From Fuerstiella sp. (GTDB lineage: Bacteria > Planctomycetota > Planctomycetia > Planctomycetales > Planctomycetaceae), in contig JAKVAZ010000001.1 in NCBI GenBank assembly GCA_022447225.1, positions 62,001 to 126,000 of the forward strand: 64,000 nucleotides of DNA, given 5' to 3'. The notes under the pieces are model-generated. The model did not search any database and was not told where the DNA came from. It worked only from the letters and a program-made list of their open reading frames with translations. The translations under genes and the position numbers were made by a program. This document shows, one piece after another, positions 1 through 64,000 of the stretch (position 1 is its first letter; every line of letters begins with the position of its first letter).

Positions 1-1240
1 GGTCGCCAATTGACTGCTCCATCGAATTCAGCCGCACGTCCAGTCGGCGCACAATCTCATTGGTTGCAGCACGTTCGGGGCCGGGGATTGCAAGCAGCCC
101 GGATCCCCGACGCCATAAGCCGGCCAGCACGCAATTTGCCCGAACAGACAGACCTCGACAGATGCCCTGTCTCAGTCGATCTTCCGGCAGGTAGGCAATC
201 CCGGCGTCCAGTGCGTGTCCGGGTGAACGAATGGCCTGACGGCGGCCGTCGACTTCCACCTGACCGGCGGCAATCGGTTTCAGCCCAAACACACAGTGTG
301 CCAGTTCTGTACGCCCGGCCCCCACCAGTCCATACACTCCCAAGACTTCGCCTGCGGCCACGGTAAGACTCACATTACGAACCTGACCGTCTGCATCGCT
401 GAGTCCTTTGATCTGAAGCCGCGCCGGCGGAGGATCTGCGGCAACCGATTTTTGCTTTTGATGCTGTGCGGTATCAACATTCGGGTTTGCTGCAGCTGGC
501 TGGTCTCTGCCAACCATCAATTCCACCAGACGGTTTCTGTTCAGTTCCGATTTGGCTCCGGTCCACACGGCCTGTCCGTCCCGAAGTACGGAAATCCGAT
601 CGGCCAGTCGAAAAATCTCGTCCTGCCGATGCGAGATGTAGATGATCCCGGCACCTGCCGTTTTGAGTCGTGTGATCTGCGTGAACAGCCATTCGGATTC
701 TGCCGTGGACAGAGCGCTTGTCGGCTCGTCAAGTATTACAATGCGTGATTCCTGAGTCACAGCCGCGGCCACCTGAATCATGTGGCGGCGGGCGACACTC
801 AGTCGATCAGCCGGCGCGTCGACATCGATCGGTTCGCCGATCCGGTCAACAGCAGCCTGCGACGAGTCCCGCAAGGCTTTCCAGTCGACCAGCCCGAATC
901 GTCCGGTTGGCAGACCCAGCACCAAGCCCCTGTTCTCAGCAATCGACAGCGTGGGAAACAGCTCGGCTTCCTGATGGACTGTCACGATGCCGCGTCTGCG
1001 AGCTTCAACAGGATTCGTCAGTCTGACTTCGTGATCATCCAGCAACACCATGCCGGAATCGGGCTGGAGGACTCCGGAAATCAGGTTGATCAGCGTACTT
1101 TTTCCAGCACCATTTTCACCCACGATCGCGTGGACTTCGCCACTCCGCAGATCGAACGACACGGAATCGACAGCGACGACACCGGGATATGTCTTCGTGA
1201 CATCAACAAGTCGCAAAACGGCAGCGGGCGGCTCGGTCAC
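1..1240 (-). CDS. Sugar ABC transporter ATP-binding protein (RbsA/MglA type), 3' end cut by window edge
   Basis: Reverse-strand reading frame that stays open to the left edge, so about 413 residues are visible and the C-terminus is missing. The first ATPase domain has a Walker A motif GENGAGKST at residues 41-49, a signature-like LSVARRHMIQVAAA and a Walker B VILDEPTSAL. It is followed by 'IYISHRQDEIFRLADRI', typical of the carbohydrate-importer ATPases. A second ATPase domain begins after a Q/K-rich linker, with GVYGLVGAGRTEL as its degenerate Walker A. The family is about 500 residues with two fused nucleotide-binding domains and powers uptake of ribose, galactose or similar sugars at the inner membrane. 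No ATG is available: the frame opens after a TGA near 1300 and the first usable codons are GTG at 1243 and 1240. Permease and binding-protein partners would lie beyond the left edge. The substrate cannot be read from the sequence. Confidence 0.9.
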   Translation of the reverse strand, partial: MTEPPAAVLRLVDVTKTYPGVVAVDSVSFDLRSGEVHAIVGENGAGKSTLINLISGVLQPDSGMVLLDDHEVRLTNPVEARRRGIVTVHQEAELFPTLSIAENRGLVLGLPTGRFGLVDWKALRDSSQAAVDRIGEPIDVDAPADRLSVARRHMIQVAAAVTQESRIVILDEPTSALSTAESEWLFTQITRLKTAGAGIIYISHRQDEIFRLADRISVLRDGQAVWTGAKSELNRNRLVELMVGRDQPAAANPNVDTAQHQKQKSVAADPPPARLQIKGLSDADGQVRNVSLTVAAGEVLGVYGLVGAGRTELAHCVFGLKPIAAGQVEVDGRRQAIRSPGHALDAGIAYLPEDRLRQGICRGLSVRANCVLAGLWRRGSGLLAIPGPERAATNEIVRRLDVRLNSMEQSIGD

Positions 1241-1626
1241 CACTGGACCAATCGTGGATCGATATAAATGAGTTGACAGACTGACTGTGAGACAATGTCA
1301 CTTCGCATGACTGGCTTCGTTCCACAGTCGCCGCATGATGGTTCATTAACCGGGCACATTCCAGTCCCACACCCGATTGTGCGAGGCAGCTTCCCGAGAC
1401 GTGAGTGTTTGCGCAACACAACGGGCATCAATCACCGCGCTTCGTTTCGCAGACACCATTCCGTGTGGCCAGACTCCCGGCCTGACGGCAGACCGTAATA
1501 CCCCCTGCGAAGTCCGCAGGACGAGAAGCAGGATGCTTATATACAAGCCGAAGACCACCCACGAAAGAAAGAGCCAACGTGCTGGCCAGTTAACGATTTT
1601 GGGATGGCCTCGTTGAAACACATTAC
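1241..1626. other. Non-coding stretch upstream of the ABC ATPase gene
   Basis: About 390 bases between the ABC ATPase start and the porin terminator. A 113-codon reverse frame (1346-1687) has one hydrophobic segment but runs across the terminator hairpin and resembles nothing recognised, so it is not called. The promoter of the ABC gene should lie here, but no clear -35/-10 pair was found. Confidence 0.5.
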
Positions 1627-1665
1627 AAAAACGCCCGCCTGCCGTTACAGGCAGACGGGCGTTTT
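1627..1665 (-). terminator. Rho-independent terminator after the porin gene
   Basis: Near-perfect inverted repeat of twelve GC-rich pairs (cgcccgcctgcc and ggcagacgggcg, one mismatch) around a six-base loop, flanked by A and T runs on both sides. It can therefore act in either direction. It lies 43 bases past the porin stop codon, and on the reverse strand the stem is followed by a T-tract. Confidence 0.9.
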
Positions 1666-1707
1666 CAGTTTTAAACTCCTGACCCAACTATGCTCCAAGG
1701 CACATTG

Positions 1708-2877
1708 TCAGAAGACCAGAATGGCATCGACACCGAACACCGCATCGTCCCTTCCATCAACATTGGTATCGGGTTGAAACCGAACTTCAGGACGAATCAC
1801 GATGTTGTCTGTGGGCCTGACATTCACGCCCAGAGTCGTTTGGAACTGACTTGCGCCATCGTCGTCAATCCATTCAAAGCGACCACCCACGGAGAAGGTA
1901 TCGTTCACGTCGTAGAACAGGTACTGAGTGATTGCCACGTCATTGTCAATGTCACCATCCGATTCTTCCATATCCTGGAAGTCGCTCTGAATCACATAGT
2001 TCAGTTTGCATGTTACAGCAATATCCAGCAACAGCATGTGACCGTAGCCTTCTCCCTCACGGCCCATGTCGCCGGCTGTTGTGACGTAGGTGAACGTCGC
2101 ATTATCCGTTACAGCCGTACTGAAACCACCAAGGAAGTTACTGCCGCCTTCACGCTGATCAAAGCCGGTATCCCAGCCCAGGGTCCACCCGGCATAAACA
2201 TTGGTGTCACAAGACACGGCATAGGTACCCAGGGCACCCGTATGAGTTCGGGGTTCAATCCAGTCCAGAGACTTGGAACGACTGTAGAAGAAGTTGTCCG
2301 GAGAAGTCACCCGTTCATAACCCATGATCGAAAAGAAGTGACCAGCCTTGACGCTTAAGTCGCCACTGGCCATTTCAACGTACAGCTGAGGAAGCGCAAA
2401 TCCGTACGGGCCGTGGTCGAATCCGTTTCTGTAATCCCAGTTGCCGGGATTGTTACCATCTGAATCCGTGTCGTCTGCATCGATACCGTACATGACGTCG
2501 GCGCGGAAACCAAAATCAAGACCATTTCGACCGTCAGCCACTCTTTCGGCGTAGAGCCACCCCTGATGCAGGTTGATGTTGCCTGATTCATCGTTAAACA
2601 CACCGTCCTCGCCATTGTGATAGCCCACCTGGGTCCAGCCACCGAATGTGATCCCGCCGGCACCGGTCGTGCAGCAACCTTCACCGCATTCGGAAAGAGA
2701 GCACGACGATTCGTCACCGCATGCCGATTCACCGCAGCAGCTCAGTTTTGCCAGCTGATCGGTCAGCAGATTACCTGAACCGGAGAAAAGTCCGCCGGCA
2801 TATGAAGGCGCAGAAAAACAGCACCCTCCAATGATGACAGCACTCGCAAGAACTGTCTTCCATGATTGATTCAACAT
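1708..2877 (-). CDS. Outer-membrane porin, OmpL-like beta-barrel (BBP2 type) with cysteine-rich N-terminus
   Basis: 389-residue exported protein. The ATG at 2877 is chosen over an upstream in-frame start at 3030 because it is preceded by GGGAGG at good spacing and gives a classic signal peptide, with cleavage probably after Ala27 (SYA|GG). Residues 47-69 hold seven cysteines (47, 48, 53, 59, 64, 68, 69). The rest alternates aromatic and polar residues, with many GW, YN and Asp-rich turns (for example 'DADDTDSDGNN' in a loop), and ends in a hydrophobic strand 'VDAILVF', as expected of an outer-membrane barrel with a C-terminal aromatic. The pattern matches the putative porin-2 (OmpL-like) family that is expanded in planctomycetes. 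It is probably monocistronic: a strong terminator follows and a long untranslated region precedes. A transport substrate cannot be inferred. Confidence 0.85.
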   Translation of the reverse strand: MLNQSWKTVLASAVIIGGCCFSAPSYAGGLFSGSGNLLTDQLAKLSCCGESACGDESSCSLSECGEGCCTTGAGGITFGGWTQVGYHNGEDGVFNDESGNINLHQGWLYAERVADGRNGLDFGFRADVMYGIDADDTDSDGNNPGNWDYRNGFDHGPYGFALPQLYVEMASGDLSVKAGHFFSIMGYERVTSPDNFFYSRSKSLDWIEPRTHTGALGTYAVSCDTNVYAGWTLGWDTGFDQREGGSNFLGGFSTAVTDNATFTYVTTAGDMGREGEGYGHMLLLDIAVTCKLNYVIQSDFQDMEESDGDIDNDVAITQYLFYDVNDTFSVGGRFEWIDDDGASQFQTTLGVNVRPTDNIVIRPEVRFQPDTNVDGRDDAVFGVDAILVF

Positions 2878-3598
2878 CGAAACCTCCCTGACGCGTATTG
2901 CGTGTACAGCCTTCAAGAGTGCCTGTTTATATTTCATGCTTGTGTTGGGACATTCGCATCGACACGTGATGTGACCGTCAGCGTTGAAATATAAATTCCG
3001 GCAACAATTGCCGGAACCAGGCGGGCGCAAACAGTTACCGGTGTTGTGTATCGGTCGTCAAACCTTCCAATACTTTGACCTGTTAACGCGGTGTTGGTGA
3101 AGCTCTGTCAGGAATCAACAGGGCTCACTCAGAATTGATGAGATGCGCAAAGTCAGGCTAATTAATGGAAGAAAGACGATCAGTAATATCCGCACAGAAT
3201 CATGCGCTGGTGCAAAAATCGCTTTCCTTTCATTGCGGAGCTGTTCTAAGGGCGGTCATGTTGATTTTTGACTGAGCAGGAAATTCGTGGAAAGTGTCTG
3301 ATTGACTTAATGGTTTCATGGGGACTTAGGTGGCAATGACTGGACACGAACCAGACGGCTGCTGGTGTGTTTCAATTTGCCGAACCAGTGAGCCCAAAGC
3401 CATCCTGCACTTTCCACACGTTCGTGAATCCTCAAGACGGTTCCCGCAATTGCCGGGTGGCCGTATTGGAAGCAGGATTTGCTGCAACGGTCAGACGATT
3501 TACAGAATTGAAGCCTTTTGCATAATGGCGACCATGTTGAAGAACCAGGGGACCGTCTTCCTGGTAAGTCGGCCAGAATACTGAAAGGGACTCAACCG
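2878..3598. other. Long divergent intergenic region (porin / secreted protein)
   Basis: About 720 bases between two divergently transcribed genes, so promoters for both should lie here. An 84-codon forward frame at 3330-3584 has no recognisable features and is not called. A perfect inverted repeat at 2996-3016 is listed separately. No convincing sigma-70 promoter pair was identified. Confidence 0.6.
2996..3016. repeat. Perfect 9-bp inverted repeat upstream of the porin gene
   Basis: Arms ttccggcaa (2996-3004) and ttgccggaa (3008-3016) around a three-base centre, 119 bases upstream of the porin start. No T-run follows on either side, so it is not a typical terminator. It could be an operator for a dimeric regulator or a hairpin in the porin leader RNA. 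Confidence 0.5.
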
Positions 3599-4603
3599 AT
3601 GAAGCCAATGACACTTTGGATCATTCTGTTGGTAACCGTGAGTTGTCAGATTGTGTCCCCTGTGGCTCAGTCGCTGGAGCCTGGTGCCAAAGTTGTCCGT
3701 TACTACGGGTATGACGATTGCATCCTTCTGGAGAATCAGACAACGATGGCGGTGCTTTGTCCGGCCGCTGGTGGACGAGTATTGCAGTATTCAGTCAACG
3801 GAAAGGCTGTGCTGTATCTGCCTCCCGGTGACGAGGGCTGGACCCTGAAACCCGGTGGTCAGCAGGGCTCAATGACCGCCGGCCGCTTTGACATCGGCCC
3901 TGAGCAGACGATTGCAGCACACCCCCGGCTGTGGGCGGGTCGCTGGTCAGGTAAGGTCACCGGCCACAGGTCGGCGCGTCTGACGAGTGTCAAAGATCAG
4001 CCAACCGGTGTACAGCTGATCCGTGATTTTGAACTGGCAGAAGATTCATCGCGACTGACGTGCACACAGACAATCAGGAATGTCTCGAACGAAACAACAG
4101 AGTATTGTCACTGGAGCCGAACGTTTGCTCTCGGTGGAGGAATCTGCGTGATCCCGCTCACCCGGCCCAGCCGATTTCCTCATGGATATGTGATGTATGG
4201 ACCAGGACCGGCGATTAACTTTCGTCCCGAGGATCCTCACATCAACGTACGCGACGGATTCCTGGAGATTACTTCCGCACCACGGTTTCCGAAGCTTGGA
4301 ATGGACAGCTATGCCGGGTGGTTTGCTTATCTGATGAAAAATGACGTGATGTTCGTCAAGCAGTTTGCCACGTTTCCGGATCGCGTCTACAACGAAGTGG
4401 CCGGGCTGACGATTTCCATCTGGTATCCCGATGCAGAAATGTGTGAGCTGGAACCCATCGGTCCGCGTGAAAAACTGGCGCCTGGCGAGTCGGCCTCCTT
4501 TACCGAAATCTGGTCGCTTGTGCCGCACAAATATCCTCCCGCCGGGACGCACGCGGATACTCAGAGGATTGCGGCTGAGGTCTCTGCTATTGGCGGTCCC
4601 TGA
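3599..4603 (+). CDS. Secreted protein of unknown function
   Basis: 334 residues starting at ATG 3599, which has AGGGA about eight bases upstream. An earlier in-frame start at 3518 would only add a tail before the signal peptide. The N-terminus MKPMTLWIILLVTVSCQI is a signal sequence, with export probably ending near VAQS. The body is rich in beta-forming stretches and aromatic residues ('KVVRYYGYDDCILLENQ', 'FADRVYNEVAGLTISIWYPD'-like segments). It faintly recalls aldose-epimerase-like or DUF4380-type sugar-binding folds, but I see no catalytic signature and do not assign a function. The isochorismatase-like gene follows after 36 bases on the same strand, so the two may be cotranscribed. Confidence 0.75.
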   Translation: MKPMTLWIILLVTVSCQIVSPVAQSLEPGAKVVRYYGYDDCILLENQTTMAVLCPAAGGRVLQYSVNGKAVLYLPPGDEGWTLKPGGQQGSMTAGRFDIGPEQTIAAHPRLWAGRWSGKVTGHRSARLTSVKDQPTGVQLIRDFELAEDSSRLTCTQTIRNVSNETTEYCHWSRTFALGGGICVIPLTRPSRFPHGYVMYGPGPAINFRPEDPHINVRDGFLEITSAPRFPKLGMDSYAGWFAYLMKNDVMFVKQFATFPDRVYNEVAGLTISIWYPDAEMCELEPIGPREKLAPGESASFTEIWSLVPHKYPPAGTHADTQRIAAEVSAIGGP

Positions 4604-4639
4604 ATATTTCAGTCAACCTTCAGAAGTAAACAGCCTGAG

Positions 4640-5329
4640 ATGATGAACACCGATGAAGACGCCCTGCGACTGCTGGGCGAAGCACTGCAGTCTGTTGACG
4701 AATACTACGATCAGAGAGGCATCTTTCAGGATCGATTTGAGTTCGGATCAAAGCCGGCAATCGTTGTGGTTGATTTCGCCTATGGCTGGACAGATGACGC
4801 GTATGCAGGCGGCAGCGCAAGACTTGACGGACCCGTTGAGCAAACACGGCGGCTGCTTGATGCCGGGCGACGCGAAAAACTGCCCGTCATTTACACCACC
4901 TCGCCGTATCGGAACCAGGGCGGTGATCATCCGTTCAAATCGGCGGCAGATGTTTCGCCCGATTTTCGATCATGGGATAAGCGGGCCTGTCAGATCGACG
5001 AAAGAGTAATGCCTCAGCCTGAAGACCTCGTCCTTGAAAAAGAAAACGCCAGCGCCTTTTTTGGAACTCACTTGGCAGCGTATTTGATCCAGCATCAGGT
5101 TGATACAGTGCTGATTACCGGATGCAGCACCAGTGCCTGCATCCGTGCCACCGCCACGGATGCCAAGAGCTATCGATTTCGTCCGATAATCGTTCGTGAG
5201 TGTGTGGGTGATCGCTCAGCCGTCTGTCACGAATTTACTCTGCACGACATCCAGGCCCGATTTGCGGACGTAGTCTCACTGGACGAAACACTCAACTATC
5301 TGTCGGAACTCGGTCAACCCGGCGAGTAG
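4640..5329 (+). CDS. Isochorismatase-like cysteine hydrolase (N-carbamoylsarcosine amidase type)
   Basis: 229 residues, a usual length for the family. The three catalytic positions of the isochorismatase-like hydrolases are visible: Asp45 in 'IVVVDFAYGWTD', Lys134 in 'VLEKENASAFFGT', and nucleophile Cys167 in 'TGCSTSACIRAT'. The Phe-Gly-Thr after the lysine and the Ser-x-Cys-x-Arg-Ala nucleophile loop favour the N-carbamoylsarcosine amidohydrolase branch over isochorismatase proper. Proteins of this group hydrolyse amides in the cytoplasm. The exact substrate is not determinable. Two adjacent ATGs (4640, 4643) are possible starts. Confidence 0.85.
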   Translation: MMNTDEDALRLLGEALQSVDEYYDQRGIFQDRFEFGSKPAIVVVDFAYGWTDDAYAGGSARLDGPVEQTRRLLDAGRREKLPVIYTTSPYRNQGGDHPFKSAADVSPDFRSWDKRACQIDERVMPQPEDLVLEKENASAFFGTHLAAYLIQHQVDTVLITGCSTSACIRATATDAKSYRFRPIIVRECVGDRSAVCHEFTLHDIQARFADVVSLDETLNYLSELGQPGE

Positions 5330-5553
5330 GCCTGGTTTGGTCACAGACCTGTTGAATGGGTTGCACTGTGTAGATCAGTGCATGTTGCACTGTGCGTTCA
5401 GTGTATTCAGTCGTAACAGCCCGATATTCAGCAGTAGTTGTGCACAGTAACAGTCCATAGTAACAGCAGCGCTTCCGGTGGTTACAGCTCACTCATTGGC
5501 CGTCCTGCCGTTCCCCTGCCTGGAACAGAGTCGGTCCACGGCTGCCGCACAGA
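5330..5553. repeat. Short direct repeats between convergent genes
   Basis: Gap between converging genes. gttgcactgtg occurs at 5360-5370 and again at 5384-5394, 24 bases apart. Further on, 'gtaacag' is repeated near 5413, 5446 and 5459. No terminator-like GC stem with a T-run was found, although both neighbours end here. Confidence 0.45.
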
Positions 5554-6930
5554 TCAAAGATCATCAAGACGCCGGTCACTATCTCCGAATTCAGGCAGAG
5601 TGACCCCCATCCTGTCCAGGAGTGACAGGTACAGGCTACATGCGCGACGTTCGTCTTCGGGCCGGTCAAGCAGGTCCAGTACACGACCGGGGTTCAGCGA
5701 CCCGCCGCCGCCACCAGCCAGTACCATTGGCATCCGGTCGGCCTGATGTTTGTCACCGTCAAACAGATTCGAACACAACAGCAGTAATGAGCTGTCCAGA
5801 AGTGACTGGCCGCCTTCGTCGACCGCCTGAAGACGCTCAAGCAAATACGCGAACTGCCGCACGTGAAACTGATTGGTTTTCAAATACATCGCCTCAAGCT
5901 GTGGATCACGGCCGTTGTGTGTCAGATCCAGGTGCAGACTGCCCTGTACCCCATCCAGAAATCCAAAGTTCATCTGCGACAGATCATTATTCAGCATACA
6001 TGTGGCGATCCGGGTACGATCCATGCGGAACGCCAGCACAATCAGATCCAGCATGAGCTTCATGTGCTCCGGCACGTCCTGGGGGAGTGCGTCTGCCGGA
6101 CGAGTCATGTCCGGACGGGTGAGCGCCGGATTCCAGCCTTCAAGCCGCCCGTCATCGGCAGCCCGATCGATTCGTTTTTCGATGTCGCGGATTGATTCCA
6201 GATACTCATCAAGTTTGACACGGTCCGTCGGTGAAATCCGAGGTTGCAGTGACCGTGCGTCCTCCAGCACCTGATCCAGAATGCTGCGGTCAAGCTGACG
6301 ATCGCCACCATGACCCACGATCAAATCGAACACCCGGGACGGATAAATCTCTTTGGTAGCCGGCCGGGTTGCAGATCCCCAGGAAATGCAGGAACCGTAA
6401 ATCATTGACAAACCGTCTTCCAGCCGCAGTTCTGTGGGTTCGATCCCCAACACCAGACCGGGAATGGCCGTTTGATGACCAATCCGCTGCGCCATCAGCT
6501 GATCCATGGTTTGCCCCACACGGATGTCACTCTGATCAAGACTCACCCAGGCACCAGACAACAGATTGGGCATCCGCCCCAGATGGACGCTGGAGTTCCT
6601 GACCGACTGGGCATTGAACAACCCGTCAATCACGGTGATGTTTTCGCGGTGCGGCATGAGCGGTTGCAGACCCGGTCCCAGTTTCATCTCCTGACCGTGT
6701 CCTGTTGCCCACCAGTGAATCGGTTCGACACCGTTGGAAAAATAGATGCAGGCAAAACGTCGCGGAGGCCCCGACGAATCACGGCTCGCCTGCTTGCCGG
6801 ATTCCGCACGAAGAGTCAGCGAAGGCAGCCACGGCAAACCAAGACTCAACCCGGCGCTGCGGAGAAACGGACGTCGAGACAGGCCCGATGACCAGTGAGT
6901 GGATTCAGTCGCCGACATGTGGTTTGTCAT
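5554..6930 (-). CDS. DUF1552 family exported protein
   Basis: 458 residues. The N-terminus '[18 protein letters not shown]' is a twin-arginine (Tat) signal, so the protein is exported folded. The body matches the DUF1552 family (PF07586): '[18 protein letters not shown]', '[11 protein letters not shown]', '[12 protein letters not shown]' and '[19 protein letters not shown]'. Known members are found mostly in planctomycetes and relatives, almost always beside a gene like the one upstream here. Their biochemical activity is not established. The start overlaps the stop of the upstream cytochrome gene by four bases (ATGA), a sign of translational coupling. A glycine run (AGGGGGGS) near residue 415 precedes the C-terminal part. 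Confidence 0.92.
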
Positions 6931-9900
6931 TCTGATGAGCGTTCCACGGAAGCAGAACCAACCCGTCCATGATACCGAAACTGGCGGCTGAGAACGATCC
7001 TTTTTACTAGCCCCGTGATTCCGCCGTCCTGACTCAGATGCTCTGTCATTTCGTCCAGCAACGGTAAATCTCCAATTGCTTCCTGTCGGCCGAGCGCATA
7101 GCTGAGCAGTTTGGTGCTGAGTGTCTGATGGAATGACGGTCGTTGCTGTTTCAGATAATCGTGAAGTTCCTGATCACCGGCAATGCGGGTCCCGTCACGC
7201 AGCTCACCGGACGTATCGATCGGAGTCCCGTCACGATACGTTTCCCGCCACCTGCCAAGCGGGTCATACTTTTCCAGAGCAAATCCCAGGGCATCGATGC
7301 GAGAATGACAGTTGGCACACGAAGTGTCAGAACGATGTGCCTCCAGACGCTGTCGCACCGACAGACCGTCGGCCAGAACATCGTCGGCAGGAATCGACCC
7401 GGCATCGGCAGGAGGCGGAGGAACGGGCGTTCCCAGTGTACGACGCAGGATCCAGTCTCCACGTTTCACAGGACTTGTTCGCATGGGCGCGGAAGTGGCC
7501 GTCAGCACGGCTCCCAGTCGCAGCAGGCCGCCTCGATGATGCTCTGTCAATCCCACCACTTTCTGAAAGTCGTCCTCCTGTTCAACCGGACCGGCCGGAA
7601 CTGCCTGTAACCCGGCATTCGAGGCCTTCGGCTTTGGCTCGGAAGTGTTCACAGGGCCAGCCTGTGAAAATGCCTTTTGACTGCCGCCGCATGCCGATTG
7701 CCATTCTGCTTCCAGTCCGTAATGAGCCGCAAGTTCTGCGTTCAGAAACGAGTAATCAGCGAACAGGATTTCGTTCAGTGGAAGGTCATTGCGAATGATA
7801 TGGTCAAAGAAAGCAATCGCTTCGCCATACATTGAGGACTTCAGACGCTGCGAAAACTCAGGGAACCGATCGGGGTCAATCCCGCGATACCCGTCAAAAC
7901 GATAAAAGCCAAACCACTGTCCGAAGAATTCAGCTGCAAATCTCTTTGCCCTCGGGTCCCTGAGCATCCGCCGCGACTGCTGCACAAGATACTGCGGGTG
8001 CCTGAGTTCCCCGGCATCAGCCGCCCGCCGTAATTCGGTATCCGGCAGAGACGACCACAGGAAATAACTCAGTCGACCGGCGATTTCATGATCCGTCAGT
8101 GGCAGCGGTTGACTGGCTGCATCGGACGGATTCTGTTCGCTCACACGTTCGGCTCGATACAGAAAGTCAGGAGAAACCAGGATGCGTGAGATAAGAGCGC
8201 GAACGGCAGACCGATGGTCGAGTGAATCGGCTCGCAGTGACACATAAAAATCGCTCAGTCGATTTTTTTCTGCGTCTGACAGCGGACGGCGCCAGGCCCG
8301 ACTCGCAAATTCAGCAACGTCGTGTCTGTGCTGATCCTGAGCCAGATGGAATGCCTGCTGAATCGAATCCTGACTGTGTCGCAGCTGCCGCACAAACGGC
8401 TGCACGTCCGGCGGGAATTTGGAAATTCCGGCGTTGTCCAGATCTGCTGTCAGACGTCTGTCCAGGTCCACCTGAAACTTGTCGGCGAGGAACAGTAACC
8501 ACGCATCATGAAACTCAAATGACCCCAATAAATCTGTCCAGGCCTCGTCCAGGCGGATACGCGTGGCGTCGTCCAACATTTTTTCCACCAGAAACCGGTC
8601 GTCGCGATGGTACTTGATTCGAGTGTGGTAGTGGTTCCGTTCGGGATTGTTGTACGACGATTCAACAGGCGCAGGAATCGGATCACGATCGGAAGGAGCC
8701 GGCTCATACTGGGACACCTGAGGCAACTGTCGGGCGAAATCAAGCACACCGGACTTCCAGTCCGCAAAGGAGGACTGCTCCGGATTTGCCAACATCCCGG
8801 ATACCGACATTCCCTGATCCGTTTTTTCCAGCTGAGCCAGCGTACAGCGAACGATACAGTCCTCCCCGTGATCCACATCCAGTTCAGCTGTCACCTCCAG
8901 GATGGCAAGTCCGGCACCGGCGGGAATCTGCATCTCGAATCGCAGCGGACTGGTACCGACGGTGACGAAGTCCTCCGGACCAGCATTTCCTCCGCCGGGA
9001 TGGGTGCCGAAATTGAGGCGGGTTGCCGAGTCGGCAGTGACCAGTCCGTGCAAAGGCTGCGGATCCTTCAGCGGTCTGTCGTCAAAATAGAACAGCACCT
9101 CCGGCTTTCTCCAGATAATCACGGCGTCCGGATTTCTGTCAGGAACGGCCGAATCAACGGACAGAACAAGCTGAGCGGTATGCGTTTTTTGAGACCAGTT
9201 CACATTCATCGTGAACGCCAGCGTCCGCTGCACATCGAACTGATCCGCCCGCAGCACGGGAGCTTCTTCCTTGGCATCCGGATTTGCACCGAAACGGTTC
9301 TGCCAGTCATGCATAACGGCTGCAATCTGATCACACTGTTTGCGAACAGACTTCATCTGCTGTTGGCTGCGACCGTTCGGAATCGGCAGCTGAGACCAGG
9401 ACCGAACGATTTCCGATGTTGGAAATGTGGGTGTCTGCTGCGTCATGACCTCATAGATGTGCTCAACAAACCGCCGTTCGATACCGACGTCCGCTGCAAT
9501 CGAATCCGGCGTCAGAGGGCTGTTACCAAACTGCCCGCGATGCTGCATCATCCACGCGGCGTAAAACGCCCGGGGATACTTATCCAGGCCAAACGGCTCT
9601 CCACCCTCACCGGCAGCCGACCGAAAACCACAAGACCGATAAATGTCCTGAATTCGGGTGATGGCAGACAATTCAAAACCCGTCTGTCCCGGATCCTGAT
9701 GAAACGTGAGCGGGCCGGCTCCGATGACCAGATGCAGAGCAACCTGATTGGCGGCTTCCAGGTAACGTTCCAGTGTTGAGTCCTGAATGAACTGGGCGAT
9801 GCCCGTATTGGTGAAACCCGCGCCACCCACCGCATCGCTGACAAAATCACGCTGGATGTCCAGGTCCAGTCCGGTCAGATCGCGAATCGTATAACCGTAT

Positions 9901-10319
9901 TCGGCACTCGTCAGACGACGGATGACGACTTTGCCAGGATCTCCTTTGTGTTTCTGAATTGCCTCCCGCAACCTGCTGCGAATCCCATTCAGCAGCCGCA
10001 GTCGGACTGCGGGATCCGGTTGTTCTGCATCCCTGGGCGGCATGGATCCCGCCTGCAGCTGATCCGCCACTTTCTGCCATTCCTGAAAGTCGCCGGCATA
10101 CGACACACGGGATGTCATCTGCTGCAGGTTGATGCCCGCGGCAGCTTCTTCATTTCCGTGACAGTCCAGGCAATACAGCCGCAGGATCTGCGGAGGAGGA
10201 TCAGGATCATCGGCAGACAGCTGTGACATCGGCCACACGGCACCACAGCAAATCAGGCACACCGTCAGCAGAAACACACTCCGGGTCCGACGGTCTTGAT
10301 GTGCGTGAGAAAGTTGCAT
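6927..10319 (-). CDS. Large exported c-type cytochrome with DUF1587/1592/1588/1585-type domains
   Basis: 1130 residues with an N-terminal signal segment (residues 15-35) and two haem-binding CxxCH motifs. The first is CLDCH in '[18 protein letters not shown]' near the N-terminus, and the second is CANCH in '[20 protein letters not shown]' near residue 1020. '[24 protein letters not shown]' marks the DUF1587 segment. '[20 protein letters not shown]' and '[22 protein letters not shown]' mark the DUF1595/DUF1592 segment. '[20 protein letters not shown]' marks DUF1588, and the C-terminus is DUF1585. This multi-domain set is characteristic of planctomycetes and normally pairs with DUF1552, as here with a four-base overlap. 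The role is unknown; periplasmic electron transfer or polymer processing is a family-level guess. Confidence 0.92.
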
Positions 10320-10364
10320 TGTTCAGGCAGGCATCAAAGAGTGTTGTCGAACGGGTCACAGATT

Positions 10365-11273
10365 TCACAGCCGTGCGGGACCGAAGTGTTCAGGAAAATC
10401 ATGTTCATAACGGCGAAGCAGTTGCGGAATCTTATCCGTGGTCACATAGATCGCGCCGCGGATTTTTTTTGTTTCACCAGGCTGAAGGCCGTTGATTCGG
10501 AAATCCGAATGCAGACAGGCGATGATGCCCTGAAACAGATTCTGCCATGGCTGCCAGGCTGTTGCCAGAATCAGATTTTCGTCCTTTGAAAAACATCCGA
10601 TCAGTCCGTTGCTGACAACCAGTTCGCTCAGGGGGTGAGGCTCAACATCACGACGATCAACATGAGCAGGACACCAGACCTGGCCGGGCGTCTCAACAGC
10701 CTCCGTCGCCCACGGTTCAACGGGCAGCCGCGCCAATTCGTTATCCAGGAAAACAAAACACTGCGGCAGATAGGAAAATTTGTCGCTGCCCGTGAATTCA
10801 TCAACAATGATACATGGTGCCCCCCACGCCACGTCTGAAGGATTCGACGTACGATTCGAGGCAGTGACATCAAATCGGACCACGTCACCGTCGACCGTAA
10901 TTTTGTGTTCGACGACAACTCCGTCGTCCAGGTCACAGCGCAGTTTCAGCCACTGGTTTTGAGCATCCGCCTGAACAGGCCTGGTTGTGTGCCGAATGAC
11001 GCCATCCGGATAACTCGCATGGGACCCCGGACGCATATACAGCTCGATGTACCACACCTTGATTCTGCCAGGTAAGTGGTCTCCGTCGATAACGACGTAT
11101 CCGTTGTTATTTTTTTGCTCCCATGACAGCCGAAGGCCTGTTTCAGCGGGTGCCGCGACTGCGAGTGCCGGCAGCTGACTGCTGCATCCCCAGACGGAAA
11201 GGATTCCCATGATCAACATTCGTGGCAACGGTTTGCCGCGTGAGTTGGCGGTGAGTCCAAAGCGATAATTCAA
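10365..11273 (-). CDS. Secreted or lipid-anchored protein of unknown function
   Basis: 302 residues. A hydrophobic stretch 'MLIMGILSVWGCSSQLPAL' near the N-terminus looks like a lipoprotein signal with lipobox-like VWGC, which would make Cys29 the anchor. The start may be the internal Met at 'MLIMG' rather than 11273. The remainder is beta-rich ('LRLSWEQKNNNGYVVIDGDH', 'VVVEHKITVDGDVVRFDVTA'), suggesting a jelly-roll or sugar-binding fold, but I recognise no family. The start at 11273 overlaps the stop of the CehA/McbA-like gene by four bases, so the two proteins are probably made together. Confidence 0.8.
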   Translation of the reverse strand: MNYRFGLTANSRGKPLPRMLIMGILSVWGCSSQLPALAVAAPAETGLRLSWEQKNNNGYVVIDGDHLPGRIKVWYIELYMRPGSHASYPDGVIRHTTRPVQADAQNQWLKLRCDLDDGVVVEHKITVDGDVVRFDVTASNRTSNPSDVAWGAPCIIVDEFTGSDKFSYLPQCFVFLDNELARLPVEPWATEAVETPGQVWCPAHVDRRDVEPHPLSELVVSNGLIGCFSKDENLILATAWQPWQNLFQGIIACLHSDFRINGLQPGETKKIRGAIYVTTDKIPQLLRRYEHDFPEHFGPARL

Positions 11274-12856
11274 TTGCCGTGGTCCTCAATTCTTTTTTTC
11301 AGAATGCGAATCCCGTCTCGGTACACCTGCATCACCTGATCCGTTTCCGAATCGTTGGCAAACACCGCCTGGACACGAATCTGCTGAAGACTCTCTTCCA
11401 TTTCCTGCAGCAGGCCCAGGGCGACTTCCGGCAGAAACGGTCGTTGACCGTCAACATCCAGATACACCGGGCTGGTGTGAGCATAGATCGGTCTGCCGAA
11501 TTCGTTTTCCGGTCCGGGCACGGGAGTGCGGACAGCCAGCCAGCCGGGTTGATCAATCAGAATCCGGCTGTTCAGCCTGGCTTCAAAATGGCCATCGACC
11601 TGCGTTGTGGCTGAACTGTCAATGACCTCACCGTTGCGGACGATTTCCAGACGGCCAAAATCAAGACGGCCGACGATGCGGGCCGTCACATCCACTTCCC
11701 GGGGCTCCGACAGGTTAATGATGTCACCGATCGCATGTCCGTCGACGGTGAACTCCAGCAACGGACCGTTGGTGATAAACGACCGGCCGGCCTCAAGCTG
11801 CCTGAGCCAGGCCTGGCTGGTGAGCTTCCCGCTGAGCGGGACATAGACCCGGGAGAAATCATCAATGAACCAGTCCGTCCCGGTTGAGAACGGAATTCTC
11901 ATCCCCAGATTCAGGTAACGGTAAAAAGACGCATCATAGCTGCTGCGAATGCCACCATCGAAAATGTTCTGAGCATCCAGGCGGCCGCCGAGCCAGCTGG
12001 GAACATCTTCGAAACCAAATTCGTTGTGGCACCAGATGATCGTGGCTCCGTCCCGGCGAGCTTCCTGAATTCCAGGCTTTAAGGGAATTCCGTCTGTCCC
12101 GCTGCGCATGATCCCGGGACCAATACTCACCGGACGAATCAGTTTCACAATATCCAGCAGCATCACGTGTCCAAAGCCCTCACCACCCACGCCAAAGTTG
12201 TGCCGATGTTCTTCTCCCGGTCGAAGGATCACATCTTTGTGTGACAGCTGATCAAGGACTTTGTCCGACAGATGCTGTTCAACAATTTCGTTGGAAATGT
12301 AAGTGGCTTCATCCGGAATACGACGCAGATGCGACAAATACACCAGTTCCAGTGCGTCTGCTTCCGGAACTTCCCGCAGGTATCGTTCCGCGGCAACCCG
12401 AGTGCGGTCCATCAGGTGCAGATGGGTATTTCCGTTTCGCCAGCCCTGCTGCCTGGCGTTGTAGAACCGACGCAGTTTCAGAGTGACTTTGTGTGGCCGA
12501 TTTTCTGTGGTTTCCACCTCGGCAACACTGAGTTCTGTCTCAATCCCCCGCAGCGCTTCGATTCGCAGTTTTGCCGCAGGGACGGTCACTTCCGTTCCCG
12601 CCTGTATTGTCTGCCATCCAATCTTCCGTGGAATCAGTTCCGACGGCTCCACCGGCTGGCCGGTATCCTGACGAGTGATACGTACAATCCCGGAAAGCGG
12701 TGAACCTGTGCGGGCATCCGTGAGCTGTATGGTGAGCTGTCGTTCCGCATTCCCAGGATCAACCGGTGATTCCTGGGCAGAAACCGGAACGTGGGATAAA
12801 AGACAGACCAAAAACAGCAGACGATAAACAGCCGGCGGTTGTTTTAATGGTTTCAT
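11270..12856 (-). CDS. CehA/McbA-like metallohydrolase, exported
   Basis: 528 residues beginning with a signal peptide (residues 8-28, ending near SAQ). Residues about 35-130 form a beta domain. The PHP-like metal-binding part follows: 'RNGNTHLHLMD' (first HxH), 'ILRPGEEHRHNFG', 'GATIIWCHNEFGFED' and 'FSTGTDWFIDDFSRVYV'. These match the CehA/McbA family of metal-dependent hydrolases, some of which act on carbamates or phosphoesters. In this secreted planctomycete form the substrate is unknown. The His and Asp ligands appear intact, so activity is plausible. It is coupled to the downstream unknown lipoprotein by a four-base overlap. Confidence 0.85.
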   Translation of the reverse strand: MKPLKQPPAVYRLLFLVCLLSHVPVSAQESPVDPGNAERQLTIQLTDARTGSPLSGIVRITRQDTGQPVEPSELIPRKIGWQTIQAGTEVTVPAAKLRIEALRGIETELSVAEVETTENRPHKVTLKLRRFYNARQQGWRNGNTHLHLMDRTRVAAERYLREVPEADALELVYLSHLRRIPDEATYISNEIVEQHLSDKVLDQLSHKDVILRPGEEHRHNFGVGGEGFGHVMLLDIVKLIRPVSIGPGIMRSGTDGIPLKPGIQEARRDGATIIWCHNEFGFEDVPSWLGGRLDAQNIFDGGIRSSYDASFYRYLNLGMRIPFSTGTDWFIDDFSRVYVPLSGKLTSQAWLRQLEAGRSFITNGPLLEFTVDGHAIGDIINLSEPREVDVTARIVGRLDFGRLEIVRNGEVIDSSATTQVDGHFEARLNSRILIDQPGWLAVRTPVPGPENEFGRPIYAHTSPVYLDVDGQRPFLPEVALGLLQEMEESLQQIRVQAVFANDSETDQVMQVYRDGIRILKKRIEDHGN

Positions 12857-13259
12857 GTTTGGTTACCGAACAGGTGTCGACACGATCCGTCTTAGTATGG
12901 CCACTTTGTGCCCATTTCAAAACCAGGCTGCGGGCACATGAATGGCTTGCCTCAGAACCACAGATTAAAGACGGACAAACAGCAATGCCAGGCACCGTCG
13001 TTTGTATGGGTTCATCTCCGATTTGTACGGACGGATGTCGGCAACAGGTTTCCTGTCGTTCATTCTGTCAATCAGGAACGGTAATCGGAATCCTCAACAG
13101 CTGAATCCATCGCCGGAAGTGAACCGAATCAGGGTCGTTTGCACAGACAGTAAATTTGTGTTCCGGCCCACCGGGTACGAATGATGCCGTGGATCGCTGG
13201 TCATTTGCAGCCGGCGCGCCAAGAATTGCCACGGCTCAACCAACTTTCATCGGAACATT
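12857..13259. other. Divergent intergenic region, nothing recognised
   Basis: About 400 bases between the CehA/McbA-like gene (leftward) and the start of the rightward MoxR/VWA gene run. Short frames here show no family features. Promoters for both directions must lie in it, but none stands out. Confidence 0.5.
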
Positions 13260-14855
13260 ATGATGACGAATCGATTCAGGCGTTCATTCGTTCGTTCTGT
13301 GGTCACGGCGCTGCTGATCGTCTTAACGTGGATCTTCGGCACCACTCATGTGTACGCTCAAAGCGGTGAAGATCTGGCCAAAGGACTGTTGCGGGCGCTG
13401 ATCGAATCGACACTGGAGAAAGACCAGCGAAGACGCAGCGGACGTGATCCGTTCCGTCCTGCCGAGCTGCAGCCCGGACAGCGCCAGAAGCTTCAGCAGC
13501 TCAGAACAATCACAGCCACCTGTGCACAGGAAGCCAGCGCGTTATCTGCTGTACTGAATACGGATGCCGGACGAGACTATCACGTTCGTCATCATCTGCC
13601 GGCAGCGATTCAGTTCGAAGCAACGGCGGCGGCCGTTCGCCGGGAGACTGCTGCGGCCACAGACCCTGCCGAGCTGATTGATCCCTGTCGACAGATGAAT
13701 TCACAATGGCTGACACTGTCATATCAACTGCGCAATCAGCGTGGTGTGAGTCCACAGACACAGGCGGTGCTCGATCGCCTGGAACAACTCGATTCACAGT
13801 ACTGTGCATTACTTGAAATCCAGCAGCAGTTTGACAATCGTCAGCTCGTTCGGACATCCGACTTACTGTCAGCAGAACTGCGTCATCTGCGCGAAGAACT
13901 ACATTATACGGTTCCTGTCTCGGCCACTCGCACGCGTTTGATGCGACAGTTACAGGGACTGCGGCTTCAGGCCGATCATTTTGCGAATCTGGTGACTGAC
14001 AGCCGGCGTCCGGACTTCGTGGTTCAGGAGTACCGACGACTGCATCACGACTGGGTTGTTGTGGAATCAGATCTTGATCGATACCGCCATCGTGCGATCA
14101 CTCGCATCGTGCAGCGCGTGGACGCAGCCCATCAAACAATTCATGGTTTACTGCGTCTGGAATATGGATTCGACAGACGACTGGTACGACATCTTGCTGC
14201 TGATCTTGAATCCACGGTGTCGGAATTATTCCAACAGATCACTCTGGCCGATCTGATGAGCCTGCCGGACAGTGACAAAATCCTCGACGCAACAGACACG
14301 GCTTACGGCGCATTGCAGCGTCTGACCGAGGTGGTGAAATACAGTGAGACGCGTGAAGAGATTGGCGAAGTGTGGGTGTTCATGGATGAAGCTTGGAACC
14401 TGTTGGCTTATTATCTGGATTCTATGCGAAACCCTCAGGTTCAACTTCACCTTGAAGAAATCCGCGGACAACTCACGGCACTGCAGCAGACAGTCGGAGT
14501 GACTGTGGCCTGGGATCATGCCCGGATGCTGCAGCGGGCTTCCGCTCTGGAAACAATCGCCGACGGCATGCGTCAGGCCGTTCAACGATGGCACAGAACG
14601 GCCGGAGTCAGCGACAATCAACGAATCCGCGAAACCCGCGAGCTGGTTGTGCACTGTCACGAACTGGAACAACGGATTGCCCGGCGACGCGACCGGACTC
14701 AGATTCACGAAGAGTGCGACCATATCACCGCAGCATGGCAGCATCTGCGACCTTATCTGCAGGAATGCCGGACCTCCGACCGTGAAACCCTGGAACGACT
14801 GGCAGCCGCTTTTACTCCGGAACTGGTCCACATTCGTACAGCGCTGCCGGAGTAA
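13260..14855 (+). CDS. Secreted all-helical protein of unknown function, first gene of the MoxR/VWA run
   Basis: 531 residues. Basic N-terminus followed by a hydrophobic core 'SVVTALLIVLTWIFGTTHVYA' gives a signal peptide, probably cleaved after Ala33. The mature part is almost entirely helical: repeated Leu/His/Gln/Arg-rich amphipathic segments, such as 'LRQLQGLRLQADHFANLV' and 'DRLEQLDSQYCALLEIQQQF', with few Gly/Pro. It may form a periplasmic helical-bundle or coiled-coil scaffold. No known domain is recognised. Five bases separate it from the next gene, and it precedes MoxR-DUF58-VWA genes on the same strand, so a role connected with that complex is an inference from position only. Confidence 0.75.
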   Translation: MMTNRFRRSFVRSVVTALLIVLTWIFGTTHVYAQSGEDLAKGLLRALIESTLEKDQRRRSGRDPFRPAELQPGQRQKLQQLRTITATCAQEASALSAVLNTDAGRDYHVRHHLPAAIQFEATAAAVRRETAAATDPAELIDPCRQMNSQWLTLSYQLRNQRGVSPQTQAVLDRLEQLDSQYCALLEIQQQFDNRQLVRTSDLLSAELRHLREELHYTVPVSATRTRLMRQLQGLRLQADHFANLVTDSRRPDFVVQEYRRLHHDWVVVESDLDRYRHRAITRIVQRVDAAHQTIHGLLRLEYGFDRRLVRHLAADLESTVSELFQQITLADLMSLPDSDKILDATDTAYGALQRLTEVVKYSETREEIGEVWVFMDEAWNLLAYYLDSMRNPQVQLHLEEIRGQLTALQQTVGVTVAWDHARMLQRASALETIADGMRQAVQRWHRTAGVSDNQRIRETRELVVHCHELEQRIARRRDRTQIHEECDHITAAWQHLRPYLQECRTSDRETLERLAAAFTPELVHIRTALPE

Positions 14856-14860
14856 TCAAC

Positions 14861-15784
14861 GTGATTCGGCTCTTCACATTCGACCGCTTATCACTGTTGC
14901 GTGAAGACCACGCCTCGACTGCTCTGATGCGATCCGCGGTGGATTCTTTGTCGACAGTGACCACCACGTTCGACTGTCACCTCCTGCAGCGCACATCAGT
15001 CGATCGTCCGCTGGATGTGCTGGGAACAGCAACCCAGCAGACAAACCTGCAGGCCGCGGCGGCTGATCGCGGAATCCAGGTCATCGTGGCGGCACCCGCT
15101 GAATCTGCTGCTTTGGATTTTCCTGACTGGATGAATCTGACGGTGAGGACTGATGTGGATTGCCCTCAGGTCTCCTCGTTGATGTCACCATTCCGTGTTG
15201 ACGCACAACAGCCGGCGGTGGAGTGGATTCATCTGGTGGTTTCAACCCGGGAAAACGAACAGGAATGGATTGCCGCCTGTCTTGATGCGGCCAGGACGGC
15301 GGTCTCCACCTGTCCTGGAGACACACTGATGGTCACTGCCGTTGGCGGCGAAACGGCTGACTGCGGTCGGTTTGAGTCATTGCTGTGGGAAGGTGACATC
15401 CGGGTGCCGTTATGGATCCGTGATGGACAGGACACCTGTCGGCGGGTGTGTGATCCGACCGGCAGTTTTGACGTTTTGCAGACGATGTTGTCGAATCTGC
15501 AGGCATCGGCGGACGAACCGTCAGCCGTGCCGTGGTTTGACCTGAATTCGGAAGGCTGCGATTCGGGTGAACTGCCCCCGCGTGAGATCCATCTGGTCAT
15601 CGGTGACAGCAGTGCCCTGCGAACGGAAGACTTTTTGTTTGTCCGCCGGCAGTCTGCAGAATCGGGCGAGAAAACGGCCTTATACGGCAAACCATACGAT
15701 GTCTGGAACGTGCACGATCTGAGTCATGAATATCCGGACGTGGCCGATGAATTACTGGCGCGGCTGCCGAACGGCTTTGATTGA
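14861..15784 (+). CDS. Degenerate sulfatase-like protein without a visible active site
   Basis: 307 residues from a GTG start at 14861, five bases after the preceding stop. Residues 175-189 ('LLWEGDIRVPLWIRD') match the conserved 'EGGIRVP' segment of sulfatases. The C-terminal 'YGKPYDVWNVHDLSHEYPDV' resembles their 'LYDLxxDPxExxNL' tail. The N-terminal half that should hold the formylglycine motif (C/S-x-P-S-R) and the metal-binding Asp residues is short and lacks them. Before the 'EGDIRVP' segment a sulfatase would have 'TSDNG/TSDHG', whereas here the text is 'MVTAVGGETAD'. It is therefore probably a non-catalytic alkaline-phosphatase-superfamily relative, perhaps a binding protein. No signal peptide is evident, so it may be cytoplasmic. 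The similarity is weak, hence the moderate confidence in the name. Confidence 0.6.
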   Translation: MIRLFTFDRLSLLREDHASTALMRSAVDSLSTVTTTFDCHLLQRTSVDRPLDVLGTATQQTNLQAAAADRGIQVIVAAPAESAALDFPDWMNLTVRTDVDCPQVSSLMSPFRVDAQQPAVEWIHLVVSTRENEQEWIAACLDAARTAVSTCPGDTLMVTAVGGETADCGRFESLLWEGDIRVPLWIRDGQDTCRRVCDPTGSFDVLQTMLSNLQASADEPSAVPWFDLNSEGCDSGELPPREIHLVIGDSSALRTEDFLFVRRQSAESGEKTALYGKPYDVWNVHDLSHEYPDVADELLARLPNGFD

Positions 15785-15822
15785 ACATTTTTTCACAACC
15801 TGCCTTTCCCAACTCTGTTTGT

Positions 15823-15828
15823 TATGAT
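15823..15828 (+). promoter_or_regulatory. Possible -10 element before the MoxR gene
   Basis: tatgat lies 100 bases upstream of the MoxR start in the 144-base gap after the sulfatase-like gene. No good -35 box is present at 17 bases, so this is only a weak candidate for an internal promoter of the MoxR-DUF58-VWA part of the run. Confidence 0.2.
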
Positions 15829-15928
15829 CCGCTCAACTGACTGTTTCCACACCCGGTTCCACACCCGAACATTTTTTCCGGTCGGTGCATGAGTACCGCA
15901 GAACCCGTCTCTACGTCGGAATGCCCGT

Positions 15929-16981
15929 ATGCCTGAAGCTAACACTGAGATTTCGACACAGTCCATTGATCTGCTTCACCGCGCGTACACGGACCTCAAA
16001 GAACAAATCCGTCGCGTGATTGTGGGACAGGATGACGTGATCGATCAGCTGCTGATCGCGCTGTTCAGCCGGGGTCATTGTCTGCTGGAGGGAGCTCCCG
16101 GACTGGCCAAGACTCTGATGATCAGCACATTGTCACGTTGTCTTTCGATGTCCTTTTCACGAGTGCAGTTTACACCCGACCTGATGCCGGCGGACATCAC
16201 CGGCACGGATGTGCTGCAGGAGAATCGGGAAACCGGAGCTCGTGAATTTCGATTCATCCAGGGCCCGCTGTTTCACAACGTGGTACTGGCGGACGAAATC
16301 AACCGTACGCCTCCCAAAACTCAGGCGGCTCTGCTGGAAGCCATGCAGGAACGCCAGGTCACTGTCGGTCAGACAATTCATCGGCTGAGTAATCCGTTCT
16401 TCGTGCTGGCGACTCAGAATCCCATCGAACAGGAAGGCACTTATTCTTTGCCGGAAGCTCAGCAGGACCGCTTCATGTTCAAGGTTTACGTGAAGTATCC
16501 GTCCTTCGAAGAGGAACGTCAGATTGCCCGACAAACGACTTCGGATCACTCCGCAGAAATCGATCCGGTGTTGAGCACCGAACAGGTGCTGCACATCCAG
16601 GAGGTGGTCCGACAGGTCCCGATTTCGGATCATGTGATCAACTACGCCCTGGCCATTGTGAGACAAACCCGGGTGACAGAAGACGGAGCACCGACCTGGG
16701 TGGAGGAATGGCTCAGCTGGGGCGCGGGACCTCGGGCCGTGCAAAATCTGCTGCTGGGTGCCAAATCCCGTGCGCTGCTGCAGGGACGTTCTCACGTATC
16801 GACCGAAGACATCGACGCCCTGGCCGCACCCGTGATGCGGCACCGGATCACACCCAACTTCACAGCAGAAAGTGAAGGCGTCACCTCAGATCGCGTTATC
16901 GAACGATTGATTCAGGAAACTCCGTCAAAGGAAAGCGAACTTACGAGTGACCCACGACTTGGAAAGATATTTGCGGCCTGA
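15929..16981 (+). CDS. MoxR-family AAA+ ATPase
   Basis: 350 residues, standard MoxR length. Walker A is GAPGLAKT at residues 55-62, and Walker B '[22 protein letters not shown]' begins at 118. Sensor-type '[25 protein letters not shown]' follows and the C-terminal lid is present. MoxR ATPases act as chaperones that remodel or activate partner proteins carrying von Willebrand A (VWA) domains. Their usual partners, DUF58 and VWA membrane proteins, follow directly. The DUF58 start lies 35 bases inside this gene's 3' end, so the two are tightly coupled. The start codon is the second of two nearby ATGs (15929); the one at 15921 is out of frame. Confidence 0.95.
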
Positions 16982-17849
16982 GGAGATCGCGAAAATATCG
17001 CGTCTCGAATTGCGGGCCCGCCATGTGGTGGAAGGGTTCGTTGCCGGACTGCATCGCAGTCCCTATTTCGGTCAGTCGACGGAATTCGTACAGCATCGCG
17101 AATACGTTGCCGGTGATGATGCGCGACGTATTGACTGGAAAGTCTGGTCCCGATCCGATCGCTACTACATCAAACAGTACGAAGAAGACACCAATGTTCG
17201 CGTGGTCCTGCTGGTTGACGGTTCCGAGTCGATGGATTTTGGAGCAGGACCACTGACCAAATTTGACTACGGCCGCACGGTGGCCGCTGCTCTGGCCCTG
17301 TTGGTTTTGAGGCAAAATGATTCTGTGGGCGCCGGACTGTTTGATACAGAAATCCGCTCCGTAATTCCTGCCAGCAGTCGTCACAACCACCTGCAGACCG
17401 TACTGACCGGTCTGTCTGCTGAACGAGCCACAGGTGCCACGGACATCACACGCGTACTTCGCGCCGCAGCAGAATCGATGAAGCACCGCAGTATTGTGGT
17501 GTTGATCTCAGATCTGTTGTGCGATCGCGATGCCCTGTTTCGAGGCCTGCAGCTGTTGCGACAACGGAAACACGAAGTTCTGATCCTGCATGTGATGGAC
17601 GATCAGGAACTCGATTTTGACTATTCGGGGACACTTCGGTTTGAAGGACTGGAAGCGGGCGGCCGGCTGACATGTGACCCGGCCGCGCTGCGCAACGGAT
17701 ATCTGAAGGCGATGGAACAGTTTCTGGAATCTGTTCGCCGCCGCTGTGCGTCGAGTGTGATTGATTACAAACTGGTCCGCACCAGCGAACACCTCGACGC
17801 CGCATTATCACGGTTTCTGAATTTTCGAATCGGGATGAAGGTGAAATGA
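16947..17849 (+). CDS. DUF58 domain protein, MoxR partner
   Basis: 300 residues from a GTG at 16947, overlapping the MoxR gene by 35 bases in another frame. The start fits the family, since '[24 protein letters not shown]' is the usual opening of soluble DUF58 proteins. The core motif '[28 protein letters not shown]' is conserved. Residues 91-95 (D-G-S-E-S) form a MIDAS-like DxSxS site in a VWA-like fold, so it may bind a divalent metal ion. There are no membrane segments, unlike the longer DUF58 forms. The family is regularly encoded next to MoxR, and the protein is probably a MoxR substrate or adaptor. Confidence 0.95.
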
Positions 17850-17932
17850 CGACCATCGGTCCGGTTTTCGTAACCGAAGACCACAGGCTCCTGCAGCTGA
17901 ACACTCCAAACTGAACACCGAAAACCAATCTG

Positions 17933-20200
17933 ATGTCGTGGCTGGCGCAATATTTTTTGAACCCTGCCCTGGTACTGCCGGGGGCTGCGCTGCTGGCGGG
18001 ACCGATCATCATTCATCTGCTCAGTCGCCTGCGGTATCGCCGGATACGCTTTGCCGCAATGGAATTCCTGCTGCAAAGCGATGAGAAAAACCGGCGGCGG
18101 CTGATCATCGAACAACTGCTGCTGTTGTTGCTGAGAGTACTGGCAGTGGCTCTGATTGTGTTACTGCTGGCCCGGTTGATACTCGATCCGTCCGCGATGC
18201 TGCTGATGCGCGGTGTAACGGCTCATCATGTCCTCATTCTGGACGACACGCTGTCGATGCGGGATCACGACGGGCAGGACGCCGTTTATACGGGTGCTGT
18301 GACAGTCCTGGAGCGTATGTTGTCGGCCGGCAGCTACCGGCCGCAAGCAATTCGAATCACCGTGCTGACACTGACAGCACCCGATCGTCCTCTGGTCACA
18401 GCACGAACGCTGGATGCGGCCCTGCTGCAGGAACTGATGCCCAGGATCCGCAGTGCCACCTGTTCCTGGAAGGCCGCATCACCCGTGGCCGGCCTGCAGG
18501 CCGCGGCCGATCATCTGTCCGCCGACGGCGGAGTCGCTCCTGTGGTTCACGTTGTGACCGATTTTCGCCGCAGCGACTGGAATGATCGTCCGGAAGTCGT
18601 CGCAGCCCTGAACGCACTGGGAGTGATTGACGCGGCCGTGAATATTGTTCGGGTCACAGACCAGGTAAGAAGCAATCTAACGGTTGTGCGGTTAACCGGC
18701 AGCAGTGAAGCAACGGCCGTGGGAATCCCCTGGCGAATGGCGGCGACCATTCGGAACTATCATCAGCAACGAGCCAGCGGACTGCGGGCAACCGTCCTGG
18801 TGGACGGTCGTGAATTGCCGGGTCGCGTGCAGATCCCCGACATCGAACCCGAATCGGAACAGGTGGTCTCTCACGATCTGTCATTTGATACACCAGGCCG
18901 GCATCATGTGGAATTCCGGCTGGAAGACGACACACTGAACGAAGACAACCGCCGCCACACGGCCGTTCATGTGGCACCGGAACGCCGCGTGCTGCTGGTG
19001 GATGATCAGGGGCGGCAGGAAGACGCCGGATTTGTGTCTGCGGCGCTCAGCCCGGATCCGCAGTTGACCGGGATTGTGGCGGAAAGAACCACGTCGGAGG
19101 TTTTGACGTCCGTTCCGCTGCGGTCCTATGACTGCGTGTATCTGATGAATATTCGCGAGTTGCCGGCTGACGCTGTGCAGCGGCTGACAGAATATGTCAC
19201 CAGCGGCGGAGGTCTGGTGTGGTTTCCGGACGATCAGGCAAACACAGACTGGTACAACACATCATTGCAGCACAAAGAACGGGAACTGTTTCCGGTGACT
19301 CTGGGTGTCATCCAGGAGATCGATCTGTCAGACGACCTGGCCGCCGAACCGGCGTTTGAAACGCCCGTTTTTGAAGAGCACCCCATTTTTGAAGTGTTCA
19401 ATACGGCCGACAGTCCGTTCCCGGCACTCACCCTGTTTCGCAAATGGTTTCGGGTGGCGGCTGACTGGGAACCTCGACCCGGAGTAACGATTCTGGCTCG
19501 ACTGACGTCCGGCGATCCGATCATTTTTGCTCACCGTCTTGGTGAGGGAAACATTCTCACCTTTTTGACAACGGCAGGACGCCGCTGGAGTAACTGGCCC
19601 GTGCCGCCTGCGTCTCCGGGTTATGTGGTGATGCATTTGCAAATGCATCAGTATCTGCAGCGCCCGGACCTGACCGTGCTGGACCGGGAAATCGGCTCGC
19701 CGTTGCAGTTCGAATGGCCCGTTCGTCAGTTCACGGAAACCGTGGAATTATTCGTTCCTGAACCGGACGACCTCGATGAACCGTCCGAACGCACACAAGA
19801 CGACGGCTTTGTACGACTGCAGGCCGATCCTCTGCCGCAGAATCCTGAATCCGGCGAACACACAGAAGACGTTCTGGCACTGACAATTCAGTCGGCCGAT
19901 CGTCCGGGACTGTACCGGCTCCGGCGGTTCACTCAGGACGGTGATCCTGCTGAAACGTGGGTTGCTCAAAATGTCCCCACAACAGAGAGTCGGCTGAATC
20001 CGGCAGACGCCGGGCAGCTGGAACAGCATCCGGAACTGGAACACGTTCAGGTCCTGGACGGTGACACGGCCGGAGCACTCAGCACGGCCGATACCGGGCG
20101 TGAACTGCGGTGGCTTCTGCTTGGCCTGCTGTGTGTGGTGCTGACTTCTGAACAGCTGCTGGCCCTGCGACTGAGTTTTCACCCGGAGGTGAAAACATGA
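17933..20200 (+). CDS. BatA-type membrane protein with VWA domain
   Basis: 755 residues. The N-terminal 80 residues are the BatA module: a membrane segment at about 8-30, 'LLSRLRYRRIRFAAMEFLLQS', and a second membrane segment 'LLLLLLRVLAVALIVLLLARL'. A VWA domain follows with MIDAS D104-x-T106-x-S108 ('LILDDTLSM'). A beta-rich middle resembles a glutamine-amidotransferase-like or CARDB-type insert ('LLVDDQGRQEDAGFVSAAL', 'YVTSGGGLVWFPDD'). A single C-terminal membrane helix 'WLLLGLLCVVLTSEQLLAL' ends the protein. The bulk should lie in the periplasm. Its last four bases overlap the next gene (ATGA). Together with MoxR and DUF58 it forms a Bat-like VWA system, whose known relatives affect stress tolerance or respiratory-complex assembly; the client here is unknown. 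Confidence 0.9.
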   Translation: MSWLAQYFLNPALVLPGAALLAGPIIIHLLSRLRYRRIRFAAMEFLLQSDEKNRRRLIIEQLLLLLLRVLAVALIVLLLARLILDPSAMLLMRGVTAHHVLILDDTLSMRDHDGQDAVYTGAVTVLERMLSAGSYRPQAIRITVLTLTAPDRPLVTARTLDAALLQELMPRIRSATCSWKAASPVAGLQAAADHLSADGGVAPVVHVVTDFRRSDWNDRPEVVAALNALGVIDAAVNIVRVTDQVRSNLTVVRLTGSSEATAVGIPWRMAATIRNYHQQRASGLRATVLVDGRELPGRVQIPDIEPESEQVVSHDLSFDTPGRHHVEFRLEDDTLNEDNRRHTAVHVAPERRVLLVDDQGRQEDAGFVSAALSPDPQLTGIVAERTTSEVLTSVPLRSYDCVYLMNIRELPADAVQRLTEYVTSGGGLVWFPDDQANTDWYNTSLQHKERELFPVTLGVIQEIDLSDDLAAEPAFETPVFEEHPIFEVFNTADSPFPALTLFRKWFRVAADWEPRPGVTILARLTSGDPIIFAHRLGEGNILTFLTTAGRRWSNWPVPPASPGYVVMHLQMHQYLQRPDLTVLDREIGSPLQFEWPVRQFTETVELFVPEPDDLDEPSERTQDDGFVRLQADPLPQNPESGEHTEDVLALTIQSADRPGLYRLRRFTQDGDPAETWVAQNVPTTESRLNPADAGQLEQHPELEHVQVLDGDTAGALSTADTGRELRWLLLGLLCVVLTSEQLLALRLSFHPEVKT

Positions 20201-22689
20201 CAGGGCGGCTGCCGGTGATCACTGTTGCTCAGACCGCAACAGAGTCCTTTCAGACAATCGAATTCAGTCTGCCTCAGTCGGCTGCCGGAATGCTGGGGTT
20301 GATTGCCGGTTTGATTGTTCTGTCCGGTCTGACCGTACGGACATCACTGAAGGATTCCCGGTTTCTCAGACGCGGCTGGCGGATTGCACTGCTGATTCCA
20401 CGACTCGTCGTTCTGGCTCTGCTGGTCGTGATTCTGGTCAATCCCAGTCGCCGTACTCAAACGTCGCGCACCGAACAGTCCCGTGTGGGGGTGCTGGTCG
20501 ATACGTCTCTGTCCATGGACTATCCGTCTTCGGTTTCGGCCGCGCAGACAGCAGAACAACGTCTGGCGGAAGCTGATCCTGACGATAACCACAGTCGTTT
20601 GGCGGCCGTGCAGCAGACTCTGGTGGACTCGGACATGCTGCAGCAGCTCAGTGACACGCATGCCGTATCTGTTTATACGTTCGATTCAGAACTAACAGGT
20701 CCGCAGGTCGGTCTTGTTAACGGCGAAGTCCGATTCGCTGATCATTTGCCGGACCGCAAAGCAGAGATCACCGACGACTTAAGCGACCCTCCGTCGTGGA
20801 ACCGGATCCTGACGGCTCAGGGGTCGGAAACACGGCTGGGCGAAGCCCTGCACGAAATGATCGGCCGGATGGCCGGACGCACTCTGTCGGGAATCATCGT
20901 GGTGTCGGACGGACAGTCCAATGTCGGTCTGGATCCCGCACTGGCCCGGCAGCGTGCGGAGCGCAGCGACACCCGCATCATCAGCGTCGGCGTGGGCAGT
21001 CCGAAACCTCAGACAAACATCTGGGTGGCCGGAGTGCAGGCGCCTGCCGACGTGCATCGCGGCGATCCGTTTGATCTGACCGTGATTGTTCAGGGTAACC
21101 GGGCGCAACCGGCATCGGGAACCGTTGAACTGTATGAACAGTCAGCAGACGGCGACGGCAGCGACCGTCGCCATGTGGAAGACCGGCCGTTCGCACTGAA
21201 TGCCGACGGTCTTCCGGTCCCCGTGCGGTTCTCCCGCCAGATCAGCGTCCCGGGACACTACGAATTTGTGGCAAAAGTCGTATTGAATGACACATCGGTA
21301 CGTGAGCTGACGGTTGAAGACAATCAGCGACACTGTCGTGTGGAAGTCACCGATCGCCGGATGAATGTTCTGGTGATTTCCAGCGGACCGATGCGAGAGT
21401 ACCGGTTTGTCAGAAATACCTTGTACCGGCATACAGGCATAGATTCGGACGTCTGGCTGCAAACGGTAACCGATGACAACGTGGGCATGGTGTCTCAGGA
21501 ATCCAGAAAGCTGCTGACCGGGTTTCCGGTCAGCGCGGCTGATCTGGCCAAATACAACGTCATCGTGGCATTCGATGCCGACTGGAATCGGTTGTCTGCA
21601 GAACAAAGACAGTTTTTGAACCGCTGGGTCCATCGTGATGCCGGAGGCTTAATCGCGGTTGCCGGAGAACTGCATACGCCTCAACTGGCTCTGGAAGCCG
21701 ACAAACTGCGGGATGTGAGTGTGCTTTATCCGGTGGTGCTGAACCGTTTGCTGGCGGATCTGCGGATCAGTCAGCGTGCCGATACCGCATCACCGGTGGT
21801 ACTCACACCGGAAGGACGGGCCAGTGAGTTTTTGAAAATTTCAGATGCCGCCGGTCAGACGTCGACGGATTTGTGGGAAACCTTTTCCGGCATTTATCGG
21901 TCCTACCCTGTCCGCAGTGTGCGCGACGGAGCCGTCGTGCTGGCACGTTACGCCAATCCGCGGGCAAGAACTCAGGACGGAGATCCGCCCTTTCTGGCGA
22001 CTCAGTTCTACGGAGCCGGCCGAACCTTTTTTGTGGGCTCAGCAGAAACGTGGCGTCTGCGATCGATCTCACCGGAAGGACACCAGCGGTTCTGGACAAG
22101 TTTGATTCGTGAGGCCGGACAGGGAAGTCGGCAGCGGGGAAACCCGCGGGGCCTGTTACTGGTGGACCGCACAGCCTCCAGTCCAGGTCAGCCGATCACA
22201 ATTCAGGCTCGACTGTATGACCCGCGAATGGAACCTCTGCAGACCGAAACCGTGCCGGTGAGCATCATTGATGCGGATGGTCGTCCGGCTTCGGTTCCTG
22301 ACCGGTTACGAAGTCATGTTCAGGGGACAGGACAGTTTTCGGCCGTTTTCCGGCCACTGCGTCCAGGCAGCTATCGTGTCACCGTGCCGGTCCCCGACTC
22401 GGCTGATGTGCTGCAGACCAACCTTGAAGTCACCCTGTCCAATCTGGAAAGTGAACGTTCCGAGCAGAATGTCGATTTACTGAAAAACCTAGTCCGGGAG
22501 ACCGGTGGTCGTTATCTGACACTGGAAGAATGCGGTGAACAACTGGCCGATCTGTTACCCGATCGAAGTGAACGAGCGGTGATCGACGAACAGCTGACAA
22601 CATTGTGGGACCGTTCATGGCTGATGTATACCATGATTGCCCTGTTAACATTTGAGTGGCTGCTGAGGCGCATTGTCCGGCTGTCGTGA
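20197..22689 (+). CDS. Large membrane VWA protein
   Basis: 830 residues with two N-terminal membrane segments (about 30-48 and 62-81), then a VWA domain with an intact MIDAS D102-x-S104-x-S106 ('VLVDTSLSM'). 'GIIVVSDGQSNVGLDPALA' and 'IISVGVGSPKPQTNIWVA' continue the VWA fold. Two immunoglobulin-like or CARDB-like stretches follow, then a glutamine-amidotransferase-like region (about 380-560: 'NVLVISSGPMREYRFVRNTL', 'VIVAFDADWNRLSAEQRQFL'), and a C-terminal membrane helix ending 'LTFEWLLRRIVRLS'. It pairs with the BatA-like gene by a four-base overlap. Two VWA membrane proteins in tandem is the usual arrangement in this planctomycete cluster. Function beyond membership of the MoxR system is not known. 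Confidence 0.9.
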   Translation: MTGRLPVITVAQTATESFQTIEFSLPQSAAGMLGLIAGLIVLSGLTVRTSLKDSRFLRRGWRIALLIPRLVVLALLVVILVNPSRRTQTSRTEQSRVGVLVDTSLSMDYPSSVSAAQTAEQRLAEADPDDNHSRLAAVQQTLVDSDMLQQLSDTHAVSVYTFDSELTGPQVGLVNGEVRFADHLPDRKAEITDDLSDPPSWNRILTAQGSETRLGEALHEMIGRMAGRTLSGIIVVSDGQSNVGLDPALARQRAERSDTRIISVGVGSPKPQTNIWVAGVQAPADVHRGDPFDLTVIVQGNRAQPASGTVELYEQSADGDGSDRRHVEDRPFALNADGLPVPVRFSRQISVPGHYEFVAKVVLNDTSVRELTVEDNQRHCRVEVTDRRMNVLVISSGPMREYRFVRNTLYRHTGIDSDVWLQTVTDDNVGMVSQESRKLLTGFPVSAADLAKYNVIVAFDADWNRLSAEQRQFLNRWVHRDAGGLIAVAGELHTPQLALEADKLRDVSVLYPVVLNRLLADLRISQRADTASPVVLTPEGRASEFLKISDAAGQTSTDLWETFSGIYRSYPVRSVRDGAVVLARYANPRARTQDGDPPFLATQFYGAGRTFFVGSAETWRLRSISPEGHQRFWTSLIREAGQGSRQRGNPRGLLLVDRTASSPGQPITIQARLYDPRMEPLQTETVPVSIIDADGRPASVPDRLRSHVQGTGQFSAVFRPLRPGSYRVTVPVPDSADVLQTNLEVTLSNLESERSEQNVDLLKNLVRETGGRYLTLEECGEQLADLLPDRSERAVIDEQLTTLWDRSWLMYTMIALLTFEWLLRRIVRLS

Positions 22690-22719
22690 CCCGGAAATCC
22701 GTCTGCTTTCGGGAATTCC

Positions 22720-23388
22720 ATGACCCGCACATTAATTCTTATTCCCACACAAACCGAACGTGATGTTCTGCAGCCGCTTTTGAAAACCGCGGCAGACACC
22801 GGCGACCGGGTGGAACTGTGTGGTTTTGGTCTGGTGGCTGCGGCCGCTCGAACCATGCAGCTGATCGGCGACGTGCATCCGGAGCGAGTGATTCTGGTGG
22901 GGCTGGCGGGAACGTTTTCGGACCGGCTGCCTGTGGGAAGTGCGACAACGTTCGCTGAAGTGGCGTGCTTTGGAATCGGAGCCGGCAGCGGTGACCGGCA
23001 TCAGACGGCCGGTAACATGGGATGGAATCATCTGGATCTTCCTGCGACGCAGGATCGGCCCGAAGCCGTCACCGTAGCGGATACGATTGCCATCGCAGGA
23101 TCAGTAGTATCGGACGAGACCGTTCCGCCGCCGCAGCTGCTGTCTGTAGCCGCCGCATCAGCCAACCGAAAGGATGCGGCCATTCGAAGTCGGCGATTTC
23201 CGCAGGCAGTAGCCGAAGACATGGAAGGATTTGGTGTCGCTCTGGCATGCCGGTTGACGCAGGCACCACTGGACATCGTGCGGGGGATTTCGAATCAGGC
23301 GGGAGACCGGGATCTGTCGAACTGGCAGATCGAAAGCGCCCTGCAGGCAGCCGCACAAATCGTGCTGCAGTTGAAATCGACCTGGTAA
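22720..23388 (+). CDS. mqnB: Futalosine hydrolase-like nucleosidase
   Basis: 222 residues of the purine-nucleoside-phosphorylase fold. Features of the MqnB/MTA-SAH nucleosidase group are visible: 'ILIPTQTERDVLQPLL' at the start, 'RVILVGLAGTFSDRLPVGS', 'AVAEDMEGFGVALACRLTQ' (the Glu-Met-Glu-like substrate site, here EDMEG), and 'DIVRGISNQAGDRDLSNWQI', which carries the catalytic Asp. The last segment closely resembles futalosine hydrolases, which release hypoxanthine from futalosine in the alternative menaquinone pathway. It lies 30 bases after the VWA gene and may be cotranscribed. No other futalosine-pathway gene is in the window, so the symbol is a family-level call. Confidence 0.75.
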   Translation: MTRTLILIPTQTERDVLQPLLKTAADTGDRVELCGFGLVAAAARTMQLIGDVHPERVILVGLAGTFSDRLPVGSATTFAEVACFGIGAGSGDRHQTAGNMGWNHLDLPATQDRPEAVTVADTIAIAGSVVSDETVPPPQLLSVAAASANRKDAAIRSRRFPQAVAEDMEGFGVALACRLTQAPLDIVRGISNQAGDRDLSNWQIESALQAAAQIVLQLKSTW

Positions 23389-23636
23389 GCCGAAACCAAA
23401 TTTTTGTTTCCCGTGAACAAACACGTGAATCTCCTGTTCTCAGTCGTGTGTCCGGTTGTTTATGCCACTCCGGTGCATCAGCTGAGACCACAACCCGGCC
23501 CTGCACCGGCGGAACCATTCAATGGTTTGAAAGCGGAATAAATCAGCGGGCAGGAACTGCATGGAGCTGACAGTCGCTTACAACCGTGAGTCTTTTTCAT
23601 TTTTGCGCGGGGAAAAATGTGCTTCCAGTTCAGTGA

Positions 23637-24806
23637 CTATGGAACCCGCGTCTGAATTGATTCCAGTGCACCATCGCGATTGACAATGATATTGATTCGC
23701 AGCCCGCTGCGGATTTTGGCCAGACAGGTTTTCAACTGGCTGCTCGTCTGAATCACTTCGTCATCGACCAGCACCACCAGGTCACCTCGACGAAATCCGG
23801 CTTTGGCCGACACCGATTCGGAGATAACTCGATCGATGTACGCCGGTGTTTCTTCCAGAACATCGGGCAGCAGCGTCAGACCCCAATTCGAAGTGAGCTG
23901 TCGATCTGACAGCGGTGCAATCACCCGTTCTTCGGTTTCCTGTTGCAGTGATCCTCCCGACAGGATCGTATCGATGACCGGGTTAAGCAATGCAAAGGGG
24001 ACAGCATAATTGACCCAAGTCCCTGAATCGTCGTGTCGAAGTTCCCGTCCGAGCATGCCAATGGCCGTTCCGCGGATGTCGGTCAGCAGGCCTCCCGCGG
24101 CCCCGGAATTGTTGGTGATAGCATCCAGAATCAGAACCCTTGAACGAATTGGCAGCTTCCAGCGACCAAACCCAGCGGTCAGTACTGCGTCAGCGGCAAT
24201 AATCCCGTGCACCACAGACACACGTTCATTTCCGGCAGCAACATGGAACATGTTGCTGAATGCCCGCACTTCACTGCCGACCTCCGGTCTCACTTCAGCC
24301 GCCCGATCAACAAATTGAAATCTTTGGTCTCCGTGAGTAACCAGCTTGAGAACAGCCAGGTCGTGAGCCGCGCTGGTGCCCACCACATCCAGCTGATATC
24401 GACGGCCATCCGACGTAACGGCCGTCAGGTATCCGGTATTCACCAGGTGATTCCAGACGGTCACCACATGACCACTGTCTGATATCAATATTCCGGATCC
24501 ATATGAATCCAGATTCCCGGCTCCGGCACCAAACAGTTTCACCACCACACTGCATGATTCAACAATGGCATGCGGGGGAATTGCTTTGACGTCTGCTGCA
24601 GGCAGCGTGAACAACGTTAAAAGTAACATCAGGCACTGCCGGCTCAACCATTGTGCGCGGCCGGAGTCTGGCCGAGAGATCGTGCACAATTCGGACAGTT
24701 CGGACAGTTCGGCCGGACCCGACTTCTGTGCGTTTGGCCACAGCGGCTCAGCCGAAACAGATTTCGCGGACACTTCTTTTGTGCTCAACCGCCGACAAAT
24801 GCTCAT
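23637..24806 (-). CDS. HtrA-like protease homologue with PDZ domain, probably catalytically inactive
   Basis: 389 residues; a signal-like hydrophobic segment lies at about 56-72, so the true start may be internal. The trypsin-like domain is clear: 'YGSGILISDSGHVVTVWNHLV' (His120) and 'AAHDLAVLKL' (Asp149). Where the active protease upstream has 'PGNSGGPLFDIQG', this protein has 'SGAAGGLLTDIRG', placing Ala237 at the nucleophile position. A Ser at 234 sits outside the expected place. A PDZ domain follows (about 300-389, 'AGFRRGDLVVLVDDEVIQTS'). The start overlaps the stop of the HtrA-like gene by four bases (24803-24806), so the two proteins are made together. It may serve as a regulatory or substrate-binding partner. 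Confidence 0.85.
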   Translation of the reverse strand: MSICRRLSTKEVSAKSVSAEPLWPNAQKSGPAELSELSELCTISRPDSGRAQWLSRQCLMLLLTLFTLPAADVKAIPPHAIVESCSVVVKLFGAGAGNLDSYGSGILISDSGHVVTVWNHLVNTGYLTAVTSDGRRYQLDVVGTSAAHDLAVLKLVTHGDQRFQFVDRAAEVRPEVGSEVRAFSNMFHVAAGNERVSVVHGIIAADAVLTAGFGRWKLPIRSRVLILDAITNNSGAAGGLLTDIRGTAIGMLGRELRHDDSGTWVNYAVPFALLNPVIDTILSGGSLQQETEERVIAPLSDRQLTSNWGLTLLPDVLEETPAYIDRVISESVSAKAGFRRGDLVVLVDDEVIQTSSQLKTCLAKIRSGLRINIIVNRDGALESIQTRVP

Positions 24807-26569
24807 TTGCGAATTTCCGCCGAATGGACATGGAGCCAGGCAATCTCACCGGTCTGGCACACGATCACGCCAATGCGAGTGGGAGCGGGGATCTCACCGT
24901 GCATGTTCCATCCCTCAAACAGCACTCGGGACTCATCCTGTCCGGCGCCTGAATTGACATCAACCCCGTACGGCAATGGGCTGCCCTGAGCAAATAGCCA
25001 GCGGCAGCTGACGGTGCCTTCCATGGTTTGCAATACGTCCACATGCTGCCCTGTTTCGTAATGCTGTTCGGCTCCGGCATAGAAAATTTCTGACCACGAA
25101 CCCACAGGATCGCGAAATAGCCGGTGCCACTGCACGGCAACCGTCAGCAGTCCCGGAAAATCATGGGGTTCTGCGTCGGGGGTCAGGTTGTCTGCATCCT
25201 GATGCCACGGCAGCTTGTCCTGGGTGAGACCCGCACCCTGTTCAGCGACCACCAGCGGCATCAATTCATTCGAACCATCTGCAGAAATTGAAAGCTGCCA
25301 GGTCCTGGACAGATGTGGGCAGGATTCCAGTTCCTGCTGAATCGGTGCCAGCAGCCGTGTCTGGTGCTGTCGATTGAACGCATAGTTGGCAAACCCGTCA
25401 CGAGCTTCGAACAGATGGGCAAATTCGGCGGGGGGCTGCATGGGTTCTGTTTTGCGGGCCGCATCGGGTTCGTCGGGCGCCTTGGGTCTTTGTGGATTTG
25501 GCTTTGCGTTTTTCTGCGGAAGCGGGGGCGCCTGCTGAAATTCGTGCAGCGGTCGCAGACGCAGGGAGGTCTTCTGCAGACCATCGCGATTGCGGAACGT
25601 CAGCGGCACTCGATTTTCAGCCGGGAAGATGCCCAAAATATTTTTGAAATCATTGGCGCTGGTCAGTGCCCGGCCGGCAAAGGAAACCAGTTCGTCGCCG
25701 GGTCGCAAACCTCGCCGCCAGGCTTCTGAAATTTCAATGACGTCGGAGACCAAAACGCGTCCGCTGATGTCGGTTTCGACTGCAAATTCGGAAGTACCGT
25801 GATCCACAATCCGCCCGGACTTCAGATGATCAATGAACAACTGTACCTGACGCACCGAAATGGCGTAGGCGGCACCCACGTTGACCCGACCTCGCTGCTC
25901 AAAAGATGCCCGGCCGTTGATTCCGATCCAGCGTCCCTGAATGTCGAACAAAGGGCCACCGGAATTCCCCGGATTGATGGACGCATCAATCTGAATGCAG
26001 TCGGTGTATTCCAGATAGGTATTAGCCGGATACTGATAGCGATGAATTCCGCTGGCGATACCAAAAGTGACTGTGGGGGAAAAATCATCGGCAAGCAAAA
26101 ACGGGTTGCCAAGCGCCATGACTTCGTCGCCCACCTGGACTTCATCACTGTTTCCGGCGGTGGCGAACGGAAAATCTGATCGGCCCAGCAGCCGGATCAT
26201 TGCGACGTCACCGGTCGGATCGATTCCCACAATCACAGCGTCGTAGACCTGGCCGTCGTTGAGTCCGCATTTGAAGAAACTGCCACCGTCGGCAATCACG
26301 TGATAATTGGTGACCGCGTATCCGTCGGCGGAAATCAGCACTCCCGATCCACCACCCTGTGCGTCAGGAGGCATCACACACACAACACCGGGAGAAATGC
26401 GGGTCAGGACTTCAATGCGGTGCTGTTCGCGCTGCTGCCAGCCAGGCAGAACATCGGAGGCACCCACTGCCGCACTGCCGGCCAGCGGCACCGACAAGGC
26501 ACCAATGAGCACAGCCAAACAAATTTGCCGATCAGTCTGGTGCATTCCGGTGTTCATCAGGGAATTCAT
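24803..26569 (-). CDS. HtrA/DegP-like serine protease with PDZ domain and extra C-terminal domain
   Basis: 588 residues. Signal peptide at about 14-37. The protease domain has the complete triad: His90 in 'YAVTNYHVIADG', Asp121 in 'DPTGDVAMIRLL', and Ser203 in 'INPGNSGGPLFDIQG'. A PDZ domain follows (about 270-355, 'WRRGLRPGDELVSFAGRAL'). After a Pro/Lys-rich linker ('PPLPQKNAKPNPQRPKAPDE') comes a C-terminal domain of roughly 200 residues that HtrA proteases normally lack. It contains 'LFEARDGFANYAFNRQHQT' and 'EGWNMHGEIPAPTRIGV', and I do not recognise it. Probable role is periplasmic quality control or targeted proteolysis. It is coupled to the inactive homologue downstream and follows the NPCBM-type gene by five bases. 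Confidence 0.9.
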   Translation of the reverse strand: MNSLMNTGMHQTDRQICLAVLIGALSVPLAGSAAVGASDVLPGWQQREQHRIEVLTRISPGVVCVMPPDAQGGGSGVLISADGYAVTNYHVIADGGSFFKCGLNDGQVYDAVIVGIDPTGDVAMIRLLGRSDFPFATAGNSDEVQVGDEVMALGNPFLLADDFSPTVTFGIASGIHRYQYPANTYLEYTDCIQIDASINPGNSGGPLFDIQGRWIGINGRASFEQRGRVNVGAAYAISVRQVQLFIDHLKSGRIVDHGTSEFAVETDISGRVLVSDVIEISEAWRRGLRPGDELVSFAGRALTSANDFKNILGIFPAENRVPLTFRNRDGLQKTSLRLRPLHEFQQAPPLPQKNAKPNPQRPKAPDEPDAARKTEPMQPPAEFAHLFEARDGFANYAFNRQHQTRLLAPIQQELESCPHLSRTWQLSISADGSNELMPLVVAEQGAGLTQDKLPWHQDADNLTPDAEPHDFPGLLTVAVQWHRLFRDPVGSWSEIFYAGAEQHYETGQHVDVLQTMEGTVSCRWLFAQGSPLPYGVDVNSGAGQDESRVLFEGWNMHGEIPAPTRIGVIVCQTGEIAWLHVHSAEIRK

Positions 26570-26574
26570 GATGG

Positions 26575-27828
26575 CTATGGAACGATAAGCAGTCGGGCGT
26601 TGGCAAGATCAAGGAAATCGCAGGCACTGTCGTCATCACCGAAATCCACCAGAATCGACAATGTACGAACTCCGCGAACGTCGAGATCGATCGTCAGGGG
26701 ATCGGCCGGTGCATCGAGCACCTGATTCCATGCTTCGTCGCCGTCTGTCAGGATTGAAAGCTGCACTTTGCTGGGATTGTCGGATTGGGAGCAGTTAAAC
26801 GCAACTTCGTCATCCACACCGGCAATCGTCTGGAAGGCGGTGTACCGGCTATCGAGTGCATAGTCGATGCGACAGCGCGGAAACAACCAGATTCCCTTCC
26901 TGTAGACTTTGCCACGCAGAGTCAGCGGCAGTGGCCCGAACGGCCCCATCGGGATTTTGTCGCGGTGAAGCTTCCACAGATTCAGCGCGTCTTCACTCAG
27001 CACCTCACCGGACTTCAAAAGTTCGGCCAGCAGCGATCCGTCCGGATGAATTCCGAAATAGGTTTCTTTGACCGGGTCCAGGTCTGACAGATAGTGAAAT
27101 CGTCCACCACTGAAATCGATACGATGCAGCGTTTCCAGGGAGATCTTCAGCGTCTGGTCCCATGAGGACAAAACAGTGAGGCCATCGCCGTCGGTGATCA
27201 GACTTTGCGCAATAAAAGCGGACCCGTCGGCAAACTGAATGGTGGTGGTGCCTGTTGATGCTGTGGTGTTCGCTGCAAAGATGAGTCCGTAGATTCGCGA
27301 ACGCGGCACGGGCACCGTATCGCCGTCCAGCACAAAATCCACGTTGTCCCCGCTCACCGCACTCACAATGCCGCCGTAAAAATCGAGACCCGTACCGTCA
27401 CGTTTTTTAAGGATCAGTAAATCGTTTTCATTCGTACGCTTCAGAAACATATTCCACTGTTCGTCCCAGTCAGGATTTGCAGAAGACAGCCGCACTGCCC
27501 GCAGGGCTGCGCGGGGAATCACAAGTGGTCCGACGGCAGACGTCTCTGAACGGGCCTGCTGTGCGGTCAGACTTTCCAGACCACACTCAATCTGTGAGCC
27601 GTCAGCCAGCAGAATGCGTCCCTGATCGGACGGTTCTGATATCTGAACATCTGTGGTGACGGACACGATGTCCTCCAGGGCGATCGTGTTCGATTTTCCG
27701 TCTTTTTCCAGGGTGAGTTCCTGGGGACTGATTGATGTCAGCGAACCGGTGAACGCATCTCCGTTCAGCAGGTCCAGCCGCACGTCGATCGCCACCAGCA
27801 GCACAGTGATCAGTTGCAGAATAAGCAT
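26575..27828 (-). CDS. Secreted protein with C-terminal NPCBM-like domain
   Basis: 417 residues if started at ATG 27828, which places the hydrophobic 'MLILQLITVLLVAIDVRLDL' at the very N-terminus as a signal sequence. An upstream in-frame start at 28008 would add 60 residues with no signal features. The middle contains repeats of an 'L-x-DG-x-x' type beta unit ('LLNGDAFTGSLTSISPQELT', 'ILLADGSQIECGLESL', 'IQFADGSAFIAQSL'), about three copies. The C-terminal part ('RKGIWLFPRCRIDYALDSRY', 'GVDDEVAFNCSQSDNPSKVQ', 'IDLDVRGVRTLSILVDFGDD') matches the NPCBM/NEW2 carbohydrate-binding domain. It probably acts outside the cytoplasm, binding glycans. Five bases separate it from the HtrA-like gene. Confidence 0.8.
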   Translation of the reverse strand: MLILQLITVLLVAIDVRLDLLNGDAFTGSLTSISPQELTLEKDGKSNTIALEDIVSVTTDVQISEPSDQGRILLADGSQIECGLESLTAQQARSETSAVGPLVIPRAALRAVRLSSANPDWDEQWNMFLKRTNENDLLILKKRDGTGLDFYGGIVSAVSGDNVDFVLDGDTVPVPRSRIYGLIFAANTTASTGTTTIQFADGSAFIAQSLITDGDGLTVLSSWDQTLKISLETLHRIDFSGGRFHYLSDLDPVKETYFGIHPDGSLLAELLKSGEVLSEDALNLWKLHRDKIPMGPFGPLPLTLRGKVYRKGIWLFPRCRIDYALDSRYTAFQTIAGVDDEVAFNCSQSDNPSKVQLSILTDGDEAWNQVLDAPADPLTIDLDVRGVRTLSILVDFGDDDSACDFLDLANARLLIVP

Positions 27829-28051
27829 GGAAGTCCGGCCGATTGCGGGATAACGATGACTGGTCAGCCTATCACAACCGGCAGGTTCCGACCACGAGGA
27901 ATTGTCCGTGGTCACGGAACAGATGAATTGCCGCAACGGGTATGGGGGCAGGCAGCCCGTGCCGGTGAAGCTGCCAGGCAGCAACTGACCTGCGGGATGT
28001 CGGGTCACAGGTCATTCAATTCACTGCGGGAAATCCGATCTCGGTCCGGAA

Positions 28052-28447
28052 TTAACCGCAGACCTGCCCCGTTCCCGGAGCGTCGAACGCGTTTTTGAAA
28101 TGTTCAATTTGTGGATGCGCCGTGTTTGACTCCCACACAATCGAGACCACGTCAAACCGACAGGACTGGTTCAAACGCCGCTGAGCTCTGAGCCACGCCA
28201 GGGCGGTACGTGCAATCTTTTTTTGCTTTGCCAGGTCCACCGCTTCGAACGGCTGTCCGGCGTCCGTGGTGCGGCGGGTTTTGACTTCCACAAAAACAAT
28301 CTGGTTGCTGTCCATCGCAATAATGTCGACTTCGCCAAAACGATTTCTGTGTTGACGCTCCAGAATTCGATATCCTAACTGCTTCAGGAATCGGACCGCC
28401 TGACGTTCTCCCCGGTCACCCAGAAGCTTGTGAAGGAAACGTTTCAT
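28052..28447 (-). CDS. YraN family (UPF0102) nuclease-like protein
   Basis: 131 residues, standard for the family. It has 'GDRGERQAVRFLKQLGYRIL', the catalytic-type 'NRFGEVDIIAMD' (Asp41), and 'IVFVEVKTRRTTDAGQPFEA' (Glu54-x-Lys56), the D...ExK pattern of the restriction-endonuclease-like fold. The usual 'K-x-x-x-x-x-x-A-x-x-W-L' region follows ('KKIARTALAWLRAQ'). The family is near-universal in bacteria, and a Holliday-junction or DNA-repair role has been proposed but is not settled. It lies 39 bases after the coiled-coil protein gene and is separated from the NPCBM-type gene by 223 bases. Confidence 0.92.
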   Translation of the reverse strand: MKRFLHKLLGDRGERQAVRFLKQLGYRILERQHRNRFGEVDIIAMDSNQIVFVEVKTRRTTDAGQPFEAVDLAKQKKIARTALAWLRAQRRLNQSCRFDVVSIVWESNTAHPQIEHFKNAFDAPGTGQVCG

Positions 28448-28486
28448 GGGATGCCGCTTGTGCAGGCAGTTGGAAGTCGATGCGGA

Positions 28487-30334
28487 TTATCGGTCCAGTC
28501 GCTCAGCCAGTTCTTTGGCGGACCGCACGAGTCGCTGCTGACGGGCGGTGAGTTCTTCAAGCTGTTCAATAAGATCGGCCTGATCATCGTCAGATTGTTC
28601 TGTGATCAGCTGATCCGTGCGGCGGGTGCGGCGATTGATTCTGAGTTGCAGAGACCTCAGGATTTTAATTTCTGCGATCAGCTGAACCAACGGTGGTTTC
28701 TGTTGTTGTGCGGACTGTGACTGCTGTGGCGGATTTTCCTGGCCACGCATTTCCTGCATTTCCCGCTGCGTGGCTTCTATCAGTTCTTTCAGTGCTTCGA
28801 TGTTGTCAGATTCCAGCGTCTGCGTCAGTGTGCCGACTTTCGACTGCCGCAGGCGAACAGCAATGGTCTGCATGTCGATGGATATGTCTTCCACAGCCAG
28901 CACGATGGACACCGATGTTCCGTCCTCCTTCAGCAACCCCAGAGTCCGTTCGCACTCAACCTGCAATTCCGCCTGTTGCTGTGCGACTTCGCGACTGCGA
29001 GCGAACATGGTGTCCAGCCAGTCGTCGACCGGGGTGCTGCTGAGATCCACGGTTTCGTCATAGATTTGAGTCTGCATACTGAGCATTCGCTGGAAGCGGG
29101 CTTCCAGTGAGGCCAGGATCATTTCCTTTTCTTCTTCGCGCAGCTGCAGCAGTTTTTTACGGAGTTCTTCGATCGCCTTTTGCAGCTCTTCGATCGCTCC
29201 ATCCTGCTTTTCAAGAGCCTCGTCCCGCAGCTGTTTTTGTAATTGTTCGAGTGCTTCGCGCATCAACTGGCGAGCGTTGGAAACTTCTTCTTTTCCGGGC
29301 GTTTTTTGAGCCTGCGACTGCTGATTCGACTCGGAAGAGTTTGAGTTTTGTGATTGTGGCTGATTGCTGCCGGACTGATCCTGTGATTCCTGCGACCCGG
29401 ATGTGTCGCTGTTGGAATCTTCTGACTGAGCGTCGGCATCCGGAGGTGTCTGTCCGGAATCTGACTCGGATGATTCCCCCAAATCTTCAGACGGCGGGCT
29501 GGGCTGCCCGTCGTTTTCACTGCCCTGTTTGGAATCGTCATCTGTCTGATCGGGTTTTCCTTTTTCGGAGTCCGGTGTGTTTTGATCAGCATCAGATGGC
29601 GAGGACTCCTCAGAATTCTCAGACTCAGTCGCTGACTGGCTGTCAGTCGGCGAGTTAGCACCCGGCTGAGTGCTGTCGGTTGACTGGCCTTCGTGAGCAT
29701 CGATTTCGTCGAGGATGTTGTTGGTACGGTCGATTATTTCCTGTTGTTTTCCGGCAGACGAGGAGGGGGCGGTAGAGTTTTGTGTACTGGCACGAGCTGA
29801 CTTCTGCCGGTTCAGCGTATTGCTGACGTCTTTCAGCAGGCCGTTGAGTCGTTCGCGCTCTTTTTCCAGTTCACTGCGCCGATCTTCGCTTTGAAGCAAC
29901 TGCAGAAGCGTCGCAAGAGACTTCAGAACATCGTCCTGTTCTTCCAGAGCTCTGCCAAGGTTGTTCTGAATCAGATCTTCAGCAATTTGACCCAGCTGGC
30001 TGCTGATCGCCTGTTCCCGTCCTTTGCTGAGTGCTCGCCGCAGCAGTTCAGCTCGCTCAGGATCTTCGTGTCCCAAAATATCGGCCATTTGGGACAACAG
30101 TCGTTCGAAGCGGTCATATCGACCACTCACCGCCAGCTGGTCGTCGCGAAGTGTGTCTGCGGAAATCTGCTGAGATTCGTCTGCGGCGGTTGCCGGTAAT
30201 ACAGCAGGAATCAGTACCAGGCAGACGAGTGTCCGAAGAAAACAGCACACAGACGAGTCTCCGGAAAAACAGAACCAATACGATCGCGGCCACTGGTTAT
30301 TGTCGCCTGTGGCCGGTGAGTGTGTCCAGCTCAT
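28487..30334 (-). CDS. Secreted coiled-coil protein with Ser/Gln/Asp/Glu-rich low-complexity middle
   Basis: 615 residues. Signal segment at about 30-50 ('FLRTLVCLVLIPAVLPATAA'). Residues about 55-190 are helical with heptad-like leucines. About 195-355 is a low-complexity stretch of Ser, Gln, Asp, Glu, Asn, Pro and Thr with almost no hydrophobic residues, likely disordered. About 355-615 is again coiled coil ('LMREALEQLQKQLRDEALEK', 'GAIEELQKAIEELRKKLLQL'), ending in basic helices. It begins within the DUF1501 stop codon (TAATG, one shared base), so translation is coupled to the DUF1549/1553-DUF1501 pair. No enzymatic signature is visible. The layout suggests a long flexible spacer between two helical interaction modules. 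Confidence 0.8.
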   Translation of the reverse strand: MSWTHSPATGDNNQWPRSYWFCFSGDSSVCCFLRTLVCLVLIPAVLPATAADESQQISADTLRDDQLAVSGRYDRFERLLSQMADILGHEDPERAELLRRALSKGREQAISSQLGQIAEDLIQNNLGRALEEQDDVLKSLATLLQLLQSEDRRSELEKERERLNGLLKDVSNTLNRQKSARASTQNSTAPSSSAGKQQEIIDRTNNILDEIDAHEGQSTDSTQPGANSPTDSQSATESENSEESSPSDADQNTPDSEKGKPDQTDDDSKQGSENDGQPSPPSEDLGESSESDSGQTPPDADAQSEDSNSDTSGSQESQDQSGSNQPQSQNSNSSESNQQSQAQKTPGKEEVSNARQLMREALEQLQKQLRDEALEKQDGAIEELQKAIEELRKKLLQLREEEKEMILASLEARFQRMLSMQTQIYDETVDLSSTPVDDWLDTMFARSREVAQQQAELQVECERTLGLLKEDGTSVSIVLAVEDISIDMQTIAVRLRQSKVGTLTQTLESDNIEALKELIEATQREMQEMRGQENPPQQSQSAQQQKPPLVQLIAEIKILRSLQLRINRRTRRTDQLITEQSDDDQADLIEQLEELTARQQRLVRSAKELAERLDR

Positions 30335-31863
30335 TACGCCAGCAGGTCGTTGATGACATTTCCATGAACATCGGTCAGTCGAAAACGACGACCCTGATAG
30401 CGGAACGTCAGGCGTTCGTGGTCGATGCCCATCAGATGCAGAATCGTGGCATGCAGGTCATGAATGTGGACTCCCTGTTCTGCGACGTTGTAACCCCACG
30501 GGTCGGTGACACCATACGTTGTGCCGGGACGAACACCGCCGCCGGCCATCCAGATAGAATAACTGCGGGGATGATGGTCGCGTCCAAAGCTGGTTGCCGT
30601 CAGTTTTCCCTGACAGTAGTTGGTGCGTCCGAATTCACCGCCCCAGACAACGAGCGTATCGTCAAGCAGTCCGCGCTGTTTGAGATCTGCGACCAAAGCT
30701 GCGGAAGCCTGATCGGTTTCTGTGCACTGTCTGGTCACACCTTTTCTGAGTCTGCTGTGCTGATCCCATCCTGGGTGATACAGCTGGATGAACCGAACAC
30801 CGCGTTCAGCCAGTCGTCTCGCCAGCAGGCAGTTGGCCGCATACGAACCAGGATTGCGGGCCTGTTCACCATACAGTTCAAAGATGTGATCGGGTTCCGA
30901 CGAAACATCGGTTGCCTCCGGAATGGACTGCTGCATGCGAAACGCCAGTTCGTGTTGAGCGATTCGAGTTTCGATAAGTGGGTCTGCGGCCGTCTGCAGT
31001 TTAATTTGATGCAGTTGCTGAAGAGCATTCAGCATCGAACGTTTACTGCCGGCATTGATTCCGACTGGATTTCCCAGATACAGCACCGGATCTCCGCCGG
31101 ACCGAAAACGCACGCCCTGATGCCGTGACGGCAGGAAACCACTACCCCACAGCCGCGAGAGCAACGGCTGGCCCCCCTTACCTTTGGTGACCATCACCAC
31201 GAAGGATGGAAGTTCCTCATTTTCGCTGCCCAGCCCGTAGTCCAGCCATGCCCCCATGCTGGGCCGGCCAGGAAACTGAGATCCGGTCTGCATGAATGTC
31301 ACCCCAGGTCCGTGATTGATTGCTTCGGTCTGCATGGAGCGCACGATGCACAGTTCGTCAGCAATTTGGGCGGTGCGGGGCAGCAGTTCGCTCATCACAT
31401 TGCCACTGTCTCCGTGAGGTTCAAAGCGGAACGGCGATCCGGCCAGAGGCAGACTGGACTGGTTTCCCGACATGGCCGTCAGTCGTTGTCCTTGGCGGAC
31501 TTCCGCGGGCAACTGTGTACCGTGTCGCTGTTTCAGCAGCGGCTTGTGGTCGAAAAGGTCCAGCTGAGACGGACCACCCGACTGGAACAGCCAAATGATG
31601 CGTCGGGCACGCGGAGTGTGGCGGACGGCACCTGAAGGCAGGGAAGAAGTCGCAGCGGCCCCGGCTGCCGGACGATTGATCAGATCGGCAAGAGCAAATG
31701 AACCCAGTCCCGCACCAAAAGTCTGTAACCAGCGTCGTCGGTTAGGATAGTCGGGGAAGTTGGAGTTATTCATTGGTGTCTCCGGCGGACTGACCACTGT
31801 TTCTGCAGTGACAGGATCCAGGCCGACTTCATAGTTTTGAACTGACGTGATACGGTTTTTCAT
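30334..31863 (-). CDS. DUF1501 family Tat-exported protein
   Basis: 509 residues. The start at 31863 overlaps the upstream cytochrome stop (ATGA); an internal Met at 31773 just before the Tat signal is an alternative. The Tat signal reads 'NRRRWLQTFGAGLGSFALAD'. DUF1501 features: 'ARRIIWLFQSGGPSQLDLFD', 'GPGVTFMQTGSQFPGRPSMG', 'IQLYHPGWDQHSRLRKGVTR', 'LDDTLVVWGGEFGRTNYCQG' and 'GRDHHPRSYSIWMAGGGVRPG'. The fold is related to the alkaline-phosphatase/sulfatase superfamily. In planctomycetes this family is nearly always encoded beside a DUF1549/DUF1553 cytochrome, exactly as here. Its reaction is unknown. Confidence 0.95.
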   Translation of the reverse strand: MKNRITSVQNYEVGLDPVTAETVVSPPETPMNNSNFPDYPNRRRWLQTFGAGLGSFALADLINRPAAGAAATSSLPSGAVRHTPRARRIIWLFQSGGPSQLDLFDHKPLLKQRHGTQLPAEVRQGQRLTAMSGNQSSLPLAGSPFRFEPHGDSGNVMSELLPRTAQIADELCIVRSMQTEAINHGPGVTFMQTGSQFPGRPSMGAWLDYGLGSENEELPSFVVMVTKGKGGQPLLSRLWGSGFLPSRHQGVRFRSGGDPVLYLGNPVGINAGSKRSMLNALQQLHQIKLQTAADPLIETRIAQHELAFRMQQSIPEATDVSSEPDHIFELYGEQARNPGSYAANCLLARRLAERGVRFIQLYHPGWDQHSRLRKGVTRQCTETDQASAALVADLKQRGLLDDTLVVWGGEFGRTNYCQGKLTATSFGRDHHPRSYSIWMAGGGVRPGTTYGVTDPWGYNVAEQGVHIHDLHATILHLMGIDHERLTFRYQGRRFRLTDVHGNVINDLLA

Positions 31864-34800
31864 CGTTTAATCAGGCATTCGTCGTAACTCAACAGTGCGT
31901 TAGCGACAGCACTTAAAGCAGCAAGGGAGGCGGGATCCGGTTCTGCGTCTGCGATGTGGTCGCCAACGGACAGATATTTCTTTGTCCGTTCTGCGTCCTG
32001 GCCAAAGTAGTCCATCTGCTCTGCCAGCAGCCCTGTGAGCACGCTGTGTTCGCGGTCGGTTGCCGGTCGGCTGGTGAGCAGGCGAAACAAATCCGACAGT
32101 GCCTGCTGCGGGGTGTGGTGTTCAGCCAGCAGTTGTTCGGCCAGAACTCGTGAAGCTTCAACAAACTGCGGGCCGTTCATGAGCACGAATGCTTCAAGAG
32201 GCGATGCCGTGCGTTCCCGGTTGACTCGGCACACATCGCGTTTCACGGCATCCAGCACCATCATCACAGGAGCGGGGCCCGTTCGTTTCCAGTACGTGTA
32301 CACACTGCGGCGGTAGAGTCCCGGTCCACTGTCGCGGTCGGCAGGTTTAAAGGAAACTTCCACTTCGTAGGGCTTCGCGGGAGGGCCTCCCATACGATCC
32401 ACCAGCAGGCCGCTGACCGCCAGTGCATTGTCTCTCAGCATTTCTGCCGGCAGTCGATAAGACGGAAAACGACCCAGCCAGTCATTGTTCGGATCGCGCT
32501 TGGCGTGATCTTCAGACGTTGCGCTTGTTTGTCGGTAAGTTGCCGACATGGCGATCTGTTTCAGAAGGCGTTTAACGTCCCAACCGTGCTGAATGAAATC
32601 GAGTGCCAGCCAGTCCAGCAGTTGCGGATGAGTGGGGGGCCGACCCTGACTTCCGAAATCTTCCGGTGTCCGAACGAGCCCCTGGCCAAACATGACCTGC
32701 CAGTAATGGTTGACGGCCACCCGTGCCGTTAGCGGATGCTTCGGGGAGGTGAGCCAGTCGGCAAGCCCCAGTCGGTTTGCCGGCGCCTCAGCGGACCGCT
32801 TCGGCAGAATGGCGGGGGTGTCGGCGGTGACAACATCACCCCGAGCGTCGTAAGCTCCACGACGCAGAAGATGCGTGGTGACCGGTCGTTCGGCTTCTTT
32901 CATGACCATGATTTCCTGAACACCATCGATGGCAGCACTGAGTTCATCACGTGCCCCGGTGAGCGCAGCCAGTTGCTGCCGGCTGCCGTTATGAGTGGTG
33001 GAGAGGAAATATTCGAACAGCCGTTCTGTCTGTCGGCCCGACAGTTGATCGTGAGGTGTTGTGAGAGCCGTCACCAGGCTGTGGCCATCGGTCAGCTGAG
33101 CCACTTCGATTGGAGTCAGCTGTCGCTCAAAGACCATCAACTCATCGGCCAGGCCATTGGTGAAACCGCGATCGCGGCTGCGTTCTCCCATCACCAGATG
33201 TTTTTTGTCGGCGGTGATTTCTTTGTACAGGTTATCCCGGATGATCTCCGTCGAGACAGGCTGGGCGTCGATCAGAATAGAAATTCCGGCCGCTCGACTG
33301 GACCCGTCATACCGTACGGTGACGTGATGCCATTCCTCAACGGGTAATGGGTCTGCAGTGGCAATGCTGATGGCATTTCCTGGCCAGAAATGAATCAGTG
33401 AAGCATGCAGACGCCCGTCTTTGATCAGCAGCTGGTAGCCTCGACTGCCGCCATCCGTCCAGCCCAGCGAATGGTGCCACACGACTGCTCGTTCTTTGTG
33501 ATCGGGTGTGTTGAGCCACAGAGCGATACTGAATGGCTGATTACGACTGAACTGACCGACCTGGGTATCGACGGCGTCATCGCCGCTGAAACGAATACCC
33601 TTGCCGACTTTACCGTCGGTGTGCCGGTTACCGCCGCCCGGTACTGCCTCAAAATCCATGTGCAGAATACGATTCGGCAGCATTGTCGAATCTTCAACAG
33701 AGCGATCCACCGCCAGCCATTGGGTGAATTCGGCATCGGCCGCAGCAGCAGTATCAGCAAGTTTTTTTTCGGCAGCTTCGACGTTGTCCCGGAGTCGGCG
33801 AATGCGACGTTTGTCGGCTTCGTCCAGCATTAGCAGCGTGGGCGTGGGAGTTGACTGTGTCCGGTAGGAGTACAGACCAGCTTCGTCGATTTTGTCGAAA
33901 AAGGCCGTTAGCTGATAGTAGTCTTTCTGGGAGAAGGGGTCGTATTTGTGATCGTGACAACGGCAGCATTCCAGAGTGAGTCCCAGAAACGCGGTTGCGA
34001 ATGTTTGGGTTCGATCCGACACATATTCAATGCGGAATTCTTCCGGTGTGCTGCCACCTTCGACCTTTTGCGGATGCAGGCGGTTGAATGTCGTGGCCAG
34101 AATATCGTCGTCGGTGGCATCGGGCAGGAGGTCTCCCGCGATTTGTTTCCGGAGAAATTCGTGGTGAGGCATATTGCTGTTGAACGCCCGAATCACCCAG
34201 TCCCGCCACGGCCACACATGCCGATCCCGATCCACCTGATAACCGAAGGTGTCACTGTAACGTGCCATGTCCAGCCACACGGACGCCATTCGCTCACCGA
34301 AGTGACCTGATGCCAGCAGACGGTCAATCAGTTCCGACCAGGCTTCAGGTGAATCATTGGTGACGAAATCGTCGATCTGCGGGAGTGACGGCGGTAGTCC
34401 GGTGAGATCGAAGGAAATGCGGCGGATCAGGGTTTCCCTGGAAGCTTCAGGCGACGGAACGGATAACCGTTGTTCCAGATTTCCAAGCACGAAATGATCA
34501 ATCGGATTACCGGGCCACTGCGTTTCCTGAACGTTCGGCAGCTGCGGCTGCTGTGGTGCAGCAAAAGCCCAGTGCCGGTCCCATGACGCACCCTGTTCGA
34601 TCCATGTTGTGAGTATTTTTCGTTCTTCCGGGGACAGTTCCAGCTTCGAATCCGGCGGTGGCATGTGGACATTAGGATCGTTTGACAGAATTCGCCGGAC
34701 CAGTTCGCTTTCGTGAGGCTGACCGGCCACGATAACAGATCGTTTCGCGTCCTGTTCCAGGTCCAGACGCAGGTCTGCCTGACGGTTTTCAGCATCCGGA

Positions 34801-34937
34801 CCGTGACACACGTAGCATCTGTCAGAGAGAATCGGCCGGACGTCCCGATTGAATCGAATGTGCTGGGCGGGGTCTGCTGCCGACACCTGTGATGCAGCCA
34901 GTGTCAGAATCACGATCGGAAAGACAGCAATTTTCAC
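31860..34937 (-). CDS. Exported cytochrome with DUF1549, LamG-like and DUF1553 domains
   Basis: About 1025 residues from a GTG at 34937, chosen because GAGGGA lies five bases upstream and it yields a clean signal peptide ('KIAVFPIVILTLAASQVSA'). An in-frame ATG at 35021 would add 28 residues before it. Domains in order: haem site CYVCH in 'ILSDRCYVCHGPDAENRQAD'; DUF1549 ('FVLGNLEQRLSVPSPEAS', 'RRISFDLTGLPPSL'); a LamG/concanavalin-like insert ('FSGDDAVDTQVGQFSRNQPF', 'EWHHVTVRYDGSS'); then DUF1553 ('NRLGLADWLTSPKHPLTARV', 'LNGPQFVEASRVLAEQLL'). The lectin-like insert may bind sugars. It pairs with DUF1501 by a four-base overlap. Role is unknown but presumed periplasmic. Confidence 0.92.
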   Translation of the reverse strand: MKIAVFPIVILTLAASQVSAADPAQHIRFNRDVRPILSDRCYVCHGPDAENRQADLRLDLEQDAKRSVIVAGQPHESELVRRILSNDPNVHMPPPDSKLELSPEERKILTTWIEQGASWDRHWAFAAPQQPQLPNVQETQWPGNPIDHFVLGNLEQRLSVPSPEASRETLIRRISFDLTGLPPSLPQIDDFVTNDSPEAWSELIDRLLASGHFGERMASVWLDMARYSDTFGYQVDRDRHVWPWRDWVIRAFNSNMPHHEFLRKQIAGDLLPDATDDDILATTFNRLHPQKVEGGSTPEEFRIEYVSDRTQTFATAFLGLTLECCRCHDHKYDPFSQKDYYQLTAFFDKIDEAGLYSYRTQSTPTPTLLMLDEADKRRIRRLRDNVEAAEKKLADTAAAADAEFTQWLAVDRSVEDSTMLPNRILHMDFEAVPGGGNRHTDGKVGKGIRFSGDDAVDTQVGQFSRNQPFSIALWLNTPDHKERAVVWHHSLGWTDGGSRGYQLLIKDGRLHASLIHFWPGNAISIATADPLPVEEWHHVTVRYDGSSRAAGISILIDAQPVSTEIIRDNLYKEITADKKHLVMGERSRDRGFTNGLADELMVFERQLTPIEVAQLTDGHSLVTALTTPHDQLSGRQTERLFEYFLSTTHNGSRQQLAALTGARDELSAAIDGVQEIMVMKEAERPVTTHLLRRGAYDARGDVVTADTPAILPKRSAEAPANRLGLADWLTSPKHPLTARVAVNHYWQVMFGQGLVRTPEDFGSQGRPPTHPQLLDWLALDFIQHGWDVKRLLKQIAMSATYRQTSATSEDHAKRDPNNDWLGRFPSYRLPAEMLRDNALAVSGLLVDRMGGPPAKPYEVEVSFKPADRDSGPGLYRRSVYTYWKRTGPAPVMMVLDAVKRDVCRVNRERTASPLEAFVLMNGPQFVEASRVLAEQLLAEHHTPQQALSDLFRLLTSRPATDREHSVLTGLLAEQMDYFGQDAERTKKYLSVGDHIADAEPDPASLAALSAVANALLSYDECLIKR

Positions 34938-35416
34938 GGGATTCCCTCGACCAGACCATCTGTGTTTGCTGGCACCTGCCATCATGTGAATGTTTTCCCA
35001 GGACGAAGAAACCGGATCCATCGCACCTGAATTCTAACGCGAGTTGAACCGAGTCAACAGCCGTCCGTGCCGCGGCACAGATCGTTGTCCGAATTTGCGT
35101 GCGTTTTGGCGTCAGGTCCGTGGTCCGGCAGAATCTGCCGGTTGCAGGGCAGTTATGGAACCCGGAAAAACAGCGAATGCGGCGGGCAATCGGACAATTT
35201 CGGCAGGAATCGCCGAACGGTGGCTGCGGGAAATGTCATCACCTGTGACCAAACGGCAATCCCCGCATTGAGCCGGATTGTTGGTGTTGACCATATTGGA
35301 TGAATTTCCAGAATCCGCTCAAGTCATGATGTGCGTCGTCATTCTCTTAATGACCGACGTTTGCATCACCGGAGACGTGTTCTCCTGTCATTTCTCAGCT
35401 TCAGACAGGTGTTCCT
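34938..35416. other. Divergent intergenic region
   Basis: About 480 bases between the leftward block headed by the DUF1549/1553 gene and the rightward barrel-protein gene. Two short forward frames (near 35044-35303) show no features and are rejected. The promoter driving the long leftward gene block should be here. No clear operator or promoter was identified. Confidence 0.5.
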
Positions 35417-36709
35417 GTGAAATCAATTCGCCTGTGGCTGTTCACAGCCTTAGTTATCACCGGCCTGTTCTCAGTCGTACAGGCCGACGAATCCAATCGC
35501 ATTGCAGCCCCGTTAGCCAGCCAGAACGCATTCCGGCTAGGGAAGGCCGTGCATAACCCAACGGTTCGGGAAAGATGGTTTCGGTCAATCGTAAACGCAG
35601 AGACCGTCTTTCGTGCGCAGTCAGCCGAAGAAGCGATCCCTGTTCCACCAGGCGCTATCGAAGTTCCTGTAACAACTGATCCCTCAACATCCACCGGTCC
35701 TGCTGAAATCACCAGCACCCCAGGGCAGCCGTTTCCGGCACCCACAACCTGGAACGCGTTTTCACCACCGATGATGTCGGATCCATTTCTGAATGGCGGT
35801 GTTGTGCAACCGTATGCACCGGGTCCAGGATACGGAGGACTGCCACCCGGATCGGCCGGCGGCCAGGGCTTTAGTATGCCTGGAGCTAATGGTGGCCGGC
35901 CTTACAACTGCGGCTGGGAGCAGAAACTGGATACATATCTGATTCCGGCAGCCGACGTTTCAGGCGGCGGGGCCGCCGGGAGTGTCGATGAACTGGGAGT
36001 CGACTACAACTTGGGTAATACCCGTCCATTCAGCCCTGGCTGGCTTCTGAAAAAGACCTTCCTGTTTCGATCACGCAGCTGGGACGGGCCCGCGGCTGCG
36101 GGAGCACCGGCCGGACCACCCGCCGGAATACCAGGCAGTGCTTTTCGCCTGGGAGGTGACTTTGAAATTGCGGCTCCGCAGGCCGGTCCGGCCAGCATCA
36201 GTCTGGGCATCACACCTTCCATCAACACCGATTTTAACGGCTCCATGTCCTCCAACGCTTTCCAGCTGGATGGTCGGGGAATCATCTGGTGGCAACTGGA
36301 TTGTCACTGGATGTTCGGGATGGGTGCCATGTTCTGGGACCGGGTTGACGATCGAGTCCTGCCCTATGCCGGCTGGGTCTATCGTGATGATTACTGGGAA
36401 ATGCGACTAATGTTTCCCGAAGCAGAAATCCGGTTATTCCTGGGCAACGAGCCCTGGTGGTCGAAGTGGCTCTATATCCGTTCGAAATACAATATCGAGG
36501 CCTATGAAGGCGTCGTTACTGCCGGCGGTGCCCGCGGGGAATTTGAAATCGAAGACTGGCAGTTGACAATGGGCTTCCAGATGGACGCGGGAACTTATCG
36601 CTGGTTCCTGGAAGGTGGCTTGGTTCTGGATCGTGAGTTCGAATACGACATCGCTCCCGATGTGACCGTTGATACGGCTTATATTACTCGTATTGGCTTC
36701 CGCTACTAA
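35417..36709 (+). CDS. Exported outer-membrane beta-barrel-like protein
   Basis: 430 residues from a GTG at 35417, with CAGGTG about eight bases upstream. Signal peptide 'MKSIRLWLFTALVITGLFSVVQA' is clear. Residues about 65-215 are rich in Pro, Gly, Ser and Thr and probably disordered ('PAPTTWNAFSPPMMSDPF', 'GPGYGGLPPGSAGGQGF'). The C-terminal 200 residues alternate polar and aromatic residues, with amphipathic strands such as 'WWQLDCHWMFGMGAMFWDRV' and 'WYIRSKYNIEAYEGVVT'-like segments. It ends 'VDTAYITRIGFRY', a typical outer-membrane C-terminal strand. I cannot name the family. The gene is flanked by its own terminator and is probably monocistronic. Confidence 0.8.
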   Translation: MKSIRLWLFTALVITGLFSVVQADESNRIAAPLASQNAFRLGKAVHNPTVRERWFRSIVNAETVFRAQSAEEAIPVPPGAIEVPVTTDPSTSTGPAEITSTPGQPFPAPTTWNAFSPPMMSDPFLNGGVVQPYAPGPGYGGLPPGSAGGQGFSMPGANGGRPYNCGWEQKLDTYLIPAADVSGGGAAGSVDELGVDYNLGNTRPFSPGWLLKKTFLFRSRSWDGPAAAGAPAGPPAGIPGSAFRLGGDFEIAAPQAGPASISLGITPSINTDFNGSMSSNAFQLDGRGIIWWQLDCHWMFGMGAMFWDRVDDRVLPYAGWVYRDDYWEMRLMFPEAEIRLFLGNEPWWSKWLYIRSKYNIEAYEGVVTAGGARGEFEIEDWQLTMGFQMDAGTYRWFLEGGLVLDREFEYDIAPDVTVDTAYITRIGFRY

Positions 36710-36744
36710 GACGCTGCATCGCGATCATTCGTTTTTTCATCCGG

Positions 36745-36779
36745 CACCCCGACTGCTCCCGGCAGTCGGGGTGTTGTTT
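36745..36779 (+). terminator. Rho-independent terminator after the barrel-protein gene
   Basis: Perfect 12-base arms caccccgactgc and gcagtcggggtg around a five-base loop, followed by ttgttt, 36 bases after the stop codon. Strong GC stem plus T-rich tail. Confidence 0.9.
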
Positions 36780-36864
36780 CAGAATCAACGCGGATTGTCC
36801 TGGTCCGGGTGTCTATCATGCTCTTGGCTGAAAGTATCAACTTCGTTTTGCTGAAAGACCATCG

Positions 36865-37815
36865 ATGACCGCTCCCATCGCCGTCGTTCTGGCGGCAGGC
36901 AAGAGTACACGGATGAAGTCTGCGACACCCAAAGTTCTGCATCCCGTCTGCGGTCAGTTAATGATCGATTACGTGCTGAATGCCGTGCGGGCAGCCGGTG
37001 TTGAGAAAATCATTGTGGTTGTCGGACACAAAGCGGCTGAGGTTCGTAGTGCCATGTCCGTTCATGACGACGTCGTTTTCGCTGAACAGACAGAACAGCA
37101 TGGCACCGGGCACGCGGTTATGATGTGCGAATCAGAGCTGACCGGGCACGATGGATCGGTCATCGTTCTGGCTGGTGATACTCCACTGCTGCAAAGTCGT
37201 TCACTGATCGCACTGCTGAACCATCAACAGACGCATTCTGCTGCCTGCGTGATCGGCACCGCTGACACCACCGTCAATGATGGTCTGGGCCGTGTTGTGC
37301 GGGACGCCGACGGCACCTTCGTCTGCATCCGGGAGCAAAAGGATGCGTCTGATGAAGAGCGGAACATCACCGAGGTCAATACAGGCTGTTATGCGTTCAG
37401 TACTCCGCGACTGCTCGAATCACTCGAACGACTGAAGCCGAATAATGTGCAGGCAGAATACTATCTGACGGATTGTCCGCGAATTCTGATGGACGATGGT
37501 CATCATGTGGCTGCTTGCTGCAGTCTGACTATCGAAGAGGCCATCGGTGTCAACAATCGGATTCAGCTGGCGGAAGTTCGAAACCACATCCAGCGAGGAA
37601 TTCTGCAGGAGCTCATGCTCAGCGGCGTGACAATCGAAGATCCGAATCAGACGTCGATTGACTGCGAAGTTGAAATCGGTTCAGACTCTCTGATCCGTCC
37701 GGGCACTGTCATTGACCGCGGAGCCCGTATTGGTGCCAAATGTCGAATCGGTCCGAATGTCCACATCACACAGTCACAGACTGTCGCAGACGGAGCAGTA
37801 CTTGGTCCCCGGTAA
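36865..37815 (+). CDS. GlmU-like UDP-N-acetylglucosamine pyrophosphorylase without most of the acetyltransferase domain
   Basis: 316 residues. The nucleotidyltransferase signature is intact: 'VVLAAGKSTRMKSATPKVLHPVCGQ' begins near residue 7, followed by 'EQTEQHGTGHAVMMCE' and 'VIVLAGDTPLL'. These match the N-terminal domain of GlmU, which makes UDP-GlcNAc from GlcNAc-1-phosphate and UTP. Full GlmU is about 450 residues and carries a left-handed beta-helix acetyltransferase at the C-terminus. Here only a few hexapeptide turns remain ('VEIGSDSLIRPGTVIDRGAR') before the stop, and no downstream frame continues the domain. It could be a dedicated uridylyltransferase, with the acetyltransferase encoded elsewhere. 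The name for the N-terminal activity is well supported; the loss of the second activity is an inference from length. Confidence 0.88.
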   Translation: MTAPIAVVLAAGKSTRMKSATPKVLHPVCGQLMIDYVLNAVRAAGVEKIIVVVGHKAAEVRSAMSVHDDVVFAEQTEQHGTGHAVMMCESELTGHDGSVIVLAGDTPLLQSRSLIALLNHQQTHSAACVIGTADTTVNDGLGRVVRDADGTFVCIREQKDASDEERNITEVNTGCYAFSTPRLLESLERLKPNNVQAEYYLTDCPRILMDDGHHVAACCSLTIEEAIGVNNRIQLAEVRNHIQRGILQELMLSGVTIEDPNQTSIDCEVEIGSDSLIRPGTVIDRGARIGAKCRIGPNVHITQSQTVADGAVLGPR

Positions 37816-37901
37816 CAGCCGGTCTTCCCCGCGGTGTCCGGTTTTGTGCTGTTCAGATTTTGAGCGGCCGAAGCTGAATCAAGGGCCTCGTTCCGAAAAT
37901 G

Positions 37902-38579
37902 CTATTCCGGCTGCTTCGGGACGTGCAGCAGGTGAGTAGCACGGAATCGACGATCATCACCAACATTCAGAATGGCAGAAGCAACAATTTGACTGCCTGG
38001 TTTCAGCGAAGCCGCCGGAACGTTTTCCAGAGGTATCTCGACTCGGAAACCACGGACCAAAAGTCCGGTGTGCCAGGCACTTCGACTTTCCAGTGATGTC
38101 AGCTGAGCTTCCGCAAGTATTGATGTTTCTCCCGGTAGCTGCAGTCGGACAGAAAGTTCACCGGCAATTTTGACGACGTCACCGTCACCATCCAGTGGCT
38201 GCAGAATAATGCTGACGCTGAGTTCGTCGTCAACCCCCACTACACCGGATGTCAAAGCATGAATGCGTAACTCCTTGATGGAGCCCCACGCCACTGCCGT
38301 TTCCAGCGTGCTTGACGACGAGGCCATTTGGAACTCAGAGTCACCCTTGATTTGACGAAGTGCCAGCAGTTCCTGTTCCTGATTCTGTAGTGTTTTTTTG
38401 GCAGCTTCTAATTCCTGTGCGAGGTCTCGCAGGCTGACTTCCCGCTCGCGCAGAGTCGATTCCAGCCGCTGCTGACCTGAGAGGCTGCAACCGACAATCA
38501 GTAACAGCCCGCCGCTCATGCACAACGGAAGGACTCGCACTTTGAATCGAGGATTTTGCACTAAGCCGGTCCCAACCAC
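37902..38579 (-). CDS. Lipoprotein with N-terminal coiled coil, function unknown
   Basis: 225 residues. A basic N-terminus is followed by 'MSGGLLLIVGCSLSG' with lipobox I-V-G-C, giving Cys31 as the lipid anchor. Residues about 35-75 form a coiled coil ('LREREVSLRDLAQELEAAKK'). The rest is a beta-rich domain ('ELSVSIILQPLDGDGDVVKI', 'VRGFRVEIPLENVPAAS'). I recognise no known family. It is convergent with the GlmU-like gene and may use a promoter in the 356-base gap upstream. Confidence 0.8.
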   Translation of the reverse strand: MVGTGLVQNPRFKVRVLPLCMSGGLLLIVGCSLSGQQRLESTLREREVSLRDLAQELEAAKKTLQNQEQELLALRQIKGDSEFQMASSSSTLETAVAWGSIKELRIHALTSGVVGVDDELSVSIILQPLDGDGDVVKIAGELSVRLQLPGETSILAEAQLTSLESRSAWHTGLLVRGFRVEIPLENVPAASLKPGSQIVASAILNVGDDRRFRATHLLHVPKQPE

Positions 38580-38935
38580 TTGCCGGAGACACGTGAGATT
38601 GTAGAACCTTAGTTCGCGGTAACGACTTGCGCGAACATCAGTTTCACCGGGAGCGTTCTTGCGAAATCAGCATCGGCAGAACCTGCCGATGTCGGACAGA
38701 CCTGACGGTGTTCTGCCGAACAAAAATCCGTTTCCTGACGTCACTGGTACCGATGCCGTCTGACAGCAAACCGACGAAACCGACTTCACGAAAGATCGTG
38801 TCCTTTGGTCGGAAAACACCTTCAGTGGATTAGGCTTCACAAGTGTGTCACGGCTTTCGGAAATATCAGGAACGGCTCGGGCCCGACAGATTCAAGTGAC
38901 CAACCGAAACAATGACGGTTCACAAACTGGTCGTT
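38580..38935. other. Gap with one hairpin, otherwise nothing recognised
   Basis: About 356 bases. Contains a perfect eight-base hairpin, catcggca (38671-38678) and tgccgatg (38684-38691), around a five-base loop with no T-run after it. The promoter for the lipoprotein gene probably lies here. Confidence 0.45.
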
Positions 38936-39697
38936 TCAATCCGCAGCATTCAGTACTGTGTCCAGGTGAGACTTTATTGCGGCGGCCCAGCGCACATAAC
39001 CTTTCCGGTTCAGGTGAAGCGCATCGTCGACAAACAGCTCGGAGCGCGGCTTACCGGCTGAATTCAGAAAAATACTCTCCGTGCCAATAAAATACGTTTT
39101 GTCCGTTCGCTCACAAACACTGCGCACGGCCGTGTTTGCAGCTCTGATTTTTGGCCAGGACCTGAAACGGGACGGAGTCGGCGTGACGGCAACAAAGAAT
39201 ACGGCCGCCTGTCTGTTGTGCTCGCGCACTTTCCTCAAAACATAAGTGAACAAGTCTGCGACTGCTTGGGGTGACTTATCCGTATCACGTCCTGAAATGT
39301 CGTTGCCAACAAAAAAGACGACAGCACGAAACGTATGTGCTGAAATAAGACGGTTTGCGAAAACCGCGACATCACACCATTTTGCTCCTCCGTATCCTCG
39401 CTGGATCGGATGATAAGGTGCCAAATCAGCTGCTATGTGTTCCCATCGGCGAATACTGGAACTCCCCACAAAAAGTATGCTGTTATCGGGATGTGTTTCG
39501 ATCCTGTCCCTGGCTTCAAGTCCGGTGATCGCGTTTTCCCAGCGCTCGACAGCCGACACTCGGTACTGCTCGATATCGGTGGTCTCAGTCGGAATGCCTC
39601 GCTTCAGGTCGAATTCCTGCCCGACGACGGAAGTTCCGGCCAGGAAATAGCTGAGGGCAAAGACGAACAACCCCGAACGCACCGGACGATTTCCCAT
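38936..39697 (-). CDS. Exported SGNH/GDSL-type hydrolase
   Basis: 253 residues from ATG 39697, preferred because it immediately precedes a signal peptide ('GLFVFALSYFLAGTSVVGQ'). A longer in-frame start at 40072 would place about 125 unrelated residues before it and overlap the next gene. SGNH blocks are present: nucleophile block 'NSILFVGSSSIRRWEHI' (Ser80 likely), Gly block 'QRGYGGAKWCDV', Asn block 'VVFFVGNDISG' and the Asp-x-x-His block 'FVDDALHLNRKGY'. Such enzymes are esterases or lipases, often removing acetyl groups from polysaccharides. With its export signal it may act on extracellular substrates. The substrate cannot be told from sequence. Confidence 0.88.
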   Translation of the reverse strand: MGNRPVRSGLFVFALSYFLAGTSVVGQEFDLKRGIPTETTDIEQYRVSAVERWENAITGLEARDRIETHPDNSILFVGSSSIRRWEHIAADLAPYHPIQRGYGGAKWCDVAVFANRLISAHTFRAVVFFVGNDISGRDTDKSPQAVADLFTYVLRKVREHNRQAAVFFVAVTPTPSRFRSWPKIRAANTAVRSVCERTDKTYFIGTESIFLNSAGKPRSELFVDDALHLNRKGYVRWAAAIKSHLDTVLNAAD

Positions 39698-40026
39698 ATT
39701 ATTACTCTCTTCTGACACTCTGCACCGGTCGCATGAACACATAACCGTGAAGCTCCGGCGACCGCTTCGGCTGCTGTCATCGTCATCCTGATGTACTGTG
39801 AACAGAAAGCTACATCGGGTTAGTCCCTGCGACTGCAACAAATCGGCAACCCGTGCGCAGGACCGGAAACTGTCAAAATATGTGTCGACGAAACGACTGA
39901 CACCGGAATCTCTGCGGTATGACGCAGACAGCAATAAATCTTGTTTTTCGAATTCTGTGACGGGACCGAATATGCGGGACATGTTCAATTCGGGCCACGG
40001 GTCACTGTGCGAACAATTCGCCTGTC
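39698..40026. other. Gap upstream of the SGNH hydrolase gene
   Basis: About 330 bases between two leftward genes. It is covered by the N-terminal extension of the SGNH frame, which I reject as coding because it has no domain and would put the signal peptide internally. No promoter or terminator was recognised. Confidence 0.45.
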
Positions 40027-41121
40027 TCAGCCAACATGCTTCAGAAAACTCACCCGGCCGACTGCCACCCATTCGGCCACATAAATATTTCCGTCGTGGT
40101 CAAAGCACGCATCGTGAGGATGAATGAACCGGCCCGGCTTCCAGCGGTCGGGATGCCGTCGCATGGCAAACCTGTCAGCCAGTACCTGCCGGAGCCATGC
40201 CGGATCGTGCCCCAGGTGAGCGATCACCCGGTTGTTGACGTCAAGTAAAGTGATGCGGGCATGCAGATCGGACACCAGCATCACGTCCCCGCGGATATCA
40301 ATGTCGGCCGGAAAGAGCATGTCATCAAAGAAGCTCAGATGCCGGCCCTGAGCTGAAAAATACTGCAGTCGTGCATTGGCCCGGTCAGCAACCACCAGCG
40401 CCGGCTCGCGTCCCGGCCGATCGTCCCACCACAACCCATGCGGAGTGCGCAGCTGGCCGGGGCCGTCACCGGCTCCTCCAAAATGACCGACCGCTTTCGC
40501 GTCTTTGTCGTACTTAATGACGTAATGTGAACCATATCCGTCACCAACCCAAAATCCGCCGTCAGGGGCGAACGCAATGTTGGTTGGGCTAAACAAGTGT
40601 CCCTTACCGTATTTGCCAGGCGTTTTGACCTGAAATGGTCTGGCATTTTCGTAGGGCGGGATTTCGGGTGCACCCTGCTTCCAGACAATCTCACCCTTCA
40701 GTGTCATCCTGGCGATATGACCTTTGTTGTCGCACAGGTAGAGAAACTCCTCACCGCCGTCACGTCGAATATCGATCCCGTGTCCGCCGCCGTGAAATTC
40801 TCTGCCAAACGATCGTACGAACCTGCCCTGTCGGTCGAACACGATGATGGCGTCCTGCGGTTCGGCTGTCTTCGTACGGTGTTTGACATAGATCAGTCCT
40901 GCCGCATCGATGGCAACTCCATGCGTATCCTGCCAGCGGATATGGTCCGGGATCTGCATGCAGTCGTGATGCACCTCGTACCGATGGCCTTCCGGACCAA
41001 TCACCGGGGGCTTCGATCCGCTCTTGTCATCTGCTCCTATAATTGCGGGAGCGGAAACGGTCAGAGCGATCCCGCCGGTCGCCTCCAGGAATCGGCGGCG
41101 TGATGCGTGCGACTGAGTCAT
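40027..41121 (-). CDS. Tat-exported NHL-repeat beta-propeller protein
   Basis: 364 residues. Tat signal 'SRRRFLEATGGIALTVSAPA' near the N-terminus. The rest is a six-bladed propeller of NHL type, with recurring 'hxVDxxGxIYVxD'-like blades: 'HGVAIDAAGLIYVKHRTKT', 'GHGIDIRRDGGEEFLYLCDN', 'TNIAFAPDGGFWVGDGYGSH', 'LVVADRANARLQYFSAQG' and 'HDACFDHDGNIYVAEWV'. This resembles the peptidyl-alpha-hydroxyglycine alpha-amidating lyase-like propellers of planctomycetes, but no catalytic metal site can be assigned with confidence. A periplasmic binding or lyase role is possible. Confidence 0.88.
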   Translation of the reverse strand: MTQSHASRRRFLEATGGIALTVSAPAIIGADDKSGSKPPVIGPEGHRYEVHHDCMQIPDHIRWQDTHGVAIDAAGLIYVKHRTKTAEPQDAIIVFDRQGRFVRSFGREFHGGGHGIDIRRDGGEEFLYLCDNKGHIARMTLKGEIVWKQGAPEIPPYENARPFQVKTPGKYGKGHLFSPTNIAFAPDGGFWVGDGYGSHYVIKYDKDAKAVGHFGGAGDGPGQLRTPHGLWWDDRPGREPALVVADRANARLQYFSAQGRHLSFFDDMLFPADIDIRGDVMLVSDLHARITLLDVNNRVIAHLGHDPAWLRQVLADRFAMRRHPDRWKPGRFIHPHDACFDHDGNIYVAEWVAVGRVSFLKHVG

Positions 41122-41610
41122 AAGAGCGGAGTCCTGTCTGCTGTGATCGGACTGGTAAAGAAACGTGTGCCGGCCATTGTATGCAAAGCATGACCGCGAA
41201 ACATCACACCAGTCACCGGAAGGTCAGGGAACAACTTGGGATACTGACGGCGTATCCTGCCGGCAGCGGCTCACGTTCACACCGGACCAATGACACAAAC
41301 GATTCACAAAGTCAGCGGTGAGAGGCCGGCCGAATTCCGCCTCCACAATTGTTTTCTGACGTCTGCACAAAACCTGGACGAACGAACCTGTTGATGGAAC
41401 ACAATGCACCGCGTGAATGCCACGGCGGACTCCTCTGACTGCTGTCCCCCGTGAACGCGACACACGACAACTTTCAGGCGGACAGTCACCGCACAGACTC
41501 AAGGGCTGCACGGCCGATTGTCGAGACACGATTCGACCCCACTGAGACGACTGCAACGCAAACGGCTGTAGTCATCGGCGAGCTGATGAGTTCACAGGCA
41601 GCGTGGCTGT
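41122..41610. other. Gap, nothing recognised
   Basis: About 490 bases between two leftward genes. A 110-codon reverse frame at 41224-41556 is Cys/Arg-rich without family features and is rejected. No terminator hairpin was seen after the PQQ-type gene direction, and no promoter pair stands out. Confidence 0.45.
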
Positions 41611-44529
41611 TTAGTCACCGGCAGCACCAAACCAAGCCAGCAGGTCGGCGGCTTCCTGAGCCGTCTGGTCGCTCAAAATTCCTTGCGGCATCAGCGACTG
41701 GGGACTCTGACTCATGTCCTCAACATCAGCACGATTGATCCGAATTGTACGGCCGGCCGCTGTTTTCAGAACCACAACCTCGTCATTCCGGGTCACCAGC
41801 AACCCGCTGTGAACTATGCCGGAACCGGTGACAACAACCCACATCGCAAATTTTTCATCGACTTTCAGTGACGGCTTCAGTATGTGAGACAGCATCTCTT
41901 CCGGTTTGCTGTACTTCCTGCGGATTTCGCTGAGTGTCGGTCCGGTCGACTTCCGGGCATCATTCAGATCGTGGCAATTTCGACACCGGGCTCCGTCACT
42001 GTAAAAAATGAGTCGGCCGCGTGCGACATTCCCGTTCAGTGACAGAATTATCTGCGGATCTACGTTGCGACCCAGCGTTTTGCGCCGCACCTTTTCGGGG
42101 ATAAAAGTTTCGAACAGTCCGCGAATATCACTGTTACCCGCACGATAAGCTTCAGAACGCTCAACCGCTGCGGCTTCACCGCGATGCATTGCGACGGAAA
42201 GTGCCAGCGCTCCTTCCGTGGAATTCAGCAGTTGCGCGGCAGCACGTTTTTGATTCTGCGGGTTCCGGTTGGTGGCGCTGACGATCGCCAGATTACGGTG
42301 CTCCGCGGATCCGGTCTGAACGGGCAGCGAATCCTGAAGACTGCCCGTGTGAGGCATTGAGCGGATCCACTGTTCGATCAAATCAACTGCCTGGCTGTCA
42401 ACGACGCGGGACCCGATGTACGGCATGCGGGCGTAGCCCAGCTTCGACATCCGGTATAACAGAACCGAGCGATACGGGTCGCCTGGCACAATCAATTTTG
42501 CGTTTCGGATCCCGAATGTTCCGATTCCTGTGCCCTTATTGGTTCGGAGTTCTTCGAACGGTAATTCACGCCGCAGATAGAACGAAACAATCGCATTGCC
42601 TCGCGGATGGTGACAGGAAGCACAATTCCCGTGCAGGTACGATCGAGCCCGATCATCCAGACTATGCGCCTCATCATAAGGATCAACAAGTCGTCCAGGA
42701 TCATCGTCGGGGAACGATGGAATCCGGTCGATCACTCGGCGGTCCGTCAGGTGTGTGAGTTGTGTTGCCGTACGATCACCTGAAACCGGCTGGTCGATAT
42801 TGAGCTGGCCGGGAACAAATCCAAGAACAAATCCGGATCCCGCGTTGTGGCACATGCGACATTCATTCTCAGCCGACACATGCCAGGTTCGTTCAGCGAT
42901 TTCTGTTCCGCTGCCGCTGACGGCATTGACGTAGTGGTTCAGGTGACGATCGCCGCCCGCGGCATCCACAAGTACGGCATCTGTCTGATCGTCATCCCAT
43001 ACATAACTGTACGGATGCCAGCTCTCGTTTTCGTAGTGCAGAACCTGCGTCTCCAGCGGAAACGGTGGCATGGACACATCCGCCTGCGGAAGCGTCAGGT
43101 GCTTGATAAAAACCGTGCCGTCCGGATACACGGGTGACCGTCCGTCGCTCGCAAGTGTGATCGAATCCGAACCAGGAATGGCAATCCATCGCTCACCGGC
43201 AGCACCATCCATCCAGCGTTTGACGACAATATCATAAGGCTCAACACCGGCGGCAGGGATCATCGGATTCAGTGAAGCGAACAGGCCGGTTTGGCTTAGT
43301 TGTCTAGGGAAGGCGGCCGACTTGTCTATCAGTCCCGCAGGCAGCACCTCGTAAATCTGCCCCGTGTAGTCGTAATCAAGAACAAACAGTTCTCCGGCAG
43401 AACCCTCAGCAAACGCAGTGATCCGCTGGTGTGTGTCCACCAGTGTGCTGTGTGTGTACGAACCGTGACCGTCTGCCTGCAGACCCCAGATCGTACCGGT
43501 GATGTAGTCACCGTAAATGAACGTGCCATTCAGTTCCGGCAGTTTGCTGCCTCGATAAACCGGACCGCCAATGACCGAATTTGCTTCGGTGTGCGAGTGA
43601 TCCTTGAGCGGCGGGCGAATCGGTGTTGGTCCCTGCTTCACTTCACTTCGCAGCACGGCCCGTCCTTCCATGATTGGCCAGCCGCAGTTGCCCCCACGAA
43701 CGATTTGGTGAACCGTTTCCCAGGATTCCCAGCCGTTGTCGGCAGCAAAAATGTTTCCTGTGGTTCTGTCGATACCAAACTTCCAGGGATTTCGCAGTCC
43801 GTAAGCCCAGATTTCCGGTCGAGCACCTTCAAGATCCACGAACGGATTGTCGGGGGGAATCGCATAGTTCCTGCCGGCGTCCTTTTTCTGAACATCGATC
43901 CTCAACACACATCCAAAAAGGTTTGAAACGTCCTGAGCCGCCGTTCGGCCGTCCGGAGGGTTTGGACCTGATCCGTCACCGCTCGAGATGTAAAGCATTC
44001 CATCGGTCCCAAAATGCAGACAACCACCGTTATGTCCGCCGGCCGGCCAGGTGAGAATGATTTCTTCACTTTGCAGATCAGCAGTGGTGTCTGCGACATC
44101 AAACCGGGAAACAAACGTTACGTCGTTTTTTGAGTAACACGTATACAACTGCCAGTGAGAGTCGTTCCGGTAAGACGCTGTGGCATGCCAGATTCGTGCA
44201 CCGTCAATTTTCAGCAGCAATTGTTTTTGCTGAACGGCCGAGTCCTTCACAAACGTGTAGATGTTTCCGGCATCTTCACTGACCAGCATCCGCCCGCAGC
44301 GGAGTTCTTCAAGACTGGTTGGATTACTGAAGGAAAGACGTGGAAAGGCCGGACGAACCGTATACGGATCCGGAGGATCCGGAGTACCACTGAGCCGTGA
44401 GGTTGTCCACGCGGGACGCGGGTCATCGGCTGCGGTCACCCTGTGCGTGTGCTCAACGGTTACATGAAACACAGTGAAGATGAGAACCAATCCGCCGAGA
44501 CTCGGTCGGTACATTGCAGCAATAACCAT
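41611..44529 (-). CDS. PQQ-type sugar dehydrogenase-like propeller with three c-type haem sites
   Basis: 972 residues with an N-terminal signal (about 5-33). Residues about 50-390 form the glucose/sorbosone dehydrogenase propeller: 'HNGGCLHFGTDGMLYISSGD' and 'EIWAYGLRNPWKFGIDRTTG' are conserved family segments, the latter holding the catalytic-site Arg. 'GNCGWPIMEGR' continues the fold. The C-terminal part has CxxCH sites at 'ECRMCHNAG', 'CASCHHPRG' and 'CRNCHDLND', the last inside a 'GxxxFxxx-CxxCH' cytochrome domain. This fusion of a PQQ-like propeller with cytochrome modules occurs in planctomycetes and could oxidise sugars in the periplasm and pass electrons to the respiratory chain. PQQ dependence is inferred from the family and was not tested. 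Confidence 0.9.
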   Translation of the reverse strand: MVIAAMYRPSLGGLVLIFTVFHVTVEHTHRVTAADDPRPAWTTSRLSGTPDPPDPYTVRPAFPRLSFSNPTSLEELRCGRMLVSEDAGNIYTFVKDSAVQQKQLLLKIDGARIWHATASYRNDSHWQLYTCYSKNDVTFVSRFDVADTTADLQSEEIILTWPAGGHNGGCLHFGTDGMLYISSGDGSGPNPPDGRTAAQDVSNLFGCVLRIDVQKKDAGRNYAIPPDNPFVDLEGARPEIWAYGLRNPWKFGIDRTTGNIFAADNGWESWETVHQIVRGGNCGWPIMEGRAVLRSEVKQGPTPIRPPLKDHSHTEANSVIGGPVYRGSKLPELNGTFIYGDYITGTIWGLQADGHGSYTHSTLVDTHQRITAFAEGSAGELFVLDYDYTGQIYEVLPAGLIDKSAAFPRQLSQTGLFASLNPMIPAAGVEPYDIVVKRWMDGAAGERWIAIPGSDSITLASDGRSPVYPDGTVFIKHLTLPQADVSMPPFPLETQVLHYENESWHPYSYVWDDDQTDAVLVDAAGGDRHLNHYVNAVSGSGTEIAERTWHVSAENECRMCHNAGSGFVLGFVPGQLNIDQPVSGDRTATQLTHLTDRRVIDRIPSFPDDDPGRLVDPYDEAHSLDDRARSYLHGNCASCHHPRGNAIVSFYLRRELPFEELRTNKGTGIGTFGIRNAKLIVPGDPYRSVLLYRMSKLGYARMPYIGSRVVDSQAVDLIEQWIRSMPHTGSLQDSLPVQTGSAEHRNLAIVSATNRNPQNQKRAAAQLLNSTEGALALSVAMHRGEAAAVERSEAYRAGNSDIRGLFETFIPEKVRRKTLGRNVDPQIILSLNGNVARGRLIFYSDGARCRNCHDLNDARKSTGPTLSEIRRKYSKPEEMLSHILKPSLKVDEKFAMWVVVTGSGIVHSGLLVTRNDEVVVLKTAAGRTIRINRADVEDMSQSPQSLMPQGILSDQTAQEAADLLAWFGAAGD

Positions 44530-44980
44530 GCAACATTCCCCTGGATTCAGCTTGTGAGGTCTGCGAAAAGTGTTGTCCTGCGGTCCGATACGAAATCCAC
44601 ATCATAACGCGGGAACACCGAGTCGCTATCCAATATCGGGACAGCGATACGCCCGATGATTACCTCCGCTTCTACAAGCAGGTCGTCCCGGACTTGTAGA
44701 ACTGCCGCGGCGGGGTGACGTGCTTCTTCCAGCCGATGGCTGGTCGCCTGTTGAGCTGTGTGTTGCTGAACGTCCTGCGCCCCGGGTGGCAGCCGATGTT
44801 TGCCGGCGAAGTCTTCATAATAAAAAAAGCTGTCGAGTTGCCGGGTTTGATATCCGCCGCCTGCAGTTTCTGACAGAATTTACTCCCCACAAGTCCTGCG
44901 GATTCCATTACGCTAACATAGAGTAAACGGAAGACTACGGTGAATTTCCCAAGGAACCTTTGTGCAACGGGTGATCGATA
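44530..44980. other. Divergent intergenic region with a GC-rich island
   Basis: About 450 bases between divergent genes. An inverted repeat ttctacaag (44670-44678) / cttgtagaa (44693-44701) starts a GC-rich island to about 44830, which also holds ccagcc/ggctgg at 44729-44743. Reverse and forward frames across it read as plausible but unrecognised peptides. It may be a repeat element or a decayed gene. Confidence 0.4.
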
Positions 44981-46183
44981 ATGGAAAGACGACATTTTGT
45001 CCAAACCGCTGTCGCCACAGGACTGGGAACTGGTGCAGCAGTCGTTACTTCGAACGATACAGTGGCTTCTCCGCAGGTCCGCAGCAGGCCGAAGTATCGT
45101 GCCGGAATCATAGGACTGGGGTGGATGGGACTGCTTTATGATCTGGCAGAGCGTATCCCGGACCGTTTTGACATCGACGATGTCAACCGCCCGACCCCCA
45201 AACTAAATGTCCACCGCCAGTTCCATTACCACACACATCCCGGAAATGAGGGACTTCCCACTTCCTATGCTGAAGCGCTGTGGGACAGGCCCGAAGTCGA
45301 GCTGGTCGCCGGCGGCGAACGGGACAAACAACGACTCAAAGTATTCGGTGATCGTTACGGCATCAAGGCTCTGTACACCGACGGCGTCGAAATGATGCGC
45401 AAAGAAAAACTCGACATTGTGGCCATCTGTACAAACACAAGAGGTCGCGCTTTTCTCACCGTTAAAGCGGCCGAACTTGGTGTCAAAGCCATTCTCACTG
45501 AAAAGCCGATGGCCAATACCCTCGACGAGGCGGATGCGATGGCCAGAAGCTGCGCCGATCGTGGGATTCCGCTGTGCTGTGGTTCTATTACGACGACACA
45601 CCCGTCGTTTGCCAATGCGAAAGAACTGGTCCAGGGCGGTGTCATCGGGGACGTCCTGTCAATTGAAGCGTCGGGGCCCTCTGCACAGCACCAGAACTGG
45701 TCTTACTTCCTCGACAGTGCACCGGCATGGGTCGTTGGCATCGGCGATTTACCTCGGCGCAAGTCCGGCAGCGATGAATTTACCGGACAGGGAGTGATGT
45801 CCACAGAGGACGGCCAAATGGTACATTTCCTGAAGGGGGCACCTGGCATACGGCTGAGTGGCAGCCAGGGAGAAATGACGTTCGACTATAATAACGCATG
45901 GCAATTGTGGCAGGATGTGGAAACACAGGGCGGCAAACGCCGAGTACAGGTTTCCTGGCCGGAGCCACAGTTCGTGCCGCCATATGGGGCCGTGTATTGC
46001 CTGGCCGATATCCTTGACTGTCTCGAAAACAAGCTGGATGAGCCCAAGAACTCAGGCAGGCGGGTCGCCGTCGCTCTCGAAGTCGAAATTGCGATGAAAC
46101 AATCCGCAAAGCAAGGGGGCAAACGCATCGAGCTGCCACTAACGGATCGATCGCTGGGACTGAATTACGACTGGTTCCGGTAA
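44981..46183 (+). CDS. Gfo/Idh/MocA family oxidoreductase with Tat-like N-terminus
   Basis: 400 residues. 'ERRHFVQTAVATGLGTGAAV' is a short Tat-like signal, unusual for a nucleotide-binding oxidoreductase but frequent in planctomycete members. The Rossmann glycine motif 'AGIIGLGWMG' begins near residue 42, and the catalytic-loop 'AILTEKPMANTLDEADAMA' carries the conserved Glu-Lys-Pro. Sugar-binding segments follow ('CGSITTTHPSFANAKELV'). The enzyme probably oxidises or rearranges a sugar or sugar acid with NAD(P). Because an exported protein would need its cofactor loaded before transport, Tat export is mechanistically consistent. The substrate is unknown. Confidence 0.9.
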   Translation: MERRHFVQTAVATGLGTGAAVVTSNDTVASPQVRSRPKYRAGIIGLGWMGLLYDLAERIPDRFDIDDVNRPTPKLNVHRQFHYHTHPGNEGLPTSYAEALWDRPEVELVAGGERDKQRLKVFGDRYGIKALYTDGVEMMRKEKLDIVAICTNTRGRAFLTVKAAELGVKAILTEKPMANTLDEADAMARSCADRGIPLCCGSITTTHPSFANAKELVQGGVIGDVLSIEASGPSAQHQNWSYFLDSAPAWVVGIGDLPRRKSGSDEFTGQGVMSTEDGQMVHFLKGAPGIRLSGSQGEMTFDYNNAWQLWQDVETQGGKRRVQVSWPEPQFVPPYGAVYCLADILDCLENKLDEPKNSGRRVAVALEVEIAMKQSAKQGGKRIELPLTDRSLGLNYDWFR

Positions 46184-46634
46184 CCCTGCTGCGAATGTGT
46201 TCGTGATTTGATGTCAGGCAAACTGATCTCAAACGGACTCGTTCTTTGACCCCATACATGATTGAGTTTGGCAGTTGTCTTTCTCAGCAGAAGATAATCT
46301 CAAACACGATAGGGGACATGACAATCCCCGGGGAAACCTCCTTCAGGCCCTTGCCATCAAAGACAATCCTGTGGAGAAGCCTGGGTCGGAATCTGCACCA
46401 CATCAATCGTAAATGGTGACATTCATCTTACGGTTTTGAACACTGTCGTTGCTTCAGGGTTCCCTTTGGATTTAGCCTTTTGTCCGTTTCCGACGTGGTT
46501 TCAAAACAGCCGGCTGCAACCGCTTGCCGGGATCCGAGCCTGACGGACGTGCTAACTGTCCAATTGGGCGGACTGTTGTGACAGATGATTTCCGGTCGTC
46601 GGACTGGATTTCCGGTGTTGCTGTCCCTGGAACG
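46184..46634. other. Convergent gap, nothing recognised
   Basis: About 450 bases between a rightward and a leftward oxidoreductase gene. 'gatttccggt' is repeated twice near 46587 and 46607. No terminator stem was found even though both genes end here. Confidence 0.45.
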
Positions 46635-47954
46635 TCAGATTTCCCAGCCCCGGCGGTACTCGGTCTTCAGCATTCCGTTTGCCTGCTGGTTGGACCCGGC
46701 CGACATGGAGTCACCGTCCCAGTCGAATCCTCCGGCACGGTACGCGACATTGCCCAGAAGAGCGGTTTCAGTCAACGGACCGGCATAGGAAAAGTCCAGA
46801 GTCGCCGGCCCCTGCCCTTTGCAGGCATTCACCCATTCCTGATAGAAGCCCGGGGAATCCGGAATCGTCCGTGGCGGAGCCTTAACATCAGCAAACCGGT
46901 CTTCCGGCAGCAGAGTGCGGTCATGAAAACCACACAACAACATCCCGTCGCTGCCAATGAACAGAGTGTTGTTTTCTTTGGCCGGCAGACCCAGCTGTTG
47001 AAGAATCTTTGGAATACCGTGGTGCCAGTGCAGAGTCACACACGGTTTGTTGCCTCTGGCCGGAAACTGAAACGTCTGCTGCATTGATGTTGGCGTGCGT
47101 TCAGGATCAACAGGCGGTCCGTTGGCGTCAACGCGGACCGGATATTTTAGATCCAGTGCCCAGAATGGAATATCCAGAGTGTGACAGCCCCAGTTTCCCG
47201 TTTCACCGGATCCGTAGTGCCACCAGAACCGCCAGCCGTACGGACAGACAGACGGATGATACGGACGATGTTTTACAGCTCCGGTCCATAGGTCATAGTC
47301 CAGGTGAGCCGGTACCGATGGTCGGCCGGCCGGAATCTTTGGCATGCCGCGACTTCCTGTGACCCACGACCAGACCTCGGTCACATCACCGATCGTACCT
47401 GTCTGAATCAGTTCCACAACGCGACGCATATTGTCATAGGCATGTCGCTGAGCTCCCAGCTGCGTTGCCAGACGAGCGGTCCGGGCGTAATTCGTGAGTA
47501 TCCGTGTTTCGTGTAGATCGTGAGCCAGCGGCTTTTCAACATACACGTGAAGCCCCAGTTGCATGGCAGCCAACGTCGGATGGAAATGCATGTGGTCCGG
47601 TGTACTGATCACAACTCCGTCCAGCCTGTTACCAAGATCATCCAGCATGATTCTGTAGTCACGATACCGCCGAACCGAAGGGTATTTTTCAAAAACTTCA
47701 CCAGCTCGATGGTCATCCACGTCTGCAAATGCCACGAAGTTCTGTCCGGCCAGCGCACCCACATTGGCTCTGCCGCGCCCACCGACTCCCACAAAGGCGA
47801 GGTTGAGTTTTTCTGATGGTGACTGAGACGCCGACTGCAGGCGAGCGGGTGCCGTGGCGACACCGGCCGCCGCCACAGCAGCGGCCCTGAAAACAGAGCG
47901 TCGTCGGATCAACCGGCTTTGCGGAACCGGATTACCAGGGTCCGTCGTGTTCAT
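46635..47954 (-). CDS. Gfo/Idh/MocA family oxidoreductase, Tat-exported
   Basis: 439 residues from ATG 47954; an earlier in-frame start at 48032 only adds a tail. Tat signal 'RRRSVFRAAAVAAAGVATAP'. Rossmann motif 'LAFVGVGGRGRANVGAL' and catalytic loop 'LHVYVEKPLAHDLHETRIL'. The C-terminal half carries the family's 'YHPSVCPYGWRFWWHYGSGE' and 'GNWGCHTLDIPFWALDLKY', typical of the large secreted subfamily in planctomycetes. The final 30 residues end 'MLKTEYRRGWEI'. It probably acts on sugars or polyols outside the cytoplasm. It is convergent with the other exported oxidoreductase but is not adjacent in an operon. Confidence 0.92.
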   Translation of the reverse strand: MNTTDPGNPVPQSRLIRRRSVFRAAAVAAAGVATAPARLQSASQSPSEKLNLAFVGVGGRGRANVGALAGQNFVAFADVDDHRAGEVFEKYPSVRRYRDYRIMLDDLGNRLDGVVISTPDHMHFHPTLAAMQLGLHVYVEKPLAHDLHETRILTNYARTARLATQLGAQRHAYDNMRRVVELIQTGTIGDVTEVWSWVTGSRGMPKIPAGRPSVPAHLDYDLWTGAVKHRPYHPSVCPYGWRFWWHYGSGETGNWGCHTLDIPFWALDLKYPVRVDANGPPVDPERTPTSMQQTFQFPARGNKPCVTLHWHHGIPKILQQLGLPAKENNTLFIGSDGMLLCGFHDRTLLPEDRFADVKAPPRTIPDSPGFYQEWVNACKGQGPATLDFSYAGPLTETALLGNVAYRAGGFDWDGDSMSAGSNQQANGMLKTEYRRGWEI

Positions 47955-48810
47955 GGATCGTATCTCTCTGTCCAATCCGGGCCTAAAACAGTCACTGTGG
48001 TTCTGGTGGACTGCTTTGTTGGACCCGCACAACAGTTAATTCACCTGCATTGACTAAGACATCCTTCCTGAAACATCCTTCGACTTTAACAGCGTTGCCG
48101 CAATGTCGCTCAGATTCGGAAAGGATGTGCTTGAATTAGAGCCATTCCGAGTTGTCACACAAACATTGCCCACGCCTTCCACCTGATTTCCGGGAGATGA
48201 CAGCATCTGCGACCAGTTCCCCGTTACTTTGTAACAACATCCATAACGTGAGTTTTCCAGTCCGTTAAAGGGGTTCATCTGCCCTTTTGGCAATTGTTTT
48301 TCTGTGTGCTGTCCGGAATAACCTCATAAATCAGATTGCCGGTTTTTGAGCTGTCCGTGGACGAAGGAATGATGATCCACGTCTTTAGCCGGATCTGAGT
48401 CTTCGAGCGTAATCATAGCTGCTGTCATAATTCCAGTAACAAAAATCCTGCACCTGAATAATGACGTCAGGAACTGCCTCACAATTGCATTCAAAATGCT
48501 GCCTGTGCAGAGTTCCGGATTCCTGAATCTTTCAGGGACATTCACTGAACGTCGGCTGTACGGTGACAGGGCAACCGTGTTCCGAATGGATTTGCCCGGG
48601 GGCGGCGGACAAAAACCGGAACACATCACCGGAAATCACCCCGAGAATTCAGGAAAAACAGCGTGTTTGTGCGCTGTCGAACCGGTCTGGCAGCGATTTT
48701 GGGTAGTCGATATAAGTGGCTGCTGGATCCAGGTTGTATCAAAGGGTTCGACCCGGATTCGCTGACAGATCCCTCGTGAGGACGGTCATTGAGTGTTCGG
48801 AAGGAATCCG
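47955..48810. other. Long gap with possible decayed coding on the reverse strand
   Basis: About 850 bases between divergent genes. On the reverse strand two frames (48054-48293 and 48324-48629) give 'ITLEDSDPAKDVDHHSFVHG' and 'SRYGCCYKVTGNWSQMLSS', which read more like protein than random sequence but are interrupted by a stop and a frame change. No family is recognised. It may be a gene remnant. The promoter of the downstream LolA-like gene should also lie in this gap. Confidence 0.35.
48799..48805 (+). promoter_or_regulatory. Shine-Dalgarno site that fixes the start of the LolA-like/PASTA gene
   Basis: ggaagga lies five bases before the ATG at 48811. It decides against the in-frame GTG at 48793, which lies upstream of the site. 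Confidence 0.75.
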
Positions 48811-49911
48811 ATGCGTCGGTTGCTTGTAGTTGCAGTATTGTTCGCCGGGTTGTCTGCAGCTGTTGCCAGGCCACAATCTCCTGCGCGTCAGTTTGATTCC
48901 GGACCTGCCAATGCTCAGCCGGCGCAGGAAGACTCTGCGCTGTGGCGTGTGCTTGAAGAATGGTCGACGAAAAGCGCCAAAATCAAGCGACTTGAAGGCG
49001 ATGTGATGCGTCGCTCGTACGATCTGGCATTCAGTACTGAAAAACTGGGCGTCGGTAAATTCCTGTTCGAGTCACCGGACAAAGGGTTCCTCAAGATCGA
49101 ACCCATGAAAATCACTCCCAGGTTGCTGGCAGAACGCAAAGCCAGGGGGGCACCACGCAATAAGACGACCGGCGGATTGTTTGAACTTTTGCCGGATGCT
49201 TCAGAAGAATGGACGTGTGACGGACTGCGCGTTATCAGTAAAGAACACGATGCAAAACTGGCCACAGTATTGAATCTGCGCCCGGAAGAACGCGGACGAA
49301 ACATTATGAACGGGCCGCTTCCATTCCTGTTTGGACTTCCTCCCGCTGATGCTCTGGCACGATTTCGCCTGAAGCTGGTCAGGCAGCAGGGCCGGTACAC
49401 GTTTCTGATGGCGGAACCCAAAGGCACCGATGACTCACGGAACTGGAGCAAAGCAGACATCAAAATCGATATGCAAACCGGACTTCCCACGCATGTTCGA
49501 CTGACAAATCCTGCCGGAACCTCACAGGTAACTTATGCCTTCAGCAACATGGTGGCGAACTCCCGGCTGAGCAAATTCTGGGAGAAACTGGGCAACAGCA
49601 AATTCAACGCCCGAATCCCCAGTGGGTGGACCGTTAAGGTTGTTAACCGTGACAGCAATGCCGAAGAAAATGGCACAGCGACCAGTGCCGAACATCGCAG
49701 AGGCATGCCCAATCTGGTGGGAATGTCAGACAGACAGGCCAGTGCTGCATTGAAGCGTATCGGGATTGCGAAAGTACGAATTCGCAAACTGAAGGGGCCT
49801 GTCGCTGAAAAAAAAGCCGATCAGCATCGGGTTCGGCGACAAGTGCCCAGACCTGGTTCGTCGTATGATGAAACGACTCAGGTTGCATTGGAGTATTGGA
49901 CCGTACAGTAG
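48811..49911 (+). CDS. LolA-like (TIGR03009-type) secreted protein with C-terminal PASTA domain
   Basis: 366 residues. The start at ATG 48811 has ggaagga five bases upstream and gives the signal peptide 'MRRLLVVAVLFAGLSAAVA'. The body ('WRVLEEWSTKSAKIKRLEGD', 'KFLFESPDKGFLKIEP', 'DIKIDMQTGLPTHVRLTN') looks like the LolA-type half-barrel used by lipoprotein carriers and matches my memory of the planctomycete family TIGR03009. Residues 299-366 ('MPNLVGMSDRQASAALKRIG' onward, with a late 'VPRPGSSYDETTQVALEYW') form a PASTA domain, which in other proteins binds peptidoglycan or beta-lactam-like fragments. This combination suggests a periplasmic lipid- or lipoprotein-handling protein tethered to the cell wall. 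ParB follows on the same strand. Confidence 0.8.
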   Translation: MRRLLVVAVLFAGLSAAVARPQSPARQFDSGPANAQPAQEDSALWRVLEEWSTKSAKIKRLEGDVMRRSYDLAFSTEKLGVGKFLFESPDKGFLKIEPMKITPRLLAERKARGAPRNKTTGGLFELLPDASEEWTCDGLRVISKEHDAKLATVLNLRPEERGRNIMNGPLPFLFGLPPADALARFRLKLVRQQGRYTFLMAEPKGTDDSRNWSKADIKIDMQTGLPTHVRLTNPAGTSQVTYAFSNMVANSRLSKFWEKLGNSKFNARIPSGWTVKVVNRDSNAEENGTATSAEHRRGMPNLVGMSDRQASAALKRIGIAKVRIRKLKGPVAEKKADQHRVRRQVPRPGSSYDETTQVALEYWTVQ

Positions 49912-50214
49912 ACACAGCAGCCGTCCTCCGCGGGAGGTCATCATCGTCTACGGATAAGCCTGAATACACCGGTCCGATTTCAGTGAGGGTTGAATTGTCG
50001 CGGAACAGAACTCATCTGTTCAATTCGGATTCGTGTTGATTTTACCACGATTCTGAATCGTCAACCCTTCTCGGAACATTGCCCAGCTCTCCCATTTTTC
50101 GGGACCCGCATCACATCTGTCGGACTGTTTCGGCTGTTCCGATTATGTCGATCTCATATATGGATCGACTGTCCTATGGAAGGGCTCAGGTCACAAACAA
50201 GGGGCATGGCAGGG

Positions 50215-51141
50215 ATGCAAACGGTGGAACAGCACTCGTCTGAAAAACCAAAACTCAAACGTCGGCTCGGACGCGGACTCAATGCACTTTTGGGTACACA
50301 GGACGGTGAATCGGAAGCTCCTGTGCAGCTGACATCACCCGCTGCAGACGAAATCAGCGTCGAACTCATTCAGCGCAATCCGTTTCAGCCTCGACGCGAA
50401 TTTGATCCGACCGCGATCAATGAACTGGCAAACAGCATTCGGAAGCACGGGGTATTGCAGCCATTGCTGGTTCGTGCCATTGAAAGCGGTTATGAGCTGG
50501 TGGCCGGAGAACGCCGCTGGCGAGCGGCTCAGCAGGTAGGCCTGGACAACATCCCCTGTCGGGTCGTGGAGCTCGAAGATCACCAGGTATGTGAAGCCGC
50601 GATCGAAGAAAACCTCAAGCGCCAGGATCTGAACGTTCTTGAGAAGGCTGAAGCCTTCCGTGATTATCTGGAACGTTTCGGCGGAACAGTTGAAGAGTTG
50701 TCGAAGCGGCTGAGTATGAATCGTTCGACGGTCAGCAACATGATGCGCCTGTTGGAGCTTCCCGATCATGTGCAGGACGCCGTGCGACACGATCGTATCA
50801 GTGGGGGACACGCACGCGCTTTGTTACCGCTGCGGGCAGAAGCTCAAATGGAATTGACTCGCCAAATCGAAGAACAGTGTCTTTCCGTGCGTAAGACGGA
50901 GGAAGCGGTGCGCCGAATTCTCAAATCCGGTCCGGTACCGGCAGGTTCTGCGACAGCAGCACCACCGACCACAACTCAACTGTCGTCACACGTGATTTCT
51001 TTGCAGGACCAGTTGAGAGAAGCCCTGGCTGCACGGATCGACATCCGCCTGAAGAAGAAGGAATCGGGTCAGATCGTAATTCACTTCGGTTCAAACGACG
51101 ATTTCGAACGAATTATGGGTCAGCTTCGTAACGCAGCCTGA
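50215..51141 (+). CDS. parB: ParB-family chromosome partitioning protein
   Basis: 308 residues from ATG 50215, with aagggg at 50199-50204 as the likely ribosome site. The in-frame ATGs at 50206 and 50176 and a long upstream extension to 49990 are less likely. ParB features: 'RLGRGLNALLG' at the N-terminus, 'IQRNPFQPRREFDPTAINEL', the conserved 'GYELVAGERRWRAAQQVGL', 'AAIEENLKRQDLNVLEKAEA', and the HTH 'TVEELSKRLSMNRSTVSNMM'. A dimerisation C-terminus follows a Pro/Thr linker. ParB binds parS sites and loads SMC near the origin. No parA is adjacent in the window and no canonical parS palindrome was found. The 303 bases between the preceding stop (49911) and this start hold no other gene. Confidence 0.93.
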   Translation: MQTVEQHSSEKPKLKRRLGRGLNALLGTQDGESEAPVQLTSPAADEISVELIQRNPFQPRREFDPTAINELANSIRKHGVLQPLLVRAIESGYELVAGERRWRAAQQVGLDNIPCRVVELEDHQVCEAAIEENLKRQDLNVLEKAEAFRDYLERFGGTVEELSKRLSMNRSTVSNMMRLLELPDHVQDAVRHDRISGGHARALLPLRAEAQMELTRQIEEQCLSVRKTEEAVRRILKSGPVPAGSATAAPPTTTQLSSHVISLQDQLREALAARIDIRLKKKESGQIVIHFGSNDDFERIMGQLRNAA

Positions 51142-51600
51142 CCTGCCGGTTTCTGGTCGGTTTGGTCACAGCTGATCACAGGGCGGAGGGAGTTGCAACT
51201 CGTCAGCAGAGAATTCGTTATGCGATTCGGTTCAGTGGACCCTCTGCCTGGCGATCCCGCCACAGGTTCGATGTTAAGTACAATTAACACAATCTTTAAC
51301 ATCGTTAATATCAATCTGAACACTTCCAAATGCGTTGTGGCGCGCCGGCTGGTCATGCGGTCTTCCGTAAATCATTGAACCAAAAACAGTTACGTTGCGG
51401 TTACATCGGCAACGATTGAAGGAGATTTTCCGGTTGGCTTAGAAAATGCCGGTACGTTCACCTGTTGTGACAAAAGCGATTCTATGGATTTGATCGATTG
51501 TTATGTCTGTCGCTGAACTGTTGAAAGCCTGTTCGGCGACAGGACATGAGAGAGACGCAATTGTACTGGTCCGGAGAATTCGGTCACAGTGAGGGAAATC

Positions 51601-51777
51601 TGCGGTTCACAGACCGCAACGGGCTGCATAGCAGTGGTCCGCATTCGTCCGACAGGGAAGGGTTCCCTTGCCCTTCCCTGTTTCGGATGGAATCGCTTCT
51701 GAGGTTATTCCTGCGGAAGGACTCCGAACAGTTTGGTTCACAGACCTTTAGCTGTTCCATCCACCGGCATTTGCCGG
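51601..51777. ncRNA. Candidate structured RNA: four hairpins in a row
   Basis: Inverted repeats occur in succession: tgcggt/accgca (51601-51618); ctgc/gcag (51624-51634); acagggaaggg/cccttccctgt (51652-51681, perfect 11 bp); ggatggaa-tc-gct paired with agc-tg-ttccatcc (51685-51762); and ccggca/tgccgg (51764-51777). Several stems are perfect or broken only by a symmetric internal loop, and no gene crosses the region convincingly. It does not match the RNase P, tmRNA, SRP or 6S signatures I know. Strand is undetermined. Confidence 0.4.
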
Positions 51778-52128
51778 CTGCTGTGTTATGGTGCGGCGGC
51801 GGTGTTATGCCCACGGGCTGACTGTGCAAACGCCACCTTCGAACAGCTGGGATGACTGTGTACAAACACCGCAGATGAATGATGCGTGAACGAATGTGTC
51901 ACATGTGCTTGCAGCGACATTGTATGTCATTCACAGTGTCGATACGCGTATTGCGCGGATGAAGGCAACTGACGGGCCAGGCATTTCTGCCAGGGTTCCC
52001 GGATACAATGAAGCGGGTGAACCCCAGGAAATTATTCTTCAACATTCCTGATTCTGTGTGGTAGCACCGGTTCTCATCCAGCGAACCTTTGAGATCCGGA
52101 CTGTCCGCTGAACATCCTGAATAACAAC

Positions 52129-52162
52129 GAAAGAGGGCGAACCAGTCGGTTCGCCCTCTTTC
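52129..52162 (-). terminator. Strong rho-independent terminator after the lipoprotein gene
   Basis: Perfect 15-base arms gaaagagggcgaacc and ggttcgccctctttc around a four-base loop, 46 bases past the stop of the leftward lipoprotein gene. Both ends are A/T rich, so it may work in both directions. Confidence 0.92.
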
Positions 52163-52208
52163 GTTTCGTGCCAAGTCGTATTGCTTTATGCAGTCAGCTG
52201 ATTACGGT

Positions 52209-52931
52209 CTAGCGTGTGACGGATGCCGGGGCACCGGATCCGGCCCCGACGGAAACCCCGGAGGAAGCTGCTGCCCCGCCAAGTCGCGGCGCAGGAATGC
52301 TGTTGTTGTACAGTTCATTAATGATTTGAACTTCGGATGCAGGTCGACTGTATTCGCGTCCGGAGCGCACAGAAACAGTAATTTTTTCCGATCCGTTTGT
52401 TAGTTCCGCTAGTGCACTTTCGACATTAATCAGTCTTTCGCTGTCGATGCCAGGATCCCGGGCAGACTGGACATAAACAACACGCCGCTGCAGCGGTGTG
52501 ACTTCCAGAATCTTTAGTAGATACAGTCGACCAGGTCGTGTGAGTGTCTGGTCAGCGCTGTCAAAGTGCCGATTGTACAGCGTGTTTTCTTCAATCCATC
52601 CGTTGATTTTCTGGACTTCCATAATGTTTTCGACGTACTGTCGGTCTGCACACACGTAAGGAAGCGGCCAGTAATGTGCTGCGTGGAATGTATGAGAAAA
52701 CTGCTGGCCTTCTCCGGATGGTCGTGGACGAACCGGCCAGATCTTACCTTTGCTGCACTTTTGGCGAACACCAGGCGTGATTTGGGCTTTCTCAGACCAC
52801 CATCGATCAGACCCTGGTTTCGCACTGGAATAAGGATCCGTTTGTTCGATCAGACTCGGCCCGGTCATACAGCCGGAGAGCAACGTCATCATTACAAACG
52901 CAAGACTCCGGGGACTATCAATGGTCCTCAT
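52209..52931 (-). CDS. Lipoprotein of unknown function
   Basis: 240 residues. N-terminus 'SLAFVMMTLLSGCMTGPSL' is a lipoprotein signal with lipobox L-S-G-C, anchor Cys21. The mature part has 'HAAHYWPLPYVCADRQYVEN', a Trp/Tyr-rich segment, then a basic region with 'RLYLLKILEVTPLQRRVVYV' and a C-terminal Ala/Ser/Gly-rich tail ('GGAAASSGVSVGAGSGAPAS'). I recognise no named family. A strong terminator follows and no coupled gene precedes, so it is probably monocistronic. Confidence 0.8.
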   Translation of the reverse strand: MRTIDSPRSLAFVMMTLLSGCMTGPSLIEQTDPYSSAKPGSDRWWSEKAQITPGVRQKCSKGKIWPVRPRPSGEGQQFSHTFHAAHYWPLPYVCADRQYVENIMEVQKINGWIEENTLYNRHFDSADQTLTRPGRLYLLKILEVTPLQRRVVYVQSARDPGIDSERLINVESALAELTNGSEKITVSVRSGREYSRPASEVQIINELYNNSIPAPRLGGAAASSGVSVGAGSGAPASVTR

Positions 52932-53299
52932 GGCCTCACCATTCCGTCAGCAGTCTTATAAAGTAAAGGGGTGTTGTCATCACCCGGGAGCCACCGCTGG
53001 CGGCGCCAGCGCAACAGGCTCTTTGTCAGGTCTTCGTCAATTGAGGTGCCCGGTCGATGCCGTCAACCTTCGGCAATCGGTGTGTTGTTGACATCCCGCA
53101 AGACCGGCAACACACAACCTGGGCATTTTGCCTTTTCTGCCATCTCAGCCATTCCTGACATCCATGGATTCGCTGGATGTAATGGCAGAAACTGCCGGTT
53201 GGCAGATAAGGTTACTGAGGTTGTTAAGTTCTCAACTTAGAGACGTTCCGCTATGGTCTGTCCTGACGACGCACTCTCACCGGACTTGCTGATTCGCTC
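52932..53299. other. Divergent gap, nothing recognised
   Basis: About 370 bases between the lipoprotein gene and the trpG-like gene. A short palindrome gctggc/gccagc at 52996-53010 is present. The promoters for both genes should be here, but none could be pinned down. Confidence 0.45.
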
Positions 53300-53881
53300 A
53301 TGATTTTTTTGCTCGATAATTATGATTCGTTCACTTACAACCTGGTCCAAAGGATTGGTGAAATAGACGGGTCCCTGGAGATTACGGTTGAACGCAACGA
53401 TCAAACGTCCCTGGAAGCCATTGCTGCCATGGCACCGGATCGAATCATTATTTCACCGGGACCCTGTACGCCTGCCGAAGCCGGATTGTCGAGAGACGTG
53501 ATTCGACGTTTTGGTCCCCGGATCCCGCTGTTGGGAGTCTGTCTGGGCCATCAGTGTCTGGCAGACGTCTATGGAGCAAGTGTTGAGCGTGCCGGACGAC
53601 TCATGCACGGCAAGACGTCACAAATTCAGCATGGCGGAATGGGCGTTTTTGCAGGATTACCGCAGCCTTTCGAAGCCACACGGTACCACAGTCTGATTGT
53701 GCCGAAGGAATCCATACCGGACTGCCTGGAAATCACAGCCTGGGTTAGTGAAGAGGGTCACGATTACGAAGTGATGGGATTACAGCACCGGGAATATCCG
53801 GTCCATGGCGTACAGTTCCACCCGGAGAGCTTTCTGACTGGTTTCGGGCATGATCTGCTGCGAAACTTTCTTGCAGTCTGA
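53300..53881 (+). CDS. Anthranilate/aminodeoxychorismate synthase component II (glutamine amidotransferase)
   Basis: 193 residues, normal length for TrpG/PabA. Class I amidotransferase features: 'MIFLLDNYDSFTYNLVQRI' at the N-terminus, oxyanion-strand 'IIISPGPCTPAEAG', nucleophile Cys81 in 'PLLGVCLGHQCLADVYG', and the catalytic His174 and Glu176 in 'VHGVQFHPESFLTG'. The enzyme supplies ammonia from glutamine to a chorismate-binding partner, for tryptophan or folate synthesis. Which of the two pathways it serves cannot be told, since no component I gene is adjacent. Confidence 0.92.
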   Translation: MIFLLDNYDSFTYNLVQRIGEIDGSLEITVERNDQTSLEAIAAMAPDRIIISPGPCTPAEAGLSRDVIRRFGPRIPLLGVCLGHQCLADVYGASVERAGRLMHGKTSQIQHGGMGVFAGLPQPFEATRYHSLIVPKESIPDCLEITAWVSEEGHDYEVMGLQHREYPVHGVQFHPESFLTGFGHDLLRNFLAV

Positions 53882-54195
53882 TTCAGACAAATACGTGCAG
53901 AAACAACAAAATTCAGCCAGGACTGCTGCTCTCGTATCGAATTAACCCGGTTGCAGACAAAGTTGATCCGGACATCTGTAAATCATTTCGGGATTCAATC
54001 GACCTGTGACAACTGTTGAAGTACACCTTGATCTTGTCAGAGGAAAGCTGTGAGAATCCCACTGAGAAACAGTGTCTGCCAGCAGCGCTCAGCGGGCTCC
54101 ATCACGTTGGGATCGGCAATTCTGAGTATTTCAATTGTCGACCAGACTCAGGCATATTGACTGACTAAGACGTCCAACCAGAACAAGGGGCACCA
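53882..54195. other. Gap, nothing recognised
   Basis: About 314 bases between two rightward genes. No hairpin or promoter of note. A separate promoter for the following secreted protein is likely but not located. Confidence 0.4.
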
Positions 54196-55926
54196 ATGAC
54201 TCCGGCTCAAATCCTGCAACTCATGTTGACAGTACCAGTACTTGCGTCTGCTGCAATGCCTGCTCAGGCCCAAGATGCGGTACTCGCCGATCAGATTTTG
54301 CCGAATGACACCTATCTGCATATTACAGTCAAGAGTGTGGAGGACACGAAACGTCAGTTCGCAAAATCACCGTACGGGCAGCTGATCAACGATCCGTCCC
54401 TGGCTGATTTTCGTGAAGAGCTGCACCGAGCGTTCGATGGTCCGATTGGCAATGTTCTCTCTACGGTTGAAGCTCAACTGGGAATGTCAGTTGAAGATAT
54501 ACTGAATATTCCAACCGGCGAAGTTTCTGCGTCGATTTGCGGTGCGGGGAATCATGTTGGACTTGTGCTGCATGTTGATATTGGTGAGTCGCATTCCGAA
54601 GTGGAATCACTGCTGGAGCTGATCGAACAGACACTCAGCCAAGTCACGGAGGTGGCTCTGTCAAAGGAAGATGTCGATGGAACAGAGACCACTCTTTATG
54701 AAGTTGTGGGAGCGGTCCCGACCCCGCTGATTAAGGAATTCGGCTGGTTTCTTCGTGACAGTCACCTCGTGTTCTGCAGCAGCAAACGGGTGATGGACAG
54801 CCTGATTGCCAATTGGGACGGAAACTCTGCAGATTCACTCAGCAGCAACGAAATATACACACATGTGCTTAACCGTCTGGAAACGGAACCCGGTTCTGCA
54901 GACTCAATCTTTTATCTTGATCTGATTGGTCTGCTGACGAAACTGTCTCAGACCGGATCATTCGGTCAGGCTCAGTTCATTGCCAGCATGGCAATTGCTC
55001 AGTTCCCTCTGCTGGGTCTCAACCAGTTGCAGGCCATCGGAATGATTGCAGAAGAAGGTACCGGTGATTTTCAATTGATTCGACGGGGTATGGTTTATGC
55101 AGAACAGCCACCTGCCGGAATTATGCGTGCCTTCATGCTCCAGCCGGTCAGTGCAACACCGCCCGACTGGGTCAGGGATGATACCGTATTTTACATGGCA
55201 ACCAGCTGGCAGGTGTCCGAAGCCTACGATGCCATTGAAAGCCTGGTTGATGGGTTTCAGGGACCCGGCGCTCTGGCAAAACTCGTTGATCAGATATCCG
55301 AAAAAGAAGGTCCCGGTGTTCACCTGAAAGATGACCTGATCGATCAGCTTACCGGAGAAATTCATGTGGTTGGCGGTGCGATAGATTCATACACAGGCAC
55401 AAATGAAATGTTATTCGCCGTGGGGATTCAGGATCCGGACGCGTTTAATGATTTGCTGGCTCGTGTCAGCAACGAACCGAACTTTCCTTTAGAGGTTCGG
55501 GAATTTCGGGGTTTCACACTTTACGAATTCAGCGAATCCGGAGCAGTCGTTGGACTGACTGTGGCCAACGGTTCATTTCTGATCGGAGTCGGCGGACAAA
55601 TCCTGGAACGGGTGCTTCGCAACGATGATGACATGCTTCCGCTGGCGGAATCAGAAGACTTCAGGCGGATTGCTCAACATTTCCCGGCAGAAGTTGTTTC
55701 GGTCAACTTTACGAAGCCGGCAGATCAGTATCGAACACTTTATGAACTGCTACAGAGCGGAGATGTCGCGGATAATTTTCCCGGAATGGACGAAATTTTT
55801 TCCGTCATTGATTTCACCACACTGCCGCCTTATGAATCCATCAGTAAATATCTGACTCCGGCCGGTGGATTCACGGTGGCCGATGAAAACGGCTACGTCA
55901 GCGAAGGATTTTCACTGCAACCCTGA
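54196..55926 (+). CDS. Large secreted protein of unknown function
   Basis: 576 residues. Signal peptide 'LQLMLTVPVLASAAMPAQAQ' at the N-terminus. The body alternates helices and strands in a repeated pattern of about 90-100 residues, with recurring 'LRDSHLVFCSSKRVMDSLIA' / 'VANGSFLIGVGGQILERVLR' units, each a strand followed by a helix. This is reminiscent of DUF3352-type secreted proteins but I cannot confirm that. No catalytic motif is visible. A terminator follows at 55969, so it is likely a single-gene unit. Confidence 0.8.
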   Translation: MTPAQILQLMLTVPVLASAAMPAQAQDAVLADQILPNDTYLHITVKSVEDTKRQFAKSPYGQLINDPSLADFREELHRAFDGPIGNVLSTVEAQLGMSVEDILNIPTGEVSASICGAGNHVGLVLHVDIGESHSEVESLLELIEQTLSQVTEVALSKEDVDGTETTLYEVVGAVPTPLIKEFGWFLRDSHLVFCSSKRVMDSLIANWDGNSADSLSSNEIYTHVLNRLETEPGSADSIFYLDLIGLLTKLSQTGSFGQAQFIASMAIAQFPLLGLNQLQAIGMIAEEGTGDFQLIRRGMVYAEQPPAGIMRAFMLQPVSATPPDWVRDDTVFYMATSWQVSEAYDAIESLVDGFQGPGALAKLVDQISEKEGPGVHLKDDLIDQLTGEIHVVGGAIDSYTGTNEMLFAVGIQDPDAFNDLLARVSNEPNFPLEVREFRGFTLYEFSESGAVVGLTVANGSFLIGVGGQILERVLRNDDDMLPLAESEDFRRIAQHFPAEVVSVNFTKPADQYRTLYELLQSGDVADNFPGMDEIFSVIDFTTLPPYESISKYLTPAGGFTVADENGYVSEGFSLQP

Positions 55927-55968
55927 ACGGTCTTCTAACGCAAATCATCATCAGGATTTGTGACTGGG

Positions 55969-56001
55969 CGCTCGAGCGTTTTGGTTCGAGCGTTCTTTTT
56001 T
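55969..56001 (+). terminator. Rho-independent terminator after the large secreted protein gene
   Basis: Stem cgctcga (55969-55975) / tcgagcg (55986-55992) followed by ttctttttta. Seven pairs with a ten-base loop, then a clear T-run, 43 bases past the stop. Confidence 0.7.
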
Positions 56002-56045
56002 ATCCCCACAAGATCGTCGGCGATCAGTTCAGGGAACAGATCATC

Positions 56046-56687
56046 ATGGCGGCATCACCAGTTGAAGTACCGATTGTACTGCCTGATGCTGATTCACCTG
56101 TCGTGCTGTGGCGGAACGGAGTGTACCGGTCTGCCGCGAACCTGCCCGATTCGGCCATTTTTCCCGGAGCGTTCAATCCCGTCCACGATGGCCATCGTCA
56201 GCTGCGCAATGCGGCGGCCACATTTTTGGGTGATTCAGTATTGTTTGAACTGTCGGTCTGCAATCCTGATAAACCATCACTCACCGCACACAAAGTTCAC
56301 CAGCGGCTGCAACAGTTCACAGACGAGGACGTTCTGATAACCAACGCAGCACTGTTTGCAGATAAGGCAGACCTGTTCCCAGGTCGTTGGTTCGTGGTTG
56401 GATTCGACACAGCAGAACGCATCCTGAATCCACGGTATTACAATCATGACCTCGGGCTGCGTGATCAGTTTCTGCAGAAAATTTATTCAGCAAAGGTGCA
56501 GTTTCTGGTTGCCGGTCGGATGGATCTGACAGGCAAATCACGCATTTTCCGTACCAGCGATCAGTTGCCGGCGGGACATGATTACGGCGAGCTGTTTGTA
56601 CAGTTGCCGCAATCGTGTTTTCGAGTTGATCTTTCATCAACAATGATACGCCAACAGCAAGGGAGCGCTGAGAACACACCATTGTAA
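56046..56687 (+). CDS. Cytidylyltransferase-like nucleotidyltransferase (NadD/NMNAT-related)
   Basis: 213 residues. The catalytic HxGH motif appears as H47-D-G-H50 in 'IFPGAFNPVHDGHRQL'. Near the C-terminus 'CFRVDLSSTMIRQQ' matches the 'ISSTxIR' motif of this family. Members transfer a nucleotidyl group, for example NMN/NaMN adenylyltransferase in NAD synthesis. The N-terminal 35 residues before the motif are longer than usual and unassigned. It ends seven bases before the convergent DinB-like gene. Exact substrate is uncertain. Confidence 0.82.
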   Translation: MAASPVEVPIVLPDADSPVVLWRNGVYRSAANLPDSAIFPGAFNPVHDGHRQLRNAAATFLGDSVLFELSVCNPDKPSLTAHKVHQRLQQFTDEDVLITNAALFADKADLFPGRWFVVGFDTAERILNPRYYNHDLGLRDQFLQKIYSAKVQFLVAGRMDLTGKSRIFRTSDQLPAGHDYGELFVQLPQSCFRVDLSSTMIRQQQGSAENTPL

Positions 56688-56694
56688 AGTGGCA

Positions 56695-57243
56695 CTATCT
56701 TACAGGATCAAGGCCCAGTCCCCGACGAATGAGACCAATCTGCCCGGCATGGATCTGTTCGTGGAGCGGACAGAACATGATGGCTCCCAGTTTAACGGGC
56801 CAGGCAGTCCATGGATGGTCGACTTCTTCCAGCAGAATGTCAGGCTCCAGCTGCCTCAGTTCAGAAAGTGCTGTTTCATGAATCCGCGTCAGCCGTGCAA
56901 TCAGTTCATCAGAAGATGGTTGGTTTGACGGATTGTCGGTCGGTGTTGTTTGACGGCTGTAAGTTTTTCGAAATCTGCCAGGTACCAGATCGAGATCATC
57001 CGGACGACGACCGCGTATTCGAAACATAAGCAACCCATACTGGCTGACCGCCAGATGTCCGATCTGCCAGGCAATGTTGCACGGAAGTCCGTCGGGGATT
57101 TCGAACCAGCGATCTTTTGGCGTTTCTTCCAGCAGCCCCAGCGTATAAGTCCGTGCGGAGAGAATCTGTTCGATCGTTCCGTTCAGTAACGTAGCGGCGG
57201 TCGCCGGGTCCGGAGTGAGGTTCATGCTGTTGTACATCATCAA
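56695..57243 (-). CDS. DinB-like metal-binding protein (DUF664 type)
   Basis: 182 residues. Helical-bundle DinB family with the three metal-binding histidines: His63 in 'IAWQIGHLAVSQYG' and His161 and His165 in 'PLHEQIHAGQIGLIRRGLG'. Members are stress-inducible thiol-related or otherwise uncharacterised proteins. Conserved 'RWFEIPDGLPCNIAWQIGHL' supports the call. Function in this organism is not known. Confidence 0.88.
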   Translation of the reverse strand: MMMYNSMNLTPDPATAATLLNGTIEQILSARTYTLGLLEETPKDRWFEIPDGLPCNIAWQIGHLAVSQYGLLMFRIRGRRPDDLDLVPGRFRKTYSRQTTPTDNPSNQPSSDELIARLTRIHETALSELRQLEPDILLEEVDHPWTAWPVKLGAIMFCPLHEQIHAGQIGLIRRGLGLDPVR

Positions 57244-57599
57244 AGAAAGCGTTGACTGCGGTACTGCAGAACCGTGAAACGACCGAACTTGTTTTTGGGC
57301 ATTTCATTGTTTGCAGGAACCAGAAGTAAAAATCGCCGGATGGCGACCTGCGGGTGTCGTGTCTGCACAGCAAGATCGTCATTCCCGGCACCGGCTGACC
57401 GGTCCGCTGAGAAATGTAATCACGACTCAGGATCGACAACACACCGAATTATAGTCTCGGGTAACCGCTGAAGTTGTTTCCCGGTGAAATTGTCGTGTAA
57501 ACAGAATATTCAGATTTCGAATCAGATGATGACATGACAAACTAATGCAAGCCGCAGAAAAGAATATACCGTCACTCTTATGAATCGAAGACCGGCAAC
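57244..57599. other. Divergent gap, nothing recognised
   Basis: About 356 bases between the DinB-like gene and the rightward coiled-coil protein gene. No hairpins of note. AT-rich bases near 57500-57590 may hold the promoter of the downstream gene. Confidence 0.4.
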
Positions 57600-59087
57600 A
57601 TGAAAGAAATTCGTAAGTGTGTCAGCACCGTCCGTGAACGACAGCAGCGTCAGTGGATCTGGAAATGTGTGTCAGCGGGATTGATGAGCAGTGGCCTGAC
57701 GGCCTGTGGTCTGGGGACTGCCCGGTTCCTGTGGTCCGATGTCAGTCTGTTGTCCGTCGTTGCAGTTCTGATCGCCGGTCCGCTGCTGGGCTGGTTATAT
57801 TCTGTATCGCGTTCCTGTTGTGAACAGGCCGCCGCCGCGGCAATTGACCGGGAATATCAACTTAAAGACCGTACGACAACGGCGCTGGAATTTTCTGCAA
57901 CGTCCGCTCATCAGACAGGCTGGCAGATTCTCCAGGTGGAAGATACAGCAAAACATCTTGTATCAGTCCGGCCGGAAATGGTCGCACCAATTCACGCACC
58001 TCCATCGTGGTTTTGGGGACTTGGTGTCTCCGCAGCAGCTATCGTGATCGCAGTGGCCGGATCACCTTCTGAACAGGCCGTAGCTGAAGTCACGTCGAAC
58101 AATGTGGTGACTGCCCAGGCCGATACATTAGAAGACAGCCTGAAAGAACTCCAGGAGTTTGACACTGAAGACATCGATCCGGAAATGGAGGAATTGCTGC
58201 GGCAACTCACAAAACGGCTGGACGCGTTAAGACAGCCCGGTGTGGAACCTCGGGACGCACTCGCCAGGCTGTCTGAAATGGAGGCTTTGCTTCAGGAAAA
58301 ACAGCAGGAACTGCAACACCCTGATACTGAAGCTCAGCTGGCAGAGATCGGAATAGCGTTGTCACTTTCAGACGAAATGCGGGCGGCGGGAGAAGCAATG
58401 GGTAAAGGGGAATTGAAAAAAGCGGCCGAGGAACTGGCACGGCTGGAAATGCCTGAACTCAATACTCAGACCGAGAAAGCAATCACCGAAAAACTCGACA
58501 ATGTTCGGAAAAATGAAAGCCGTGAAGCCGGTCAAAAACTCAAAGAGGCAACAGCCCGAACGACTGAAGGGCTGAGGCAGAGAAACCGCAGCAAATTCCA
58601 GGAAGGAATGCGGGGCCTGGCAGGGGAGTGCAAAAAGCAGGACCGTCGAAAAAAACTGTCGGACCTGCTCAGGAAACAGTGTCGTTTTCTGAGTGAATCT
58701 AAGGGTGAATGTGAGTCTGAGTACCGGCGAACCGGCACAGGCAGCGGAAAAGGCGGTGATCAGTGGGGGTCGGGCAGGACAGACAATCAGGACGAAGACA
58801 GAACATCGAAACTACAGTCGAATAACAGAATGAATATCACCGGACAGCAATCTGCAGAGGGTGACATTGACACCGAAACCATGACGGCTCCACAGACCGT
58901 TCAGGAAGCCGTTCGTCGATACCGTGATCAGGCGGAAACGTATGAACGGCTGACCGAATCCGTACTGGATTCTGAGCCAATACCACTGGGACACCGACAG
59001 ACAATTCGTCGTTATTTCAGAATGATTCGGCCTCAGGACAGTGAACTTGACGCCGCCAGTAAAGAAACGAAAAAAACGCCGGAATAA
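57600..59087 (+). CDS. Membrane-anchored coiled-coil protein of unknown function
   Basis: 495 residues. Two membrane segments near the N-terminus (about 23-72: 'VSAGLMSSGLTACGLGTARF' region and 'LLSVVAVLIAGPLLGWLYSV') and a third hydrophobic stretch at about 138-156. From about 175 to 365 it is charged coiled coil ('LSEMEALLQEKQQELQHPD', 'LKKAAEELARLEMPEL'). Then comes a Gly/Ser/Arg-rich linker and a C-terminal helical part ending Lys-rich. It is reminiscent of the large helical membrane proteins often encoded with MoxR/VWA genes in planctomycetes, but here it stands alone. No catalytic residues are visible. Confidence 0.7.
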   Translation: MKEIRKCVSTVRERQQRQWIWKCVSAGLMSSGLTACGLGTARFLWSDVSLLSVVAVLIAGPLLGWLYSVSRSCCEQAAAAAIDREYQLKDRTTTALEFSATSAHQTGWQILQVEDTAKHLVSVRPEMVAPIHAPPSWFWGLGVSAAAIVIAVAGSPSEQAVAEVTSNNVVTAQADTLEDSLKELQEFDTEDIDPEMEELLRQLTKRLDALRQPGVEPRDALARLSEMEALLQEKQQELQHPDTEAQLAEIGIALSLSDEMRAAGEAMGKGELKKAAEELARLEMPELNTQTEKAITEKLDNVRKNESREAGQKLKEATARTTEGLRQRNRSKFQEGMRGLAGECKKQDRRKKLSDLLRKQCRFLSESKGECESEYRRTGTGSGKGGDQWGSGRTDNQDEDRTSKLQSNNRMNITGQQSAEGDIDTETMTAPQTVQEAVRRYRDQAETYERLTESVLDSEPIPLGHRQTIRRYFRMIRPQDSELDAASKETKKTPE

Positions 59088-59272
59088 GAGATAACAAAAC
59101 AACTCCAGTGATTGCGTCCGGTGCATACAGCGCCTGCTTCGGAAGCAGCCTGACACAGAGCTGGGGACTTGTTATTTCAATCTGCTGTTCAGTAATTTTC
59201 TGAACGGATTTGTTGCGGGCCATCGCCAACAATGATGCTTGGTTCCATAAAGTAGCGCAGAGCAACAATCCG

Positions 59273-60082
59273 TTACAGATAATGTCGTTCAAGGAAATTA
59301 CCCAAATGAAGCTGGACGTCCGCGGCATGTTGCTCGCTGCTCACGGACTTGGGTGTCAGCTCTTGAAACTCAGCACCATCAATCTGTTCCGCAATCGTCT
59401 GTCCGTAATGGAATAAATGAATCGGATCCTGTCGATTTGCCATCACGAGAGTCGGCACACAGATGCGTGTCAGTTCGCTGAGCTGATCATAGGGAGCATC
59501 CTGCGGAATGTGTCTCAGTCGGACGGCCCTCTCAACCGGCGACTGTCCGTCAAACTGGCCAGCCAGTGATCCTGCACAGTCCGGTGATTCAGCCATCATT
59601 GTGGTGTACACCTGCGACCGGCAGAACTGCTCACGTCCTCGCGCCGGCCCGAGATCACAAATCAGGTCTGCGATGTCGGTGAACAATTTTGCGTTTTCGT
59701 AATTGGGCCCAGCCAGCCAGGCCGGACGTGACGGCACCAGTCCCATAACCCGCCGGGGAAACTGCAAAGCGAAACGGACTGCCAGTGCCGCACCCATCGA
59801 AATTCCTCCGATGACGACACGATCAATTTTCAGGTGGCTCAGCAAAGCTGCCAGATCGTCTGCGAAACCGCTGAAACAAAGTTTATTGACTGGTCCCAGT
59901 GGTTGGGTTTCACCGTGAGCCCGACAATCAAAAGAAATCAGCCGTATACCGGCAGGCGGCGTAAACAACCCGCACGGCTGGCTGACATCACCACTCAGGC
60001 CATGCTGAAAAACAAACGGCAGGCCCTGACCGATATCTCGATAGTGGAAAGTGATACCGTCGTGGTGAAATTGTCTGGACAT
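59273..60082 (-). CDS. Alpha/beta hydrolase
   Basis: 269 residues of the alpha/beta-hydrolase fold. 'FVFQHGLSGDVSQPCG' gives the oxyanion HG motif, and the nucleophile elbow G93-I-S95-M-G97 lies in 'RVVIGGISMGAALAVRF'. 'TLVMANRQDPIHLF' carries the acid, and the catalytic His is probably in 'SSEQHAADVQLHLGNFL'. No signal peptide, so cytoplasmic. Substrate could be an ester, lactone or similar; the sequence does not decide. Confidence 0.87.
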   Translation of the reverse strand: MSRQFHHDGITFHYRDIGQGLPFVFQHGLSGDVSQPCGLFTPPAGIRLISFDCRAHGETQPLGPVNKLCFSGFADDLAALLSHLKIDRVVIGGISMGAALAVRFALQFPRRVMGLVPSRPAWLAGPNYENAKLFTDIADLICDLGPARGREQFCRSQVYTTMMAESPDCAGSLAGQFDGQSPVERAVRLRHIPQDAPYDQLSELTRICVPTLVMANRQDPIHLFHYGQTIAEQIDGAEFQELTPKSVSSEQHAADVQLHLGNFLERHYL

Positions 60083-60222
60083 GTAAGTCAGCCGCGAACA
60101 GTTTGCTGGTCAAAAAAAGAAATGGAAACGTAAATCAGCAGAATAAACTGTCACACGATTCCAGCGTTTCAAATTCAATCAACCGCACGGCCAGTGACAG
60201 ATCCTCGTTTTTTAACAGGCTC

Positions 60223-61071
60223 TCAGTGGTTGATTTCTGTTGTCCGATCCAGTTTTGCATGAAGAAACCGTACACACTCGGGAACCTGCGATTCACTCAG
60301 TCCATGAGTAATGAGTGCGCCGTTGAACTCGTACTTGTCCAACAACTTAAGAAAATAGTCGTAATCCAGAATACCTTTGCCTGCAGGGCTGTACCCGATA
60401 TCTGCGTCGTCACTGAGATCTTTGGCGTGGGCCACTGCGATGTCGCTGCTCAGATGTCTGAATGCATCGTCCATCACTTGATGCATTCGTTCTGACTGGC
60501 CGACCTGGAACAGATTGGCAGGGTCCATGACGATTTTCACAACCGGAGAATTCAGTTGGTCCAGTAATCGGCGAGCTTTGAGCGCGGAATTGACAACGTT
60601 GTTAATTTCCGGCTCAATTCCCACCATCACATCCGATGCTTCCGCAATATTTACGATCTGCCGCATCGACGTCAGCATGTCGTTCCAGGCCGCCGGCGAA
60701 TCATTCTCCGGATGCGCCCGCCACATGTTCTGCGGATCACGTGTGCCGGTACACAGTGTGATTAATCGTGTATTGAGCTGACGACAGACGTGTGCCAGTA
60801 TGTCCAGGCGTTTCAGGTTGGCTTGCAGTAGCTGACGATCTGGATGAATAATGTTGAACGTTCCCGAAACTGCGGCCATGGTTAATCCACGTTCAACATG
60901 AGCCACGCGGACGCGCTCACAAAGTTCTGCGTCGATCTTATTCGGCAACGTCGGCAGACCGGCACAGACGAAATTATACTGAGTGCACTCAAACCCGTAC
61001 TGACATACAGCATCGAGATTTTCTTCCGGTGAGTCGCGAACAAACGTTTTGGCGAAGACGCCCAGCTGCAT
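60223..61071 (-). CDS. Sugar phosphate isomerase/epimerase-like TIM-barrel protein
   Basis: 282 residues of the xylose-isomerase-like TIM-barrel family. Conserved segments: 'LGVFAKTFVRDSPEENLDAV' at the start, 'TRLITLCTGTRDPQNMW', metal-ligand-type 'VMVGIEPEINNVV', 'VKIVMDPANLFQVG', 'IAVAHAKDLSDDADIGYSP', and 'FNGALITHGLSESQVPECV'. Members isomerise or epimerise sugars or inositols. Its stop and the start of the upstream oxidoreductase share one base (TAATG), and both are in an operon with an SSS symporter, which points to catabolism of an imported sugar or polyol. Confidence 0.88.
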   Translation of the reverse strand: MQLGVFAKTFVRDSPEENLDAVCQYGFECTQYNFVCAGLPTLPNKIDAELCERVRVAHVERGLTMAAVSGTFNIIHPDRQLLQANLKRLDILAHVCRQLNTRLITLCTGTRDPQNMWRAHPENDSPAAWNDMLTSMRQIVNIAEASDVMVGIEPEINNVVNSALKARRLLDQLNSPVVKIVMDPANLFQVGQSERMHQVMDDAFRHLSSDIAVAHAKDLSDDADIGYSPAGKGILDYDYFLKLLDKYEFNGALITHGLSESQVPECVRFLHAKLDRTTEINH

Positions 61072-62135
61072 TAAACGACTCCGGTCACATCCGAGAGACA
61101 GACGGCCTCGCCAGTTTCTACAGACCTGGCAATCGCCACCATTGCCCGCATGGCGGCCACTCCATCGTTGACTGTTGCACCGTGCTGTGGTTTTCCGTGA
61201 AGAATCGTATCGGCAAATCCCTCAAGCTGAGTTTTATACGTGTACGCATCAGCACCAAGCGGACGTCGAAAGACACGATCCTTTGCCGAGAAACATTCAA
61301 CCACACTCGATTTGTGATACCACGGCAGGAAGACACGTCCTTTTACGCTGCCATGTTCACCATGAATCATAAATCCTTCCTCGAAGTCACCATGAACAGC
61401 AATAATCAGGTCCAGATGTCCCAGGCTGCCATCCGCAAAATCCACGTCAACATACCAGCACCAGGTACCGTAGCGCTCCAGCAAACGGGCACGCACGGAA
61501 ACAATTTCGCCACCAAGCAGACGCGCTGTGTCAACCAGATGACTGGCATGACCGAGGATGTAATACCGTCGGCGATCTGACTTCGGGTCACCCTCCGGGC
61601 GAACTGCTCTGTGACTTTGATGAACAACCGGCTGAAGGTTATCGGTCATCGTATAACGATCGGTCGAATCGTAATACCACGCCTTGAAGTCAATGCGACC
61701 GCCGATTTCCTCATTCAGAAACTGTTTGGCAAATGCGATTCCCGGATCGAACCGCCGATTATTGCCCACCTGCAGGATCAGTCCGGAATTATCGACTGTG
61801 TGTTTCAGCGCTTCACATTCTTCGACTCCCACGCCCATTGGTTTTTCGACAAACACGTGTTTACCTGAGCTGATCGCCTTGGCCGCCAGCGGCACGTGAA
61901 ACTGATCAGCAACAGCAACGATGATCGCCTCAACCTGATCATCCGCCAGCATCTCGTCGTAGGTTCGATAGGCGACCTGCGGTTCCCACATGGTTGTCAT
62001 CCGTGTTCGCAGGTCATCTGCTAAATCGCTGATCGCGTACAGCTGAATATTGCGAGCCTTCCAACACGCATCAAAGTGCGCAATTTGTGCGACTGGTCCG
62101 CATCCCAGAACACCGATACGCAGTTCTTTTTCCAC
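61071..62135 (-). CDS. Gfo/Idh/MocA family oxidoreductase (cytoplasmic)
   Basis: 354 residues, no signal peptide. Rossmann motif 'LRIGVLGCGPVAQIAHFDA' at the N-terminus and catalytic-loop 'HVFVEKPMGVGVEECEALKH' with Glu-Lys-Pro. C-terminal 'GSLGHLDLIIAVHGDFEEGF' and 'YTYKTQLEGFADTILHGKPQ' fit the sugar-dehydrogenase branch. It lies between a TIM-barrel isomerase (overlapping by one base) and an SSS-type symporter (eight bases away), so it probably oxidises the imported sugar or inositol with NAD. Confidence 0.92.
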   Translation of the reverse strand: MEKELRIGVLGCGPVAQIAHFDACWKARNIQLYAISDLADDLRTRMTTMWEPQVAYRTYDEMLADDQVEAIIVAVADQFHVPLAAKAISSGKHVFVEKPMGVGVEECEALKHTVDNSGLILQVGNNRRFDPGIAFAKQFLNEEIGGRIDFKAWYYDSTDRYTMTDNLQPVVHQSHRAVRPEGDPKSDRRRYYILGHASHLVDTARLLGGEIVSVRARLLERYGTWCWYVDVDFADGSLGHLDLIIAVHGDFEEGFMIHGEHGSVKGRVFLPWYHKSSVVECFSAKDRVFRRPLGADAYTYKTQLEGFADTILHGKPQHGATVNDGVAAMRAMVAIARSVETGEAVCLSDVTGVV

Positions 62136-62143
62136 ACATCACC

Positions 62144-63922
62144 TCAATTTTGCGTTCTGTGTTCCACAAACAATTCGGAAAAATCTGCTGTCTGTGCCGA
62201 ACCATCTGCCAAGTGTGACTGCAGTACAATGGCAGCGTCGGAAAGCTTCGATATGTCTGCAACTGAATTCTGGACTTGCTGGTGGATTTCTTCGGCAGTA
62301 GCAGTTGCGGGCGTTACTTCCTTCTTCCTGAGAACGCTGAAGTCGGCAAACAGCGCATAAATTACGAACACACCAACAATCAGACCAACGCCGACTTTCT
62401 TCGCGTGTACCCAGGGCGTCATGTCGACGGCACCAACGTCTTGCTGCACAAATTCTTTTTTGCATGGTGATATTTCCCCAATGACCAACTGCAGGATTAC
62501 TAACCAGGCAAACACCGCCCCAAGAAAATGAAACTCGTGCATCGACTGGACGATCAAATCGAAAGGCGGCACAAAATAGCCCAGAACGATGATACCGAAT
62601 CCGGCAATCAATGCGATTTTAGCGGCTTTTGGCGGCACCCGCTTTGAGAGCATGCCCACCAGAACCACCGCGAACAGAGGAATGAAATAAATTCCGTTCA
62701 TCTTTTGCAGATATCCCATGATGCTGTCAGTTCCCGCAAGGAACGGGGCAATCGTCATAGCAGCAGCGGCAACAGCCCAGCCAAAAATTTTGCCTGAGCG
62801 CACGATCTGTTGTTCCGTGGGATTTCTGTTGATCATGCCCTGATACAGGCCAAGGCTGAACAACGTACAGGAACTGTTCAGAGCCGAATTGAAGCTCGAC
62901 AGAATGGCACCGATCATGACCGCGGCGAAGAACCCGGTCAGCGGTGCCGGCAGAACTTTGTTAACCAGCGTACCGTAAGCGTGATCAGCCCTGATGCCAT
63001 CATCCGCAAACAGAGCAACAGCGATGATTCCGGGCAGGACCAGGTAAACCGGCCCAAACAGTTTGAGTGCCCCCGTTAGCAGCACGCCTTTTTGGCCTTC
63101 CGCCAGGCTGCTGGCGCCTAAGGTTCGCTGAATGATCTGCTGGTTGGTGGTCCAGTAAAAAAATGTCAGCAAAAGGATCCCGGAAAACAATGTGCTGAAG
63201 GGTACTGAACTGTTGTTGTTACCGATTGAATTGAAGGTTTCCTCAGGGAGTTTCCCGAGCTTTTCGATACCATCGCTGAAACTGTTTTCGCCAAGGAAGA
63301 GCAGTCCGAAATACGCAATCATGACCCCCCCCACTAGCAGGCCAATCCCATTGATCGTATCCGACACAGCCACTGTTCGCAGACCACCAAAAAGTGCGTA
63401 AATCGACCCAATGATGCCTACAGTCCACACGATTGCCCACAGCACAGTCGTCTCGGATTGGATCCCGGTCAGAGTCTGTATATCCAGAATACCGATCATA
63501 CCCGTAGCGCCCGTGTAAAGGATGATGGGCAACAAAATGCAGACATAGGCCACCAGGAAGATCAGGTTGGTGATGACCTGAGTTTGGTGGTCGTATCGGA
63601 TTTCCAAATACTGTGGTACGGTCGCAATGCCACTCTTTAAAAAACGCGGCAGGAAAAACAGGGCCATGGCCACCATCCCGATTACAGACCAGACTTCCCA
63701 CACCATCACACAAAGACCGTCGTTAAATGCGGCACCGTTCAGTCCGACCAGCTGCTCCGTCGACAGATTGGTCAGCAGCAGCGAGCCTGCAATCAGTGGA
63801 AAGGTCAGTGTGCGCCCGGCAAGAAAAAAACCATTTGATGAAGTGTGATCATCATTGCGTGTCACACGGTAAGTGATTACTGCAACCAGGACTGTAAAAA
63901 AGACGAATGAAGCAACAACCAT
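62144..63922 (-). CDS. Sodium:solute symporter (SSS family, sugar-type)
   Basis: 592 residues with about 13-14 membrane helices. SSS features: 'FFLAGRTLTFPLIAGSLLLT' (helix with the sodium-binding region), 'NLSTEQLVGLNGAAFNDG', 'GGLRTVAVSDTINGIGLLVG', 'NQQIIQRTLGASSLAEGQKG' and 'IGAILSSFNSALNSSCTLFS'. It resembles bacterial sodium-driven sugar carriers. The C-terminal 60 residues are hydrophilic and possibly a cytoplasmic tail. The ATG at 63922 is preceded by AGGACA at suitable spacing, and the gene heads the operon with the oxidoreductase and isomerase. The promoter should lie in the last 78 bases of the window. Confidence 0.92.
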   Translation of the reverse strand: MVVASFVFFTVLVAVITYRVTRNDDHTSSNGFFLAGRTLTFPLIAGSLLLTNLSTEQLVGLNGAAFNDGLCVMVWEVWSVIGMVAMALFFLPRFLKSGIATVPQYLEIRYDHQTQVITNLIFLVAYVCILLPIILYTGATGMIGILDIQTLTGIQSETTVLWAIVWTVGIIGSIYALFGGLRTVAVSDTINGIGLLVGGVMIAYFGLLFLGENSFSDGIEKLGKLPEETFNSIGNNNSSVPFSTLFSGILLLTFFYWTTNQQIIQRTLGASSLAEGQKGVLLTGALKLFGPVYLVLPGIIAVALFADDGIRADHAYGTLVNKVLPAPLTGFFAAVMIGAILSSFNSALNSSCTLFSLGLYQGMINRNPTEQQIVRSGKIFGWAVAAAAMTIAPFLAGTDSIMGYLQKMNGIYFIPLFAVVLVGMLSKRVPPKAAKIALIAGFGIIVLGYFVPPFDLIVQSMHEFHFLGAVFAWLVILQLVIGEISPCKKEFVQQDVGAVDMTPWVHAKKVGVGLIVGVFVIYALFADFSVLRKKEVTPATATAEEIHQQVQNSVADISKLSDAAIVLQSHLADGSAQTADFSELFVEHRTQN

Positions 63923-64000
63923 CGTGTCTGTCCTGTTTGCTGTTATGTGGTCTGTAACCGTCAGAGCCCCGATGACACGGACTTTACTGTCCTGTATTGA

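Follow-up and report, generated by a model that had tools for sequence, protein, structure and literature searches.

A cluster of hairpins between parB and a putative lipoprotein gene of a Fuerstiella sp. genome (contig JAKVAZ010000001.1) raises the question of whether these hairpins belong to a structured RNA, as the initial annotation of this DNA had suggested, and, if so, what such an RNA might do. The cluster is real and well beyond chance. When 852 bins of 150 nt along the plus strand of the window (i.e., the whole 64-kb stretch of DNA that was analyzed) were folded, the bin at 51601 ranked first, with a fold z-score of -5.95, and the z-scores for a 356-nt region were -4.9 on the plus and -4.1 on the minus strand. 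Perfect stems of at least 11 bp occur in three separate places of the window; these comprise nine overlapping registers, whereas 0.3 would be anticipated from simulated sequence. The stems were recovered where they had been described, including a perfect 11-bp stem (51652-51662 with 51671-51681) and small perfect hairpins. The longer stem described as having TC opposite TG also exists, as a 13-nt pair that is 85% complementary (51685-51697/51750-51762; GGATGGAA-TC-GCT vs. AGC-TG-TTCCATCC), but it borrows the 3' strand of the hairpin called D below, and relatives retain D instead; the window sequence 3' of D was not alignable with relatives. Pfam bears out ParB as the left neighbor, and since neither Pfam nor NCBIfam returned anything for the other neighbor, its designation as a lipoprotein follows solely from a lipobox-like start. 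A search of the window for tRNA and tmRNA genes found none, and Rfam 15 gave no matches in the window (only sub-threshold ones at 51100-52300), in agreement with the view that no common RNA family accounts for the hairpins.

Comparison with relatives indicates that the cluster is the 3' part of a predicted, conserved plus-strand RNA of ~230 nt, at about 51461-51691. That is, the hairpins do lie at 51601, where the initial annotation placed the start, but the conserved structure begins ~140 bases earlier, near 51461; the 5' half (a sigma-54-like promoter, box 1 and hairpin A), the gene that usually follows and the orphan state of the window copy were not part of that annotation. The predicted RNA would open with box 1 (GTTGTGAC, 51464-51471), a motif near the 5' end that is exact or has one mismatch in all 24 accepted loci (see below) and is exact in the window. 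Hairpin A (51501-51549) was identified by a stem search of the window, and its counterpart in the congeneric genome G002 also folds into a long hairpin. Box 2 (GAGAGAGAC, 51548-51556) emerged from an alignment of 11 copies, with similar motifs in 16 of the 24 loci, and box 3 (TCACAGT plus a purine tract, 51584-51597) from alignment A6, the purine tract being present in 23 of 24. Boxes 1 and 3 can pair; the putative helix is compatible with the alignments and has its full 7/7 pairs in 16 of 24 loci (the register is doubtful in L153 and L155), and because it shows little covariation we treat it as a candidate only. Hairpin B (GGUUCACAGACC apex, 51602-51617) is supported by folding and alignments, hairpin C (51620-51641) by double changes at 8/8 pairs in 23 copies, and hairpin D (51644-51691), which combines an outer stem (TTCGTCCGA/TCGGATGGA) with the perfect 11-bp stem, by stem search, alignments and covariation. 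The A-D stems are all intact in the window copy. The apex sequence GGTTCACAGACC at 51605-51616 recurs exactly at 51735-51746, within a predicted stem, and some genomes of genus g53 have two B hairpins with identical loops. A small protein starting from the ATG at 51546 was considered and rejected, as the conserved block falls in different frames in the window and in G002.

A GG-N10-GC motif lies 29 or 30 bases upstream of box 1 in 22 of the 23 testable loci, the exception being G165, with GT for GC (the untestable locus, in G170, is cut by a contig edge). With a background rate of only 0.0055 per position, this recurrence is not due to chance, and we thus find a sigma-54-type -24/-12 element at fixed spacing. 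In the window, the core is TGGCTTAGAAAATGCC (51435-51450), which scores 7 of 12, the lowest value among the loci. The usual distance between the sigma-54 consensus and the start site would place the transcription start near 51461, at about 51461-51463 as judged from the -12 element. The DNA similarity between the window and G002 (~240 nt, 51461-51703) starts at this same place.

How widely the element is distributed was assessed with several searches. The window genome (G000), G001 and G002 make up genus g1, and the hairpins directly follow parB in all three, the G001 copy being truncated to hairpins C and D, with C beginning ~55 nt past the parB stop. Outside the genus, a pattern search based on the g1 sequence returned chance matches only and R1 weak matches; when a core model (R2) was run on 294 genomes of the phylum, the window genome was its only match. 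Clear homologues in another genus, g53, where they do not adjoin parB, were first obtained from R2 matches in g53 and from a relaxed pattern, most of whose other matches had no stem and were discarded by eye. A covariance model built on a 10-copy alignment (R3) then matched 25 of 170 family genomes at E<=0.05, of which 24 (Planctomycetaceae; genera g1, g6, g42, g47 and g53) were accepted; 14 of these are independent finds, since the other 10 had been used to build R3. The remaining match, in G153 (E 0.006), was rejected as it has neither promoter motif, box 1 nor the downstream gene, and the G001 copy, a 25th, was matched by R1 and R2 only. Nearly all of the 24 accepted genomes have a single copy. 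Among 397 genomes of the class, R3 recovered the same genera except g6 (absent among the matches of that draw), along with two weak singletons (G559 and G075) that were dropped for want of box 1 and the gene. In a set of 10 homologous loci, Rfam produced no match at E<=0.5, and a search for viral contigs yielded none.

The structure is supported by covariation, which the initial annotation had named, together with conservation in relatives, as the comparative check of its proposal. Four pairs are doubly changed in the three g1 sequences, and 16 of 34 pairs in the 10-copy alignment, a count reached in 0 of 500 shuffles. In 23 copies (the 25 loci minus G153 and the lower-scoring G137), 25 of 34 pairs, or 105 cells, show compensatory double changes, equaled in 0 of 500 shuffles, although this alignment leans towards the structure because it was fitted to the model. 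The element thus passes the check, and the suggestion of a structured RNA is supported by an element that is conserved and covarying across genera, on the plus strand and without an Rfam match. Conserved, covarying structure of this kind is also what a structured cis-acting 5' leader should possess.

In 23 of the 24 accepted loci, the RNA is immediately followed on its own strand by a gene of one family, which we call pilin-like; the window is the exception (over all 25 R3 loci, the gene cluster likewise follows in 23, the rejected G153 being the other exception). The name denotes resemblance only, since four of these proteins scanned against Pfam and NCBIfam matched no family in either library, including those that would place them among the Flp/type IV pilins. 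An N-terminal segment is shared by 22 of the 23 downstream proteins, and the protein of G135 joins by other similarity (e.g., its C-terminus). Between the RNA and the start codon lies a long spacer of variable length (136-465 nt, as measured in 17 loci), with few T-runs and an SD-like GGAG or similar sequence before most starts. About 5-8 pilin-like matches per genome were observed in G002, G135 and the g53 genomes, mostly without the RNA leader, and the boxes are largely missing upstream of these other paralogs. In the window, the region described as gene-free holds the C-terminal stub of a decayed pilin-like gene, NIPDSVW* (52041-52064, plus strand), whose upstream frame is broken by several stops. 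Relatives end in NIPDHVW, NIPEYVW or FPEYVW, and no other match of this kind occurs in any of the six frames of the window. The sister genome, G001, has no copy of the gene either, and the pilin-like N-terminus had no match in G001 and G043 and one weak match elsewhere in the window genome. A perfect 18-bp terminator-like hairpin (52126-52165), with the same stem in G001, separates the stub from the lipoprotein-like gene, which runs convergently.

Several explanations should be weighed against these data. Short stems are plentiful in the window (49 registers of at least 8 bp), which could point to chance; however, this explanation is refuted by covariation in independent genomes, the top fold z-score and the family matches also speak against it, and we regard its probability as negligible. 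That the inverted repeats act at the DNA level, through protein binding or cruciform formation, would also account for their visibility in the DNA, but seems very improbable: the consensus fold is stronger on the plus strand in alignments A2, A3 and A4 (z-scores of -7.5 to -8.8 vs. -4.2 to -4.9 on the minus strand, relative to column shuffles) and in A1 (-7.1 vs. -5.9), and a G-U pair is kept in all nine A6 sequences that have letters at that position, which favors a plus-strand RNA. The position directly after parB in the three g1 genomes, with hairpin C following so soon after the stop in G001, is what a 3' untranslated element of parB (a stabilizer or terminator) would predict. Yet R1 found no such element in parB-flanking loci of other genera, R3 matches outside g1 fall on contigs or places other than parB in the loci that were checked, and no T-run follows D, making a role in the 3' end of parB improbable.

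More serious, if still rather unlikely in our judgment, is the rival possibility that the element is a sigma-54-dependent small RNA in its own right, which acts in trans and has the pilin-like gene only as a neighbor. The RNA persists without the gene in the window genome and in G001, and between these two, 32 of 34 positions agree in the D stem and 1 of 8 in the D loop, compared to identities at 4-fold sites of 57.6% in parB, 55.2% in the lipoprotein gene and 69.5% in trpG, which shows that hairpin D has been under constraint since the two genomes split. No single finding speaks more strongly for a stand-alone RNA than one in G165, where a second, weaker tandem copy upstream of the main one (L156, oriented 545-800) carries a separate sigma-54 motif, has a comparable B apex and closes with a stem at the D position and nine T (T9), by sequence an intrinsic terminator. 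This is a single case, however, as a terminator directly after the RNA was seen only there and the other copies inspected have no T-run straight after D. The gene losses may also be recent: the well-kept stub suggests as much for the window genome, so that persistence of the RNA there is no proof of function without the gene. The gene stays directly downstream while the upstream neighbors differ (a divergent gene, whose product resembles an NAD-dependent epimerase by its motif, lies upstream in 13 of 25 loci), and for this reason a cis-acting leader is the most likely reading. Hence, we favor as probable the hypothesis that the element is a structured 5' leader on the pilin-like mRNA, transcribed from a sigma-54 promoter, and that gene loss has orphaned it in the window. 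The retention of the D stem without the gene in two genomes, the terminated G165 copy, the long variable spacer and the weakness of the window promoter, the poorest match of the set, all count against this hypothesis. Alternatively, and speculatively, the family may lead two lives, as leader of the pilin-like gene in most species and as a free trans-acting small RNA where the gene was lost (the window) or a duplicate gained a terminator (G165).

Under the favored hypothesis of a leader, RNA polymerase with sigma-54 would start near 51461 and transcribe the leader together with the pilin-like gene, on whose mRNA it would act in cis, with hairpins B-D and the purine-rich boxes affecting how stable the mRNA is or how it is translated. 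Two specific mechanisms found no support when tested, namely sequestration of the SD by D, for which pairing was no better than with swapped partners, and a switch between box 3 and D, for which the own 3' arm of D was only slightly better than swapped arms on average and worse in several genera. In the window genome, the gene would have been lost and the leader would remain downstream of parB, as a slowly decaying relic or as an RNA that is still made.

Sigma-54-controlled pilin genes offer a parallel, as their product is likewise short, with a hydrophobic segment near its N-terminus, and the gene follows a promoter of the sigma-54 type, but the protein here has no Pfam or NCBIfam match. 6S RNA (RF00013) is likewise a structured bacterial RNA of similar size, but RF00013 has no match at the window RNA, its sole match in this genome being on C15. 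That match (G000:C15:111345-111535) is a 6S-like RNA of 35 bits, below the cut-off, and G001 has one too. The leader motifs catalogued in the part of PMC2864571 available to us likewise have a conserved structure that covaries and precedes a single gene family, whereas the present RNA has no Rfam match, a sigma-54 promoter at fixed spacing, and orphaned and tandem-terminated copies. Table 1 of that paper includes a Rhodopirellula-1 motif from Planctomycetes and Proteobacteria, rated there as probably cis-regulatory and as ambiguous RNA, and given without an Rfam accession; its likeness to the window RNA is one of table description. A literature search, incomplete in coverage, returned no description of this RNA, and the accessible portion of PMC9850573 contains no matching passage.

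In conclusion, the element represents a new class of structured RNA, of a kind already known, and its copy in the window is orphaned. Structured RNAs on record for Planctomycetes are few, and one table in the consulted part of PMC9029176 gives eight sRNAs for the PVC group. The class is now searchable and supported by covariation, and its function is directly testable because promoter, start site and target gene are all predicted. The orphan copy in the window, in turn, provides a natural experiment that asks if a leader can persist as an RNA in its own right once its gene is gone.
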